Source: Vandiemenella viatica
Taxonomy: Eukaryota; Arthropoda; Insecta; Orthoptera; Morabidae
Direction: 5' to 3'
Assembly: GCA_031002005.1 (NCBI GenBank)
Contig: JARYHS010008074.1
Coordinates: forward strand, 268,151,930-268,215,929
DNA: 64,000 nucleotides
Shown here: piece by piece, positions 1 through 64,000 of the stretch
Numbering within the stretch: the first letter of the stretch is position 1
How the letters are laid out: every line of letters starts with the position of its first letter
The notes under the pieces: model-generated
What the model was told of the DNA's origin: nothing
Database searches by the model: none
Seen by the model: only the letters and a program-made list of their open reading frames with translations
Position numbers and translations under genes: made by a program

Positions 1-227
1 CCAAGCCTTATTTTATTAAGTTGTTGGTGCTTCTCCAACAATACTACTTTGTTCCTATACCATTGCACTGGCGTAATGTTGGACATGTGACTTCTTTGAA
101 GTGTATAAATCCTGCTTCTTACAATTACTTCAGTTCTATCATAGCTGTGCTATGAAATGGTCTGAAAACTGTTTGTAGTTTGTCTTGATATTTTCTATTA
201 CAATTAGCAGACTTTTATTTCATCAAG

Positions 228-1097
228 ATGGACAAATTCTTTGAACGGAGTTTACTGTCTATGAGTGCAACTGATGAAAGCGATGAGTCAAAAAGAAAGA
301 AACAAAAGTTAATGCAGTGGAAATACAGTGATAATTATTTATCCTATGGGTTTTCTTGGTGTGGTGAAAAAACGTGCCCAATACCCGAGTGTATCCTTTG
401 TGGTGAAAAACTCAGCAATGCTGCAATGGTTCCCAGTAAATTTAAACGACATTTGTCAACAAAACATTATTTTCTGTCAAACAAGGATGTCAATTATTTT
501 CGTAGGTTGTTGGAAAATGAGAAAATAAAGAACTTTCATGACTGCTACAGTATGTGTTTCGGAAAAAGTACAGGAAGCTAGTTATGAGGCAGCCAAACTT
601 ATCGCAAAGGCCAAGAAACCACATACAAAAGGTGAAACTCTGTTAAAACCTGTTTGTAAAGAGATGGCGAGAATAGTTCTGAGTTTAGAATCTACTAGTG
701 AACTTTCAAAAATCCCCCTTTCTGCTGACACAATCAGTCGCCAAGTTATTGATATGTCTCGTGATATTGAAGAAATTATGAGGAAGAAAATCAACAACAG
801 TCAGAAGTTCTCACTTCGGATCGATGAGTCCACAGATATTAGTTCCCATGCACAACTTCTGACTTACATTCGCTACATCGATGGAGATGTAATTGTAAGT
901 AATTTCTTCTTTTCCAAAGAACTTCCAGAGCATACTACCGGTGAAGAAATATTTCATTTTAATGATGAATATTTGTGCCTTAATAAATGAATCAACATGG
1001 AAGGATGACGTTACTGTTTGTACAGACGGAGAAGCTGCTATGACAGGTCCAGTGGAAGGATTTGCAGCTAAAATATGCGAAGAAAATCCTAACGTAT
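228..1097 (+). pseudogene. hAT transposase, BED-finger N-terminal segment (segment 1 of 3)
   Basis: Decayed transposase of the ZBED5/FAM200/SCAND3-like hAT group. The first frame (228-581) carries a BED-type zinc finger (CILC then HLSTKH). The frame then slips near 538-581 into a second frame (538-990) with the family block FSLRIDESTDIS, whose aspartate matches the first catalytic D. A further slip near 985 restores VCTDGEAAMTG, the second conserved block. The segment stops at the Copia insertion at 1098 and resumes at 4548. Two frameshifts make it non-functional. Family members are usually about 600 residues and the three segments together approach that. I cannot tell an autonomous transposon from a domesticated copy, but the frameshifts and insertions argue for a dead transposon. 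Confidence 0.85.
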
Positions 1098-1238
1098 TGG
1101 TATAAAATGATATCAAAATAAAATTGTCTTAGTCTTAGTATCCGTGCTGTCCATGGATATTGTATATTCTCTGTGGTGAATAAAATGGAAGATGTTTGTT
1201 GCATTCTTGCTTAACCATTAAACGTACGTGTTTTAATA
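1098..1238 (+). repeat. 5' LTR of the Copia element
   Basis: A 141-bp copy beginning TGGTATAAAATGATATC; the 3' partner begins TGTTATAATTTGATATC. The two differ at about a dozen positions (roughly 91% identity by eye), so the insertion is old. It ends in TTTTAATA, directly before the primer binding site. Confidence 0.85.
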
Positions 1239-1252
1239 TGTTATGGGCCCAG
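1239..1252 (+). other. primer binding site of the Copia element
   Basis: The string TGTTATGGGCCCAG abuts the 5' LTR. Copia of Drosophila is known to prime from an internal fragment of initiator methionine tRNA using a closely similar string. The match in sequence and position supports the same half-tRNA priming here. Confidence 0.7.
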
Positions 1253-1330
1253 ACTGTGACCCAGAGTTATTTTCTTCGCTATTCCAGTAAACTGAATACG
1301 GAACAGTTGTAATCATATAAATAATTAGTT

Positions 1331-1933
1331 ATGCGCTTGAAAATGGCTTCGAATTTTGTAGTTAACGTGCCTAAGCTTAAAGGCAGAGACAACTACGATA
1401 TATGGGCTTTTGCGGCGGAGATTATGTTGGTGTTAGAAGGCATGTCCGGCTTAATAAAGGAAGAAGGAAGTACTAGCACTGCAGCCACAGATGATGCAAA
1501 GGAGAAAGTGAAGCTGATTCTTACAATTGACCCAGAGTTGTATGTGCGTATAAAGCAAGCTAAAACAATGAAGGAGCTATGGGCGCAACTTAAAACTATG
1601 TTTGACGATTCCGGGTTAACACGAAGAATAACCTTACTTTGTCATCTTATATCAATCAGACTTGATAATTGTTATTCAATGACGTTGTATGTGACAGATA
1701 TTATTGATACATAGCAAAGATTAAGTGGAACTGGATTTGGTATAAACGAGGAATGGATTGGCTCGTTGTTACTGGCAGGATTACCAGAACGATTTTCACC
1801 TATGATCATGGCGATTGAGCATTCTGGAATTCCAATTACGGCGGATGTTATCAAGACAAAATTTATCGATATGGAAACGTCAGATCCGAATGAATCAGAG
1901 AAAAAACTGCTTTCGCTTCCAAAGGTTGGCTGA
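1331..1933 (+). pseudogene. Copia gag (capsid) with one in-frame stop
   Basis: The reading frame from 1331 (a second ATG at 1343 gives MASNFVVNVPKL) carries the Copia gag start with KLKGRDNYDIWAF, the KTMKELWAQLKTMF block and, after an in-frame TAG at 1712-1714, LLLAGLPERFSPMIMAIE. The frame is unbroken on both sides of the TAG, so that stop is the only early lesion; it ends at a TGA at 1931-1933. Gag packages element RNA in virus-like particles. Codon 1 is uncertain because two ATGs lie close together. Confidence 0.82.
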
Positions 1934-2004
1934 ACCATAGAAGCAAGACTGCCAACAGACAAAACAAAAGCAGAAACTACATCGCGGAAAAGTCAAATGT
2001 CAAA

Positions 2005-2577
2005 ATGACAGGAGTTAAATCCATCAATTGTTACAGGTGTAAACGAAGTGGGCATTATAGGAGTCAATGTCCATTGTTGGTTAAATCAAATGAACCTAAG
2101 CAATCCAATGTGTTTAGTGTTGTTTTTCAATCTGGCAAGTTTGGTAAACAAGATTGGTATATTGACTCCGGCGCAAGTTCTCATATGACGTCGAATGAAC
2201 ATTGGATAAAAATGCATTGTATTCGTCAAGTGAATCAGAAGTTATTATCGCTGACAAAACCAAAGTACCTGTGCTGTGTGCCGGCGATGTAGAAATAACT
2301 TCAGATTGTGGTTATGATATTACTGTGAAAAATGAATTGTGTGTGCCAAGTCTGACGACTAACCTCTTGTCAGTGAGTAAACTCATAAAGAACGGTAATA
2401 AAGTTCATTTCGATTGACAGAATTGTTTCATACATAATATGAATGGTGAATTTGTGGCTAAAGGAGAACTTATTTGTGGTGTTTACAAGTTGAAGGAAAA
2501 ACATAACATGAAATGTGAGCACAGTTTATTGGCTGTTCCTGTGTTATACGTGGCACCGAAGTCTCGGTCACATAAAT
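2005..2577 (+). pseudogene. Copia zinc knuckle, aspartic protease and pre-integrase region
   Basis: Begins with a CCHC zinc knuckle, CYRCKRSGHYRSQC (CX2CX4HX4C), the gag nucleic-acid binding motif. The protease active site DWYIDSGASSHMT follows near 2150-2190; DSGA is the Copia form of the catalytic loop. A frameshift between 2200 and 2290 moves the reading to NELCVPSLTTNLLSVSKL, which is typical of the protease-to-integrase stretch. A stop at 2415-2417 and another near 2575 end the trace. The integrase catalytic core is absent. Confidence 0.8.
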
Positions 2578-3169
2578 AGCGCAGATATGAATAAAACTAA
2601 GTCTGGCCTGGTTGATGGACTTAGTTATCCTGATAATAATTAGCATAAGCAAGATTGTAAATAGTATAATCAAACCTGTAAATAACTAAGCATAATGAAT
2701 TATCTTACAATTCACGGCTGTATGGTCATATAACCGAACGTGAACAAAAGAAAATAATAATTTAGACTCATGAATACCAATGTGGGTATTGCCTCACGTA
2801 TACCTGCAAAATGACTTCAAAATGAATTGTATCAACTGCTACAGCGATTTGGCTTTACATCTGAAAGACTTTAATTACATTTAGATAAGTTCTATTTAAA
2901 ATTGTAACCAATATAATCAAAATTGTAACTAGCATAAGTATAACGATAATTAACAGATGCAATATAGTAATGAATATAATCAAAAATGTTATTAGTTAAC
3001 GATAATGAATCATGTTACAAGTGATGGCTGTATGGTTACATAACCAAATGTCAATAAATAAATTTAAAAAAAAAACTTTCAAGCGGGGAAAATGTAGCAC
3101 CGAAGACTCAGACTAAATAGCGCAGATGTGAATAAAATGAAATCTGGTGTGGTTGATGGACTTAGTTAT
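2549..3169 (+). repeat. paired direct repeats inside the Copia body
   Basis: About 80 bp at 2549-2628 (CGTGGCACCGAAG onward) recur at 3093-3169 (TGTAGCACCGAAG onward). A second pair lies within: about 60 bp at 2686-2745 matches 2999-3058 (both contain GGCTGTATGGT and ACATAACC-like ends). The segment between is AT-rich, with an A-run and a purine stretch AAGCGGGGAAAA directly before 3093. This may be a degraded nested element whose LTR begins TGTAGCACC, or a tandem duplication that replaced integrase and RT. The sequence does not decide between them. Confidence 0.6.
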
Positions 3170-3631
3170 AATAAATATGAAGAAAGAAGTGTTTCCGTGG
3201 GGAATTCTGGTCAAGAAGGACAATTGACAGCAACAGAAAAACCAGAATTACTTAAATCAGTTTCAGTGGGGGAGTCTGCTCAAGAAGAACAGTTGACAGT
3301 AATAGACAAACCAGAATTACTGAAATCATCTCCATCAGATTATCCTGAAGTAGAAGGCCAAGATAACATGGAAGAAAGTACTGCAGTTGAGAGTGTGGAA
3401 ATTAAGACATTGCCTAAAAGAATTAGGAAACTGCCTCAGAGATATGATACAACTTTATTAAGAGTCGCTTGTAAAGAAGAAGGCAGCTCTGTTTCAGATG
3501 ATATAAAGAGAGAATTCCAGAAAGAGGTGCAGAAGATGAAGGCAGTTATGGTCAGACAGGAGAACCGCATCCGAGTCCTGGAGGCAAGGCTGATGGCTCC
3601 AACAGCAAGTTCAGTGCGATTGAGTGATTAA
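3128..3631 (+). pseudogene. Copia linker ORF (167 codons) between integrase and RT regions
   Basis: An open frame with two tandem copies of about 26 residues (SVSVG...EQLT...KPELLKS, near residues 22-70), then LPKRIRKLPQRYD, which resembles the basic spacer that precedes Copia RT. The C-terminal part (IKREFQKEVQKMKAVMVRQ onward) is predicted by eye to be a charged coiled coil. It begins inside the direct repeat, so its ATG may not be the original start. No catalytic motif is present. The last 60 residues may come from another source. Confidence 0.5.
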
Positions 3632-3795
3632 AATTAAAAACTTTGAAAATGATGATAATTTGTGATACCATGCTAGGTCAGTGGCTAAATGTTTTTGCCA
3701 AATATCAGATGTACATTGTCATGAAACCTTTTCATTGGTGGTTAGATACTTCATATTGAGGTTTATTATTTGTAATTAGTGCACAATTATCGTTA

Positions 3796-4330
3796 GGCAT
3801 TTGGCACTTAGATGTAACCTCAGATTTTTTAAATGGATATCTAAAGGAAGATATTTCCATGCATTTACCAAAAGGTTACAAAGTACATAATTGTGAGGGC
3901 ATGATTTGAAATTGAAAAGGTAGAATTACAAGGATTTGTAGATGCTGACTGGGCAACTAACACTATAGACATACGGTCTTGTACAGGTTTCTGTTTTGTA
4001 ATGTCTAGTTCTTTTATTTCATGGGAAAGTAGAAAACAAAAAACTGTAACTCTGTCAAGCACTGAAGCAGAATATATGGCTTTGTCAGATGCTTCTACAG
4101 AGGCAGTATATTTAAGAAATCTGTTATTTGATTAGTATCTTTAGTGACAGTCAGAGCTTACAAGTAATCAACAAATGCACAAGAGGTCTAAACATATTGA
4201 TGTTTGTTACGTTTTTGTCCGCGATGCTGTATTAAATAAATTTATTAAGCTTGAATACATGTTAACTGCTGAAATGCCTGCTGACTTGCTCACTAAAGCT
4301 CTGTGTGCTCCAAACATTACAAACTTATGA
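3796..4330 (+). pseudogene. Copia RT scrap and RNase H
   Basis: Near 3801-3885 the frame reads HLDVTSDFLNGYLKEDISMHLPKGYK, which is Copia RT motif A with its aspartate; the rest of RT, including YVDD, is deleted. From about 3935 RNase H is well preserved: DADWATNTIDIRSCTGF, then LSSTEAEYMALSDAS with the catalytic STEAEY, then after a frame slip KHIDVCYVFVRD and MPADLLTKAL, the conserved Copia terminus. The polypurine tract GTGGGGG at 4395-4401 follows. Confidence 0.85.
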
Positions 4331-4401
4331 ACAAAATAGGATTATTAAATAATATTTTGTAATGTTGTATGAGGCTATCGCTTATTTCGATATAGTGGGG
4401 G

Positions 4402-4542
4402 TGTTATAATTTGATATCAAAATAAAATTGTCTTAGTCTTAGTATCTGTGCTGTCCATTGATATTGTATATTCTCTGTGGTGAATAAAACAGAGGATGTT
4501 TGTTGCATTCTTGCTTAACTGTTAAATGGACGTGTTTTAATA
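4402..4542 (+). repeat. 3' LTR of the Copia element
   Basis: A 141-bp direct repeat of 1098-1238, beginning TGTTATAATTTGATATC right after a GTGGGGG polypurine tract and ending TTTTAATA before the TSD copy catat (4543-4547). Equal length and co-linear sequence over the full span identify the pair. Confidence 0.88.
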
Positions 4543-4547
4543 CATAT

Positions 4548-4886
4548 GATGTGATCATTGTCTCATTCACCACGAAACCATAGTTGCTAAGTCTCCGCCA
4601 CCTTCTCTGAAAGATGTGATGGATGAAGTAGTAAAAGTTGTGAACTTAATAAAATTGCAGCACCTAAATTCGAGACTATTTTCCGTTTTATGTCAGGAAA
4701 TGGGTTCAGAACACACTATACTCCTACTGCATACAGAAGTACGTTGGCTGTCACAAGGAAAAATGTTAATTCAAATATTTGAACTTAGAGAAGAGATCCA
4801 GGCATATTTGACTGTTGATAGACACAAGTACACAGATTTATTCACAGATGTCAGTAGGCATATCTTTTCAATATTTTCACACACTT
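4548..4886 (+). pseudogene. hAT transposase, central segment (segment 2 of 3)
   Basis: Continues the transposase after the Copia insertion: DHCLIHHETIVAKS, then SLKDVMDEVVKVVNLIK, LNSRLFSVLCQEMG and LLLHTEVRWLSQGK, all family blocks. HTEVRWLS is the conserved stretch around the third acidic residue and the tryptophan. A one-base slip near 4860 changes frame to AYLFNIFTH, which then meets LNDLNIKIQG at 6558 once the solo LTR and one ACTT copy are taken out. Confidence 0.86.
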
Positions 4887-6555
4887 TTTAAGGGATAAAG
4901 CTGCTATATCAGCATGAAGTATAGGGCCTAGACAACTTATCTGAATGTTGACTTGAAGAAAGTTCTCTGAATTTGCCTTAATAATTTTTAAATGACCATG
5001 TTAATACCTGGATATTCAACTGTAAATCTTAACGGCTGCCACAAAGCTTATTTGAACCAAAAGCTTAGGAAAGGTTACTGTTCATTATGATAGCATATAA
5101 AAATCCATTTGAAGGAAAATTTGGAATTTATTTCAAAGTCACATTTTGAAAATTTTCATTTACAGTTGAGTAGGCGATCGAACCAAAAGTTTCCAAAAGA
5201 TTGTAGATTATGAAGAGGAAGAAATTTACCGACTTAACTTTGGTAAGAAAAATTGTCATGGCCGACACGCATTCCTAACATGTTCAACTATTTCCGGCTA
5301 TCACCCTGGTCTAACCGGGACACACGAAACCTACCGGCGCAGGTTCACAATGCACAATGTTCCCAAGTTATAGATGGCGACCTCACTACCACGTCACCCT
5401 TTATACCTCCAGCCACATGATCTGTGTGTATGGACGCTTTCCAAAAATAGTGTGAAAAGGTGTAATTATAGAATGTGTTTTAAAATTAACTGTGTGTAGC
5501 CTGGTCTTCGAGGTTTATAAAAAGTGTTTAATGAAAATTCTCACATTATTAGCTTCCTTGTAAATTAATTTAGTTTGATTGCGCAATAGTAAAAAGTTTC
5601 TGAAAATTAATTAGTGAATCCCTGAAATGTGTATTAATTCTGGCAATTTTTAGGCAACCCTGCTGAATTACAGATTATCATGATAAAATTGTTGTCATTG
5701 TGTTCTACGTTAATTCCTGATTCCAATGGTGTAAACTTTATTAAGAGCAGTGGTATAATAGCAAAGTTATTAGTCTGTCAAAAATCGGGTTTAAATCTGT
5801 TTAACAGATACTTGGTTTCTAGTTCATTGTTATTAAAGTGTTGTTTATATCGAAAAAGTGAAGTTGTCTGAATTTTCTTTGAATTTAATTACGCGTTTTC
5901 CTCATTGTTTTATTTACGGAAGTGGCTTTGTTTACTTGCAAATAAATCTCGAAAACTACCAGGTATAGTTTATGATGAAATAATTTTGAAATTGATTTAA
6001 TATCTATTCTACTGCATGGAATATTCTGAAATTTTGATATGTTATACTAGATTTTTCGTTCTTTTAGTAAATCTACTTTTTAGACCGAGAAATTACTGAA
6101 AACATATGATTAAAATAATGATAGTGAAAGTGTGCTCTATAAATTGTTTAAAATTTTATTTACTTTATTTACACGGTCTGAAACTATTGAATTTTACTGA
6201 AGTTAAGTTCCTTTTGGATTATTATTATTTTGAAATTTCTTTACTGCTTCAAAAAGTGTTTGAAATTAGTGAATTTATTACGTAATAAAAATCGATTGTT
6301 TACAAATTGGATAATAATGGATTACCCTATTCCAGGTTAGTTTAAAGGTTCTTTACTATTATAAAATGTTTATTTAGAGCTTATATTGTGTGTTGAGTGG
6401 CTTTACTGTTTCAAAATTGGCTTCTGCATTGAACGGGTTTATCATGTCCTGTTGTAACAAACTGAAAAATTTAATGTTTACTGGGAAGCTTTCTCCCTCC
6501 CTTATGCTCTGTAGCTATGAAAACTAGAATTTATCAAAATTCTAAGGTGCTTACA
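4887..6555 (-). repeat. solo LTR, hairpin-start family (copy 1, 1669 bp)
   Basis: On the minus strand it begins TGTAAGCACCTTAGAATTT at 6555 and ends in CCCTTAAA at 4887, flanked by ACTT (4883-4886 and 6556-6559). Removing it restores the hAT frame (IFTH joined to LNDLNIK), which proves both borders. Its first 30 bases form an inverted pair TAGAATTT/AAATTCTA. The middle is AT-rich, and a GC-richer block with TATA-like elements at about 5260-5420 suggests the promoter. A GTGGCAGCC motif lies about 150 bp from its 3' end. No internal retroelement coding is present, hence a solo LTR. The 4-bp TSD fits Ty3/gypsy. Confidence 0.85.
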
Positions 6556-7072
6556 ACTTGAATGACCTGAACATCAAAATTCAAGGTAGGAACGAAAATA
6601 TTCTTGTTGGTATGGAAAAGATTAAAGGATTTGAGAACAAGCTGGATTTGTGGCTACAGAGGATTGGAAATTGGTCGTGTGAGATGTTCCCGACTGTATG
6701 GTCACTTGATGACTGTAATATAATGGTGATGGACTTAATTAAAAAACATTTAGAAGGCTTGCAGCAGAGATTCAAGAAGTATTTTGGAGAAAGTGTTGAA
6801 GAATTCGACTGGGTTTGTGATCCATTTGTTGCAAATTCGGAACATCGTCCAATAAATATTCAAGAGGAACTTGCAGATTTAAAAGCTGACATAACATTGA
6901 AATTAAAGCTTCTCAAAGTTCCTTTAGATACATTTTGGTTAACAATAAGGAATGAATATCTGGCTATCTCTGACAAGACATTTAATGTTTTAATGCCATT
7001 TTAAACTACATTTTTGTGTGAATTGGGCTTCTCAACATTGACCAAGATTAAAACATTTGAGAGGGATTGTCA
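6556..7072 (+). pseudogene. hAT transposase, C-terminal dimerisation segment (segment 3 of 3)
   Basis: From LNDLNIKIQGRNENI the frame runs 148 codons through KIKGFENKLDLWLQRI, EEFDWVCDPF and FWLTIRNEYLAISDKTFNVLMPF, the hAT dimerisation region. After an in-frame TAA at 7002-7004 it continues LCELGFSTLTKIKTF, the usual end of the domain. The stop before LCELGFS is a later lesion. The family A LINE follows within about 50 bp, so the 3' end of the transposon is probably lost. Confidence 0.85.
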
Positions 7073-7116
7073 ATGATTTCTCCACGAATCAGCCACCCAT
7101 GTGCAGTTTAAGCAGG

Positions 7117-7757
7117 CACAGGTGTCACATTGACCACTGTACTAGAGAATGAGGTTTTCCCTGAACATTACAGAGCGTACCGCAGAGACAGAGAAGCAAT
7201 TGGTGGAGGAGTATTCATACTGGTTAGAAAAGATTACTATAGTACTCTAGTGCTCATAGACCATGATGATGAGTTACTAGGGGTAAATTTTCGTTGTGAT
7301 AAAAATCAAAAGTCAGGCTATTGGCAGCTTACTGTAGTGGAAGAATGAAGGAGATGAGATTCTTGTGTAGAAACTAAATTCACGGTTCAGGGCTGAGTGT
7401 AGAATGGTCATTATTGGAGGGGTTTTAGATATATCAGATGTGAACTGGATAGGAAATAAGATTAATAGCACAAGGGAACAAAGATTTGCAAATACCTTAG
7501 TAAGGGAAGGAGTTTTAACACAACTGCTAGAGTAAAATACAAGGGGACCAAACATGTTGGATATCTTGTTAATAAAGCTTGATGAACATCTTGTAGGGTG
7601 TCAAGTAACTGAAGGAACACTTCATCACAATGCAATACTGATGGATATTATGGGATTCAGTAAACTAGTGGCCAAAATAGAAGAGGAAAATAGGTACTGT
7701 TACAAAAAGAAACAGACTATGGCAATGAAGACATATTTCAGGAAAAAGTTACAGTAA
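7117..7757 (+). pseudogene. LINE family A, apurinic endonuclease domain (5' truncated)
   Basis: Endonuclease part of a CR1-like non-LTR retrotransposon. Blocks in order: ENEVFPEHYRAYRRDRE and GGGVFILVRKDYY (7130-7348), then in another frame VLDISDVNW in place of the usual GDFN-type motif, and RFANTLVREG, NMLDILLIKLDEHLVGCQV and HHNAILMDIMGFS, where the usual SDH before N is degraded. The minus-strand copy at 39621-40007 is collinear and better preserved, which confirms the family. Two or more frameshifts and a TAA at 7533 inactivate it. Confidence 0.82.
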
Positions 7758-9528
7758 ATGAAAGGATGGCACATCTACAGTGGATAGTGTTTAAGGAGAC
7801 AGTAAAAAAGGGTGAGGAAATGTTTACTCCAAAGCAGTATATAAAGAGAAATTCAGAAACTATATACTATCATAGGGAGGTGTGAAGATTGAAGAGGCTA
7901 GTGAGATGGGAACCCAACAGATTTAAGAGACAGGGAGGCAGTAGGAAAAAGTTAAAACAACTAAACAAGCAATTAATAAGAGCAAAGAGAGAGGCAAAGG
8001 ATGGGTTTATGAAAAATATCATTGGCCTAGGAGGACCACTGAATGGTGCATCTAGAAATTTCTATGGCTACATTAGAAAACGGAGGGAGAGGAAAGGTAA
8101 TCAGACTATTGTAGATGAGAATGGAGTTGAAGTCACTGAGGATTTTATAATGGCAGAGGTATTGAGTGACTGGCTTAGTAAGGCAACTAGGGACTATCAT
8201 TCTGTCATGGGAGACAATAAATAAGAGTAAACAAAAAATTTGAAACTTTTTATCAGTAAATTTAAAAAAAAAAAAAAATGTAAAGGGGCTGGTGTAAATA
8301 ATTTTAATACAGATTTATTAAAGATTGTGGCATACGGTAATGTACCTTACCTTGAAGTTTTATTCAAAATGAGTTTTAAGTCTTGCTGCTTACCAGAGGA
8401 ATGGAAAGAAGCAATAGCAGTTCCAGTTTATAAAGTAGGGGTTACAAATAGGGTTGAAAATTACAGGCTAATTAGATTTACATCACTAATCGGCAAAATG
8501 ATGGAGAGATTAATATGCAACTATATCAGAAATGTCTGTGAGGAAAGAAACTGGTCTTCAGATCAACAACATGGCTTTAGGCAAGGATATTCATGTGAAT
8601 CTCAAATGGTGGGCTAGATGCAAGATATTTCAGATGAATTGGACAAGATAGGCCAAGTTGATAGTGTGGCAATAGATTTTTCTAAGGAATTGTTAAAAGC
8701 CAGAAAGCAAGTGTTAGAGTAGGAAATACATTATCAAAAGATGTGGAAGTAAATATGGTTGTGTATTGGGACCATTACTTTTCATTATTCTAATCAATGA
8801 TTGTGTCAAATAGATTAAGGTCAGATTTTAGTTTGTTTTTTTTTTCATATTTTAGGTTTTTTTGATATAATGGTATACAATAGGATCAAAACAGGTGAAG
8901 GCTGTGAACAGCTGAAAGGTGGCTTGGATAGAATAGCGAAATAGGTAGGTCAGCATAGAATGAAGATAAATGCCAAGAAGAGTCAGCTTATTAGGTAGAC
9001 AGATGAAAAAAAACTAATGGTTAATTATGATTAAGGGGTCAGAATTGTTTGTTGAAGACTTGAAATGTAAATTTCTTGGCATAATGTATGATAACATACT
9101 CTACTGGGCAGAGCACAATGGGAAGGTAGGAGGCAAATGTTACAAAATCCTTCATATACTGCAGAGGGTTATGAGAGGATGTAACAGGAAAGGTAAGGAA
9201 TTGGGCTACAAAACTTTGTTCAGACCCTTGGTTGAAAATGGTGGTGTAATTTGGGCCCCACATTTTGGTTATCAAATACTGGAATTGCAGGGTGTGCAAA
9301 GAAGAACAGCTAGATTTGTTTGTGCAAATTATCACAAGACCCAGTCAATAACTAATACGATAAAGAAGCTGGATTGGGAGTCTTTTGAGGAAAGGAGGAC
9401 AGCTGAAAAGAATGCTGGGAATATATAGAGAATATGTTGATGATGGGGCTTGGAAAGATATTGGTCAAATAATTAGGAATAGTGATTGGAAGGGGAAGGA
9501 GGACCATGACCACAAGCTGTCACTTGAT
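7758..9528 (+). pseudogene. LINE family A, reverse transcriptase and C-terminus
   Basis: Downstream of the endonuclease. At 7889-8224 the pre-RT linker reads KKLKQLNKQLIRAKREAKDG and NFYGYIRKRRERKG. At 8240-8617 RT begins: PEEWKEAIAVPVYK, NYRLIRFTSLIGKMMERLI (motif 1/2 NYRPISL-like) and QQHGFRQGYSCESQ. A frame break and a deletion remove the catalytic YADD region, leaving VAIDFSKE near 8670. At 9027-9428 the C-terminal block reads FRPLVENGGVIWAPHF and ELQGVQRRTARFV. The element ends near 9528 against Penelope-like sequence. Confidence 0.82.
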
Positions 9529-9554
9529 TTGAAGCATACGGGAGTGGGAAAATC

Positions 9555-9720
9555 TCTTCATTCTGACGCAACGCACGGAGAGTGAGGTGCTCTGATTTTG
9601 TGATATTGGACTTGGGTGGGGTTTGGCTTTCTCCAAAAATCTACAGGTTTCCCTCCAAATTTCTTCAGCCGCATCTCCTGGAAGCTTGCAAGCAGCTATT
9701 TCAACCACACAGATGACAAG
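9555..9720 (-). pseudogene. inverted fragment of the Penelope-like ORF
   Basis: The minus strand reads VVEIAACKLPGDAAEEIWRETC, collinear with the plus-strand ORF near 10435-10510 (VEIAECKLPEDVTEEIWKETC). The nucleotide match runs about 160 bp (9555-9720 against the reverse complement of about 10430-10595). A 5' inverted piece of the same element is a recognised arrangement for Penelope-like elements. It is not an independent gene. Confidence 0.8.
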
Positions 9721-9739
9721 GAAGGCCCAGTACAGATCC

Positions 9740-9880
9740 ACGAGACTTCCAGTGCTGTTCTAGTTGTCACATACGTACAATGTACCTGACGATGGCAGCA
9801 GAGTAAGCTGCCAAAAGCTTGTCTTTCGATAATACTATCCAGTGGAGAACCTGCGAAGATTTCATATAATAAATACGCCG
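9740..9880 (+). repeat. Penelope-like pLTR, upstream copy
   Basis: About 130 bp around TTCTAGTTGTCACAT, CCTGACGATGG and ACTATCCAGTGGAGAACC recur at 14075-14195 downstream of the ORF. Direct flanking copies of this type are the pseudo-LTRs of Penelope-like elements. The copy lies between the inverted ORF fragment and the main ORF. Confidence 0.75.
9786..9818 (+). ncRNA. candidate degenerate hammerhead ribozyme core
   Basis: CTGACGA (9786-9792) matches the hammerhead CUGANGA core. It is followed by a perfect 7-bp stem TGGCAGC/GCTGCCA with a 7-base loop, then AAAAGC where a functional core would have GAAA. Outer pairing GTTCT (before) with AGAAC (about 9850) could form stem I. Hammerhead ribozymes are known in Penelope-like pLTRs. 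The missing G of GAAA and the lost stem in the 14.1-kb copy suggest it is inactive. Confidence 0.4.
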
Positions 9881-9923
9881 GGAAAGTCTTATTTCTCACA
9901 TTAAGTACCTCTACAGGGAGGAG

Positions 9924-12245
9924 ATGCATCAGCAAGTAAGGCATTGGGAAAAGTTGTGGAAGAAGAAAGCTAGACTTTTGTGTTCCTTAGTCTTCTTATT
10001 TATATTTCAGAACTCCAATATTGTACCTTGTTTTTGTCTGGTTGGCCATTACATTGCAAGCACTAAAGCTGACCATATTCTGCATCACACCAGTGTAGCA
10101 CTCCTCCGAGAATGCATTCAATATACTAGTTTTGAGCTTGACCGTAATGCACGAGAATTGTTTCACTGCCATTTGGTTCTTGCAACTACACTGTCTCCAA
10201 TCTCCTGGGACTGGGTAGATGCAGCTACCTCAGCACAAGGAAGAATCGAGTTTGACAGAACATCAGCCAGACATATTTCCAAATTCAACCGTCTGTCACA
10301 AGTGCAGAGGCCACCCAAGGAATTCCAAATGCACAGTAGTCAACCTTACTGGAACACAATGAATCATCTGAAAAAGTTTTGTCCAAAGGGCTGATCATTG
10401 CTCAGACTCCTAGTAAGATTCCTGTGAAAGACATTATCTGAGCAGTTGAAATAGCTGAATGCAAGCTTCCAGAAGATGTGACTGAAGAAATATGGAAGGA
10501 AACCTGCAGAGTTTGGGAAAAAGTCAACCTCCCCAAGTCCAACATCACAAAATCATAGTACCTCACTCTCAATGCGTTGTGTCAGAATGAAGAGATTGTA
10601 GTGTTGCCGGCGGACAAGGGGAATGCCACTGTCCTTCTTACATCTGGAATGTACAAGTCGAAGATAAGAAAACTGCTTGATGACACTGCTTACAGATCCA
10701 ACTTCGAGAATTGAGAGGAAGATGTCAGCTCTTTTAAAGAAGGCTGGATTTACATTGGACGTTATCAGGGGCCTTCGTCCACGTGTCGCCAGGCCACCCA
10801 GACTTTATGGCCTGCCCAAGATTCATAAGGAGGATGTGCCTTTACGCCCGATTGTAAGTACCATAGGTAGTCCCATGTATAATTTGGCTAAGCAGTTGTC
10901 TAGAATCCTTAATCTCTTTGTAGGTAATTGTCCTCACCATGTAAAGAATTTGGCGCAGTTTGTCAACACGCATCAAAAGATGTGGTTGTCAGAGTCTGAT
11001 ATCATGGTTAGTTTTGATGTTTTCCCACTGTTCACCACGGTTCCCTTGGGAGACACTCTGCAACTGTTATGCGGTATTCTTGAACCTAGCAAAGTTGACC
11101 TTTTCGAACTAGTCTCACGTCCACTTACTTCACCTATAGTGGGAGTTTTTATAGACAGACTGATGGTGTGGCACCATTGTCTCCCATGGTTCTCAATCTT
11201 ATTATGGATCATTTTGAAGATCAAGCAATTTAAGAGTCCATCATTAAGCCTACAAGTTTCTATCAATATGTAGACGATACGTTTGTCGTTTGGCCACATG
11301 GGATCCATAATTTTTATGAATTTTTAGACCACCTCAATGGAATTCTTGCAAATATCAGATTCACAATGGAGCTAGAGGAGAATGGTAGCTTGCCCTACCA
11401 ATACATTCTGATCTGGCAGTGACCTGATGCAACACTTTCGCACAGTGTGTACAGAAAAACTACTCACACGGACCGCTACTTATACGCCTTAAGCTTCCAC
11501 CATCCGGCACAGAATAACACATTGTTTTACATGTTGATACACAGACCAAGGGAGATTTCAGATGCTGACAATCTGCTGGCCATACTTGAACACCTCTGCC
11601 ATACCTTCATACTCAATGGATACCCAATCCGATTGATAGAACGGGGCCACTTCGAAATAAGCCAGATAAAAATCCAATTGAGCAAGAACAACAGCATAAG
11701 GATCTTACCTTCATCCCATATGCAGGGAACATCTCTCGGAAAATAGGTAGAATATTGGCACGACACGGAATAAAGAGCATTTTCTGACCTCCTGCCAAAA
11801 TCCGTGATTTGATACGTTCTGTGAAAGATGATTTGGGATTAAAAACACCGGGAGTCTATAGCATACCGTGCCAATGTAGTGTGTGTTATATTGCCCCCTC
11901 CATCCGTACCATCAAGACCCAGGTGACTGAACATCAGCGCAACATCCGGCTGTTTCAGCTGTAAAAATCAGCCGTGGCACAACACATGATCGAAAATGGC
12001 CACAGAACGAACTTCAATAATGTGAAAGTTCTACCTATGTGTTCTTTCTTCTGGGAGTCTGTCATTAAAGAAGCCATTGAGATACGTCTGAACCATAATA
12101 ATGTGAACAGGGACATGGGTCTGTGGCTTAGTGACGCGTGGAAACCAGCTTTTTCAAAAACAACCACGTATTTCACTGATGGATGGTAGGATGTCGGCGG
12201 CAGATCTGTCCTATCCCGTCTACAGCTGATTCCAGAGCCAACCAA
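9924..12245 (+). pseudogene. Penelope-like element ORF: RT plus GIY-YIG endonuclease
   Basis: The N-terminal part (9924-10394) leads to VLPADKGNATVLLT near 10600, then RLYGLPKIHKEDVPLRPIVS and GSPMYNLAKQLSRIL (10677-11273), IMVSFDVFPLFTTVPLGDTL (RT motif A) and, after a frame slip, FYQYVDDTFVVWPHG near 11265 with the catalytic YVDD. Next come YRKTTHTDRYLYALSFHHPAQ and NGYPIRLIER, then a GIY-YIG-like block GVYSIPCQCSVCYIA near 11850 and SAVAQHMIENGHRTNF near 11970. This RT plus GIY-YIG order defines canonical Penelope-like elements. Many stops and frameshifts make it dead. Confidence 0.88.
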
Positions 12246-12304
12246 TTATGCAAAAGCAGAATGGAACTGGCCTTGTAGTCAGCCAATCAGAAGACGAGGA
12301 AGGC

Positions 12305-14060
12305 CGTAAGCACCTTAGAATTTGGTTAAATTCTACTTTTCTTGGCTATAAGGCATAGGGGTGTGGGGTAAACCTTCCAGAAATTGTAAAATCATTAACC
12401 TTGCAACTACAGCATTCAGAAGCTGATACTTCAGCTCATTTTAGAGCAGAAAGCGTTTTAAAGGCAGAAAAGTCATTAAACACATAATAATAGCCATAAG
12501 TAAACATTTATGAACAGTTAATAATAGCAAACAGCTTGTAAACTTACCTAAATCAGCGAAATCCTTAGTTATCTAAATTATAAACAATCAATTTTGGTTA
12601 TGTGACCATATCATTATTTCTCAAAACTTTTCGATTCGGTAAGGAATTTTTATAATAATAATGAACCAAAATAAAGTAAAATTCACTAAAATTCAATAAT
12701 TTCAGACAGTATAAATAAAGTAAACACAATTTTAAACCGTTGTTGAGCACACTTGCATTTTCAACACCACATAACAACACATTTTCGATAATTTCCTGAG
12801 CTAATAAATAAATTTTATGTCCTGGTAATAATAAAGAACACTGGATAACATATAAAAGTTTTAAAGCATTCCACCCAGAATAACAAACATTAAATCAGTT
12901 TTAAAGTTATTACACCATAAAGAAAAACGTGGCAATTTTCAAATTTGAATTTTGAACAACTAAGACCACTTCAGTGAACTGAATAACTTTTCAAATGCAT
13001 AAAAAAATGAAAGAAAAATTCAGACAATAACACTTTTTTGAAATAAGTAGTACTTTAATAATAATTAACAAGATATTAGGTTTTTTTTTTAACATGTCTG
13101 CTAGATGGCTATCACCACAGTTTTTGTGAGGTTAATAACTTCTATAATACACCACCGATAATAATAAAAGTTACAGTTTTCAAATCAGGAGCAATCATAG
13201 AACAAAATGACAGGTGTTTAAACACAGTAACTTATAAGTCAGCAGAAACTTTTAGAATTGTGGAAACCAAGTGCCAACAAGGGAATTTACAGACTTTTTC
13301 AGGAAGTCAACAAGTATTCCGCACACACATTCGAATTTTTTACAATAAACTGAGTAAGTTTAGGGCTAAAGTCATCACAAACTCGAAAAAACTGCACATC
13401 ACATACTGTAAACCATAAGATATTGAGTACAGGGAGTCACAAGATTTGGATAAACTATTTTTGATAGCGAAATGCTACAGGTGGCACATGTCGAATGGTA
13501 TATAACACCAAGCGGAGACAACCCGTGGTCACTTGTATTTTATGTGTGTGTTAGATAGTTTCAAGGAAACTGCTTGGTGGCACTGGTGTTAGCCAACGAA
13601 AATGGTTACCAGAAGTTACCCAGCATGGAGTACCTTGTGCTGTACAGACAAACATGACAGAATATTTCGAATAGGCAAAGTGTAAAGAGTTACTGTGAAA
13701 CTTTGGTATTTAATTAACGGGGTTTAGTCTGGTATTTATTCCTCTTCATAACTTGCGATTTTTTGAGATGATCTGTCCGATTTAGCCACTTCAACTGTAA
13801 TTGTGACTTTGAGAATATATTGAATTTTTTTTTTTAAAAAGTGAACAGTGCATATTTTTCATAGTGAATAGTAACCTTTTCTTTCCTAAGGAATAATAAG
13901 GAAAGTGGCGGCCATAATTTATTACACTTGATTTATTCAGGCTCACACATGGCTATGCAGTTTTATTAGTGATAATTTTGTCAGAACTTAAAGCAAGTTG
14001 TAGGTTAGCTAAGGTTATTAAACTTATACTTCACCCCGGTATGTGGTTCAGACCCTTACA
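12305..14060 (+). repeat. solo LTR, hairpin-start family (copy 2, 1756 bp)
   Basis: Begins CGTAAGCACCTTAGAATTT (first base changed from T) and ends GACCCTTACA, flanked by perfect 4-bp TSDs AGGC (12301-12304 and 14061-14064). It sits in the 3' part of the Penelope-like element. Shared blocks with copies 1 and 3 include the TAGAATTT/AAATTCTA hairpin, the GGGGTTT stretch near 13720, TTCATAACTTGCGATTTTTTG, GTGGCGGCC near 13905 and CCCCGGTATG near 14035. The GC-richer 13470-13670 block with TATATAAC may be the promoter. No coding is present. Confidence 0.88.
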
Positions 14061-14065
14061 AGGCC

Positions 14066-14195
14066 CACTATGCATCTGTGACTCTTCCAGTGTAGTTCTA
14101 GTTGTCACATTCGTACAATAGACCTGACGATGGTGGCAGAGCTTGTCTTTTGATAATACTATCCAGTGGAGAACCCACAAAAATTTCATATTAGA
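14066..14195 (+). repeat. Penelope-like pLTR, downstream copy
   Basis: Matches 9740-9880: TTCTAGTTGTCACATTCG, CCTGACGATGG, CTTGTCTTTTGATAATAC and CCAGTGGAGAACCC. The hairpin after CTGACGA is shortened here (about 12 bp deleted relative to the upstream copy), so this copy could not fold the same ribozyme-like structure. It marks the 3' end of the Penelope-like element. Confidence 0.75.
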
Positions 14196-15205
14196 TATAA
14201 TTAGTTGTTGAATGGAGTAGAAGGAGTTAGCAATAAGTATATCTCAGTTTTCTTTAAATATGCCTTTATTATCTTCAAACTCTTTTATACTTGTTATTGT
14301 AAAGTTTAGCACTTACATGCATGGAATACCAATATAAACTGTAAGCAACATGTTATTTCTAATGAAGAACTTTAAAATATGAAATGCACAATATGACACA
14401 TACAACACAGAAAATAGACCAGAGAGATTATATAAACATTTTAGTGAACCAATGTTTTATAAAGTATTATAGGGATTCATGAAGAAATTATACAGCCAAA
14501 TGAGTTGCAGCAGTTACTGTAAATAGTTGAGCCAGAGGGAATGTACAAACTCCTAGAGTGATGAACTGGATAGTGGGTCAATTCAGTCAGCAGTTTCAAG
14601 AGAGCAAATGACCACATCAAGAAGGCATGGGATTATATGCTTGTGATCCCCTCCACTAAAAATGTAGTGGGGACGATGAACAAAATGCATGTGCAACAGA
14701 CAGAAAGAGGTCAAAATACGTCAATCTGGGCAGCTGCAACTACAAGGTCAAACTTGGTGGATGTGGATGCTGCAACAGTGAGCAGATGTGCTTGCAGTGT
14801 GAATCAAAGCAAGAGCAGCAGAAGAGGTCAGCTACCGAAGAATACACGGTGAAAACAGCTGTAGATGGACTTCTCATCATGACACTACGATAAACACAGG
14901 TGGAGCTGCATATATGACGATAGCTGATTGATGATGGTTTAGCCTAATGGGGAGTTAAGGATGTATTCTAGCCGTCTTACTGACCTGGTTGTACAGGGGG
15001 CATTGCCTTAATAGTGGTTAATGAATGTTTATGGTGTATATAACTTAATAAATGCATATACTTGTACATTATCAGCTGGTGTATTATTGATGCATCCTAC
15101 TGCTCACATGACGGTAAGTTTCCTACCCACACATAATTTTCCTCTTGCAGGTGGCTGAAGAAAAAAATATAGTAGATGGTCCACCACTAGATCAAAGAGC
15201 ACTTA
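14196..15205. other. unassigned stretch, possible retroelement LTR remnant
   Basis: An open plus-strand run at 14637-14852 has no recognisable domain. Around 14945-15080 the text (GTTAAGGATGTATTCTAGCC, TATATAACTTAATAAATGC) resembles a short Copia-type LTR. It lies at the 3' side of the minus-strand Copia remnant that starts at 15206, but I could not find a second copy in the window. Confidence 0.3.
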
Positions 15206-16130
15206 GAAATCTACACTACTGCCAACCTCTGTGAACTGTAATAAAAATCTCTGCAATCCCCACCCCCTTGGAAGACCATTAACCCTTGGATGATCATTCC
15301 ACATGTTGGAGACTATGCCACCTGAACTCGCTCCACTAGCTGACTGCAGTGGGACTTGTGTAGTCTGTAACACAATGCCTTCACAAAGATATCCATGACA
15401 TTTTGTTCACTCAGGATATATCGAAGTTCCACAGTAGTGGTAAGCTGGCATTATCTGACAATGGTAGTGGTCACTTCCAGTTTTTGCAAGTGACTGACAT
15501 TGGGGGTCAGTGATCAGTGATCAAAGGATTGGTACTCCTTCTCACCAGTATGTACTATTTACGGTGCCAGGAGTCAAAGAGCCTAGTTCAGGAAGACTGA
15601 GTACAATGTAGTCACAAGAGAGGTGACCCATGCTGCCAGCAATTCTCTCAATGCCAATGCTCTTGGCAGTAAGAAGTCCAATGGTACAGAGTAGGAGGGA
15701 TCTGTCAACTTTTCTGCTGCTCCCAGCAGCAGGAGCCTGGATGCACAGATGTGACATGACTCTGCTGGGGGGGGGGGGGGGGGGTTTGATGTTTGGTACC
15801 AGTAAGCCAATGTGCACCATTGAAGGAGGAAGCCATGACATGGGTGTCCATCCATAACCTAAAGGCTCCAGCAAGTCAGTTGTGACTGATGCTGCAGTGC
15901 ACGGTTTAGTGATCAGGGAAAGTAGTAATCACTGCAACTGGTGTGCACTGTCTCTTGCTGTCATAATACATCCTCAATATAAGTGGGGATTGGCAGTACA
16001 CATTGGTCCAAACATCTAACCCAGGTGGGCCAACACCATCGGAAGTTCTTTTAACCAAAACACTTCTCCCGTACAAGCAGCTAAGGCCATATATTATGCC
16101 TCCATTGTGCTAAGTGCAATCACAGTTTTT
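15206..16130 (-). pseudogene. Copia RNase H fragment
   Basis: Read on the minus strand from 16130 the translation gives IALSTMEA*YMALAACTGEVFWLKEL, the Copia RNase H STEAEY block with E-to-stop, and near 15420 TTTVELRYILSEQNVMDIFVKAL, the conserved C-terminal block usually read as ELRYVPT...ADILTKAL. The text between (15530-15870, with a run of 15 or more G at 15768-15782) looks foreign and is probably a secondary insertion. Stops and frameshifts throughout. Confidence 0.75.
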
Positions 16131-17334
16131 TTTTTTATGAACTATCCCATAAGATTGTAACACCAGCAAGGATAATTACCTATACTTCTGAAAAATCAGC
16201 TTATATGTTTAAAGTAGAATCCTTGACAGGTTCAGAAAGACTAACTTACATATTTCAGGAATAAAATATAACAATCACTCACTTATGAAACTTCTCGTCT
16301 GTGTATTTACCAAAAAATAAAGCTTCTCAATTTGGTTCTTGTTCACGTGAGTTTACTAGTGCTGGTCACTTCAAACCTTCTTCAACCATTATATTATTTA
16401 AATTATTATTAGAAGATTCCTTACATAACAGATTTCACCAGGTAATAAAATTTCCTTAAAAAAAAAAAAAAAAACCAAAATACACCATACTGCTATGACC
16501 ACAAACAATCCCTTTAAATTATTTTTATACCGTTTGCTAACAAACTCTAACCATTTCTTTCAATATTACTCAAATTGCACAGCACTGGAAATTATACAAT
16601 CATAAAAATTTCTAGCAGTTCCTATTAATTACTTGTACAGTTTTTGCACATTTATAAATTATAACACTTTATTACAAAAATACTTGATGGCTGATTCCAA
16701 ACAGGAGAAGAATATAAACAACAGTATAGATATTGAAATTTTTTAACAGTTGCACATCTGCTAAATGTCAACTAAGAATTATTCTTGTCTGGTATTTTAT
16801 TGCTTCTCTAAACCTGACCCACTCTGGTCATGCTTATATAAACATAGCTTTGATGAAAAAACCTAACTTGAATGATTACATTAAAATCCTCACTTTTGAT
16901 GACTGATAACAATCAAATACCAGACAACTTACTTACTCCCCATACATGAAAAAAGACCAACCCAGACAGTTACAGCAAATAATTAGACGCACACGCTAAT
17001 CTCAAACACTATCACAAAAATTAAAACTTTGCTCTCAACCGAACCATGCCTGGTTGCATCAGTTTTGTGATTTATAGAATCGCCAAACTGACGCTTCTTC
17101 TGATTTAATCCTTTAACACACTTACCCACTTGTCAAGAATTGTGTCATAATCTTAACCACTACAGGTAGGTACTAATATTACACCACACTCGCAAATTCA
17201 AAAATCTAATGTTAAAATTCAGAATTATTACCTAAAACACCATATAGAGCCACCACATGCTCCTGCAAGTGTTTGTACAACTAGACCAATCTGCATTAGC
17301 ATACATTAAAAGACTCTCATTATTATGGTATATA
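16131..17334. other. AT-rich stretch without recognisable genes
   Basis: No ORF with a family motif on either strand. Contains T and A homopolymers (16127-16136, 16458-16473). Probably old repeat DNA; I could not match it to the families elsewhere in the window. Confidence 0.5.
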
Positions 17335-17336
17335 TA

Positions 17337-17850
17337 CAGTAGGTGGCCAAATTATTATACTCGTTTGAAAAAAAAAACATTGTTTCGTGTGTTATTATAC
17401 ATTTAATCTACTAATAGACCTATGATATCGTTTTTATTGTTATCTTTATAGGTTTAATGAATTAAGGAAAAATAAATAAAACATAATTTAGCATAGGAAT
17501 TATGTTATATTAATAGAAAAAAATATTAATCAATATTTAGTGAATCCTCCCTTTTGAGCAATCACGTTTTGTAGATGCTGCGGCATGCTGGCAATGCACT
17601 TTTTGGAAATTTCTTGTAATTCAGGTGTTCTGTGCCATGCTGTAATAATATTTTCTATTAATTCTTTTTTATTAGTAATAATTTTATCCTTGCAAATTTC
17701 TTTTTTTAGCGCCGCCCAGACATTCTCAATAGGGTTAAGGTCTGGCGAATTTCCAGGCCAATCCAAGAGGGTTATTTTTTCGTCTTTTAAAAACTTCATG
17801 ACTTTTTTTGCTTTATGACCTATTGAGTATAATAATTTGGCCACCCACTG
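17337..17850 (-). mobile_element. Tc1-like deletion derivative (514 bp)
   Basis: Terminal inverted repeats start CAGTAGGTGGCCAAATTATT on the left; the right end read on the minus strand is CAGTGGGTGGCCAAATTATT. They are flanked by TA on both sides (17335-17336, 17851-17852), the Tc1/mariner target duplication. The inside keeps only the C-terminal part of a transposase on the minus strand, so the element is an internally deleted, non-autonomous copy. Confidence 0.9.
17530..17826 (-). pseudogene. Tc1-like transposase, C-terminal third
   Basis: The open minus frame reads HKAKKVMKFLKDEKITLLDW and then PGNSPDLNPIENVWAALKKE, containing the third catalytic residue (E of NPIEN). It ends at FTKY, a normal terminus for this family. 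The frame runs upstream straight into the right inverted repeat (MAKLLYSIG is TIR-derived), so the DNA-binding and first catalytic regions were removed by one deletion. The remaining frame has no internal stop, suggesting the deletion is fairly recent. Confidence 0.85.
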
Positions 17851-17949
17851 TAATTGAACAGTCTTGTATTTCTTTTATATATATCTTATATATCCTTTTA
17901 ACTAAACTGCAATAACACTTGTCAAATTGTGAACAATACTGAACTAACT

Positions 17950-18690
17950 TCCCTAGTGAGTAGACAATGCGAGATCTAGTTTGTGAGAAATATAGCAGTT
18001 CACCGATGAGTTTCCTGTAAGGAAATTTCTTGGAATCATTTTCATTGCACTTATCGACAAATTCTCGCCTCTGCTTTTTTGGGGTTCATTACCTTTGGTG
18101 TCTTGCAGTCCAAATTCATTCAAGAGATTGTTGATACAACCTTCTTGTGAGAGGGTAGTGTTACCAAACTCTTTCATATTAAATTTTACTCCCAGTAGAC
18201 GCGATATAATTCCTAGGTATATACTGCCAAAGCATCTCCCCAGAAAAAATTTAACATTATATTGCTGGATTAATTCTTTGTCAATGCAAGTATATCATCC
18301 ACATAAACACTTAAATTGCCTTTTCTTCCATTTTTTCCAACCGATATACACACAAATCGACTCTGTTATGAACAAAGAGAAACTTATGGCAAATGCTTTG
18401 TCTTCTTCCATTTCCTTCGAAAAAGCTCTGCAACAGTTCTGTTTATCTGTCCCCAATTTAATTCCATTCAATTATAATCAGTCAGTTTCAGTGAATAAAA
18501 TTTTTGCTTGAGTTTCGCAGTACAAAATTTGTTGACGATTGGTGCATATAACCATTCCAGCTGGCTCCATGCTTCTTTTGTATTTGTTAAGTGTTGAATA
18601 TGTATTTGCTGTTTATCACATGCAACAAGTGCAATTTTTGCAAAAGCTATGTTTTGCCTTGATACATGCACAAGCTCACCCACATGTTTC
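17950..18690 (-). pseudogene. Copia remnant: gag fused to RT by deletion
   Basis: On the minus strand, 18683-18468 gives gag (QNIAFAKIALVACDKQQIHI, TNTKEAWSQLEWLY, LKQKFYSLKL). It is followed at once by RT: a stretch ending DLCVY, then GNLSVYVDDILALT near 18300 with the catalytic YVDD, LSQEGCINNLLNEFGLQDTK near 18130 and a degraded SSVNCYISHKLDLALS. Protease and integrase are missing, so this is a deletion derivative independent of the one at 15.2-16.1 kb or its separated 5' part. Several frameshifts. Confidence 0.82.
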
Positions 18691-19480
18691 CAACTGATAA
18701 AGGGTTAAACCTGAAATATTGTGTTTTTTGTGTTTGTATATTATTTCATGTTTCTGCTGCCCTCTTCCCTTCAACTTTGGTGAGAGTTGGATATAATTTA
18801 TCTTTCTTTTACAAATAAATATCACCATGCAATAGTTCTTTCACTTCATTGTTACCATTAAAATTGGCTTTCTTATATTCTCAACACTATTCTTCACACT
18901 GCTTGTGGAGTGAGCTCTCTCCACAAACTTGTATTGTACCTCCAACTTAAAATTTACTTTGATATTTATGAAGTGTCACAGGAGAAATCTGTATTCAATA
19001 CTCGTTTTTAACCCTTTTTTACCTCTTCAGCAGCAGCCTCTAACCACATAAGTATTGCTTCTTATAATTATAAAAGTACAACAAAAAATCATTCTTCACT
19101 ATTTAACACAGTACCTGTAGCTTATACTCCAACTCCAAGAGACAAATATTGTTGAGAAAAATTCACTGGAGCAATAACAAATGGCAGCATAAATATTCAT
19201 GTCTCTTTCGTTGCTCACTAAAAAGTAAACCTACAAAACATAAAAAAGTAATTGTAATACTTTTACATCAACAGAACTACACTAATATTGAAGCTGAAAC
19301 AATGTAAACAGAAAAGTTTTTTGTAAACAAGCCATTTGTACTGTGTGAAAATATCTAGGGCACTGGGTAAATTATTTATTTTTAATAATTGTAAGTATGA
19401 AGGTAGTATAAGTATGTATATTGTGTGACAATATAGTATGGATATAAAGGTATGTACCCATAATTAAGAAAAGGGGACAG
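18691..19480. other. AT-rich stretch without recognisable genes
   Basis: No motif-bearing ORF. A short inverted sequence TGTGGAGTGAGCTCTCTCCACA lies at 18904-18925. The part nearest 18690 may hold the degraded 5' LTR of the adjacent Copia remnant, but no partner copy is visible. Confidence 0.4.
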
Positions 19481-19489
19481 GATTGTCTG

Positions 19490-19857
19490 CCAGAACTACT
19501 GTGGTATTACCCTGATGTGCTACTGTGCCAAGATATGACAAAGTTTTGGAAGAAGAAGGCAGCTAAGGGAAGAACAATATGGATTTAGAACAAGAAGGTG
19601 AACTATCGATTTTATATTTGCAATAATATAGCTACAAAAGCAGCACTATGAGTATGGAAAAGATCTGGTGATGGCCTTCCTGGACATCGAAAAGGCATAT
19701 GACAGCCTCAGCTAAAACAAAGTGTGGAAGGACTGAGAAAAAAGTCAGTAAAGATGAGGATAGTGGAAAGAGTGAAGGATATGTATGAGAGTAGTAAGGG
19801 CTCTGTCAAAGTGGGAAGGGATAAAACTGAATGGTTTCATTTGAAAAGTGGACGACT
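19490..19857 (+). pseudogene. LINE family B reverse transcriptase, 5' part
   Basis: Frames read IPIFKKGDRIVCQNYCGITL-like text, then DLVMAFLDIEKAYDS (RT motif A with its aspartate), RVKDMYESSKGSVKVGRDKT and FHLKSGRL. The frame stops at an inserted gypsy derivative at 19858 and resumes at 20691 with KQGSAVSSLLFIVTMDEIL, so SGRL and KQGS join exactly once one GACT copy is removed. The endonuclease is lost by 5' truncation. Several frameshifts precede the insertion. Confidence 0.8.
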
Positions 19858-20076
19858 TATGGGGTTAAGTTGCCCATATAAATGATATAGAAGTTTACAG
19901 TATGGGAGACGAGATTCTTATCAATGCATTTAATATGTCAAATAACACATACATGTGTATGTTACATTATATTGAAACATCACAAAAATCTGACTGTCAA
20001 TATTACTATTGGCTTCACGTATTTCTGTGAGCGGCATTGTCGTCTGTGCATTCGTACACCTTGTCAACTGTGTACT
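19858..20076 (-). repeat. 3' LTR of the gypsy deletion derivative (truncated)
   Basis: Matches the last two thirds of the 5' LTR from TATGGGGTTAAGTTGCC (plus strand) to GTCAACTGTGTACT. The alignment stops at 20076, where gag-derived sequence begins, marking the deletion junction. Confidence 0.82.
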
Positions 20077-20330
20077 TTGTCAAATCTTGCGTAATGCCCG
20101 CGATGCCAAATTGTTCTTCTGCCTGTGCAAATCACAGTGCCAGTTTGTTCGGCCAGAAATCTGGCAATTTCATGGCAATACGGTTAACAGATGTGCCAAC
20201 CTGTGAGACTGTAGATTGTGGGGGTTGCTTTTGAAGCATTTGCTGTCGCAGAATGTGATTTTGCTCCTGTAGCTGGCACAGTTGTTCTTGAAGTTCGTCT
20301 ATCGATAAGAAGAGTTCAGATTTTTCGTTG
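20077..20330 (-). pseudogene. gypsy gag N-terminal fragment
   Basis: The minus strand reads LSIDELQEQLCQLQEQNHIL (coiled coil), then VNRIAMKLPDFWPNKLALCF and AQAEEQFGIAGITQDLTKY, which matches the capsid start of insect gypsy elements (PPFWPDDPELWFAQVE-like). Only about 85 codons remain before the deletion into the 3' LTR. The frame is open across the preserved part. Confidence 0.8.
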
Positions 20331-20342
20331 TCAGGGTCACCA
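20331..20342 (-). other. primer binding site (tRNA-Trp type)
   Basis: Minus-strand TGGTGACCCTGA lies three bases after the 5' LTR end. CsRn1-clade gypsy elements are known to use a tRNA-Trp site starting TGGTGACCC. Confidence 0.65.
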
Positions 20343-20344
20343 AT

Positions 20345-20686
20345 TATGGGGTTAAGTTGCCAATATAAATGATATAGTAGTTTACAGTACGGGAGACGAG
20401 ATTCTTATTAATGCATTTAATATGTCAAATAACACATACATGTGTACGTTACATTATATTGAAACATCGCAACCATCTGACTGTCAATATTACTATCGGC
20501 TTAACATTTTGCTGCAAGCAGCAATGTCATCTGTGTATTCGTATGCCTCGCTAACTGTGTACTGTCTTTGTTTATCGTTTCCATGGTTACTCGTCAGCGA
20601 GCATTGTTGCTACTGCGCTAGCAGCCACAGCAACAATGGCGGAACTGCGCTGACAACTGCTAAGGCCACGATGTGTATCCGCCACA
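20345..20686 (-). repeat. 5' LTR of the gypsy deletion derivative
   Basis: 342 bp, minus-strand start TGTGGCGGATAC at 20686 and end CTTAACCCCATA at 20345. About 220 bp of it align with 19858-20076 with few differences, so the insertion is moderately young. Confidence 0.85.
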
Positions 20687-20690
20687 GACT

Positions 20691-21590
20691 GAAACAAGGA
20701 AGTGCCGTATCATCCTTGTTATTTATTGTAACTATGGATGAAATATTGAAGTAGGTAGTGCAGAGCATTGGGGAAGAAAAAATAAAAGCAATGGTATTTC
20801 CAGATGACCTATTACTTTGGGGAGAGGATGAAAACGAGATGCAGGATCAGCTTGATGTATGGGAAAGGGTACTTGCAGCTTATGGTAAGAGGTTCTCCGT
20901 GAGAAAAAATGAAGTGCTGATAACAACAAGAAAGGAAAACAAGACAGACATAGGCATATCACTTGGAGGAGAGCAACTAAATAGAGTGTAATGTTTAAAA
21001 TATTTTGGAAGCTGTATTGATGAAAATTGAGGAAACAGGATGGAGATAAACAAAAGAGAAAGATATTCAGATGGATTTTTAAAAGTACTTTTAGAAGTCT
21101 GGTATGGAGTAGGGATGTCCCGCAAAAGAGCAAAGAGGCAATCTATAAAACATACTTTGTGCCAATTTTAACATATGGGTCGGAAACGTGGTTGATGAAG
21201 GAGAGTACAATCTGTGGAAATGAAATTTCAGAGGAGTAGAGTAGGAGTAATCAGAAGAGACGGAATAAGGAATGAGAAAATCAGGGAGATGATAAAGGAA
21301 GAACCTCTACAACAGAAAATTGAAAAATCTAGGTTACAGTGGTATGGACATGTAAAGAGAATGGGAGAAGTTACCTAGGAAGATGCTGGAAATGGAGCTG
21401 AAAGGAAATAGGCCTAGAGGAAGACCGAGGTACAGATGGATTAAAGGCATTAAGAAACGTGTGGAGGAAAGAGGAGGAAATTGGGCGACAGTGGAAGAAG
21501 AGAGATGGTGATTATACAGAAAGCGCTGGCAAGGCTTTTGTTCCATACAGACCGAGCAAGTGGCTGGAAACTGTCCTAGACGATGATGAT
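20691..21590 (+). pseudogene. LINE family B reverse transcriptase, 3' part
   Basis: LKQGSAVSSLLFIVTMDEIL (RT motif B/QGSvLSP region) is followed by a stop and then MVFPDDLLLWGEDENEMQDQ, where the catalytic A/Y-DD box reads FPDD. Later: YFGSCIDEN, FVPILTYGSETWLMKE, IEKSRLQWYGHVKRMGE and RPRGRPRYRWIKGIKKR, the typical thumb and C-terminal blocks of this LINE type. It ends in a GATGATGAT microsatellite tail near 21583, as does the second family B copy at 33.2 kb. The clade (RTE- or jockey-like) is not resolved. Confidence 0.8.
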
Positions 21591-21599
21591 GAATAAGGA

Positions 21600-22154
21600 A
21601 TGTGAAAATTTACATCTCCATTGTACTTTGATGGCTGGGTTATGATCCAATTAATATTTTAGATAGTATGTGGTTCACATTATTCTACAAATTTTCAAGT
21701 AGTACAGGATTAAAAAAAAAAAAAAAAATTAATTCAAACATGTTTGGAAAAGAAGCTTTTTTACAATCTTTAAGACATTACATTGTTTTGATACATAATA
21801 TACAACACTGATACCTGATTTGAATCATACCAAAATTAAGTTAATTCTTACAGTAAGATTAAAAGTACATTTGAAAGACATTGATAAATAAGATTCTGAC
21901 TTTCCCAGTTTATTAAGAATATGAACCATTTTCGGGTCTCCCACCAGTGGAGTGCATTGACTTGATGCAACATCTGAAAGCAGATACTGACTTCGTAGAG
22001 TAAAAAAATGTTGGGATTATGGAGTGGCTTACGATTTGGCAGCCCCACCCAGTAATCCATTGTTCAAGTTAATCAATTGCCTTTATCGAAGTAAGACAAT
22101 GATTTTGGAAAGTAAACTAAACTCCTTGTGGACAAAAGTGTTAATCATACATAT
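21600..22154. other. AT-rich stretch without recognisable genes
   Basis: No supported ORF; an A-run at 21713-21728. It lies between the LINE B tail and the satellite array. Confidence 0.5.
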
Positions 22155-23960
22155 TATTTCTATAAGGTATTTTTTTATCACAAGCCTATATCTTCCTTCA
22201 TACTTAACCAAAATCAATGAATGAGGTGTCACTTTAACGCTTATGGTCTCCACTTTGATCACATCATATTTTAAGAAAGAAAGATTTCGGAACTCGACCC
22301 ATAAAGGGCAAAAATGTCAATATGTCTAAAATGATGTTTTCTGTGTTACGATTCATTTATCTCCCTGGATACCTAACTGAAATCGTTTGATGAAGTATCA
22401 TTTTAAAGATTAAGATCTCCGCTTTTGTGACGTCATATACTAAGACAAGAAGTTTTCGTAATTCGACCCTTAAAGGGCAAAAGTATCAATATTTTTGCAT
22501 TGCGTTTTTGTGTCACAAGCCATTTATCTCACTTCATACCTAACCAATATAGATAAATGAGGTATCATATTAAAGAATAAGGTCTCCGCCATGGTAACAT
22601 TATATTTTAAGAAAAGAATTATTCGTAATTCGACTCTTAAAGGACAAAAACGTCAATTTTTCTAAAATACGTTTTTTGTGCCTCAGGTCATTTATCTCCC
22701 TAGATATCTAACCAAAAACCAGTAAGATTATGAGGAGTAATGTCGCAGCTTTGGCTTAAGAAAGAAGTTTTTTGCAATTCATCCCTTAAAGAGAAAAAGT
22801 ATAAATGGTTCCACAGCGCATTTTTGTGTCACGAGCTATTTATCACCCTTCATATCTAACCGATATACATAAATGAGGTATCATATTAAAGACTATGGCC
22901 TCTGCCATGGTAACATTATATTTTAAGAAAGAAATTTTTCATAATTCGACCCTGAAAGGGCAAAAATGTCGAATTTTCTAAAATATGTTTTTTGTGACTC
23001 CAGCCATTTATCTTTATGGATATCTAACCAAAATTGATAAGTCAAGTAATTATGAGGAGTAATGTCTCAGCTTTGGTGACATCATATTTTAAAAAAAGAA
23101 GTTTTTTTTTAATTCAACCCTCAAAGGGTAAAAGTATAAATGTTTCTACAACGCATTTTTGGGTCATGAGCCATTTATCTCCATTAATATCTAACCAAAA
23201 TAGATAAATGTGGTATCATTGTAATAATTAAGGTTTCCGCTGTGGTAACATTTTAGAATTGAATTTTTCTGGATTGAACTCTTAAAGGGCATAAATATCA
23301 GTATTTCTAAAATGCCTTTTTTTGTGTCTGGAGTCATTTATCTCCCTTGATAATTAAACAAAATGATAAACGAGGTATGATTTTAAAGATTGAGGTCTTC
23401 ATAAGGTCTTAGGTTCTGCTAACCACATTTTAAGAAAGAAATTTTTTAAAAATCTAACCTTAGAGGGCAAAAGTATTAATATTTCTATAACACATTTTTC
23501 AGTTTCAAACTATCTATTTCCCTTGATACACAACCAAAATTAATAAATGAGGTATTGTTTTAAATATTAAATTATCCACTTTGGTCACATCATTTTTTAA
23601 GAAAAAACTTTCTCTATAAAGTTCAACCCTTTAGGGGCAAAAATATCATCCTTTTTTTTTTTTTTAACTCGCTTGATAACTAACTGAAATTGCTAAATGA
23701 GGTATCATTTTAAAGACCAAGGTGGCTGCTTTGGTCACACCATATTTTATAAAAGATTTTTCTTGGAATTCGACCCTTAAAGGGCAAAAGTATCAATAAT
23801 ATTTCTACAGCGTGTTTTTTTTATTATTATTATTACAAGCCATTTATCAACTTTGATACCTAGCCGTAATCGATAAATATATCGTTTTAAAGATTAAGGT
23901 CTCCAGTTAGGTAAAATGATAAATTAAGAGAGAATTTTTTGGAATTTGGTGCTTAAAGTG
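22155..23960. repeat. tandem satellite array, units of about 166 bp
   Basis: About eleven diverged tandem units. Recurring anchors (GAGGTATCAT-like) lie at about 22223, 22392, 22559, 22732, 22875, 23054, 23210, 23372, 23549, 23699 and 23879, so spacing is 143-180 bp. Each unit also carries TTTAAGAAAGAA, a palindrome-rich CGACCCTTAAAGGGCAAAA, and CATTTATCTCCCTTGATA. Units are diverged, with homopolymer growth in T-runs, indicating an old array. Two neighbouring pairs (22559-22874 and 22875-23209) resemble each other more than their neighbours, a dimeric higher-order pattern. No coding. Confidence 0.88.
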
Positions 23961-24972
23961 GTAGCGCATGTCAGAAAGTTCAGACCCAAGTCCCTATATT
24001 GAAGTAGCAGATATCACAGAGATTTCAATAAACTTTTTTTACTCAATAAGTAGTTTTTCGAATATTTTTTTCTGTTATGGAAACACTTTCATTTTTCTAT
24101 ACATTTACAATGTACACATTTTATTCGCACAGTAACAAATATCACAGAGATGTTGATATGTTATGTGCATTTTGTTCAGGTTGGTTGTATTTTGTTAAGG
24201 TCAGTGACAGTTTGTCATAAATACAGGGTGTTTTAAATTTTCCTAACTGTTTTGTAATATGTTGTAAGTATTTTGATGCGTACCTCTTACACTAAATATA
24301 TATATCTATATTTGCTACAAAAGTACGGTTCTACATTCCATTATATTACAAGCATTCAACCTTGCTATTCGTCGTATTTTATTCACGAAATTCTCACAAG
24401 AGTCATCTAGTTATCTTGTATTTTTTATCAAAGAGTGTTTCATCTGCCAGATGACAAGATGTTGCTGGGGTTTATGCATAACAGCTCACACTGAACTTTG
24501 ACCATTAGTGTGGCCTAAGGATAAACTGTCTTTCAATCAACAACCAACTGATAACCTCAGTAGGTGAGGTAGGTCTTAAATAATATTCACTGTAGACCTT
24601 CAATGTAAATTATTCTAATGTATTCTCCAAATTTAGTACAACATATGTTGACCAATCTACAGCATCAGAATTCTTCACCAAAAATAAAATATTGCAGATA
24701 TGAACCATGAGACAAGTCACAGGCAACTCTCAATAAAACCCTATCATGAGTATGAAGACTTCTCCACTATCAGTTGAAAATAATTTAAGATGGCCACCTT
24801 GCCTCACATCATTCCCACCTAACTTGCTAACTCTCCATCACTCATAGTGCCAAATCAGCTATACACCAAATGTGACCTATCTCCATCATGAAACCTTATT
24901 TTTCCTCTGATCTATCTGAAATTTTTGGTGGGATGTAAACGTTAAAACAAATCCCTACAAGCATTTCTCTTG
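23961..24972. other. AT-rich stretch without recognisable genes
   Basis: No motif-bearing ORF. A short repeated phrase ATATCACAGAGAT occurs at about 24010 and 24139. It ends at the TSD (CTTG) of the solo LTR. Confidence 0.5.
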
Positions 24973-27016
24973 TGTAAGCATCTTAGAATTTTAGTAAATT
25001 CTAGCCTCTCACCTTTAGGTATTAGAGGGAAAGCTTATTCTGTAGTAAAAGATAGTTTTCAGTTCATGTACAGGTTATGGGAGTAAAGCTTTGTATAGCA
25101 TAGAGACACAGTAACCAAACACACTAAATAAAACCCTTTAGGGATAATAAAAGTATTCAAAATTAAATAAATGCTCTAAATAAACCTTTGATAACAAAAA
25201 GAAAACATCAGTTTGGGAGGAAATAGATTAAAGCCCCCGGGTTCAGTTTCAAATAATAGATTTTGATATAGGTTAACTTTGTAGTTTCTAAACCAATTTG
25301 AAGGTAGTAAAGACCTTCAGTAGTTGCTAAACGCCGAATATAAACTTTGAATGATAATAAATAAACTTTAAAATCAACTGAAAATTAAATAATCATCAGT
25401 AATCCAACTTTGTGATTATGAACTTATAACTGGGGAGCATTTTGTCATTTTAAACCAATTTAGGAGCAAGAAAGCAACTCCATACTTAATAATCCAACTA
25501 TACTAATTTTCTGTAATGATATTAACACCTTTTACTAACCTTAAATATGATAATCCAAAATAATCCAGTTTAGTACACAAGCAATTTCTAATATTTGGCA
25601 TTTCACTGTTTTCACACACTTTCGAACAAAATAAAGTAATTGTAGGGAAGTAATCATGCAATTAAAATATAAATTCACTAAAATTTCGTAGTTTCTGAAC
25701 GTTTAAATAACTTGAATTAATTTTTATACTTCCTCAGATGCTCTGCACTTTTAATAATTTTTTATCTCAAAATCCTAGAGAACATTCGAAATAAAAAGTA
25801 GATTTCCGGGAAGAACTAAAAATCTAATATCACATATAATAATTTCAAGTAATTCCAAGTAATAGAACCGATCTTATCGAGATCTTGAAATTTATTTTTC
25901 ATCACGACCATGAGGTCAACTTAGAAATATTTTCCAGCCGATCTAAAGTAGATACAGAGATGAGATAACTTTCAGAATACGTAGTTTAATTCAGTGAATC
26001 CCGTAGTAATTTTATATTTGCGATAAAATTAATAGAAATAAAGTTATAAAATTAAAACTGAAATTGCACTTTGGTTACGTCGTAGTTAAACTTGCCCTGC
26101 ACCAATCTTAATAAAAGTTACACCAATAAACTCAGGAATTTTAGTAGTACACAGTAATAATAATATAATTTGCATAAATTGTGGCTTTAATAAAATGACG
26201 AAATGTAGAAGTTTCGAGAACAATAGTACTTCCCCAAAGTAGAGAAATAGTTCACTCCTACCCTTACAACTTTTAAACCAGTTGCTTAAAATTATTCACT
26301 AAATATCCATTATTTCACAATTAAATATGTAGAAACACTGTCACACCTAAAGTTTTGGATAACCGTTTAGTTACTGAGATATTTCTGGCCTAAATCGTAG
26401 AAGTGTTAGCAGAAAGTTGTGTTTTGGCTCTGACGTCAGCAAAGGTATAAATTAGGTCGCCTTGTGAAGACGCCATTCTATTCTATTCTGTCTTTTCCGG
26501 GTTTGAAGTCGTGCTTCTAAGATGTGATAAGCGTGTGTGCGTTGGTAGGTTGGCAACTCAGACTTATGTTGGTAGCTCAGGTCTTCAGTTGGCACTACCG
26601 GGTTCGGCCATCATGGTTGGGGCGTGGCTTTGTTTACTTAACATGAACTTTTAATTTTCAACTGGGGTTTGGTCGGGCTCTACTTCTCTCCATAATCTGT
26701 GATTTTTGGAACGATTGTTCGATTGCCTAAGCAACTTAAGAATGCTGTTTGAACTTTGAATTTCATTTTTTAAATAAACTTGAAGAATTTTTGGAAAAGT
26801 GAACTGTTTCATTTCTGTAGCTGCTATCATACCTTTTCAATATTTGGGTTTTCAAATATTGTGGCGACCTGTAGCGTTCTAGTTGTATCCGGGCAACATG
26901 GTCAAATTAAGTTAAAGTATTCAACAAGCTTTCATCGGACTTGGAGGTGTGATCAAGAGAGTAAGTTAAGGCACATAGGCGATACTCTACCCCGGTATCG
27001 GTCTAAGTTCCTTACA
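24973..27016 (+). repeat. solo LTR, hairpin-start family (copy 3, 2044 bp)
   Basis: Begins TGTAAGCATCTTAGAATTTT and ends GTTCCTTACA, flanked by perfect CTTG TSDs (24969-24972, 27017-27020). It has the same layout as copies 1 and 2: start hairpin, about 1.3 kb of AT-rich sequence, a GC-richer promoter-like block at 26420-26650 with GACGTCAGC and a TATAAATT element, GGGGTTTGGTCGGGC, CATAATCTGTGATTTTTGG, GTGGCGACC at 26860, and CCCCGGTATCGG near the end. No retroelement coding inside. It is the longest copy, perhaps the least deleted or carrying extra sequence. Confidence 0.88.
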
Positions 27017-28300
27017 CTTGCTTTAGCAGTTTGGCTGTAAAGAATTATTGAAGTGGTAAACCCATAAAAATTTCTCTTATTTGTTCAGTGTGTGAGCAAC
27101 GGTGTTGATACTTAGTTTAAAATTGTCTACTAATTCTTCCCGATCTTTCAATGTAAAAGTAAACCTGCTTGTTTAAAACTTTTTATCAAAGTGTAATACC
27201 TACTTTAAAATTCCTATACTCTCTATTTCAGAAAGTTTACTGAGCTAAAATATGTTTTAAACTTTTGAGAATGCAATTTTCTACATAATATGAAGTTGTG
27301 TAGCCTTTAACTAATCTCTTTCATATAGTTTCAAAACTCCCAATAAAACCTACGTTCAAATCTCACAACCGGATACCGCCATATTTTCCATATTCTTGTT
27401 AATTTAGTTTTTCTTATTCTGCCCAAAGTTATGCATGGATTTTTACAAAAACTTCCTCGTCACACGCAGAAAAAATTTCAGTTTGTTTTAAATATACTCA
27501 CCCTTCTGTATCTAGCCAAATTATCCTATGTGAAAACTTAATTTTCATCTCAAAATCCTACAAAATCTTTTTACAAACTCCTACCAAAACATTATTTACC
27601 TATTACCAACATATTCTAAATTTTTGCATTATGTGATTTAAAAGTAAGTGCATCTTTTAAGCTATAAATCTTTTCTGTAGCTTGAAAACTAATAGCTTGG
27701 AAATTATTCAACTTTTTTCCAATATTTGTGTCCATGTTTAAATTTCAACTTCAAAATCAAATATGTCATCAGTACCATTTTATATCATCAAAGTATCCCA
27801 CCTCAGTTTAATTCTTATGACTTACTGCACCTCTGAACATGAATGTAGTGTTTTCTATTTAAAAATAAGGAAATTTTCTTTATGTGCCCAACGTTTACAA
27901 ATTGCTATGAATGGATTTCATTATTTACTTCTACTTATCACTTAAAAACTGCAAGAAAATAATTTTAAACCTGCTTTACTGTTGGACTGAATTTAGTTCA
28001 TAATTCTTTCAACTAATATTGGTAATTTATTAAAAAAAATTAGATTATATAACATATCCTCAGCATTTGTTTGCAGTCAATGTTATTATGCTGCCAAACT
28101 GATATTCTGTACATTCTCAGTTAACCATTATTGGTTTTGCCATGAAAACTAGAATTCAATTTGTTAGTGAGCTTTGAGAAGTATGATTTGTTATGTTAAG
28201 TGCAATTATTATGGAATTGAAGGAACTGACTGGATTTTATTGTATACTGAAAAATAAAGTTATTTGTAGTTTCAAAATCTTTCACTTTTATGAGATGTTG
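27017..28300. other. AT-rich stretch without recognisable genes
   Basis: Short ORFs only, none with a family motif. CATGAAAACTAGAATTCAATTT near 28140 recalls the inner edge of the hairpin-LTR start on the minus strand, but the remainder does not align, so I do not call a copy. Confidence 0.5.
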
Positions 28301-28740
28301 AAGTAGGGATGTACCAGACGGACTTGTGTTGTAAAACTGTGATCATGCAGTTGCTTCAATATAGTGCCATAGCAATGGACCCAACTTTTTTATATCAAAT
28401 ACAGGGGTTTGATAGAGTGGAAAGGAGTGCAGTTAGATATATTTGTGGAAATTGCTGCAGAGTAATTGATGTGATAAAACAGCTAGCGTTAGATCCATTG
28501 GAAGGCAGTGTGAAAGTGAAGAGAGTGGTAATAATGTACATTGCCTGTATTGTTGAATAGATTAAGAAAGATATTGCTGAAAGAATTAGGAGCAGTCTGT
28601 GGAAGGGACCAGAATATCATGACTCAATTTCAGGCAAAAAGTTGTGGGACAAAATTTCTTTTGTAGACAATACAATCACTGAATGAAACAAATTATCAAG
28701 AGAAGTGATGAATAGGTTACAAAAAATGCAGATTTAATTT
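28301..28740 (+). pseudogene. LINE family A, 3' terminal fragment
   Basis: Reads YQIQGFDRVERSAVRYICGN and CCRVIDVIKQLALDPLEG, collinear with ELQGVQRRTARFV...LDWESFEERR at 9280-9390 and with the copy at 52.8-53.0 kb. Only the C-terminus of ORF2 and the short 3' end remain, a typical severely 5'-truncated LINE insertion. After the TAG at 28558-28560 the trace continues as GTSKEVMN-like degraded text to about 28740. Confidence 0.8.
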
Positions 28741-29970
28741 AAAATTAAAATTCATAAAGATTAAAAGTAGGTGGTTGGAGAAAATGCAGTTAAAGAATTT
28801 GAGATAAGAATTAATAAGAAATTGGAAAATTGGTCTGCATGAAATTGCTTAAATTAAATTAAAAATTTATCATACTTACTGAACTACATAGTATTGTTAG
28901 TTATTTAAGCCTCCAATATGTGTTTAAATCAGCATAACTGCTGAATGCTTTAACCAGCAACTGGAAGGATTTACAAAATTTTATTTTCTGAGCATTACTG
29001 TGAAGAATATTATATTGGTGTTGTAGCCTGGGTTTCATAATCAAATAAAAGACTATTTGCAAGCTGAGAATCAAATTCATACAAATTTTATCATTCATAA
29101 TTAACTATAAACTCTTTTTTTCTTGATAATTAAAGTGGAAATTAATGAGATTTTTTTAATTTTGAATGTTTCAGCTTTAATACTGATAAATAAAGATATC
29201 ACCAAAAAGAGTAATTAATCATCTAACCCACCAGTGATCAAACTATCAAATACTGTACCACAGAAAAATTGGTTGTTCATATCTTAAATCTATCACTTCA
29301 TTAAACTTGTGTGTGGCTGAAATAAAATGGTTTATTGCTACAATCATATGATTGTGTTGCTGACATTATGTTGAAATATTTACTTTTGCAGATTGTTTGT
29401 TTATAAGATTATTGTCAAACCAATGACAGAGATATAGTAAATAGATTCTTTGAACTAAATGATGTTAGTACGTTGAAATAAGAAACTGGATAAATTAATA
29501 TTCCTCCAGTCACTGTATATCCTTCAAATAATTTCATTTCCATTCACAAGCATCAGTAGTGCTCAAAACAGTGTTTACTGGATTCAGTACTTCACAAAGA
29601 TGCAAGATTTTTTTTTTTTAATACTGTCAATCACTCCAATTACAAAAATTACCCCAAAAAACCATCCTTATAGTTAACTGTTGTCAATTATTGAAAAGTT
29701 TTCTTCAAAAACCAAAAAGTTCTGACTAAACAGCACACAAAATCTGAATCATCACTTATTTTCCTAAATTTCAAACATTAACAAATTTCATCAAAAATAA
29801 TTCAAAGTCCCGAACAGCAAAAACATTGTCTGTTTCCGAAACTGTATCATCAGAAATCCCTGATAACATTTTGTCACTTGTGACACATACATCTTGATGT
29901 CCAAAATTATACTGTGCGTGAAGACACTTGGTCCAGTTTATATCCTGTCATATTTTGACTCATTACTATA
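28741..29970. other. AT-rich stretch without recognisable genes
   Basis: No motif-bearing ORF on either strand. Short A/T homopolymers only. Confidence 0.5.
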
Positions 29971-29974
29971 ACAA

Positions 29975-30595
29975 GTGATTATGATTATTGTGGAAAAGAC
30001 CAAAATAATGAAGATAACAAGAAACAATGGCCCTTCGAAGGATGTATTACTTGATGGCAAGAAATTGGAATTGGTAGAATCATTCGAGTATATGGGAAGC
30101 AAGGTAACTGTGAATGGAAAGATGGAGGAAGAAATAGGTCAGAGAGTAAGGAAGAGTGGACAATTGTATCACCAGGTAGAGGATGTAATCTGGAGGTGGA
30201 ACATAGGGAAAGATGCCAAAATTCTGCTCAATAAAGTATATCACCAGCCCATACTGACTTATGGTTCTGAAACATTGACTTGGACAAAGAGAGATATTAA
30301 CAGATTGCAGGTGACAGAGATGAGGTTTCTGTGAGGAATAGAGAATGTCACGAGGAAAGATAAAATCAAAAATTAAAACATCAGGGAGAGACTACAAGTG
30401 GAAACATTAGAAAAGATGTTAACAAGGAAAGTACTGCAATGGTTGGGTCATGTTATGAGGATGAATGAAGGGAGGATGCTGAAAGTAGCACTGCTGATCA
30501 GTGTGACCAGTTGGAAGACCTCGGACAAGATGGAAGGACCAAGTGAAGAAAGATGCAGAGGCTAAGGAAATCATTTGGAGAAAAGTGACAGAGTT
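29975..30595 (+). pseudogene. LINE family B, RT thumb and C-terminal segment
   Basis: The open frame reads KKLELVESFEYMGSKVTVNG, EEEIGQRVRKSGQLYHQVED, YHQPILTYGSETLTW and DINRLQVTEMRFL, then after a stop IENVTRKDKIKN and VLQWLGHVMRMNEGRML. These match the C-terminal blocks of the copy at 20.7-21.5 kb. It is interrupted at 30596 by the minus-strand jockey-like LINE; the last piece resumes at 33147. Confidence 0.82.
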
Positions 30596-32595
30596 TATTT
30601 ATTTCATGCCAAAAACGCTGTTTCAAAATTGTTAGAAACAATAAGAAAAATAACATAAATAAAATAATATCAATCACCAACAAAGGGTTCATATGAAGGA
30701 TGACCAAAAATTAGCAACTTGTATGGCATTGTCACTGATGCGAAAGAGGTTTTGCAGTGTGCAGGTTTATGGGCACTGGAGGCAGTTGTATAAATGCTGA
30801 ATGGTCTGCACTGCCACACACTCACTATTAGGATCTTCAAGGAATTCCATCTTGCCAGGTTATCTTAGGTCATGGCCACTCTCAGCCAATTTAGTGCTCT
30901 CCAGGTCTTCCAGTTGAGGTTGCCACCTGGTGGTAGTGTCTCTGTAGTAGGTATCCATTGATTTGCACAAGTTATTCTGGCTCGCCACAGATCGAACTGG
31001 GCAACTTTTTGCAGTATATTTAAAGCAGCTGTCGCCCTAAGGAAGGTTTTTCTACATTTCAGCCTTTGTCTTGGAAGTTGATGCCTGAATAAGGGATGAG
31101 CAGAGTTTTGATTAGCCTTGTTTCTTTCCAAAATTGCAGCTACATTCTGTCTTATATCAGGGGGAGCGATTCCTGCCAGACCATGTAGTTTTTCAACCAG
31201 TGTGGTAGAATTATGTAGGTTTTGTGTAATGCAATGTCTACTTGTTTGGCATAAGCAGAGTTGTACCAAATGGGACATGCTTATTCTGTAGTAGAATAAC
31301 ACAGTGCAAGAGCTGATGTTCGAAGCACTGTGGGATGTGTACCCCATTCGTTTCCTGTGAGTTTCTGTAGGCTATTGTTGAGGGCTGAAACTTTGCCTTT
31401 TGTGTTTAAGCAGTGCTTTTTGTAAGTGAGGAAGTGATCTAGTGTAACTCCAAGATATTTTGGATTGAAACAGTGATCTAGTTCTATGCCCTCCCATCTG
31501 ACTTTCAGGTTCCTGTTGGCATGTCTGTTTCATAAATAGAAGGAGCATAGTAGAGTTTTGAATGGATTCGGTTTCAACTGATTGTCTTCATAGTAGGTGA
31601 TGAAAGATTGTAAACCATTACTTAAACACTCCTCCACTGTTTCAAAATCTTTGGCTTGTACTGCTAGTGCTAAGTCATCTGCATAGGTAAAACTTCACGT
31701 CATTGGCGGTTCGGGTTGATCATTAGTGTATATGTTGAATAATGTCGGCGCCAGGGCACTTCCTTGGGGCAGCACATATTTTTTTTGTGTTCTCCATCGA
31801 CTTTTGCTGCCCTAAAATTTGACGTAAAACCTGAAGTAAAATTCGGATAATTTCTGTAAATTGAAAATCATTTGTAAAATGATATAATTTATGTAACAGG
31901 ATATTATGCTGTACAGTGTCATAAACTGCAGAGAGGTCTACAATGGCCACTCTTGTGATCAACCCTTGCTCAAAACCATCGTCAATGTGCTGAGTCAGGT
32001 TGAGGATCTGTGTGGTGCAGTTTTTGTTAGTTCTGAAACCCACTTGTTGGTGAATCAGTTTTGGTTTGATTTTTGGGCTCAATCGATTAAGCAGCATCCT
32101 TTCAAATATCTTGTAGAGGTGGCATTACAGAGAAATAGGGCGATAGCTTTTGGCGATAGAAGATTCTTTCCCAGGTTTCAAAATGGCAATAACTTTTGTC
32201 TTTCTCCATATCTTAGGTATCTGTTTACCTCGGAGGCAGTTGTTGTAAAGACGCAAAAGTCATTCCATTGCTACAGCACCAAAATATTTTAGCTGCTCCA
32301 AAGTTATATTGTCAAGTCCTGTTGCTTTACCATTTTTGCATATTTTAATAGCTTTTGCCAATGCATTCATTTGAAATTCCATGGAAAGATCTTTTGTTTC
32401 TACTTGTGATTGTCTAACAATCTTAGCTCTGTCTCTTCTTTTGAGTGTTCCTCCTCTGCCATTCAGTAATAGCTGATGAGCTATTTGGTTGGGTGTTACA
32501 TTGGCATGCATGTTGGTTACACATGGGTCACTACTAAGTCTTCTCAGAAGTTGCCATGCCTTTCGGTTATTTTTGGACAGGTCCATGTTTTCCAT
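30596..32595 (-). pseudogene. jockey-like LINE, reverse transcriptase part
   Basis: On the minus strand: KICKNGKATGLDNITLEQLK (start of RT), a degraded KSYRPISL block, NRLSPKIKPKLIHQQVGFRT and ITRVAIVDLSAVYDTVQHNI (motif A region, D of VDLS), a QGSALAP-like block near 31755, ADDLALAVQAKDFETVEE near 31690 holding the catalytic ADD, and the tail with LVEKLHGLAGIAPPDIRQNV at 31.1-31.2 kb. Frameshifts occur between these blocks. The 3' end faces left, ending in an AAATAAATA-type tail at 30596. Confidence 0.85.
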
Positions 32596-33146
32596 AGTCT
32601 CAATCCAACGTTATCGCTTATTCTTTGAAAGTTCAGAGCACAGTGTTAACTCAGATTCTACAGTTTTCTGGCTAAAATGGTTATCTTCAAAGAGCCTCAG
32701 GTATTCCTGCAGGAGAGGTGAAAGCTCTTCCTTCATGCCTGGAATATATATCATATGGCAATCTCTAGGAATTGAAAGACAGGAGCTTGTTTTCACAGCC
32801 TCTACAAAGTCATTATCGTGCTCAGGCAAAGGTTCTATTTTTGAAATCATATAATCTAAATTTTCAGTAAAAGCTGCCCAATTAGCTTTTTTGAAATTAA
32901 ACCTTTGTCAGAATTGAATCTTTAATGGTCTGATTGCTACTGATGCCTGAATGAATATTAATCTATGTTGGGTGTTAGGTAGTGGTTGTGAAACTGTATT
33001 GGTACACTGAGGGGCCAGGGCATCACTGATGAACAGCAGATCAAGGTTATAACTCTGCTTCCATCTTCCACTATTAAAAGAATGTGGGAGTTTACTGTCA
33101 TGAAGAAGAGTCAGCTTAGTGATGGAGTAAAAATCTTGGAATGATT
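32596..33146 (-). pseudogene. jockey-like LINE, endonuclease C-terminus and linker (5' truncated)
   Basis: From 33146 leftwards the minus strand reads FYSITKLTLLHDSKLPHSFN, GRWKQSYNLDLLFISDALAP and LPNTQHRLIFIQASVAIRPL, the end of an AP endonuclease (usual SDH.P replaced by TQHR, as in many jockey elements). The linker MISKIEPLPEHDNDFVEAVK follows. The endonuclease N-terminus and ORF1 are missing, so the insertion is 5' truncated at 33146. Flanking 9-bp imperfect TSDs (GACAGAGTT at 30587, GCCAGACTT at 33147) mark its borders. Confidence 0.8.
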
Positions 33147-33230
33147 GCCAGACTTGGAAGAGGATATGCAGGACGATCTGCAAAAGTGGAAACATCTAAT
33201 GGATGATGATGATGACTATGACAATTCTAT
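33147..33230 (+). pseudogene. LINE family B, terminal piece beyond the nested insertion
   Basis: Across the nested element the host LINE continues LEEDMQDDLQKWKHLMDDDD, ending in GATGATGATGATGAC, the same microsatellite tail as at 21.58 kb. Joining WRKVTE at 30594 with LEED here leaves one TSD copy. Confidence 0.65.
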
Positions 33231-33378
33231 CCTTGAGAAGGGGTGCTACTACCCCAAACTGCATCTTAACTTCTGAACCAAATTGTTGAATATTCCAAAA
33301 TTTAAAACAATCATTTGCAAATTTTGGTATCTGATAGATTAAATTACTCTAAACATTTTATGTAATTAAATATCTATA

Positions 33379-33847
33379 CATGGGCGTATCCAGCGAGGGG
33401 CAGAGGGGGGCTGCTGCCCCCGCCCCCCCTTAGAAGAAAAATTAAGTTGCCTTCAGTACGCTTCGACTTGTGAAGAACTAGTTCAGGAGCACTTTGGGAG
33501 ATTGACTGGATTATGTGTGAAGAGTGTGCATCGAAATTTCATTAAAGAACACCATGAGATATTATTGACAAACAAAATTATTGAAATTGAAAATCCGAGA
33601 CAGTTAATGTTTACATAAAAAACAAACCGACTTACGATCTTAATTAACTACATAGTAGGTCCTTAGATTAAGTAGTTGGGTTACTATATTAATCAATGAT
33701 AAAAATAATATCCTGAATAGGTTTGAGTTTGATTTTGTAATGTCATGTTTCAGTCCCCCACCCCACTTCCTCGAAACCAAAATGAGTTGCCCCCCCCCCC
33801 AGTTCAAATCCTGCCCCCCTCTAGTTCTGATCCTGGATACGCCCTTG
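33379..33847. mobile_element. hAT-type MITE (469 bp) with 8-bp TSD
   Basis: Inverted termini CATGGGCGTATCCAGC (left) and CAAGGGCGTATCCAGG (right, minus strand) are flanked by perfect 8-bp duplications TATCTATA (33371-33378, 33848-33855). An 8-bp TSD with CA-GGGCG termini fits hAT. The inner 60-80 bp on each side are C/G-homopolymer rich (CCCCCGCCCCCC, CCCCCCCCCC). No transposase inside, so non-autonomous. Confidence 0.88.
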
Positions 33848-33997
33848 TATCTATATATCAAACCATACAACAGTTTTAGCATCAAAATCACTCACAGTTA
33901 GAAACCCTCAAAAAAAAATTTTTTTAGAAATATTAAATCCCTATTAATATTTTTTAACACAGATAAATTTTGTTTAAAATGTCTTTTATATTAGTGT

Positions 33998-34798
33998 TGC
34001 AACTAAGGAAAATGGAAGCGGCTTCTAGGCGATATAAATAAGAAAAGAAAGGGAAATTAACCCACCACATACCAAAGTGGACGGATGCGATGAGAGAACA
34101 CTAATTCTGACAAACAACTACACAATATTTCGGCATATGCCTTGCTCACAAATAGAAAAAACGGGCCATTAGGCTCGGAACATGTTTACACAACGAACGT
34201 TACCTAATGACTAACCATGTTGTGGTGGGGGGGGGGGATGGATAAGGAGTAGACTATCGATATCGGTATACAATGTCTGAGATAATATATTTAATATTTT
34301 GGCAGGCGATGGTAAAATGAGCAAATGTAGTAATGGTACGGTATAAACATGGGGGAAAAAAAAAAATTAGTGATTTAACGGTGGTTAAGTCCAGGTGGGT
34401 GTCTTGTATCCAGGATATTCTGGTACGCTAGTTCCCATCTCCGGAGTTCTGCTGCAGTGGTGCTGTCAGGGAAAACTCTGACTGCTCTCACAGTGAAACA
34501 GTCGTTGAGGTTGTTGGAATCATGGCTATTGGCATGTTCTGGCACTGGAAGGTACAGACATTGTATACCAATATCGATAGTCTACTCCTTATTCGTCCCC
34601 CCCCCCCACCACAACACGGTTAGTCATTAGGTAACGTTCGTTGTGCACACACGTTCCGAGCCTAATGGCCCGTTTTTTCTATTTGTGAGCAAGGTATATG
34701 CCGAAATATTGTGTAGTTGTTTGACAGCATTAGTGTTCTCTCATCGCATCCATCCACTTTGGTATGTGGTGGGTTAATTTCCCTTTCTTTTCTTATTT
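33998..34798. mobile_element. long inverted-repeat (foldback) element, copy 1
   Basis: Two arms of about 240-290 bp are inverted copies: left 33998-34286, right 34555-34798, with a 268-bp loop. The left arm starts TGCAACTAAGGAAAATGG; the right arm lacks the matching last 40 bp. Direct repeats TTATATTAGTGT (33986-33997, 34799-34810) look like a 12-bp TSD. Long and variable TSDs with one truncated arm suggest target-primed insertion (Penelope- or LINE-like) rather than cut-and-paste. A second copy is at 55362-55738. Confidence 0.8.
34375..34581 (-). other. conserved-looking ORF in the foldback loop (69 codons, no ATG)
   Basis: An uninterrupted minus frame between stops contains YLPVPEHANSHDSNNL, DCFTVRAVRVFPDSTTAAEL and RRWELAYQNILDTRHPPGLN before TAA at 34375-34377. 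Amino-acid composition is protein-like and lacks the low complexity of the surroundings. I do not recognise the family. It may be the C-terminal exon-like remnant of the parent element from which the foldback was derived. It lies wholly in the loop and the inner edge of the right arm. Confidence 0.45.
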
Positions 34799-34810
34799 TT
34801 ATATTAGTGT

Positions 34811-37301
34811 AAAACATTACTCTGTAATTCTGTGATATTGACACAAACGCTTATTTATATTCACCATGTGGTCATTGATAATGTTCTGAAATTGAATATT
34901 TCCTTTTAAATTTAGAAATGGAACTAATACCATGCTTTTTATTTTAAAATTCTCTACCTTTTTTTAATTTATATATGGTCACTTATTTTGAAAGTTAGTG
35001 TCACAACACTTTCAGTTTGTCTCTATACAATAAAATTTAAAACATTTCTACTATTATGATTTTATTATTCTGTATCTTTTTCCTTTATTTACATCCAAAA
35101 CTTATCTTATTTAGTGCTATTATTACTTGTTTATTGCTTATTATAAGTTTTGACTGTCAGTACAGTTTTACTTTAATGCTAATTTTTTTATTATTATTAT
35201 TTATTCAAATAAAGGAAGTGTTATTCAATAATGTGTAGCCTAATGTTTCCATCATCTATTGTGTCACATTCATATCTATTCAAACTGTATTGAAACCTAA
35301 TTAACCAATTTTCTTAACGAATTTTCTCCTTAATAAACACTACATAAAAATGATTGTATTCACTCTAAGAAGTTCTGGAAGTTGGTTACACAGCCATGTC
35401 CTATACTTGTCAAACTTAAATTCATGTATCAACTGATTCAAAACTAACTTTTTAGGTTTAGTCTGATGGCTGAAAGCCTTGATACTTTACAATTGTTGGA
35501 GTTTATATGGTCTCATAAACATTTGTGGGCACAGTTAATTGATAAGTTAACTTGGTTAATCATTAATCTGCTACTTAAAAAATTAACTTTGATAAATGTT
35601 AAAGCATTACATTTTTGCTAATTTAATGCAAATTTAAGTTAACAGTTAAATGTTAACCATCCAAAAGTGGAACTGATGTTTATATTTTGCAATAGGTATT
35701 AATGCAAGCAGCACCAAGGTGCTATGTACCACTATGTAAATCAATAATACCTCTACCCAATGTCCTTCTGGAAACTGAGTTTTAACCAGTTTCACAAACA
35801 TATTGGATTCATCATATGAAGTCATGTTGGCAACGAAAAGGTTTATGATATATCAGTCCACACTGCTTGGAATATGATGGTGCCAGTAGCTACAATGACA
35901 AATGTTTTATTGATGTAAAATTTAATTAGCAATTCCCTATACCGGTTGCTCCTAATATCGAACCAATGGTATGGGATGACTCAGAACATTGCAGGGAGGC
36001 CATAACTTGTATTTGTATGGCAGGCACAGATGTGAAGGGGTTATGATGTTCTTGGTGCACACTGTGGTGGTCAGACATGGTTGACCAGAAAAATGACCAT
36101 GAGTGTGCTAGCCATCACATTTGTCATGAGAAAACATAGCTTTGGGTTCTGCCTTAATCACACATTAACTTGATTGTGATTCCTGTATGTGTGATAGCCT
36201 AATACCTTTTTGTAAAGATGCAATTTAGTTAATATACTATATTTCAGTCGCCAATCTGTTTACTATTATTTCCACAACAGATAATGGTGGCAATATTACA
36301 CATACAAATTAAAAAGTCACTGCTATTGATAATTTGTTATATTCTTGAAAGTTTCATAAAGTTACTTCTGGTATCAGATTACATTTTTTAAATATCATTG
36401 AAGGCTGAATGGGATATTTGAAACTACATATGAAAATTACAGATTATTCTTCAAGTCACAACACTAGTCAAAAGCACTTAGATCTGCAACACCAAATTAG
36501 TGTGTGCTTGTTGAAATGTTTAAATATTGATATTATAAACTTCTGAACTCGTTGTAAAAAAAGGTTCCTGCCACTGAATTTAAAATAAAGTTTTCCATTC
36601 TGAAAAGCAATATTGAGTCCATGAACTTATTCTGAGACATGAGCATTAAACTTATGGTTACATTTTGCTACTATACCTCGTGAAGTGCATTTTCTGTCTG
36701 ACTGTTTAATTAGTTCTGAAGTCTGAGGCAAGGAAAATGGGCACTTCATTTATTGTATGGCTAAACTTGAGCTGGGTTGATACGGAATATTGGTGTATTA
36801 TCTCATGAACTACGAAAAGTCCATTTCCTGATGGAACATTATTTTTAATGGGATCTTCCGAAAACTTTATGTGTTATGGTATAATTTATTTCGAATCTAT
36901 TTGGTTATGACAAATTTGCTCATAATTGTTCTTGTTTAAGAGTTATTAATTTCTAAAAGTCATACGTGCTGAGGTTATTAAGTTTCAATAATAAAATTCC
37001 ATTTTTCTCATTTTAAATCTCAAATTATTGTTAAACTGTTATACAATTATTGTTAAATGAATTATTCTCTCTTATTTAAGTCCACCTTTATCTCCCTAGG
37101 TCCTTTATTTACAAAATTTAAATTCTTTACTTTTTTACTAAAAAATATATTTCAAATTTATTTACAGACTTTGTTTCCTGGTCGTAATGGGTGTCTTAAT
37201 GCCAGTATTATGCTGTCATAGTAGAACTTTATCTCTTTTCATTAAGATGTTTCCCTCTACCGTATGACTTGCCTCTCACATGATTAAGACTCATGTCGAA
37301 A
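34811..37301. other. AT-rich stretch without recognisable genes
   Basis: 2.5 kb without a motif-bearing ORF. One 60-codon plus ORF at 35056-35238 is hydrophobic only because the DNA is T-rich. Text near 35700-36130 has more balanced composition but no frame I can assign. Confidence 0.5.
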
Positions 37302-37303
37302 TA

Positions 37304-38725
37304 CACTCCTGGAAATTGAAATAAGTACACATTGACGCCGGTGTGTAAGACCCACCATACTTGCTCCAGACACTACGAGAGGGCTGTACAAGCAATGATC
37401 AAATGCAGGGCACAGCGGACACACCAGGAACAGCAGTGTTGGCCGTCGAAGGGCGCTAGCTGCGCAGCGGTTGGGCAGCGCCACAGTCAGTGTCAGCTAG
37501 TTTGCCATGGCATACGGAGCTCCATCTCAGTCTTTAACACTGGAAGCATGCCACGACAACGTGTACGTGAACCGTATGTGCAGTTGACGGACTTTGAGCG
37601 AGGGCGTATAGTGGGCATGCGGGAGGCCGGGTGGATGTACCGCCGAATTGCTCAACATGTGGGGCGTGAGGTCTCCACAGTACATCGATGTTGTCGCCAA
37701 TGGTCGGCGGAAGGTGCACGTGCCCATTGACCTGGGTCCGGACAGCAGCAACGCACAGACGCACGCCAAGACCGTCGCATCCTACGCAGTGCCGTAGGGG
37801 ACCGCACCGCCACTTCCCGGCAAATTAGGGACACTGTTGCTCCTGGGGTATCAGAGAGGACCATTCGCAACCGTCTCCATGAAGCTGGGCTACAGTCCCG
37901 TGCACCGTTAGGTCGTCTTCTGCTCACGCCCCAACATCGTGCAGCCCGCCTCCAGTGGTGTCACGACAGGCGTGTATGGAGGGACGAATAGAGACGTGTC
38001 GTCTTCAGTGATGAGAGTCGCTTCTGCCTTGGTGCCAATGATGGTCGTATGCGTGTTTGGCGCCGTGCAGGTGAGCGCCACAATCAGGACTGCATACGAC
38101 CAAGGCACACAGGGCCAACACTCGGCATCATGGTGTGGGAAGCGATCTCCTACACTGGCCGTACACCTCTTGTGATCGTCGAGGGGACACTGAACAGTGC
38201 ACGGTACATTCAAACCGTCATCGAACCCATCGTTCTACCATTCCTAGACCGGCAAGGGAACATGCTGTTTCAACAGGACAATGCACGTCCACATGTATCC
38301 CGTGCCACCTAACGTGCTCTAGAAGGTGTAAGTCAACTACCCTGGCCAGCGAGATCTCCGGATCTGTCCCCCATTGAGCATGTTTGGGACTGGATGAAAC
38401 GTCGTCTCACGCGGTCTGCACGTCCAGCACGAATGCTGGTCCAGCTGAGGTGCCAGGTGGAAATGGCTTGGCATGCCGTTCCACAGGACTACATCCAGCA
38501 CCTCTACGATCATCTCCATGGGAGAATTGCAGCCTGCATTGCTGCGAAAGAAGGATATACACGGTACTAGTGCCGACAATGTGCATGCTCTGTTGCCTGT
38601 GTCTATGTGCCTGTGGTTCTGTCTGTGTGATCATGTATTGTATCTGACCCCAGGAATGTGTATATAAAGTTTCCCATTCCTGGGACAATGAATTCTCGGT
38701 GTTCTTATTTCAATTTCCAGGAGTG
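37304..38725 (+). mobile_element. Tc1-like transposon, nearly intact (1422 bp)
   Basis: Inverted termini CACTCCTGGAAATTGAAATA on both ends (right end read on the minus strand), with TA duplications at 37302-37303 and 38726-38727. A single transposase frame fills most of it. The GC content is clearly higher than the flanks, which fits a recently arrived or recently amplified element. It sits next to the family A LINE on its right. Confidence 0.93.
37548..38570 (+). pseudogene. Tc1-like transposase, full length with three stops
   Basis: The frame from ATG 37548 (MPRQRVREPYVQLTDFERGR) to TAG 38568 is 340 codons with no frameshift, interrupted only by TGA at codon 61, TAG at codon 148 and TAA at codon 255. 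Each stop is one transition from a sense codon. The N-terminal half is a paired-type helix-turn-helix (RIAQHVGREVSTVHR; QIRDTVAPGVSERTIRNRLH). Catalytic residues are D in VFSDESRF, D in LFQQDNARPHVS and E in SPDLSPIEHVWD. I count 32 residues between the second D and the E, two fewer than the usual DD34E. It cuts and pastes the element at TA sites when intact. Confidence 0.92.
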
Positions 38726-38727
38726 TA

Positions 38728-39660
38728 TATTCAATTTGTTTATGTTTTTGTGTTTTCACCTGTTCATCTCGGGCCTCCTGTTTTCATCCATGGTAAGTGA
38801 TGGGTATCTATTTATTTTTCCCTATCCTATCTTATTTTCAGTGCCTTCTGGCAGTTTCTTTGTTTCCATTATCCAATATATCTGACTAACTGAGATTTGC
38901 ATACATATCCAAGCCTAAAGCCATGTTGCCTACCTGAAAACTACTTACACTTCTCACATATATTTCTGATGTTCTTGGATATCAATCTCTCCATTAATTT
39001 ACCTACAACTAATGTCAAGCTGATTGGCCTATATGTTTTTACTCTATTTCTCACCCCTCCTTTATGTACCAGCACTACTATCACACTTTTCTAGTCCTCT
39101 GGTAAGCAGCAAGTATCCAGACTCAATTTAAATAATGTTTTGAGATAAGGTCCAATGTCACATTTGGCTATCTTTAGACATCTGTAGTAATATTAGCTAC
39201 ACCAGCTCCTTTATGTCTTTTGAGCTTTCTTAGTTCATTCATGATATCCTCAGGATGAATTTAAATTTTTGTGATCTGCTCTGTTCTAATTGTGTTGTTA
39301 AGCTCGTTCTCTGATTTAGACCCTGCCATTTCTCATTCATTGTCCCTAATGCTCTCACTAAACCAGTTGCTTAAAATCACTGCATTTTTCAAATCCTCAG
39401 TAGCTTCTTCTCCATTTTTATCTAGAAGTATCTTAACACCCTCTCTCCCCTCAGTTTTCTAACATAGCCATAGAAATTTCAAGATGCATCAGTCAATTGT
39501 TCCCCTGCATTGACAATACTCTTCATAAACCCATCTTTAGCCACCTTCTTAGCTATTATTAAGTCCTTGTTTAGTTGTTTAAAATATTCCTTACTACCCT
39601 GCCGTCTGTTCTCTTCTTACCTACCTCTTTAATCTCCTCGCCTCCCTTTTATAGTACACA
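38728..39660 (-). pseudogene. LINE family A reverse transcriptase, minus copy
   Basis: On the minus strand from 39660: RRQGSKEYFKQLNKDLIIAK and VAKDGFMKSI (linker), NFYGYVRKLRGE, then near 39100-38940 the RT block with YRPISLTL, VGKLMERLISKNIRNICEK and RQHGFRLGY. The same blocks occur at 7.9-8.6 kb. The trace is lost near 38880 and the Tc1 element begins at 38725, so the catalytic core and 3' end are missing. Many stops. Confidence 0.8.
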
Positions 39661-40627
39661 CGTTCTCTACTTCTATTTACTTTCTGTTTTGGAATAAATT
39701 TTTCTTCTCCCTTTTTTATCATCTCCTTGAACTCTTCACACCTTGAATCTACTGTACTTGTGCCTTCCTTGCATTTGCTGAAACGTTCCCTGAAATATCT
39801 CTTCAAATTCAAAATCTGTGCCTTCTTATAATTGTTTCTATTTCTCCCTTCAATTTTGGCTTCTGGTTCAGAGAACCCTCTAATATCCATCAGAACTACT
39901 TCATTATAACTTATTCCTTTTATTACTTGACACCCTACAAGGTTATCATCAGGCTTTATTAGGAATATATCCAAAATATTTTGTCCCCTAGTGTTCTGCT
40001 CTACCACTTGTGTAAATCCTTCTTCCCTTATTAGAGTATTTGAAAATCTCTGTTAACTTAGGTTATTAATTTTATTTCCTACTCAGTTTGCAGCTAGTAA
40101 ATTTAAATCCTCACAAATAATGGCCATTCTATTGTCACCTCTGAAATCTCTCCCCAAGAGCCTCATTTTCATGAATCATACACCCTGATTCTGTTCTTTT
40201 TTATTACCTTTGAAATCAACCCCAAGTAACTCACTGTCATGATCCATGAACACAAATGAACTTTGGTAGTTATTGTTATCTAGTAAGAAAACTCCTCCTC
40301 CAATTGCTCCTCTATCTCTGCAGCACACTCTGTAACATCCAAAAAAACCTCAATGTCTAATACTTCTTGCTTTAACCAACCCTCTACCCCTATAGTTACT
40401 TGTGATTCATTCATCTCTATTAAGTTTGACAATTCGATAACTTTGTTCATTATACAGTTCAACAGTAAGACCCTTATTACTGGCTTAATATTTTTAGCAT
40501 TTACCTCCTCCATCCCAGTTCTACCACAGTCAGTTATTGTTACAGCAATTTCATCTGTTTCTTTAACATCTGTGATTTTTCCCATCATGGAACTACAATC
40601 AGTATCACTTTTATCACCTATTTCCAC
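39621..40627 (-). pseudogene. LINE family A endonuclease, minus copy
   Basis: The minus frame 40627-40280 includes VLLLNC.SIMNKVIELSNL and SQVTIGVEGWLKQEV, the start of a CR1-type AP endonuclease. 40007-39621 reads NTRGQNILDIFLIKPDDNLV, YNEVVLMDIRGFSEPEAKIE and NNYKKAQILNLKRYFRERF, collinear with 7540-7757. Between them lies a degraded SELLGVDFKG and NLLAANWVGNKINN. The usual SDHNAV is YNEVV here, so the catalytic histidine is lost. Confidence 0.82.
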
Positions 40628-40841
40628 CCCTTCACCAACTGTCCCTACCCTAAAAAAGGCACAGTATTGCCACCATCATCACTGGAAATGGGTTCCCTTA
40701 CTGCGTTATCTAACAACTCAGAAAGTACCACCTTGCCCATTCTATTTATGTGTAGGCTATGATGAAGGGAAAGGGTGAAACCAGATGCCAGTCCATTAAG
40801 GCCTACTCTCCCGAACTACCATCCCCACCTACCAATGGTGT

Positions 40842-41745
40842 TCACAGGCACAACCCCAAGACAGAACTAATGCCTTTCCTATGTAGCACTTCCATTTCCA
40901 CATTTATGTGCCTCACAGCAAAGTTCAACTGTGCCCAGTCATTGTGACTTAGGACCTCCATGAGCTCCGCCTTGGTATGCTTCACCTCCATCACAACCTT
41001 CCTCATGTCACTCTCTATACTATAACTCATGTTTCTATCAATACTAATCCCACACCTTCCACTATCACTAATCTATCATCCTTAGTGAAACTCCTACAAA
41101 GTGAACCTATATCCTCTCTTACCTGACCTAATAGTTCACTAGATGTGAAAAAACTTGTTAACTGGTAACGAGTGCCTAACTGATACTGCATAAGAGAGAC
41201 TACACCTCTCCCATGGCTACTACCAATAAGCAGAACTCTTTTTTTTCCTATTCTTGCCTTGCACACCCTTATTTCTAAAGCTGCGTCTTACGTGTTCCTA
41301 CATATACATAAGGCTCTTTTCCTGCTGACTGTGGCAATAGGTTTAACCTATTTTTACCCACAATTTCTAAATTGTCTGTCTTCTTAATGCTATTAACCAT
41401 ATTTCTCCTATGATCTGTTACCTGCTCCCACCCATCCTTTTCAACTTCCTCCAACTCACTATCTCTACTTTCTGTATGAGCCTCCACAGGCTGAACCTAG
41501 ACAGGACAAGCCTCTAAGAACCCTGATCCTTTCACACAACTCCCTGATTGTTTCGCCCATCCCCCTCATACTATCATCCCTAAGACAAAGTTGACAAAGC
41601 CATGGAGAGCCTAATTTATTTCTCACATTTCCTCTTCCCTATACGCCCAATGAAACCACTTCTTACACCAATTATAACCCAACCCCTTTACAACGTACCT
41701 GCGACAGGCGCCACACTTTCCAGTAATGATTTTTTCCCAAATACT
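40842..41745 (-). pseudogene. LINE family A ORF1: PHD-like finger, linker, SGNH-type esterase
   Basis: From 41745 the minus strand shows a cysteine-rich block (CGACRRY, then CKKWFHW, then PWLCQLCLRDDS) like a PHD-type zinc finger, followed by MRGMGETIRELCERIRVL, probably coiled coil. At 41266-41027 comes KRVLLIGSSHGRGVVSLMQY, where GSSHGRG matches the catalytic GDSH block of the esterase-type ORF1 in CR1-like LINEs, and DRLVIVEG. The next frame (41030-40842) reads SYSIESDMRK. The D of GDSH is S, so activity is doubtful. Frameshifts separate the pieces. Confidence 0.72.
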
Positions 41746-43400
41746 TCAAACACCTTCTAAATAAACCTAAATATATTTGATAAAACAGTCTAATAAATTT
41801 TATATTATGTGGTTAATGCTTTTATTAAATTGGATAAGAGATTCTCAATCAAGTTATTATAATTAATAAGTATATAAAAATAGTTTAATGAAATACCGTA
41901 CTAAATTTTTCTAAGAAGTTGATATTTTAATATTTTGGAAATAAGTAAATACAAAACCATTATATTTAAGATTGAAATAAATGTTTAATAATCTATTATA
42001 TTTAAGACTGAAATAATTAATTAATACATCTCAGGATTTCCAAAGTTACATATACAATTCTTTAAAAAAAAAAAAAAAACCTGGAATAGATACTATTGAA
42101 GCAGATGTTAGATATTTACTATTACTTATTTATTATATTTATTTGTTGTATTTCTAGCAAATTATTGTTATTTTTATGTTTTAATGAAAATAATAAACTG
42201 TTATATTTCAGACAAAACGAAAGTCTAAATCAACAATCTGCAACAATCCTAATCTATAGCACTTATTTTTGTAGTCATATGAAATTTGAAAAGTTAAATT
42301 AGAAATAACTAAAAGTTTAATTACAATTTGATGGATTTAATCTAACTATCAAGGACTCAGCATATTTCTAAAAAAAAAAACAGCAAAAAAGAAATGAGTT
42401 TTAGCCACTAAGAATATGCGATTTTTGAAGTAAAAATGATGTATTGCACCTAACTAACAATAATCCTAACTATTTACTTTATAACGGAAAGCTTTAAACT
42501 AATTTAGATGTTATTTCAGGTTTAGTGCACAGCATTTCATACATACAACCAGAGCTCACTTCAACAAAGATGTTATAGCATAGCTTGGAGTTTCTACATT
42601 AAATAACAACTGCCCTGGTGTCTGGTTACATAAAGAGATCTTGCAGCATCCTCCAAATGAATAGCAGCTACAGTGCTTCTCGTTAAAGGTAAGCACTATT
42701 TTGGAATATTAGTGATCATGCCCATGTTAAAAATGTGTGTATTGATCCATCCATTTGTTTTTCCATCCTGTCAGTAGGGGTATAGTAGGCTTTGCAGTAT
42801 TAGAGTCTAGATATTGATATTCAGATTGTGGTCATAAGAGGTTATGTATGGTCTACACACATCATGCACTTTCCACATACTGTTAGCTACAAGTCAGGTT
42901 ATCTCACCACCAATTAGGTCCTATTATAAATCTTACATCTTTTACAAAAGTGGTTAAAACTCAAGCTTAAAAGTGATTTATTATTAATAAAATATTAAGA
43001 AAATGTTTATAACAGTCCTTTACTATATACAATTATATGTGATGGACCCCCTCCTAAACAGTTTAGACAATATTATGTCACATTTCCATGTGGTCCAACA
43101 TATGGTTGCTTTCACATCTAAATGCCCCACAAATCTGAATACTGCACAATTTGACCATCAGGCCAAACAGAGATCCATAATCAGCCCCCTTTCAAGCTCT
43201 GTCAAGAGCAAGTAACACTGTCTCACACAAGCATGAGTCATCTCTGTGACTTCACAATGATTACTCAGCATCGGACACTATTCACTTCCCTTAGATACCA
43301 TGGCAACAACACTAAAATCAAACAACAATAATGCACTCTGGCTGTCATTCTACCTATCACTAAGACAGAAAACAGTGTTCTAGAATTCTAATGAAAGCTG
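41746..43400. other. AT-rich stretch without recognisable genes
   Basis: No motif-bearing ORF. A 20-base phrase TTATATTTAAGAYTGAAATA occurs twice, near 41960 and 41997. A-runs at 42063-42079 and 42370-42380. Confidence 0.5.
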
Positions 43401-44236
43401 CAGGGCCTAGGCTTTGTGGGCCCCTAGGCTATAAATGTGATGCAGGCCCCTGGCTCGGCAGCTGGCAGTTGGCAATGGTGTAACAATTTATTGACGGTCT
43501 TATTTAGATCAAGAGCTGTCCAAGATGGGGGCCCTCCATCTGTGGTGCAGGCCCCCATTTGTAGTGCTGGCCCCCAGGCTACAGTCTAGGTAGTGTATGC
43601 TTAAATGCATCCCTGGAAAGCTTTCATAGAGGAAGCTAAGAAAAATAAAAAAGATTGAATTAGTAAAACTGTTAGATGATCCAATGGGAGCCATGACTTA
43701 CGATTTAGAAGAAAGTTGAAAAGAAAAAGAGATTCAAAAAATACAGAAAAGGTATGACCATCACAAAATCAAAGAAAAAAAATAGAAAAACTGCTGGAGA
43801 CAAATCTTTTGAGTAAATGTCTTCATAAGAGAACATAAATGAATCAGTGTTAAGTTATTATGATGACTGTGAAGACACCCTCAATATATTTGCAGAAGAT
43901 GCAGAGGTATGTTTCGAATGTGTTGAATTTGGTAGTTCAGCTTTATGAGAAGCTCAAGCTGATTGGTGTGTTGGTGATACAAATGGAAATTATATTTGTG
44001 AATTTTTAACCACAGAACAGAAAAATTTTACATCACAAATGCTATGTTATTTATTTTAAAAAATTAAAAAATCAAACTGTTTTTACATAATTTTAAATAC
44101 TGTTTATATATTTCTTACATTTACATTAATTATCTGTTGCAAACCACATTGGTACATGTGACAAACATGAGGCAAAACACAGGCCCTGAGACCATTTGGG
44201 ACCATCATCCTGCGATGGGAGGGAATAAATCAAAGG
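43401..44236. other. GC-rich patch followed by AT-rich sequence, unassigned
   Basis: 43405-43590 is rich in GGGCCC-type words (GGGCCTAGG, GGCCCCTGG, GGGGGCCC, GGCCCCCAGG), resembling a degraded MITE, but no clean inverted termini or TSD are visible. 43600-44236 holds purine-rich text with no supported frame. It ends at the AGTG duplication of the LTR element. Confidence 0.35.
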
Positions 44237-44240
44237 AGTG

Positions 44241-44937
44241 TGTAACGGGTACTCATCGCTATTCGTGTTTGTATAGTTAAAAGTTCGTTGAAGCAATGGA
44301 GCAGCTACCCTTCCTAACACGATTTTTCTTAATCTTTCTTCCACCACTAATTACTCTTTTAATTAAAGGTTCGTTTTGCCGTGCGGTCGCCAGTCTTTCG
44401 GCTATGCTAATTGGTTAATTAAAGTCACAGAAGAAGAACACATATGCGTACTAGTTTTCGTAGATTTATTCCTCTGAGACTACACAGTCAACAAGCATGC
44501 CACCAGACAATAATACTAATGTTTCTTCGTCACCGAAGATAGCAGATTCAAGTACAGTCAAAAGGATAAATAAGCAGTGAGCACAATTCTCGAAACTAAT
44601 TAACAAACAATCGCCATAGTCCGATTCTGCAGTAGTTTACTAAACACAGTTTATATTGAATCAGGTCACTCGGAAGAACCTTCATAGTCCAACATATACT
44701 TTAGCACACATCCCACAGTGTTCTTTAGTACGGAACACACGCCAAGCGGCCGTACGATGTATTTACGGGATAAACACACTGCCGTAAACCTTCCGCTCCC
44801 GCCGGCTGTTCCGTACATTACCACTGACAATCACTGACTCCCCCGCTCGGCGCTCCCCCACCGCCAAAGACCTTACATACCTCTCAGATTACACTATCCA
44901 CTCCAAATATAACCGTAACGTTCATGGTTACGTTACA
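44241..44937 (-). repeat. 3' LTR of the pol-less element
   Basis: 697 bp, same sequence as 49649-50342 apart from about four positions. On the minus strand it directly follows a polypurine tract. Confidence 0.93.
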
Positions 44938-44948
44938 CCCCCACCGTT
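44938..44948 (-). other. polypurine tract of the pol-less element
   Basis: Minus-strand CGGTGGGGG directly precedes TGTAACG of the 3' LTR, the expected position for plus-strand priming. Confidence 0.65.
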
Positions 44949-45984
44949 ACAATGTGGCAAAAGTCGGCATTGACAAAGCACCGACTTTTGTCATCACAAA
45001 CCACACTTGTTCACATATACATAGAAACATGTTACAAAAAAATACAAGATTAAATGTTTACCAAACATAAAGGGAAGTCTGGGTGGCTGCTTGCTTATCC
45101 TTAAACTAACATAATTACATACACATTAAGAATAACACACACAGTCTGAAACTGCATGAAACAAATCATCAAACCTTTCAATGTCCATATGTCCTTGCTT
45201 AGATCCATGACATATAACCAAGAAATTACAAATTGAGTTACAATATATTTTGACAACAATTTTCCCTCTCTTTTTTCTGATGTATGACACATGCACTGAA
45301 TCGTGCCTTGTTTACTTCGCCAGTGCACTGACAGTGTGCCCTGCTCAGGCAGGTGCCTCATTCACTGACTGTTGTACACCAACACTGATCACTCCACCCG
45401 CGGAAAGACGCAAACTGACATTACGCTGCGCCACACTTAAATCATCTTAACACTTTAATGAAAGGGAAAACCGCACTTCTAAGTACATTGTCCCGCCTCG
45501 GGGCTAAAATTACTGGGAAACACAAACCAGCAAGAATGCCTTCCGCAACTGTGTATTAATCCTACGTGGGTCACCAATCTGTACCCAACTACTAAAAGTC
45601 CTTTCCCCACTAACTTATTGACACAGCCTCTTACAAATTCTAATTGCGACTGCGATTGATTGTTACAAGAAACTACTGAAAACTTACTTAAACCATGGCA
45701 ACACTTAAAGCTTGGAGGTGCAGTAGATGCGACAGTGCTGTGAGGTGGGCCCCTCTATCCGGTGCCTGCACCAAAACAAACCGTATGCGGGTCGCTAATC
45801 TGCGCACAACCTCAAAAGACATTTGATACAACAACTGTACAATACCATAGAAGAAATAATTGTGATGACCAAACACCCTGAAAACCTAAACCTACCATAA
45901 CGATAAGGCATTTATGCATGGATGTTTCCATCATGCGCAGTGAGGCAACTGAAGACTGTACCTCACCCCCTCCACCTAAAGTAC
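44949..45984 (-). other. 3' noncoding region of the pol-less element
   Basis: About 1.05 kb with no supported coding. Two related blocks, near 45560-45610 and 45785-45840, read on the minus strand as CAGATTGGTGACCCACG and CAGATTAGCGACCCGC, preceded by similar text (GACTTTTAGTAGTTG; GTCTTTTGAGGTTG). They resemble LTR-end/primer-site junctions, so this region may hold remnants of other LTR elements captured by the element. Confidence 0.5.
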
Positions 45985-46887
45985 CTACTTCTTTTTCTTT
46001 ACAATATTCCTTCCTTCACCAAACAGCATTAAACCCCGCTTCTTCTTACGCTTCTTCCAACTCTCTTCTCTTCCTCCTCCTTTCTTCTTATTTACATTCT
46101 TTGCTTCATCATATAACCGTAACTTCTTCCTGCGCCTCTTCCAACTTTCTTCTCTCAGAAAATACCATTCTTCTGGCTTTACATAGTATCCTCTATTCTG
46201 CCTAGTCTCTTTCTTCCCATTAATTACCTTCTGTTTTGTGTCTTTACATAATGGATAGTTCTCATTTACCATCATACAATGTTTCACTTCGAGATTCCCT
46301 TCCGGCAAAGTTTCAGTCTTCACTGTTTCTGTCTCCTGAAGTGTTTCTTCCACCTCAAGGACTGCTTCTCGCTGTCTTCCATCTTCTTCTACTGACCTTA
46401 TTTCTTCTTTTACTACAGTATCTTTCTTAACAATTTTGTCGTCAGTCACACAAGCCTTCTCCTGCTCATCTGGCTCACAAACATCATTTTTATTCACAGT
46501 TTCTCTTCCATTTGATCTATAAGTTAGTTCTGAAATTATCTTTGCCTTTTCTTGTCCGAACCACCTTATCTCCTTCCAACTTGACCACTCTTCTGACGAG
46601 TCGTCACTCTCCTCCTCATGAATGCGCGCTTTAGCGATGAACAGTTTAGCATAATCTCCGACATTCGTCCAGGTCACTCTTTCCTCTCCTTGATCGTTTG
46701 TAATTGGTTCATTAGAAATCTCATCTTCATCTCGCCCCTTCATATTGTCTTCTGGTTCTTCTTTTGATAGCCTCGTATCATCTCCTGTCCCCGCCGAGGC
46801 TGAAGCAGTGACAGGCACTAGTTTACCTGTGGTGCACTCTCCACCACGGCCACCTGCACCTGATTTACTGACTCTCCTCGGGGCCAA
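45985..46887 (-). CDS. unrecognised second ORF of the pol-less element (about 300 aa)
   Basis: Open frame overlapping the last 70 bp of gag in the -1 frame. It starts at a TTG, with a TAA just upstream in frame, so it either uses frameshifting within the overlap or non-AUG initiation; I see no classic slippery heptamer. Composition: acidic first two thirds (SKEEPEDNMKGRDEDE, EESDDSSEEWSSW, EEDGRQREAVLEVEETLQET), then a strongly basic end with two diverged copies of a 27-residue unit (REESWKRRRKKLRLYDEAKN and REESWKKRKKKRGLMLFGEG), ending in KKKK. No protease DSG, RT or integrase motif. It stands where pol should be. Basic tail suggests nucleic-acid or nuclear targeting; inference. Confidence 0.75.
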   Translation of the reverse strand: MAPRRVSKSGAGGRGGECTTGKLVPVTASASAGTGDDTRLSKEEPEDNMKGRDEDEISNEPITNDQGEERVTWTNVGDYAKLFIAKARIHEEESDDSSEEWSSWKEIRWFGQEKAKIISELTYRSNGRETVNKNDVCEPDEQEKACVTDDKIVKKDTVVKEEIRSVEEDGRQREAVLEVEETLQETETVKTETLPEGNLEVKHCMMVNENYPLCKDTKQKVINGKKETRQNRGYYVKPEEWYFLREESWKRRRKKLRLYDEAKNVNKKKGGGREESWKKRKKKRGLMLFGEGRNIVKKKK

Positions 46888-48569
46888 TCGTCTCCAGTTG
46901 GTCCATTATATTCACCTCTAAATCCTCCTCCCCCTGTTCCACGACCACGTCCAAATCCTCCTCTCTGCCCACGGTTATTGTATCCGCCTCGATTCCTGTT
47001 ATCAAAATGAGGGTAGCTCTCCTGTTGCTGTTGGGAGTTACCTCTCTCCCCTTCCGATTGCAATTTCTCCGCGTAATATGTGGGTGTCCTCACCCCATAT
47101 TCTTTTTCTCTTATACTTTTCTCTTGTTCGTCCAGCCGACCCAACATCTTTATCGCCTCGTCAATGGTACATATATTATGGCTGACAAAGACAAGCTGTG
47201 TCGCCTCGGGCAAACGTGCACTAATCATCCGCACATATTCCCCTTCACTAAATGGTGAACTTAAATGTTTACAAGAATTAACACACTTCAAGAAAAAATT
47301 TTGCTGAGTGCCACCACCCGGCGAGTATGGTTTTCCCATCATTAAATTTCGCCGAACAGCAATTTGCCGGTCGATGGACCAGAAATGTTCCAAAAAAGCT
47401 GACTTAAACTCCTCAAACGTCTCGCAATTATCTGCAAACCGTTCTCCCCACATTCGGGCATTCCCCTTGATATGTTTACTGAACATTTCTATCTTCTTTC
47501 TTTCTACGGCCCTACAGAACGGCCCAAAATTTTCAAACTTCTTCACAAAATCAACTGGGTGTATCCCCCCATTATCACAAAAGTCCTCCCAGTCCACTTT
47601 CTCTTCTACCATGCACGCAGTGAGCGCATTCACATTTGGCAAGATTTGACATTTGACAACCTCTTCTCGCACAACTTGTGGAACTCGTAACTTTAGACTT
47701 TTTTCAATTTGCTTCTCTTGTAACTGTAACTTTTCATTCACCCACACTGCAGTGGAAGCCTTAACCTTTTCCACCTGACACGACAATTTCTCTACGCCGA
47801 CTGTTAAATGGTCAACTTCTTCTTTTACTACCGTGTATTTTTCGGTAAGGGTTTCTCCTAAAGTCTCCACCTTCGACAATCTTTCATCATGGTTATCTTC
47901 TATAAGCTCGACTGTTTTCTTTAGGGATTCCATATTTTGGTGTAAAACACTAGTTACTTGTTCGCAGTCTGAACGATACTGAGTCAATTTACAAGATATT
48001 TCAGCAGTTTGTTGTGCACAAAGTTCCCTATATTGTGTCAATTCTTCCCTAAACTGCCCTAATCGCGATTCAAAAGCATCCCGAAGACATTCGATACTCT
48101 CCTTATTTTCATTTAATTTAGATTCAAGCAAAATACTATTTTCATTTAATTTGGATGCAAGTGATTCATTTAATTTGGATTCAAGTGAAATACTATTTTC
48201 ATTTAATTTGGATTCAAGTGAAATACTATTTTCATTTAATTTGGATTCAAGTGAAATACTATTTTCATTTAATTTGGATTCAAGTGAAATCTTGTTTTCA
48301 TTGAATTTAGCTTCCAGAAAGGACTGAATTGACATGACAAATTGTCCCTGGAAAGCACAAAACATTTCCGACATGGACGCCTCATTACTTTCCCTAACCA
48401 CTTCTCTTGACTTGTCAACTTCTGATTCACTAGCAAAACTCGTCATCGACTGTAAATGATTAGACACAGTAAGGGAGGAATGATTAATGCCTACACTGGG
48501 TGCGTCACCAAGGGACTCACCTCCCAGCACCATCTCTCCATTCACACCAACCTCTACCTCAGATGCCAT
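46818..48569 (-). CDS. Gag of the pol-less LTR element (583 aa, intact)
   Basis: Intact frame. Residues about 85-160 hold tandem 11-residue repeats (ESKLNENSISL), then a long predicted coiled coil to about 290 (ELTQYRELCAQQTAEISCKL, KVKASTAVWVNEKLQLQEK). Residues about 320-480 match the retrotransposon gag/capsid fold: DFVKKFENFGPFC, MFSKHIKGNARMWGERFA, EFKSAFLEHFWS, ISARLPEA. The C-terminus is QQQQ then RG/GG-rich (NRGGYNNRGQRGGFGRGRG), apparently replacing a CCHC knuckle for RNA binding. The start ATG is 48569, shortly after the leader. It forms particles in the cytoplasm by family analogy. Confidence 0.88.
   Translation of the reverse strand: MASEVEVGVNGEMVLGGESLGDAPSVGINHSSLTVSNHLQSMTSFASESEVDKSREVVRESNEASMSEMFCAFQGQFVMSIQSFLEAKFNENKISLESKLNENSISLESKLNENSISLESKLNENSISLESKLNESLASKLNENSILLESKLNENKESIECLRDAFESRLGQFREELTQYRELCAQQTAEISCKLTQYRSDCEQVTSVLHQNMESLKKTVELIEDNHDERLSKVETLGETLTEKYTVVKEEVDHLTVGVEKLSCQVEKVKASTAVWVNEKLQLQEKQIEKSLKLRVPQVVREEVVKCQILPNVNALTACMVEEKVDWEDFCDNGGIHPVDFVKKFENFGPFCRAVERKKIEMFSKHIKGNARMWGERFADNCETFEEFKSAFLEHFWSIDRQIAVRRNLMMGKPYSPGGGTQQNFFLKCVNSCKHLSSPFSEGEYVRMISARLPEATQLVFVSHNICTIDEAIKMLGRLDEQEKSIREKEYGVRTPTYYAEKLQSEGERGNSQQQQESYPHFDNRNRGGYNNRGQRGGFGRGRGTGGGGFRGEYNGPTGDDWPRGESVNQVQVAVVESAPQVN
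48100..48310 (-). repeat. 33-bp minisatellite within gag
   Basis: Six to seven tandem units of 33 bp (TTTGGATTCAAGTGAAATAC-type on the plus strand) encode the 11-residue coiled-coil repeats. The central units are identical, one unit is shortened, and outer ones are diverged, indicating recent expansion in phase with the reading frame. Confidence 0.88.
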
Positions 48570-48815
48570 ATTACGAAATTATTTCACACAATAAATTCAA
48601 TCTTCCGTTGTAGAAAAGACAAGAAGTAACCAACGCCGTCAATCCAGCAAACAGAATACACCAGTATACATTAGCACAAAAAAAAAGGTAAAATTCTGTT
48701 TCCAAATCTCTTAACTACCAAACAAGATATACACCATGTCATAAAATACACTTTCAATTGAATACATACACTACTATCAATGACCAAAAAAATTACGGAA
48801 ACTCTAAAAAATTTA

Positions 48816-48863
<48 letters not shown>

Positions 48864-49648
48864 ATTTGCTAGGCAAATCTACCACAGTTGTCCGGCATTT
48901 CAACTTTAATAAGTTAACGAAAGAAAAGGTAAAAAAACCTCTGTTACTCAATATGCAAAAATAATAATAATTAATTTTTTTCTTAAAAAAAAAATCGCGA
49001 ATTATTCGTGCCGGTTTGTGCTTTTACAAAGACTGAAAAATAAATCTTGCACTTCTTTGGAAAATCAACAAAAAAATCTACAAATTAATTCGTTAACAGA
49101 AACTGACATAACTTGCCCCACATCAGAATAACATTAAGCTTGCATGCATAAAATTTGCAATCCGCATAGTCAGTAGCTCATTTGAAGATTCATTAATGCA
49201 AAAGAAATAATTACTACCGCGGAAATGTGATTCCAATCGAAACAGTAATTTTTTTATTATTATTATTTTAATGTCAGTTTGTGTCTTCCTTTAATTAAAA
49301 AAAATTGTTCGCACTTCCCTTTCGAAGAATCTCAGTTGCTGACCGCGCTGCCGTCGACCGCTATGACGCCGCGCCGCTTCTGCGTGCCCGCGTTGTTCCG
49401 CTGTCGCGTTGTTGCTCGGGCAAGGCTTCCCGTCAGACTGCGTTGATCGGTTCCGATCGTGAAAGCTCGGGTCCTCTCGTTTATTACATTGTTGTGCACT
49501 CGCCGCCTCGAAGTAGCCGTACCATCGCCGATTGTTGTCTTCCCGCTCTATTCACTGCTTATTATTTCCAGCACTTTTTTTTTTTTTATATTAATCACTG
49601 TCCGTCCTTAACAATTTTAACTGCAACTTGTCCTGTCACGTTGAGCCA
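48570..49648 (-). other. long leader of the pol-less element
   Basis: About 1.08 kb between the primer binding site and gag. It contains a GC-rich part (49330-49550) and an A-tract of 38 bases on the minus strand (T-run 48820-48857). A plus-strand open run (49305-49724) crosses into the LTR and is antisense, so I do not call it a gene. A leader this long could hold packaging or dimerisation signals needed for trans-mobilisation; that is inference. Confidence 0.6.
49631..49648 (-). other. primer binding site of the pol-less element
   Basis: Minus-strand TGGCTCAACGTGACAGGA abuts the 5' LTR. It begins TGG as expected for pairing with a tRNA CCA end and recalls the tRNA-Arg type used by mdg1/412-like gypsy elements. 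The exact tRNA is not established. Confidence 0.6.
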
Positions 49649-50342
49649 TGTAACGGGTACTCACGCTATTCGTGTTTGTATAGTTAAAAGTTCGTTGAAG
49701 CAATGGAGCAGCTACCCTTCCTAACACGATTTTTCTTAATCTTTCTTCCACCACTAATTACTCTTTTAATTAAAGGTTCGTTTTGCCGTGCGGTCGCCAG
49801 TCTTTCGGCTATGCTAATTGGTTAATTAAAGTCACAGAAGAAGAACACATATGCGTACTAGTTTTCGTAGATTTATTCCTCTGAGACTACACAGTCAACA
49901 AGCATGCCACCAGACAATAATACTAATGTTTCTTCGTCACCGAAGATAGCAGATTCAAGTACAGTCAAAAGATAAATAAGCAGTGAGCACAATTCTCGAA
50001 ACTAATTAACAAACAATCGCCATAGTCCGATTCTGCAGTAGTTTACTAAACACAGTTTATATTGAATCAGGTCACTCGGAAGAACCTTCATAGTCCAACA
50101 TATACTTTAGCACACATCCCACAGTGTTCTTTAGTACGGAACACACGCCAAGCGGCCGTACGATGTATTTACGGGATAAACACACTGCCGTAAACCTTCC
50201 GCTCCCGCCGGCTGTTCCGTACGTTACCACTGACAATCACTGACTCCCCCGCTCGGCGCTCCCCACCGCCAAAGACCTTACATACCTCTCAGATTACACT
50301 ATCCACTCCAAATATAACCGTAACGTTCATGGTTACGTTACA
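49649..50342 (-). repeat. 5' LTR of the pol-less element
   Basis: 694 bp, minus-strand start TGTAACGTAACCATGAACG and end ACCCGTTACA, so termini are TGTAACG/CGTTACA. Against the other LTR I see only about four differences, mostly single-base indels (ACTCACGC against ACTCATCGC; a GG against G; a C-run length; one A/G). It contains a GC-rich block CGCTCCCGCCGGC-like near 50205. Confidence 0.93.
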
Positions 50343-50346
50343 AGTG

Positions 50347-50449
50347 TCTATATAAGTAGAAATGAGGAAAGAATAAAATTTGAAATAGATTGTCAGGAAA
50401 CTATGAAGGAATTAAGAAAGCTAAAAAAATAGTTGAAAATGGCTGATGT
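50347..50449 (+). pseudogene. LINE family A, pre-RT linker piece
   Basis: The end of this piece reads ETMKELRKLKK*LKMAD and joins to VDNITTDILKI at 51840 once the solo LTR and one ATGT copy are removed, giving an unbroken LKMADVDNITTDILK. That fits the K.AGVDNI..DIL start of RT in this family. It shows the solo LTR inserted within the LINE. Confidence 0.72.
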
Positions 50450-51836
50450 TGTAGCGAGATGACTAGATGGGTCATCTCGTACAATGTAAATTAATTATTG
50501 TTTGATTTAATATAAATAAGAAACAAATGGATATTAATGTTCGAGTTGGAGACAGAAATCTGCGTCTAGCTAAGGGTTGTGTTAGCGTGAACGACACTCT
50601 GACTGAACCGGAAGTGTCCGGTAGGTCGAGACAATGAGAGGATTATCTCTGACACTGGTACTGTTGAGAAAGGCTGGACACTGGGGAATTTTGTGGAAGG
50701 GATCCGTAGATGCGCCGTTCGCTCGGTATTGTGAGAAAATTTCTTCAAATCCTCCCGAACAATCCCGACAAAACCCAAAGACTCTTAGGAAATAAGAGGC
50801 AATGTATTAGCCAGCATATAGGTGAGACTTTTGGGAAGCCAATCCGATGTTTTTATTTCCTCACGTGGTTGGAAATATTACAAATTTTGTGTTTTTCATG
50901 ATACTCGCCGAGGAGAAGGAGAGACGAGCTCTGGGGAGCGAGAAGAGGTCATTCCGTCCAGAACGATCGCGCTGGCAACTACCTGCCAGAGGACTGCGGA
51001 TGATTTCGTTCTGGAGGCTTCGATGACTGAGCACATTGTCCGATCGATGTTGTCACTTGTGTTGGTTGACGTGACAAATGCCTAGCATTACCTGGATGGT
51101 GCGCCGTTGAGAGACAACAGCGCTCTTGTTACCACGCTGCGTGTAGCCAGACAGACATGGTAATTATACCTCCAGAAACAGTGTGTACTCAGACGAATCA
51201 TTGCGATAGCCCTTTAACGGCCTGATGAGTGTGGGTTCTTATGCCGCCGGACATTAATTCCTGAGCTAGTTGTGTCTAAAAGCTGAGCGCTTTTTGGTTT
51301 TCACTATCCAGTTTGAATTGAAAGACTGATTTCCATGTTTGGAAACTTTCAATGACTATTATTTGTGGGAACAAATTAACTCCCTGGCGCCCTATATAAT
51401 CCAGTTAAATCTGATGTTTTCTTGTTATCATTGTCATACAAGAATCGCTCTCGTTATGTATAAGAGAGTTTTTGCTTCAGTTGCATATGGAATTTGTAAC
51501 TCTTTGTAATGAACATGTATTGCAATTTCTTAGCTTCAATTAACGATAAATGTTTGTTTGCTATGTTGCACCTGTAAGACAAGGTATTGCGATGAAATTT
51601 ATTTTGCATAGACAGATGTTTAAGATTAATGGTAAATATACCTCTGTCTGTAACCAGTAATTGAGTACCAAATAAACCAATATTTCAGGATCTTTTCAAA
51701 TATTAATAACAGAAGTAATGGTTTCACCTCTGTTTCCTGAAATTAATATATGTGCTTTGCATAAGGTAGTGGAAGGTGGCGATTATAAATCATGAAAGGT
51801 AAGCAATTGATCTGCCCAACCAACCAATCCACTACA
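50450..51836 (+). repeat. solo LTR of a second type (1387 bp, TSD ATGT)
   Basis: Begins TGTAGCGAGATGACTAGATG and ends CCACTACA (TGTAG/CTACA termini), flanked by ATGT (50446-50449, 51837-51840). It opens with a hairpin GAGATGAC/GTCATCTC, as the other solo-LTR family opens with TAGAATTT/AAATTCTA. It holds a GC-rich block 50900-51130 and a GTGGCGAT motif 65 bp before the end, echoing GTGGCGACC of that family. No retroelement coding motif. Removing it closes the LINE frame exactly. Confidence 0.8.
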
Positions 51837-53280
51837 ATGTAGATAATATTACTACAGATATATTAAAGATAGTCTTTTACAATATTGTACGATACCTTGA
51901 AAAAATTTTAAAAATGAGTCTGGAGCCTTGCAGCTCACCAGAGAACTAGCAAAGAGTAATATTAGTACCAGTTCATTAAAGAGGAGTAACAAATACTGTT
52001 GAAAATTACAGGCCAGTTGACAGGTATAATGATGGAGAGAAAAATATGCAACTACATCAGAAATATCTGTGAGGAAAGAAACTGGTTTGGAAATCAACGA
52101 CATGGCTAAATGGCTATATTTAAGATACACAATGAAGTATTCATGGATGTGCCACTTTTCTTACATACATTTAAGATATTTTAGATTAATTGGACAAAAG
52201 GGACATTTGGCAGTGTAGCACTAGATCGTTCTAAGACATTGGATAGTGTGAGACATAACATGTTTTAAATCAGGTGATAACTATTGAAGTGGATTAAAAA
52301 GACTTGCTGGGTAAAGGAATTCTTAAAAGGCCAAAAGCAATGTAGTAGAGTATCAAATGTAGTATAAATGAGATGGAATTTAATATGGGAGTGCTACAAC
52401 ATAATGTATTGGGACCATTGCTGTTCATCATTCAAATGAATTATTCTGTTAGTGATTCACATATGACATAATTATATATAACAGGATCATAATGGAAAAA
52501 GATTCAGAACAACTGCAGGGTAACATGGATAGAAAACTGGGTAGACCAAGTAGGAATGAAGATAACTGATACAAAGAAGCTTATTAGGTATGCATATATA
52601 AAACTGAAGGTTGTTTATGATTATAGGGTGGGGACAGAATTGGTTGTTGAAGGACTGAAATGTAAATATCTTGTCATAACATTTAATAATAAACTCAACT
52701 GATCAGTATACGTGAACAAAATCCTTCACTTAATGGAGAGGGTGATGAGAGGAATGTACCAGTAGTGAGGGAACCAGGTTACAAAACCATTACCTGAATA
52801 TGGTGAGGTAGTTTGCAACACACTTTTTGAGTATCAAGTACAGGAGCTAGCTGGAGTGCCTGTTAGGGAAGCAGCTAGATTTGTTTGTGGAAATTGCAGC
52901 AGAATACAATCAGTAACTAATATGATAAAGGAACTGGACTGGTAGTATTTAGAAGACAGGAAAAGGATGAAGGGATTTCTGAGAGTGTACAAGGTGTATG
53001 TTAGTAAGGGAGCTTGTAGCAATACTGCTGGAATTATTAGAAGTAGTGCATAGGAAGGAAACGGTGTCTATGGGCACAAGGTGCCATTCGATTTAATGCA
53101 CATGGAAGATGAAAAATTTCTTTTGTGGGTAAGGATCTCAGGGAATCGAAGGGTAGCGATGAATAATTTACCAAGATGCTGAAGGAATTTAAAATTAAAA
53201 TTAAAACACTGTAAAAGTAGATGACTGGAGGAATTAAACACTCATAGCATTCAAGATAAAATAATAATAACAACTCGGTA
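51837..53280 (+). pseudogene. LINE family A, reverse transcriptase and 3' end
   Basis: VDNITTDILKI, then a degraded VPVH..GVTNTVENYRPV, NYIRNICEERNWFGNQRHG, LEPLLFIIQMN (motif B vicinity), KLIRYAYIKLKVVYDYRVGT, LKCKYLVITFNNKLN, VREAARFVCGNCSRIQSVTN and ELDW, with a tail KVPFDLMHMEDEKFLLWVRI. Collinear with the copies at 8.2-9.5 and 28.3-28.7 kb. Many stops. It runs to the 3' end near 53280, so it is a 5'-truncated but 3'-complete copy. Confidence 0.82.
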
Positions 53281-54075
53281 ATTAGATGACTAGGGAAAAT
53301 TCATGCTCTACATCACAATTAAATTAAATTCAATCTCTAACATGCCAAACCAATACAAATTATTTTATATCCCTCACCATCTATCCTTCTGGTGTGATAA
53401 CTTTATGTCTTATTAACACCTCTATCTTGTTCTACCCATAGATACAAGTGACAAAATGGCAAAGTGACATACTAATAGAGTATTAAATTAAGAAGAAGTA
53501 ATTAATTTCATGGAAGCTACATTTTGGCTGTCAATAATACCTTAGTATTTTCATACAAATTATTAGTTTAAGAGAAATTTTAAGTTGAAACTAGTTTTCT
53601 TTACAAACCTACTTTTCATTCTATATTAAGTGATTGTCTTATGTGAGACGAGCATAACAGCATACATTTAAACTATAACCATGACCTGGTACCTAGGGTT
53701 CTTTGTCTTGGTAATAATCTCAAGAGATAATTTTACATTGTAGCCAACCATTACATCATTTGATACCAGCAAAAATAATGAAACAAGTGACTACAGATTA
53801 AACCACTGGAACACAGCACAAGCAGCTTCTAATGAAACTCCACTAGATAAAAAATTCTAAATCATTGCAAGTGTGACATCACTTCTATCTGGTGTTGAGG
53901 TTAGGATCACGACACTATTGCATTCCCTCACTCCAGCTGGGCACTTGCTGCAACCAACTCCATGCATCTATGTTCCCTAACTACAAAGTTTGCCAAAGCA
54001 ATCCTCTTCAACATGGCAGCCATGCATCTTTTATCTTGTAGTTTCAACCATAAAGCCCATCCTTATTTCTTCCTC
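53281..54075. other. unassigned stretch without recognisable genes
   Basis: No motif-bearing ORF; somewhat AT-rich. It separates the LINE end from the mariner 5' end. Confidence 0.5.
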
Positions 54076-55322
54076 AATTTTGCAAAAAAAGTTTATACTA
54101 GGACTGAATTTCTGTAGCACGAACGGATCACTGGAGGGGGTTGGACAGCCTGGGATTTGTGGTTGGGAGTCTTCCAAAGAAACCGATATTTTTTCCATTT
54201 GCCTGCAGGCAAGTGTAGAGTAAGCACATCGTTTTCCATAAACCTCTGTTAAAAAATGTCTTGGTGATGCAAAATGGAGAATAATATCGAGTAGCGCTAT
54301 GCCATCAAAATCCGCATCAAACTTTGGAAACCCGCAATGGAGACCGTCGGAATGATTAAGGGCACCTGCAGGGATGCTGCTATGAACTGCTCAAAAGTGT
54401 TTGAGTGGAATTAGCTGTTCTGGGAGGGGCAGGACCCCATAAACTTCAAGGATCGATGAAAATATGGACAAAGTGAAGGTGATCCTGGACTCCAACTGGC
54501 ACACATTCATCTGATTGTTGATGAGTTAGGGATTTCATATGGTAGTGTCCAAAAACTTATTACCAACGATTTGGTCATGCAAAAGTGCCAAGAGTCCTGC
54601 GTGATGAACAAAAAGTGAATTGTGTGCAATTTTCCCAGGAAATTCAGAAATGTGTCCAAGAAAACCCAAATTTCCTTGACAGTGTGATTACTGGTGACAA
54701 AACTTGGTGTTTTGAGTATGACCTGGAGACCAAATGCCACAGCACTGATTGGCACACCAAGAAGTCCCTGCAACCAAAGAAAGCAAGGACGAGCAAGTCA
54801 AGGGTCAAATCCAAGTGCATCTGTTTTTTTGATCATTGTGGTGTGGTTCGCAGGGAGTTCATATCCCCTAATGGACTGTGAATGCCAGTTTTTATGTGGA
54901 CGTGCTTGACAGGTTGCACAAATGCATCAGCCGCATGCGGGCAGACGACGCTGATTCTTGGAAGCTTCACCATAACAAATGCCTTGCCACACCACACTGC
55001 ACATTAGAGAGTTTCTTGGCCAAGAATAGGGTTTCCACATTGCCTCATCCCTACAGTCCAGATCTTGCACCACCAGAATTCTTCTTCTTTCCTTGGCTCA
55101 AACAGGATCTCAAGGGAAACCAATACAGCTCCATAGAAGACTTCCAAGGGGCTCTCTCTGAAGGAGACCCCAGAAAGTGAGTTCCAGAAGGTGTACACAT
55201 AGTGGGAATTGTGTTATATGTGATGTGTCGAAGCTCGAGGACAACTAAGGATTTGTACTTATTAGTTTAGTAAAAAAAAATTAAATTAATTCAGTCCTAC
55301 CACTTTCTGATCCTACCCTGTA
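54076..55322 (+). mobile_element. mariner transposon, degraded
   Basis: The 3' end carries CACTTTCTGATCCTACCCTG then TA at 55321-55322, a recognisable mariner inverted repeat. The 5' repeat is decayed; only TAGGACTGAATT near 54097 matches the inner part of the 3' repeat (AATTCAGTCCTA). A transposase pseudogene lies between. TA target duplication is visible on the right only. Confidence 0.75.
54274..55222 (+). pseudogene. mariner transposase
   Basis: From ATG 54274 with a stop at codon 7: RYAIKIRIKLW, the mariner N-terminus. In other frames follow VPRVLRDEQKVN, FLDSVITGDKTWCFEYDLET (first catalytic D in TGDKTW), KKARTSKSRVKSKCICFFDH, LHHNKCLATPH in place of HHDNAPAH (second D changed to N) and YSPDLAPPEFFFFPWLK in place of APCDFFLFP (third D changed to E). 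Loss of two of three catalytic aspartates plus several frameshifts make it dead. Usual length about 345 residues, matched here. Confidence 0.88.
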
Positions 55323-55361
55323 TGTTTTAGCTACCAGTCTAAATTTCAAATTAAGTTATTA

Positions 55362-55738
55362 ATAAGAAAAGAAATTAACCCACCACATACCAAACTGGAC
55401 GGATTCAATGAGAGAACACTAAAACTGACAAACAACTACACAATATTTCGGCATCTGCCTTGCTCACAAATAGAAAAACGGGCCCTTAGGCTCAGAACGT
55501 GTGTGCACAATGAACGTTACCCAATGACTGGGGTAACGTTCGTTGTGCACACACGTTCCGAGCCTAATGGCCCGTTTTTCTATTTGTGAGCAAGGCAGAT
55601 GCCAAAATATTGTGTAGTTGTTTGTCATCTTTAGTGTTCTCTCATCGCATCCGTCCACTTTGGTATGTGGTGGGTTAATTTCCCTTTCTTTTCTTATTTA
55701 TATCGCCTAGAAGCCGCTTCCATTTTCCTTAGTTGCAT
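55362..55738. mobile_element. long inverted-repeat (foldback) element, copy 2 (377 bp)
   Basis: Arms match those of 33998-34798: AATTAACCCACCACATACC, GAGAGAACACTAA, CACAATATTTCGGCAT, TTGCTCACAAATAGAAAAA, ACGTTC. Here they meet almost directly (AATGACTGGGGTAACG at 55522), so the loop is gone. The right arm is complete to CCTTAGTTGCAT; the left arm lacks about 40 bp. Flanked by a perfect 15-bp duplication CAAATTAAGTTATTA (55347-55361, 55739-55753). Confidence 0.88.
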
Positions 55739-55753
55739 CAAATTAAGTTATTA

Positions 55754-56705
55754 GAAATTTTCCTCTAAGTGTAGCAGTTCTTTAGTAGAAAATTCTTGAA
55801 GTAATAAAACATAAAATATCCTCTGATTCAAAAAGTTTTTTAGCCTGCATGCTAATTCTTGGTTTAAAACGTCCTCTGGAAAATTTTCTAACATTTGATG
55901 TATAACATGGCTTGATTCTAAATGTATTTGATAGCAAAAATTACTCCTAACTGTAATTGTGCATAATTTGGAAATAACTTAGATGTTATTTATCTCAAAA
56001 TATAAATGCTACTGATCTGTAACATATATCAATCTTTTCTAGTTTTGATTCCCTACCCTCTGGTAATGCCATTTCCTCATTTTCCCACATCCTTTGACTA
56101 GAATTCTTTCATAATCTTACAACTTATTGCCGATATATTACAACATCATATCGTCAAATTCTAGTTCAAAATTTAAAACTTCTTGTTCGATTTAGAGCCT
56201 AAATATTTCTGGAATCTTTAAAAAAAATCGCTCTGAGTGGACGATAAAATCATACTTTTTTTTTTCTGCAGCTTATGAGCTATAAAGCTTTGCTGTAAAT
56301 TAAAAATTGGAGTTGTTAAAAAAAATTAAAAACCTGTTATGGCGCTGTTTTGCCATGTGCTTGAGCATATCACTAAATCTCGAATATCTCCTTAAAACAA
56401 TTTTATTGTCCTGAAGTGTTGTACCTCACTTGAATTGCAATTTAATTTTGTAGCTGTGTAAATAAAGGGAACACAATCTGTTAAACACTAAGCAAACCTG
56501 CGCATATAGCATTTGTTGACCTGTTGTTTTGATCTAACTTTGCTTTCTAAAATGGCTTTTCTATCTAATATTATTAGACAACCACTTTAAGAATTATTTG
56601 CTTTTGGTTTTTAAATCCTCACAGCTCCTTTAACTAATTTTGATAATATATTAGTGAAATTAAGGTTATACTGTAACTAAATAACTAAATAAATATTTAT
56701 ATGGG
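55754..56705. other. AT-rich stretch without recognisable genes
   Basis: No motif-bearing ORF on either strand. Confidence 0.5.
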
Positions 56706-57045
56706 ATTCTGGTGTTGACTCTACAAGTTATCCAATCATACCTGCCTCTCCACCAGTTGTGTGAATACTGCCTGAAACCCCACCAGTTGTACAAGTATCG
56801 CCTGCTGATACCACCTGAAACCCCACTAGGTAAACAAATATCATCCACCTCACCACCTGATGTGACGACACCAACTTAAACACCACCAGTTGTACAAGCA
56901 TTGCCTGCCTTTCCACCTGTTGTGCCAGTAATACCTGCAACCCCACCAGTGGTACAAACATCACGCGCATCTAGGCCAGTTACACAGATACCACCTGTAA
57001 CCCCACAATGTGAACAAGTGCACTCCCACTAGCTATCCCCAGCTG
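56706..57045 (+). repeat. proline/valine-rich minisatellite, part 1
   Basis: Tandem diverged units built on CCACCAGTTGTACAAGYAT and CCTGCAACCCC-like text. Plus-strand translation gives PPVVQALPAFPPVVPVIPAT and PPVVQTSRASRPVTQIPPVT. The same units reappear at 58205-58290 (APVVPIPPVS), so the array is interrupted by about 1.15 kb. Possibly the N-terminal repeat region of the decayed gene at 58.5-59.7 kb. The minus-strand open runs here are the repeats read backwards. Confidence 0.75.
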
Positions 57046-57065
57046 CAAAATATTCGATAAACCGA

Positions 57066-58180
57066 TTTTGAAGTTGCTTAGGATGGACTTCGAAATTTCG
57101 AGAATAATTGTCAACCTGTATTCATTCCCACAGTTAAAACTCATAATAAGAATCATTTTAAAGTGTATTCATTATATCGGGAAAAAATTATTTTAAGAGA
57201 AATTCAGTTTGTTCACGTTTTGAAACACGTGATCAGGAAAGTAAAAATCTAAGATTTGAAATATCTTTAAATTGAGTAAAGCTACAGCTGAACTTTTATC
57301 ACCACCTATAGTCAGCATTGTTCCTGATATTTTGGTAGTAAAATTAAATAATTTGGCAAAGTTTAATTAGCAGTTTTAATTAAGAGAAAAAATGAACTTT
57401 TTAACTAAAAGGAATATTAATTTGAAATTTATATCAGTAGATAGCCCAAATTGAGACAATTACGAACATATAATGATTTGTTAAAAAGTTTAAGCATTCG
57501 TCAGAATAATTAAGTTTTTAAAGATAGATTGTCACGGATTATTGCTGAAGCGCGTAAAAATTTCACCAAGTTGGTCATGTGATGACTTTAATTTTATGAT
57601 TATAGAAACCCTTTTGAATGTTGAATTAAATTAAAACAGATAGAACATGGGAATAGAAAGTCCCTGTAAAAATATCAAGTTAAACTATTTAGTACTTTTG
57701 GAGATATTAATTAAAGAAAAAGTTGCTGACATCACAGGCTCTGAGAAGTCTATAAAAGGTTTAGCAGCAAGCTCTCATGGTCTCATATGTACGCTGGGAA
57801 GTGATCGCATAACTCTGAACTAGTTAGAGAAGCAAATTGTTCCATGCGGTAGCGGTTTAGGCTAATTCCAACATGCCGTAATACTCACTAATGTTAGGAG
57901 GACTTTGTGAGTTTTTGTCTTCTTGTGGGATTGTACTTAATCTGCAATCTTCAAAGAAACTGTTGTTCAATGTTATTCACATATCTGTTACTGACAATGT
58001 ACGAGTGAACTTTTGCAAGAATATAAGTATTGTGTTACTCTGAAACTGTGTCAAGTGACTTTATTTAAATTACCCTTCACATTTGGGGTTTAATACAAAT
58101 GAGTGGTGGCCAATATATTTAATATTATAGGTACCAGAAGGCTACACATGGTCATGAATGTAATTGTTCATAGTTCAGGC
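57066..58180 (+). repeat. LTR-like insertion in the minisatellite (borders approximate)
   Basis: About 1.1 kb of AT-rich sequence opening with a palindromic TCGAAATTTCGA (57089) after TTGCTTAGGATGG, with a GC-richer, TATA-bearing block at 57725-57850 (GACATCACAGGCTCTG, TCTATAAAAGG) and a GTGGCC motif at 58105. This matches the plan of the solo LTRs elsewhere. I could not find matching termini or a TSD, so the call rests on layout only. Confidence 0.45.
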
Positions 58181-58194
58181 AAAAGTTGTTATCC

Positions 58195-58290
58195 CCCAAC
58201 GAACATCTTGACCTGACACAATCCACCTCAGCACCAGTTGTACCAATACCACCTGTATCCCTACAGTTGTTCAATCACCATCTCCCTTAT
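58195..58290 (+). repeat. proline/valine-rich minisatellite, part 2
   Basis: Continues the array of 56706-57045 with GCACCAGTTGTACCAATACC and CACCTGTATCCCTACAGTTG. It leads into the coding trace downstream. Confidence 0.7.
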
Positions 58291-58479
58291 TTTTACATTC
58301 ACAATCTGATCAAGAGTCACAAACAGAAAATTCTAAATGATCACATAAAAGACAGAAACAGCCTGGATGAAAAATATCAGTAGCATTCAATAAAAAATAA
58401 AAAAATAAAAATAAAAATAAATTAGTATAGTAATCATATCAAATACTAAAAGAATGTGCAAAGCCTTTTTTTCAGAAAA

Positions 58480-59720
58480 TGTTTATAATTGAAGAATTAC
58501 CAATGCAGCTTTCACTAAAACTTTGGTCAGAGGATTGTGTTTATATGATAAATGTGGCATCATGAATCTGGAAGTAAAAGCATAGAAGATAAAATTAAGG
58601 AAATACAGGAACACATCAATAGTTTTCCAAAATATAAAACCATTATTCACATGAATATGCTCTGTTTAAAAGGTATTTCTGTCCTGAATTATCAATATCA
58701 GAGATGTATTCGCTATATAAAGAAAGAAAGTTAAGAAAATATCTAAAGAAAAATCTACAATACATCAATTGGTTCCTAAATACTATGAAATGATTCATGT
58801 AATATAAATGACAAGCTAGAGTATCTTTACAAAACAGAATAAAATGTCAAAAAGAAAAAAAATATCAAAAAAGAAATAGCAAATCACTTACTAGAAGTTG
58901 AAAGGACAAGAGAAACTAAACACAGGTGCAAAGAAGATAAAGCAGTTCATCTGATAACTTTTATATTTAGAAAAAAATTCCCTGTTTTGTATTTACAAAC
59001 AAATTTGATTTACTGCAAAATACCAATTTTGGAACTATAGAGTATACAGCGATAGTTGGGATAGTCAAACTGAAATCAAATAATTTGGAAGTTTTGGACA
59101 AAAGTTGTAGCTCATACACCTATTACTACTGTAGATCACAAATTCACTGTATCTTGTCATAGTAACCAAGAAAATGATGCTGATTATTCACATGAAGAAT
59201 AACAGGAAAAGAAGGCCTGAAAACTGGATGAATTTTCATTGAGAAAACATAAAACCAATTTAAAGTTCATAGAATGGTAAAAGATGATTTTATTTCTCAT
59301 GAACGTGTTTCAAATGTTATTATTAGAAACTGACAGCAATAGAAATAAAATAATTTTGCTAAAAATAGATTATGAGATTTTCAAAACAACAACCAAAGAG
59401 TATGTATTTCAAAGAGTCTTTGGATATAGCAGACTCGCCATTTCATCAACATAGATGAAAAAAAAAAAAAAAAAAAATTCTTCATCAAATTAGAAAAACG
59501 GAAACAAAAAGGCAGCATGATAAGATTAAAGCATTCATTGGATCTCCATAATTTTATACCATTGATTCATCATCAGTTTTACAATTTGTTGACATGTGAT
59601 GGGAGCTAGAACTAACAGTTTATTGCAAGTCATCCTATAAGTTGACCCAGAAAGATAGTGTGCAGGAAACATATGTAGAAAGAATTTTGAACTATACTTA
59701 TGATGAATAAAGTAATAAAC
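58480..59720 (+). pseudogene. decayed member of an uncharacterised multicopy insect family
   Basis: Frames read EIQEHINSFPKYKT then NMLCLKGISVLNYQYQRCIRYI, near 58590-58730, and HLLEVERTRETKHRCKEDKA then VHLITFIFRKKFPVLYLQTN near 58885-59010. This order (HINSFPK..., then a coiled HL.EVERAR..K segment, then ITFDF..) resembles proteins annotated with a DUF7869-like, possibly transposase-related, domain in insects. The downstream part, where the acidic catalytic-like region would lie, is unreadable. Frequent stops and frameshifts. Family assignment is from memory of motif order and is tentative. Confidence 0.45.
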
Positions 59721-60795
59721 TAATTATCACATAAGTATTGTTTTTATTTATTCACAGTCAACATGATTACATTTAGCACAGGTGATAAATGCACGAGGCT
59801 GGTTATAATTCTAATGAGAGTTCAAGAGATCATTTTTACACTCTGGATGAACAATCTACTATAGGACTGATACAAGTGTAATTAAATAAGTGCATAAACT
59901 ATTATGTGTCATGCTGATTTAAGTACATTATTCTAGTTTGTCTTCAGGCCACAATGGTAAAAGTAATTTATTGTTATTATATTGAAATTTTATTAATCTT
60001 TACACAATATTAATATGAAAAACATTAAAATTCAATGACAAATACATGGTATGTTTTATTACAATCCCAATGTGAATGATTTCAAATATATTTACAAAAA
60101 CCTGTTCTACTAAAATATTTTCAACCAGTCAATTGATCAGTTGTATATGATTCAGTTTTAGTTGAAGGACTGGTTGAGAGTTTCAAATATTAATCACATC
60201 ATTTTTACACTCATCTCATTTTTTTTTCAAAAGAAAAAAACCTGTGCCATAGATTATTTTTAAAACATTTGAATAAACCTAAGCCTATATTATTAAAATG
60301 TCATCTCAAATACTTACATGAAAACATCTTACAACTGTTTGAATAATTTTGTAGGGTTAAAGAAACAGTATTTTCTACATGATTTTAAATACCACTTGCC
60401 AATAACTAACCCATGTCAATATTACCCTTAGGCATGTTATCTTCCCATCACCTAAATAAGTACCAACAATCATCAGCATTCACAATAAAAATGAAAAATA
60501 CTCATGTTATATGTAACTGGAAGAATATTATGCACTGGTCAGGGAAAGTTTCAAAGTAATTTGATACTCAATCATGGATTTTAAAAACTTTATGATAAAA
60601 TACACAAAATTAAAACTACATTAAGGTGTCACCAGACATATGCTAGAAGCCATATCAAAAGAATCTGTTACTTCAAAGCAAACATTAAAATTCAAATTAA
60701 AGATATTTGTTGAATTGACATGAGTAACAACAACCAAACAAATTCAGTATAAGACAAGGAGAGAAGATGTTAGTAAGTAATGAAAACATCACAAT
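59721..60795. other. AT-rich stretch without recognisable genes
   Basis: No motif-bearing ORF on either strand. Confidence 0.5.
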
Positions 60796-60798
60796 AAT

Positions 60799-60943
60799 GA
60801 GACAGCAAGGCAGTGAGAAACATTTTAAACACTAAAACAAGAAATTATTACCAGCAAAAAAGGACTCCAAACGTGGGTTTATGAAAAACATTATAGGGTA
60901 AGGAGATCACATAATGGTTCATTTAGAAATTTGTATGGCTCTG
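60799..60943 (+). pseudogene. LINE family A linker fragment (left of SINE)
   Basis: RQQGSEKHFKH*NKKLLPAK, KDSKRGFMKNIIG and FRNLYG are collinear with RQGGSRKKLKQLNKQLIRAK and DGFMKNIIGLGG at 7930-8030. The piece resumes after the SINE at 61195 as SVRKLREML. Confidence 0.78.
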
Positions 60944-61194
60944 GTTTTTTTTTCTTTTTTGCTTTTGGCTTTTGAACCTTAACAATGTCAAGGTCAATTG
61001 AGGCAGGAAGGTACTGGGGGCAAGGGGGAATGGGAGGAATTCGGCTACATTGATTTGAAAGAACCATCCTGGCATTCACCTGGAATGATTTTGGAAAACA
61101 ATGGAAAATCCAAATCTGAATGGCCAGATGGGGATTTGAACCCACATCCTCCTGAATGTGAGGCTAGACTGTTACCACTCGCCCACCATTCTAG
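60944..61194 (-). mobile_element. tRNA-derived SINE (251 bp)
   Basis: On the minus strand it starts near 61194 with a tRNA-like head: an A-box-like GCGAGTGGTAAC (61171-61182) and a B box GGGTTCAAATCCC (61131-61143). A body (CCAGGTGAATGCCAGGATGG, GCCGAATTCCTCCC) and an A-rich tail with AAAAAGAAAAAAAACC follow to 60944. It is flanked by 11-bp imperfect TSDs GTATGGCTCTG (60933-60943) and GTATAACTCTG (61195-61205). It sits inside a LINE A fragment whose frame continues on both sides. The body resembles SINEs I recall from orthopteran genomes. Confidence 0.85.
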
Positions 61195-61245
61195 GTATAA
61201 CTCTGTTAGAAACTAAGGGAAATGTTGTAAGTAAACCTATTTCAT
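61195..61245 (+). pseudogene. LINE family A linker fragment (right of SINE)
   Basis: Reads GSVRKLREML, matching GYVRKLRGE of the minus copy and GYIRKRRERK at 8070. It is lost by about 61245. Confidence 0.65.
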
Positions 61246-62310
61246 AACGCAAACAGCAATGACAAGGATTGCAAAACCATGAGGCAATGGTCGCAGAGTA
61301 AGATGCTGACATGCAGTAAACAAGTTCTCAGCAACAAACTTAATGAACCTTTGTCCATTGGGCAAGTCAGGAACTTAGTCATGGATCATTGGTGGGAGAA
61401 TGGATGTTCAAAATCCCATGCAGCTTTTTCATGGAGACACTCACACACTTGTCTCTTGCCACTTGAGAGCTACCTCAGTGTATCTATGTCGGTGTTAACA
61501 GTAGTTACCATTGCCGAGCCTGGGCAGTGTGGCATAGAATTTCAAGTGCAACCAGCTGTCATAAAGACAACATAAAGTAGAACCATGAAGGACTTTTCTG
61601 TAACTACGAGGTGGGAGATAATAAATGATGGATCTAGAGATGGCATATGTTTAGTAAACCCTTTACATTGCTCGCTGGTAATTTGTTGCAAAGAGCAGTT
61701 AATGTTACAGATATATTAATACTGTAGAGAAGACATACTGGTATGATTATCTACACATGTAACTACTATAAATAAGCTCTGTACATATTCTACCAGCAAT
61801 GAGTGATACCTATAGTCTGGAACCATAGTCATATTTAATCCATGACTTGGCTTGCTTACCTTAGCCTTACTGACTAAAACCTGCTTGGCTTAAAAAACAA
61901 AGGAAGGTTTTGGCTAACAAGTGTTGAGTAAATTCGTTACAGTATTGGAGGTACTGCATGGCTAAAAGATAAATATTACAGTTGTGTAAAAACTGTCCTA
62001 TACAGACAGTTACATCAGTAGTGGTACAGAGAGTTACAAGAACATAGCAATAAAAGAAAAAGTCTCCTGAACAAATCAAAATAGTCTTAAGTGTGTTGCA
62101 GGAAGAATTAACAACAAGAGAGGTTGATTCCTTACATGTAAAAAGTCAGCTTGCACTGGGATGTACAGCCAAGAGTGAAAGGGCTGGTTCAGTAAACATA
62201 TGTAGAGCATGCAGAAGTGGAAGCCTTGATAGCCACATGCAGGAGGAAAGAACCTTCTGAGGTATATGATGATGATATGATACAACTGGGGGATGTGGCA
62301 TTAAGAGATT
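61246..62310. other. unassigned stretch without recognisable genes
   Basis: A 98-codon plus frame (61279-61575) has no family motif. Composition is more balanced than the AT-rich gaps, so it may be an old repeat, but I could not match it. Confidence 0.4.
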
Positions 62311-62560
62311 ATATTTAAATTAGTGCACAGCAATTCAGTTATGACAAAAAGCCCATAGCAGAATTTTTGGACGACTGTGATATCGCTTTAGAGTAAATAG
62401 CAAAAGAACCTCAGGGTGTACTACCCAATTCAACAAAAACATGGATCACAGGTGGGGCATGCTGAAAGTTGCTCTTGAGAGGGAAAACAGATAGTTGGAA
62501 AAAATTTCCGGCTCATTCTGGTAGAAAACTGCAAACCTACACGAACCCTGGACTATTGAG
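62311..62560 (+). pseudogene. possible gag-like remnant
   Basis: The frame reads FSYDKKPIAEFLDDCDIALE then, after stops, LLRGKTDSWKK, recalling the FDGK.MPV.EFI..CE / L.GKA start of some retrotransposon capsids. The match is short and broken, and nothing downstream confirms a retroelement. Confidence 0.3.
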
Positions 62561-63105
62561 TATTTTTCATATTTGCAAGTAGCCAACAGAAAATGAGAGC
62601 TAATTGCAGCTTAAGCAAGTTGGTTAGACAGTGTGCTTCAAGAATTCGGGGACGCAACAATCAAAACTAATGGGAGCATTGAAATTGATTTAAACCCTTG
62701 GACATGCTGCCTTTATGAAGGGACTCCTAGATGATTGAATATTCATGGTGCTGAGAACAAAAGGGGAGAGTTCACAGTTGCCAGAGGCAGTGGAAATAGA
62801 TATAACTGAGGAGTAGTTGTCATAATCTGCACATGAACAGTGGCAGTGATTAAAATTTTCTAATGCTGTTTCATTTGATGACATAGAGTGGATAAGTGAA
62901 TTATATAAATTTGTTCATCGCATTCATGACAACTAACTCCTTCAGAGTGACATTCACATTATTAGTATATTCTGCAAGGTAAACAGTTATAGTCTTCGGT
63001 CTTCAGGAAATATGCTCATTTCACTAGTCTTGATTGAAACGAACATTACCAGTAGACAGTGTAAGGTATCCCTCATTCTATTTTCAATATTTGGTTAGAA
63101 TCGGG
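62561..63105. other. unassigned stretch without recognisable genes
   Basis: Short broken frames only; no family motif. Confidence 0.4.
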
Positions 63106-64000
63106 CCGAGTTTTGGGTTAACTGTAGTATCCGGTACCACACTTTAAATCAAGTTAACAGCATTTCTGGTATAATAAAGTGAATAAATAACCCATAAACA
63201 ATGTAAATAACACCTAAACTGCATTAAATCAACGATATTTCTATAGGAAATAGGTAATCTCATGTAGAAGCAAGATCATAATAACAGATACTAACATTGG
63301 TTGGCGAGATATTTTGAACCGATTTAAACGAAGTAAATGTTGAATAATTGCAAATAATATGCATAAATAAACCTTTTATCATGTCTAAGACACATCATTC
63401 CAGAGATAAATAAGTAATATCCATACATGAAAAATTTAACCATAAAAATCTTGACAGATATCAGTTTTGGTATTTTTGAAGTGAATTTCACACAGTAAAG
63501 GCAATAAAGAACCTATAATACACAGGCCTAGACGCACTATAACCATAACTCCACATTTAAATACCGTTTAGTAGGAATTTTAAAGAAATAAACTGGATGA
63601 TAAAATAACAGTCTGAAGTAAAAATGAAAATAATTCATTGTAATGTAATATGACCATGTTGAGGCCCCAAAAGCAGCAATAATAATTCCTGAGATAGCCT
63701 AGTAGATAAATTAACAGGTTTCTGATAGTTTTAAAGCATCTAATAACCACAAGAAGTAATTATATTGGATTTTTAATACTCATGTTGCTTAAACAGTTCA
63801 CATACATAATTTTGGTCTTTTAAGTGGGTTCAAGACTTTAAAAAGTAGAAAAACAAGCAGTAAATAAATAATCTTTCAATTTTAATAGGTTTTAAATAGT
63901 TTCAGTCCGTAGAATATGAAATATCAGTGAGTAAATAGACGCCGGTAAATCGATCAATTTGTCCAACTTTTAGGAATGAATTCCAGCACTTTAAAGCCAT
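63106..64000. other. AT-rich stretch, possible start of another long LTR
   Basis: After GGGTTAAC the text TGTAGTATCCGGTACCACAC opens about 0.9 kb of AT-rich sequence in the style of the solo LTRs (AAATAAACCTTTTATC near 63367 recalls AAATAAACCTTTGATA at 25182). The window ends before a promoter block or 3' end could appear. Confidence 0.3.

What the first reader, a model, noticed from the sequence alone, without database searches (positions are those of the whole stretch)
44241..50342. Recently mobile LTR retrotransposon with gag plus an unknown ORF and no pol
LTRs of about 695 bp differ at roughly four positions and the AGTG TSDs are perfect, so the insertion is young. Gag is intact at 583 codons, yet no protease, RT, RNase H or integrase motif appears on either strand. 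In their place is a 301-codon ORF with an acidic body and a basic, internally duplicated tail. This looks like a non-autonomous element that kept its own Gag and gained a novel protein while relying on pol from a partner. Other gag-only families are known in plants (BARE-2-like derivatives in the reverse sense, and gag-retaining TRIM/LARD types), so the principle is established but this architecture with a second ORF is not one I recognise.
Basis: partly seen in the sequence, partly recalled or inferred. Interest (0 to 1): 0.9.

Follow-up and report, generated by a model that had tools for sequence, protein, structure and literature searches.

The report
Gag-keeping, pol-less retroelement with chimeric ORF
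This is one of more than a hundred related copies of a jumping DNA element that keeps its coat-protein gene but lacks its copying enzymes, carries a second gene patched together from two relatives, and is likely moved by enzymes from sister elements with the same ends.

Summary
Confirmed: a 6,102-bp minus-strand LTR element with one LTR substitution, perfect AGTG target duplications, a 583-codon gag, a second frame and no PR, RT, RH or IN. In the 3.72-Gb host assembly it is a family: ORF2 matches at 129 scored candidates (131 rows, 77 without a stop). Of the 30 best ORF2 loci, 30 carry gag and the ORF2 tail and 0 carry PR-IN. The partner exists: L050 has the same LTRs, PBS and PPT with a complete pol. 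ORF2 is a mosaic: pol's start (residues 1-51), a partly pol-like linker, then from residue 116 the tail of an orphan gene, X, carried by gag-less elements with the same LTRs; the junction is sharp. ORF2 lies in pol's -1 frame. Gag is under strong purifying selection (0.24); ORF2 weakly, not clearly distinct from neutral. Closest kind: gag-bearing non-autonomous LTR elements such as wheat Quinta. Movement in trans, frameshifting and any ORF2 function are inferred; the origin of X is unknown.

The parts
44241..50342 (-). whole element, 6,102 bp
   Evidence: LTR pair and TSDs
44237..44240 (.). target-site duplication AGTG
50343..50346 (.). target-site duplication AGTG
49649..50342 (-). 5' LTR of the element (694 bp), TGTAACG...CGTTACA
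44241..44937 (-). 3' LTR of the element (697 bp)
49630..49648 (-). primer-binding site TGGCTCAACGTGACAGGAC directly after the 5' LTR; identical in pol-bearing L050, X-bearing L073 and L074
   Evidence: the primer tRNA was not identified
44938..44945 (-). polypurine tract GGTGGGGG directly before the 3' LTR; identical in L050, L073, L074
46818..48569 (-). gag, 583 codons; coiled coil plus Arc/Ty3-type capsid domain, RGG-rich end
   Evidence: dN/dS 0.24 over 16 copies
46821..46827 (-). likely -1 frameshift site GGTAAAC directly before the gag stop TAG
   Evidence: 57 of 58 listed rows keep AAAC-TAG; in five pol-bearing copies the -1 frame opens only 13 nt before TAG; slippage itself inferred
45985..46905 (-). 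ORF2, open frame of 306 codons in the -1 frame of gag, no ATG before residue 55
46753..46905 (-). ORF2 residues 1-51: start of pol
   Evidence: 72.5% and 80% identical to L049 and L051 pol
46561..46752 (-). ORF2 residues 52-115: linker, its last 45 bp 91.1% identical to the L050 pol linker; SH3-like domain of pol missing
45988..46560 (-). ORF2 residues 116-306: tail of ORF X (acidic, then basic repeated tail)
   Evidence: L073 88.7-95.8% identical in three aligned pieces
45773..45984 (-). trailer after the ORF2 stop, shared with X elements; ends at the place where sister copies rejoin the integrase tail, which is deleted here

Best explanation
The window holds a young copy of a multi-copy, pol-less LTR retrotransposon family that encodes Gag plus a chimeric second frame, pol's own start joined to the tail of an orphan gene X, and that is likely copied in trans by pol-bearing sister elements with the same LTRs, primer site and polypurine tract. 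Shown: the family; the absence of PR-RT-RH-IN from the 30 best ORF2 loci; the pol-bearing sister; the gag-less X sister; and the sharp switch from pol-like linker to X tail inside ORF2. Inferred: the switch arose by template switching between co-packaged RNAs; ORF2 is made as a Gag-ORF2 fusion through pol's -1 frameshift site; the Gag that these copies keep under selection builds particles that take in Pol from the sister; and ORF2, acidic with a basic tail, is a Gag-linked extension with at most a weak role, perhaps in RNA binding.
For: Family: 129 of 1,646 ORF2 candidates scored, 131 rows, 77 without a stop; 30 of 30 best loci with gag and ORF2 tail, 0 of 30 with PR-IN. Partner: L050, same LTRs (94.7-97.4%), 1,316-codon pol with RVP, RVT_1, RNase H, integrase zinc-binding, rve and SH3 domains; a second copy with 1,317-codon pol and open 564-codon gag (L077). 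Cis signals: PBS and PPT identical in window, L050, L073 and L074. Mosaic: left of the junction 44 of 60 bases match L050 and 16 of 60 match L073, right of it 21 and 55 of 60. Gag selection: dN/dS 0.24, bootstrap 0.16-0.34, 16 pol-less copies. Shared -1 frame and site.
Against: No RNA, protein or insertion data: movement in trans and frameshifting are untested. P-site pairing of GGTAAAC after a -1 slip would be poor (recalled rule), though L055/L077 have GTTAAAC and L071 GGAAAAC. L050's gag frame is broken, and 4 of the 5 pol-bearing copies whose gag region I saw (L049-L052) have no whole gag, so a fully intact pol-bearing copy was glimpsed only in two separate stretches of one locus. ORF2 dN/dS 0.66 includes 1; against X of L073 it is about 1. 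The gag tree puts pol-bearing A gags inside the pol-less ones, so which kind gave rise to which is open.
Confidence: 0.82

Rival explanations
1. The window copy is merely one internal-deletion copy of a pol-bearing element, with no family of its own.
For: Pol-bearing copies with the same LTRs exist (L050, L052); L052 shows that one-off deletions occur.
Against: 13 of the 30 best ORF2 loci, the window's own included, align without a break across the same deletion point; 77 of 131 ORF2 rows have no stop; the ORF2 tail is absent from pol of L049, L050 and L051, so deletion alone cannot make ORF2.
Confidence: 0.04
2. ORF2 is a passenger: its frame is open only because the copies are young, and selection acts on Gag and the cis signals alone.
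For: dN/dS 0.66 with bootstrap 0.40-1.14; fixed A-B differences in the tail 6 S / 12 N, ratio 0.48, P 0.12; about 1 against X of L073; 54 of 131 rows carry a stop; model confidence low, no fold or homologue.
Against: Polymorphism ratio 0.64, P 0.026; tail diversity 0.015-0.016 against 0.034 in the adjoining trailer over 30 copies, though these copies were picked by ORF2 score; frame kept in two LTR types.
Confidence: 0.45
3. ORF X, and with it the ORF2 tail, is a captured host gene, as in maize Bs1.
For: X is an uninterrupted 532-codon frame in L075 with its own stop and a ~200-bp trailer before the element sequence resumes, which looks like a captured transcript end.
Against: No homologue among 5.8 billion proteins and no Pfam match; X shares pol-like pieces in L076; the search of the host genome for X outside the elements did not complete.
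Confidence: 0.35
4. The family is moved by Pol of the sister subfamily B or of an unrelated element, not by L050-type copies.
For: Subfamily B also has pol-less copies with the ORF2 tail (L039, L040, L042), so the module works with two LTR types.
Against: B elements have other LTRs, PBS and PPT; L050 matches the window in all three.
Confidence: 0.1

Closest known systems
RLG_Quinta / RLG_Cereba, einkorn wheat (PMC11302176; passages seen)
   Same: Non-autonomous Ty3-type element with Gag plus a domain of unknown function, no RT or INT; partner with identical PBS and conserved LTR ends; recombination in gag.
   Different: Plant, centromeric; DUF1's origin not described in the passages I saw; here the second frame is in pol's -1 frame and can be split into pol start plus tail of a third element.
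eRTBVL2 / ePVCVL pararetroviruses of grasses (PMC5491270; passages seen)
   Same: A domain of unknown function (SFKTE) stands in place of RT/RH and came from another non-autonomous partner by recombination.
   Different: Endogenous pararetroviruses of plants, not LTR elements.
TR-GAG elements (PMC8704663; passages seen)
   Same: LTRs and an intact gag, no pol; one shown to transpose in Arabidopsis.
   Different: A single ORF; no second frame.
Maize Bs1 (review PMC13317346; passages seen)
   Same: LTR element with a hybrid ORF from captured segments.
   Different: Segments there match named host genes; X and the ORF2 tail match nothing known.
CM-gag of Culex pipiens (title in the reference list of PMC3286476)
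   Same: Insect repeated element whose title says it contains only a gag gene.
   Different: Paper not read; title mentions no second frame.

Membership tests
Non-autonomous partner in an autonomous/non-autonomous LTR pair (criteria as in PMC11302176, passages) | no RT or INT of its own | tested here: met
Non-autonomous partner in an autonomous/non-autonomous LTR pair | PBS identical to that of the pol-bearing partner | tested here: met
   window and L050
Non-autonomous partner in an autonomous/non-autonomous LTR pair | conserved LTR ends and PPT | tested here: met
Non-autonomous partner in an autonomous/non-autonomous LTR pair | mobilised by the partner's proteins | not testable with these tools
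   no expression or insertion data
Ty3-type (mdg4) LTR retrotransposon | pol order PR-RT-RH-IN in the lineage | tested here: met
   L050, Pfam; in the partner, not in the window copy
Ty3-type (mdg4) LTR retrotransposon | Ty3/Arc-type capsid in Gag | tested here: met
   Foldseek 6gse E 2.7e-4; Pfam Ty3_capsid below cut-off
TR-GAG | single ORF, coding Gag | tested here: not met
   second frame of 306 codons
LARD or TRIM | no coding sequence between the LTRs (recalled definition) | tested here: not met
   gag open for 583 codons
Bs1-like element with transduced host genes | foreign segment matches a host gene | tested here: inconclusive
   no homologue of X or ORF2 among database proteins; the host-genome search for X did not complete

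The most novel reading that the evidence does not exclude
A genome, likely of an animal, runs a three-member retroelement consortium: one element supplies Pol, one supplies Gag with a frameshifted hybrid tail, and one supplies no particle protein but an orphan protein, X, whose tail has spread into the Gag element. X and the ORF2 tail would be an accessory factor of pol-less elements, without a relative in the databases searched, that is fused to Gag to bias packaging or Pol use towards the satellites.
Probability: 0.22. Interest if true: 0.75.

Novelty: new variant of a known kind. Interest (0 to 1): 0.5.

Why it matters
The pol-less LTR elements with Gag that I found in print are mostly from plants. 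Here the pol-less element, its pol-bearing partner and a gag-less third element lie in one genome with the same LTRs, and the breakpoint that built the new frame can be read to within a few bases. That makes two open questions testable: whether satellites pay for Pol with Gag, and whether new protein genes arise by template switching between such partners. Strong selection on Gag in pol-less copies is the clearest sign that their Gag is used.

Tried and rejected
Tried without result: homologues of ORF2, Gag (one distant relative, P0001) and X in the protein database; IMG/VR scans with Gag and ORF2 (none); PDB by sequence (none; two chance-level hits); ORF2 model against PDB (nothing at E 0.001; mean pLDDT 48.8); tRNA and Rfam scans of the window (none). 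The tRNA behind the PBS was not identified; L052 has another PBS.

Rejected: one-off deletion; ORF2 as a wholly foreign protein. I first took ORF2's body for the pol linker of an unsampled subfamily; of 20 pol N-terminal stretches fetched, several match residues 1-51 and a few the linker motif, none the tail, and L073 supplied the tail. I considered that pol-bearing copies lack a whole gag and need the satellite's: true of L049-L052, but L077 is open.

Rows dropped: ORF2 dN/dS used 28 of L010-L038 plus the window (L038 left out for a 3-bp gap, L009 as the window itself, B-type loci kept apart). Gag dN/dS used the 15 gap-free A-type loci plus the window. The gag tree left out L001, L002, L009, L043 as duplicates and L030, L031, L060 as too short. 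ORF2 loci are the best by score, which favours intact frames and lowers non-synonymous change.
Full report
What is there. The element lies on the minus strand at 44241-50342. Its LTRs differ by one substitution and three gap openings over 697 columns, the target duplication AGTG is perfect, gag is open for 583 codons, and a second frame of 306 codons follows in the -1 frame, overlapping gag by 88 nt. I read the stop-to-stop frames of 40 residues or more in the internal region and saw no protease, RT, RNase H or integrase; tblastn of two complete relatives' pol frames against the whole window finds only the first residues of pol, at the start of ORF2. Pfam gives a sub-threshold Ty3_capsid match for Gag and nothing for ORF2. 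The Gag model (two-sequence alignment, mean pLDDT 60) matches the Arc capsid domain by Foldseek, E 2.7e-4.

It is a family. The host assembly has 3.72 Gb in 8,965 contigs and no name here; the organism is likely an arthropod, which I infer from the element type and did not establish. The LTR search scored 40 of 1,073 candidates, all 97-100% identical. The ORF2 protein search scored 129 of 1,646 candidates and listed 131 rows; 77 of the 131 have no stop (counted by hand). Of the 30 best ORF2 loci (the window's own among them), 30 carry gag and the ORF2 tail module, 0 carry DNA of PR-to-IN, 16 keep a remnant of the integrase tail and 14 do not. Of these 14, 13 (the window's own included) align without a break across the window's deletion point; L023 has a larger gap there. 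A deletion shared in this way points to descent from one another.

The partner exists. The integrase-tail search scored 150 of 7,373 candidates; eight rows have open frames above 1,000 codons. L050 is 9,042 bp long and carries the window's LTRs (94.7-97.4%), target duplication ACTT, a gag whose frame is broken upstream, and one 1,316-codon pol frame with RVP, RVT_1, RNase H, integrase zinc-binding, rve and SH3 domains. Its PBS and PPT are those of the window element. Another locus has a 1,317-codon pol and an open 564-codon gag (L077). L052 has the same LTRs, 99.86% identical to each other, and a deletion that joins gag to RT. L051 belongs to a sister subfamily, B, with other LTRs, PBS and PPT and a 1,367-codon pol; L049 (1,352 codons) groups with it by pol, with no LTR pair seen in the stretch fetched.

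What ORF2 is. Residues 1-51 are the start of pol (72.5% and 80% identical to L049 and L051). Pol of the pol-bearing copies then has an SH3-like domain that ORF2 lacks. The last 45 bp of the ORF2 linker are 91.1% identical to the L050 linker and end at window position 46561; about 75 bp of the linker remain unexplained. From 46560 on, the sequence matches ORF X of a third element. L073 is a 4.8-kb copy with the window's LTRs (98.3-98.9%; its own pair 99.57%), PBS, PPT and target duplication CACT, no gag, and an ORF X interrupted by one stop. L075 holds an uninterrupted X of 532 codons; L076 holds a 573-codon open stretch of X, cut by the fetch at its start, with an extra SH3 segment 84.9% identical to L050 pol. 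At the switch, 44 of 60 bases to the left match L050 and 16 of 60 match L073; to the right the figures are 21 and 55 of 60. X and the pol-less copies also share a stop codon and about 200 bp of trailer, after which copies such as L012 rejoin the integrase tail at TTTGTTTTGGT. In LTR type B the tail module instead runs in frame into the integrase SH3 domain (L039, L040). L033 is a further recombinant, with part of X's start joined to gag. Of the seven elements behind the eight best LTR loci, four carry X (two seen by X's start, two by the larger stretches L073 and L076), one is the window copy, one starts with gag and one shows only its 3' end. Template switching between co-packaged RNAs is the ordinary explanation for such mosaics (established for retroelements; inferred here).

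Expression. ORF2 has no ATG before residue 55. In five pol-bearing copies (L050, L054, L055/L077, L065, L069) the -1 frame opens only 13 nt before the gag stop, so a -1 slip would have to fall in GCCACAGGTAAAC or its variant; 57 of the 58 listed rows keep AAAC-TAG (L062 does not; the listing allowed two mismatches and holds overlapping loci), with GTTAAAC in L055/L077 and GGAAAAC in L071. ORF2 uses the same site and frame. That it is made as a Gag-ORF2 fusion is inferred.

Selection. Over gag codons 166-555 and 16 pol-less copies dN/dS is 0.24 (bootstrap 0.16-0.34); window against L014, another pol-less copy, gives 0.19 (P 7.6e-9). ORF2 gives 0.66 (0.40-1.14) over 29 copies. Fixed differences between LTR types A and B in the tail module are 6 synonymous and 12 non-synonymous (ratio 0.48, P 0.12); the polymorphism ratio is 0.64 (P 0.026). 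ORF2 tail against X of L073 is about 1. Tail diversity is 0.015-0.016 against 0.034 in the trailer over 30 copies. The ORF2 copies were picked by score, which lowers apparent non-synonymous change. So Gag is very likely used, and ORF2 is at best weakly constrained. The gag tree (436 columns, 56 rows) puts the eight pol-bearing A rows in one clade (97/90) inside the pol-less rows, with many weak forks; gag has probably moved between element kinds, and the direction is open.

Comparison. Gag-bearing pol-less elements with a pol-bearing partner are known. The nearest is wheat RLG_Quinta: gag, a domain of unknown function, no RT or INT, PBS and LTR ends shared with RLG_Cereba (PMC11302176, passages). 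The pararetrovirus eRTBVL2 has an unknown domain in place of RT/RH that came from another non-autonomous partner (PMC5491270, passages). TR-GAGs have Gag alone (PMC8704663, passages). Maize Bs1 has a hybrid ORF from transduced host genes (PMC13317346, passages). A gag-only mosquito element, CM-gag, is cited in PMC3286476 (reference title only). I saw no report of this layout in an insect in the listings of searches (15 of 125 papers listed; 10 of 18; 0 papers); these cover only the open-licence library. Hence: new variant of a known kind.

Limits.

Noticed in passing
L050 pol residues ~41-130; also L049, L051 and X of L076: Pol of the pol-bearing copies has a second SH3/GPF-like domain near its N-terminus that resembles the integrase C-terminal SH3 (29.7% identity over 91 columns, E 3.7e-10), as if the integrase tail had been duplicated to the start of pol. 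The copy in X scores SH3_Tf2-1 below the cut-off.
   Followed up: partly
L033 1-530: A further recombinant: part of the X start (98.8% identical) joined to gag from about codon 232, followed by ORF2.
   Followed up: partly
L052, first bases after the 5' LTR: Same LTRs but another primer site, TGGCGACCGTGACAGGAC, against TGGCTCAACGTGACAGGAC in the window, L050, L073 and L074; a primer change within one LTR family.
   Followed up: no
48104-48308: Gag holds a 33-bp tandem repeat, 6.5 copies, read as LNENSISLESK-like units of a predicted coiled coil; its length differs between copies.
   Followed up: no
rows (host genome): Among the 54 ORF2 rows with stops, TGA is by far the commonest type; not tested for CpG decay or editing.
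   Followed up: no
10668-11273: An open stretch that reads like a Penelope-type reverse transcriptase (recalled motif); Pfam finds nothing at E 0.1.
   Followed up: partly
22155-23648: Tandem array of a ~167-bp unit, about 9 copies, 66% matches.
   Followed up: no
55364-55690 and 33998-34802: A palindromic repeat with related inverted arms elsewhere in the window, like a foldback element.
   Followed up: no
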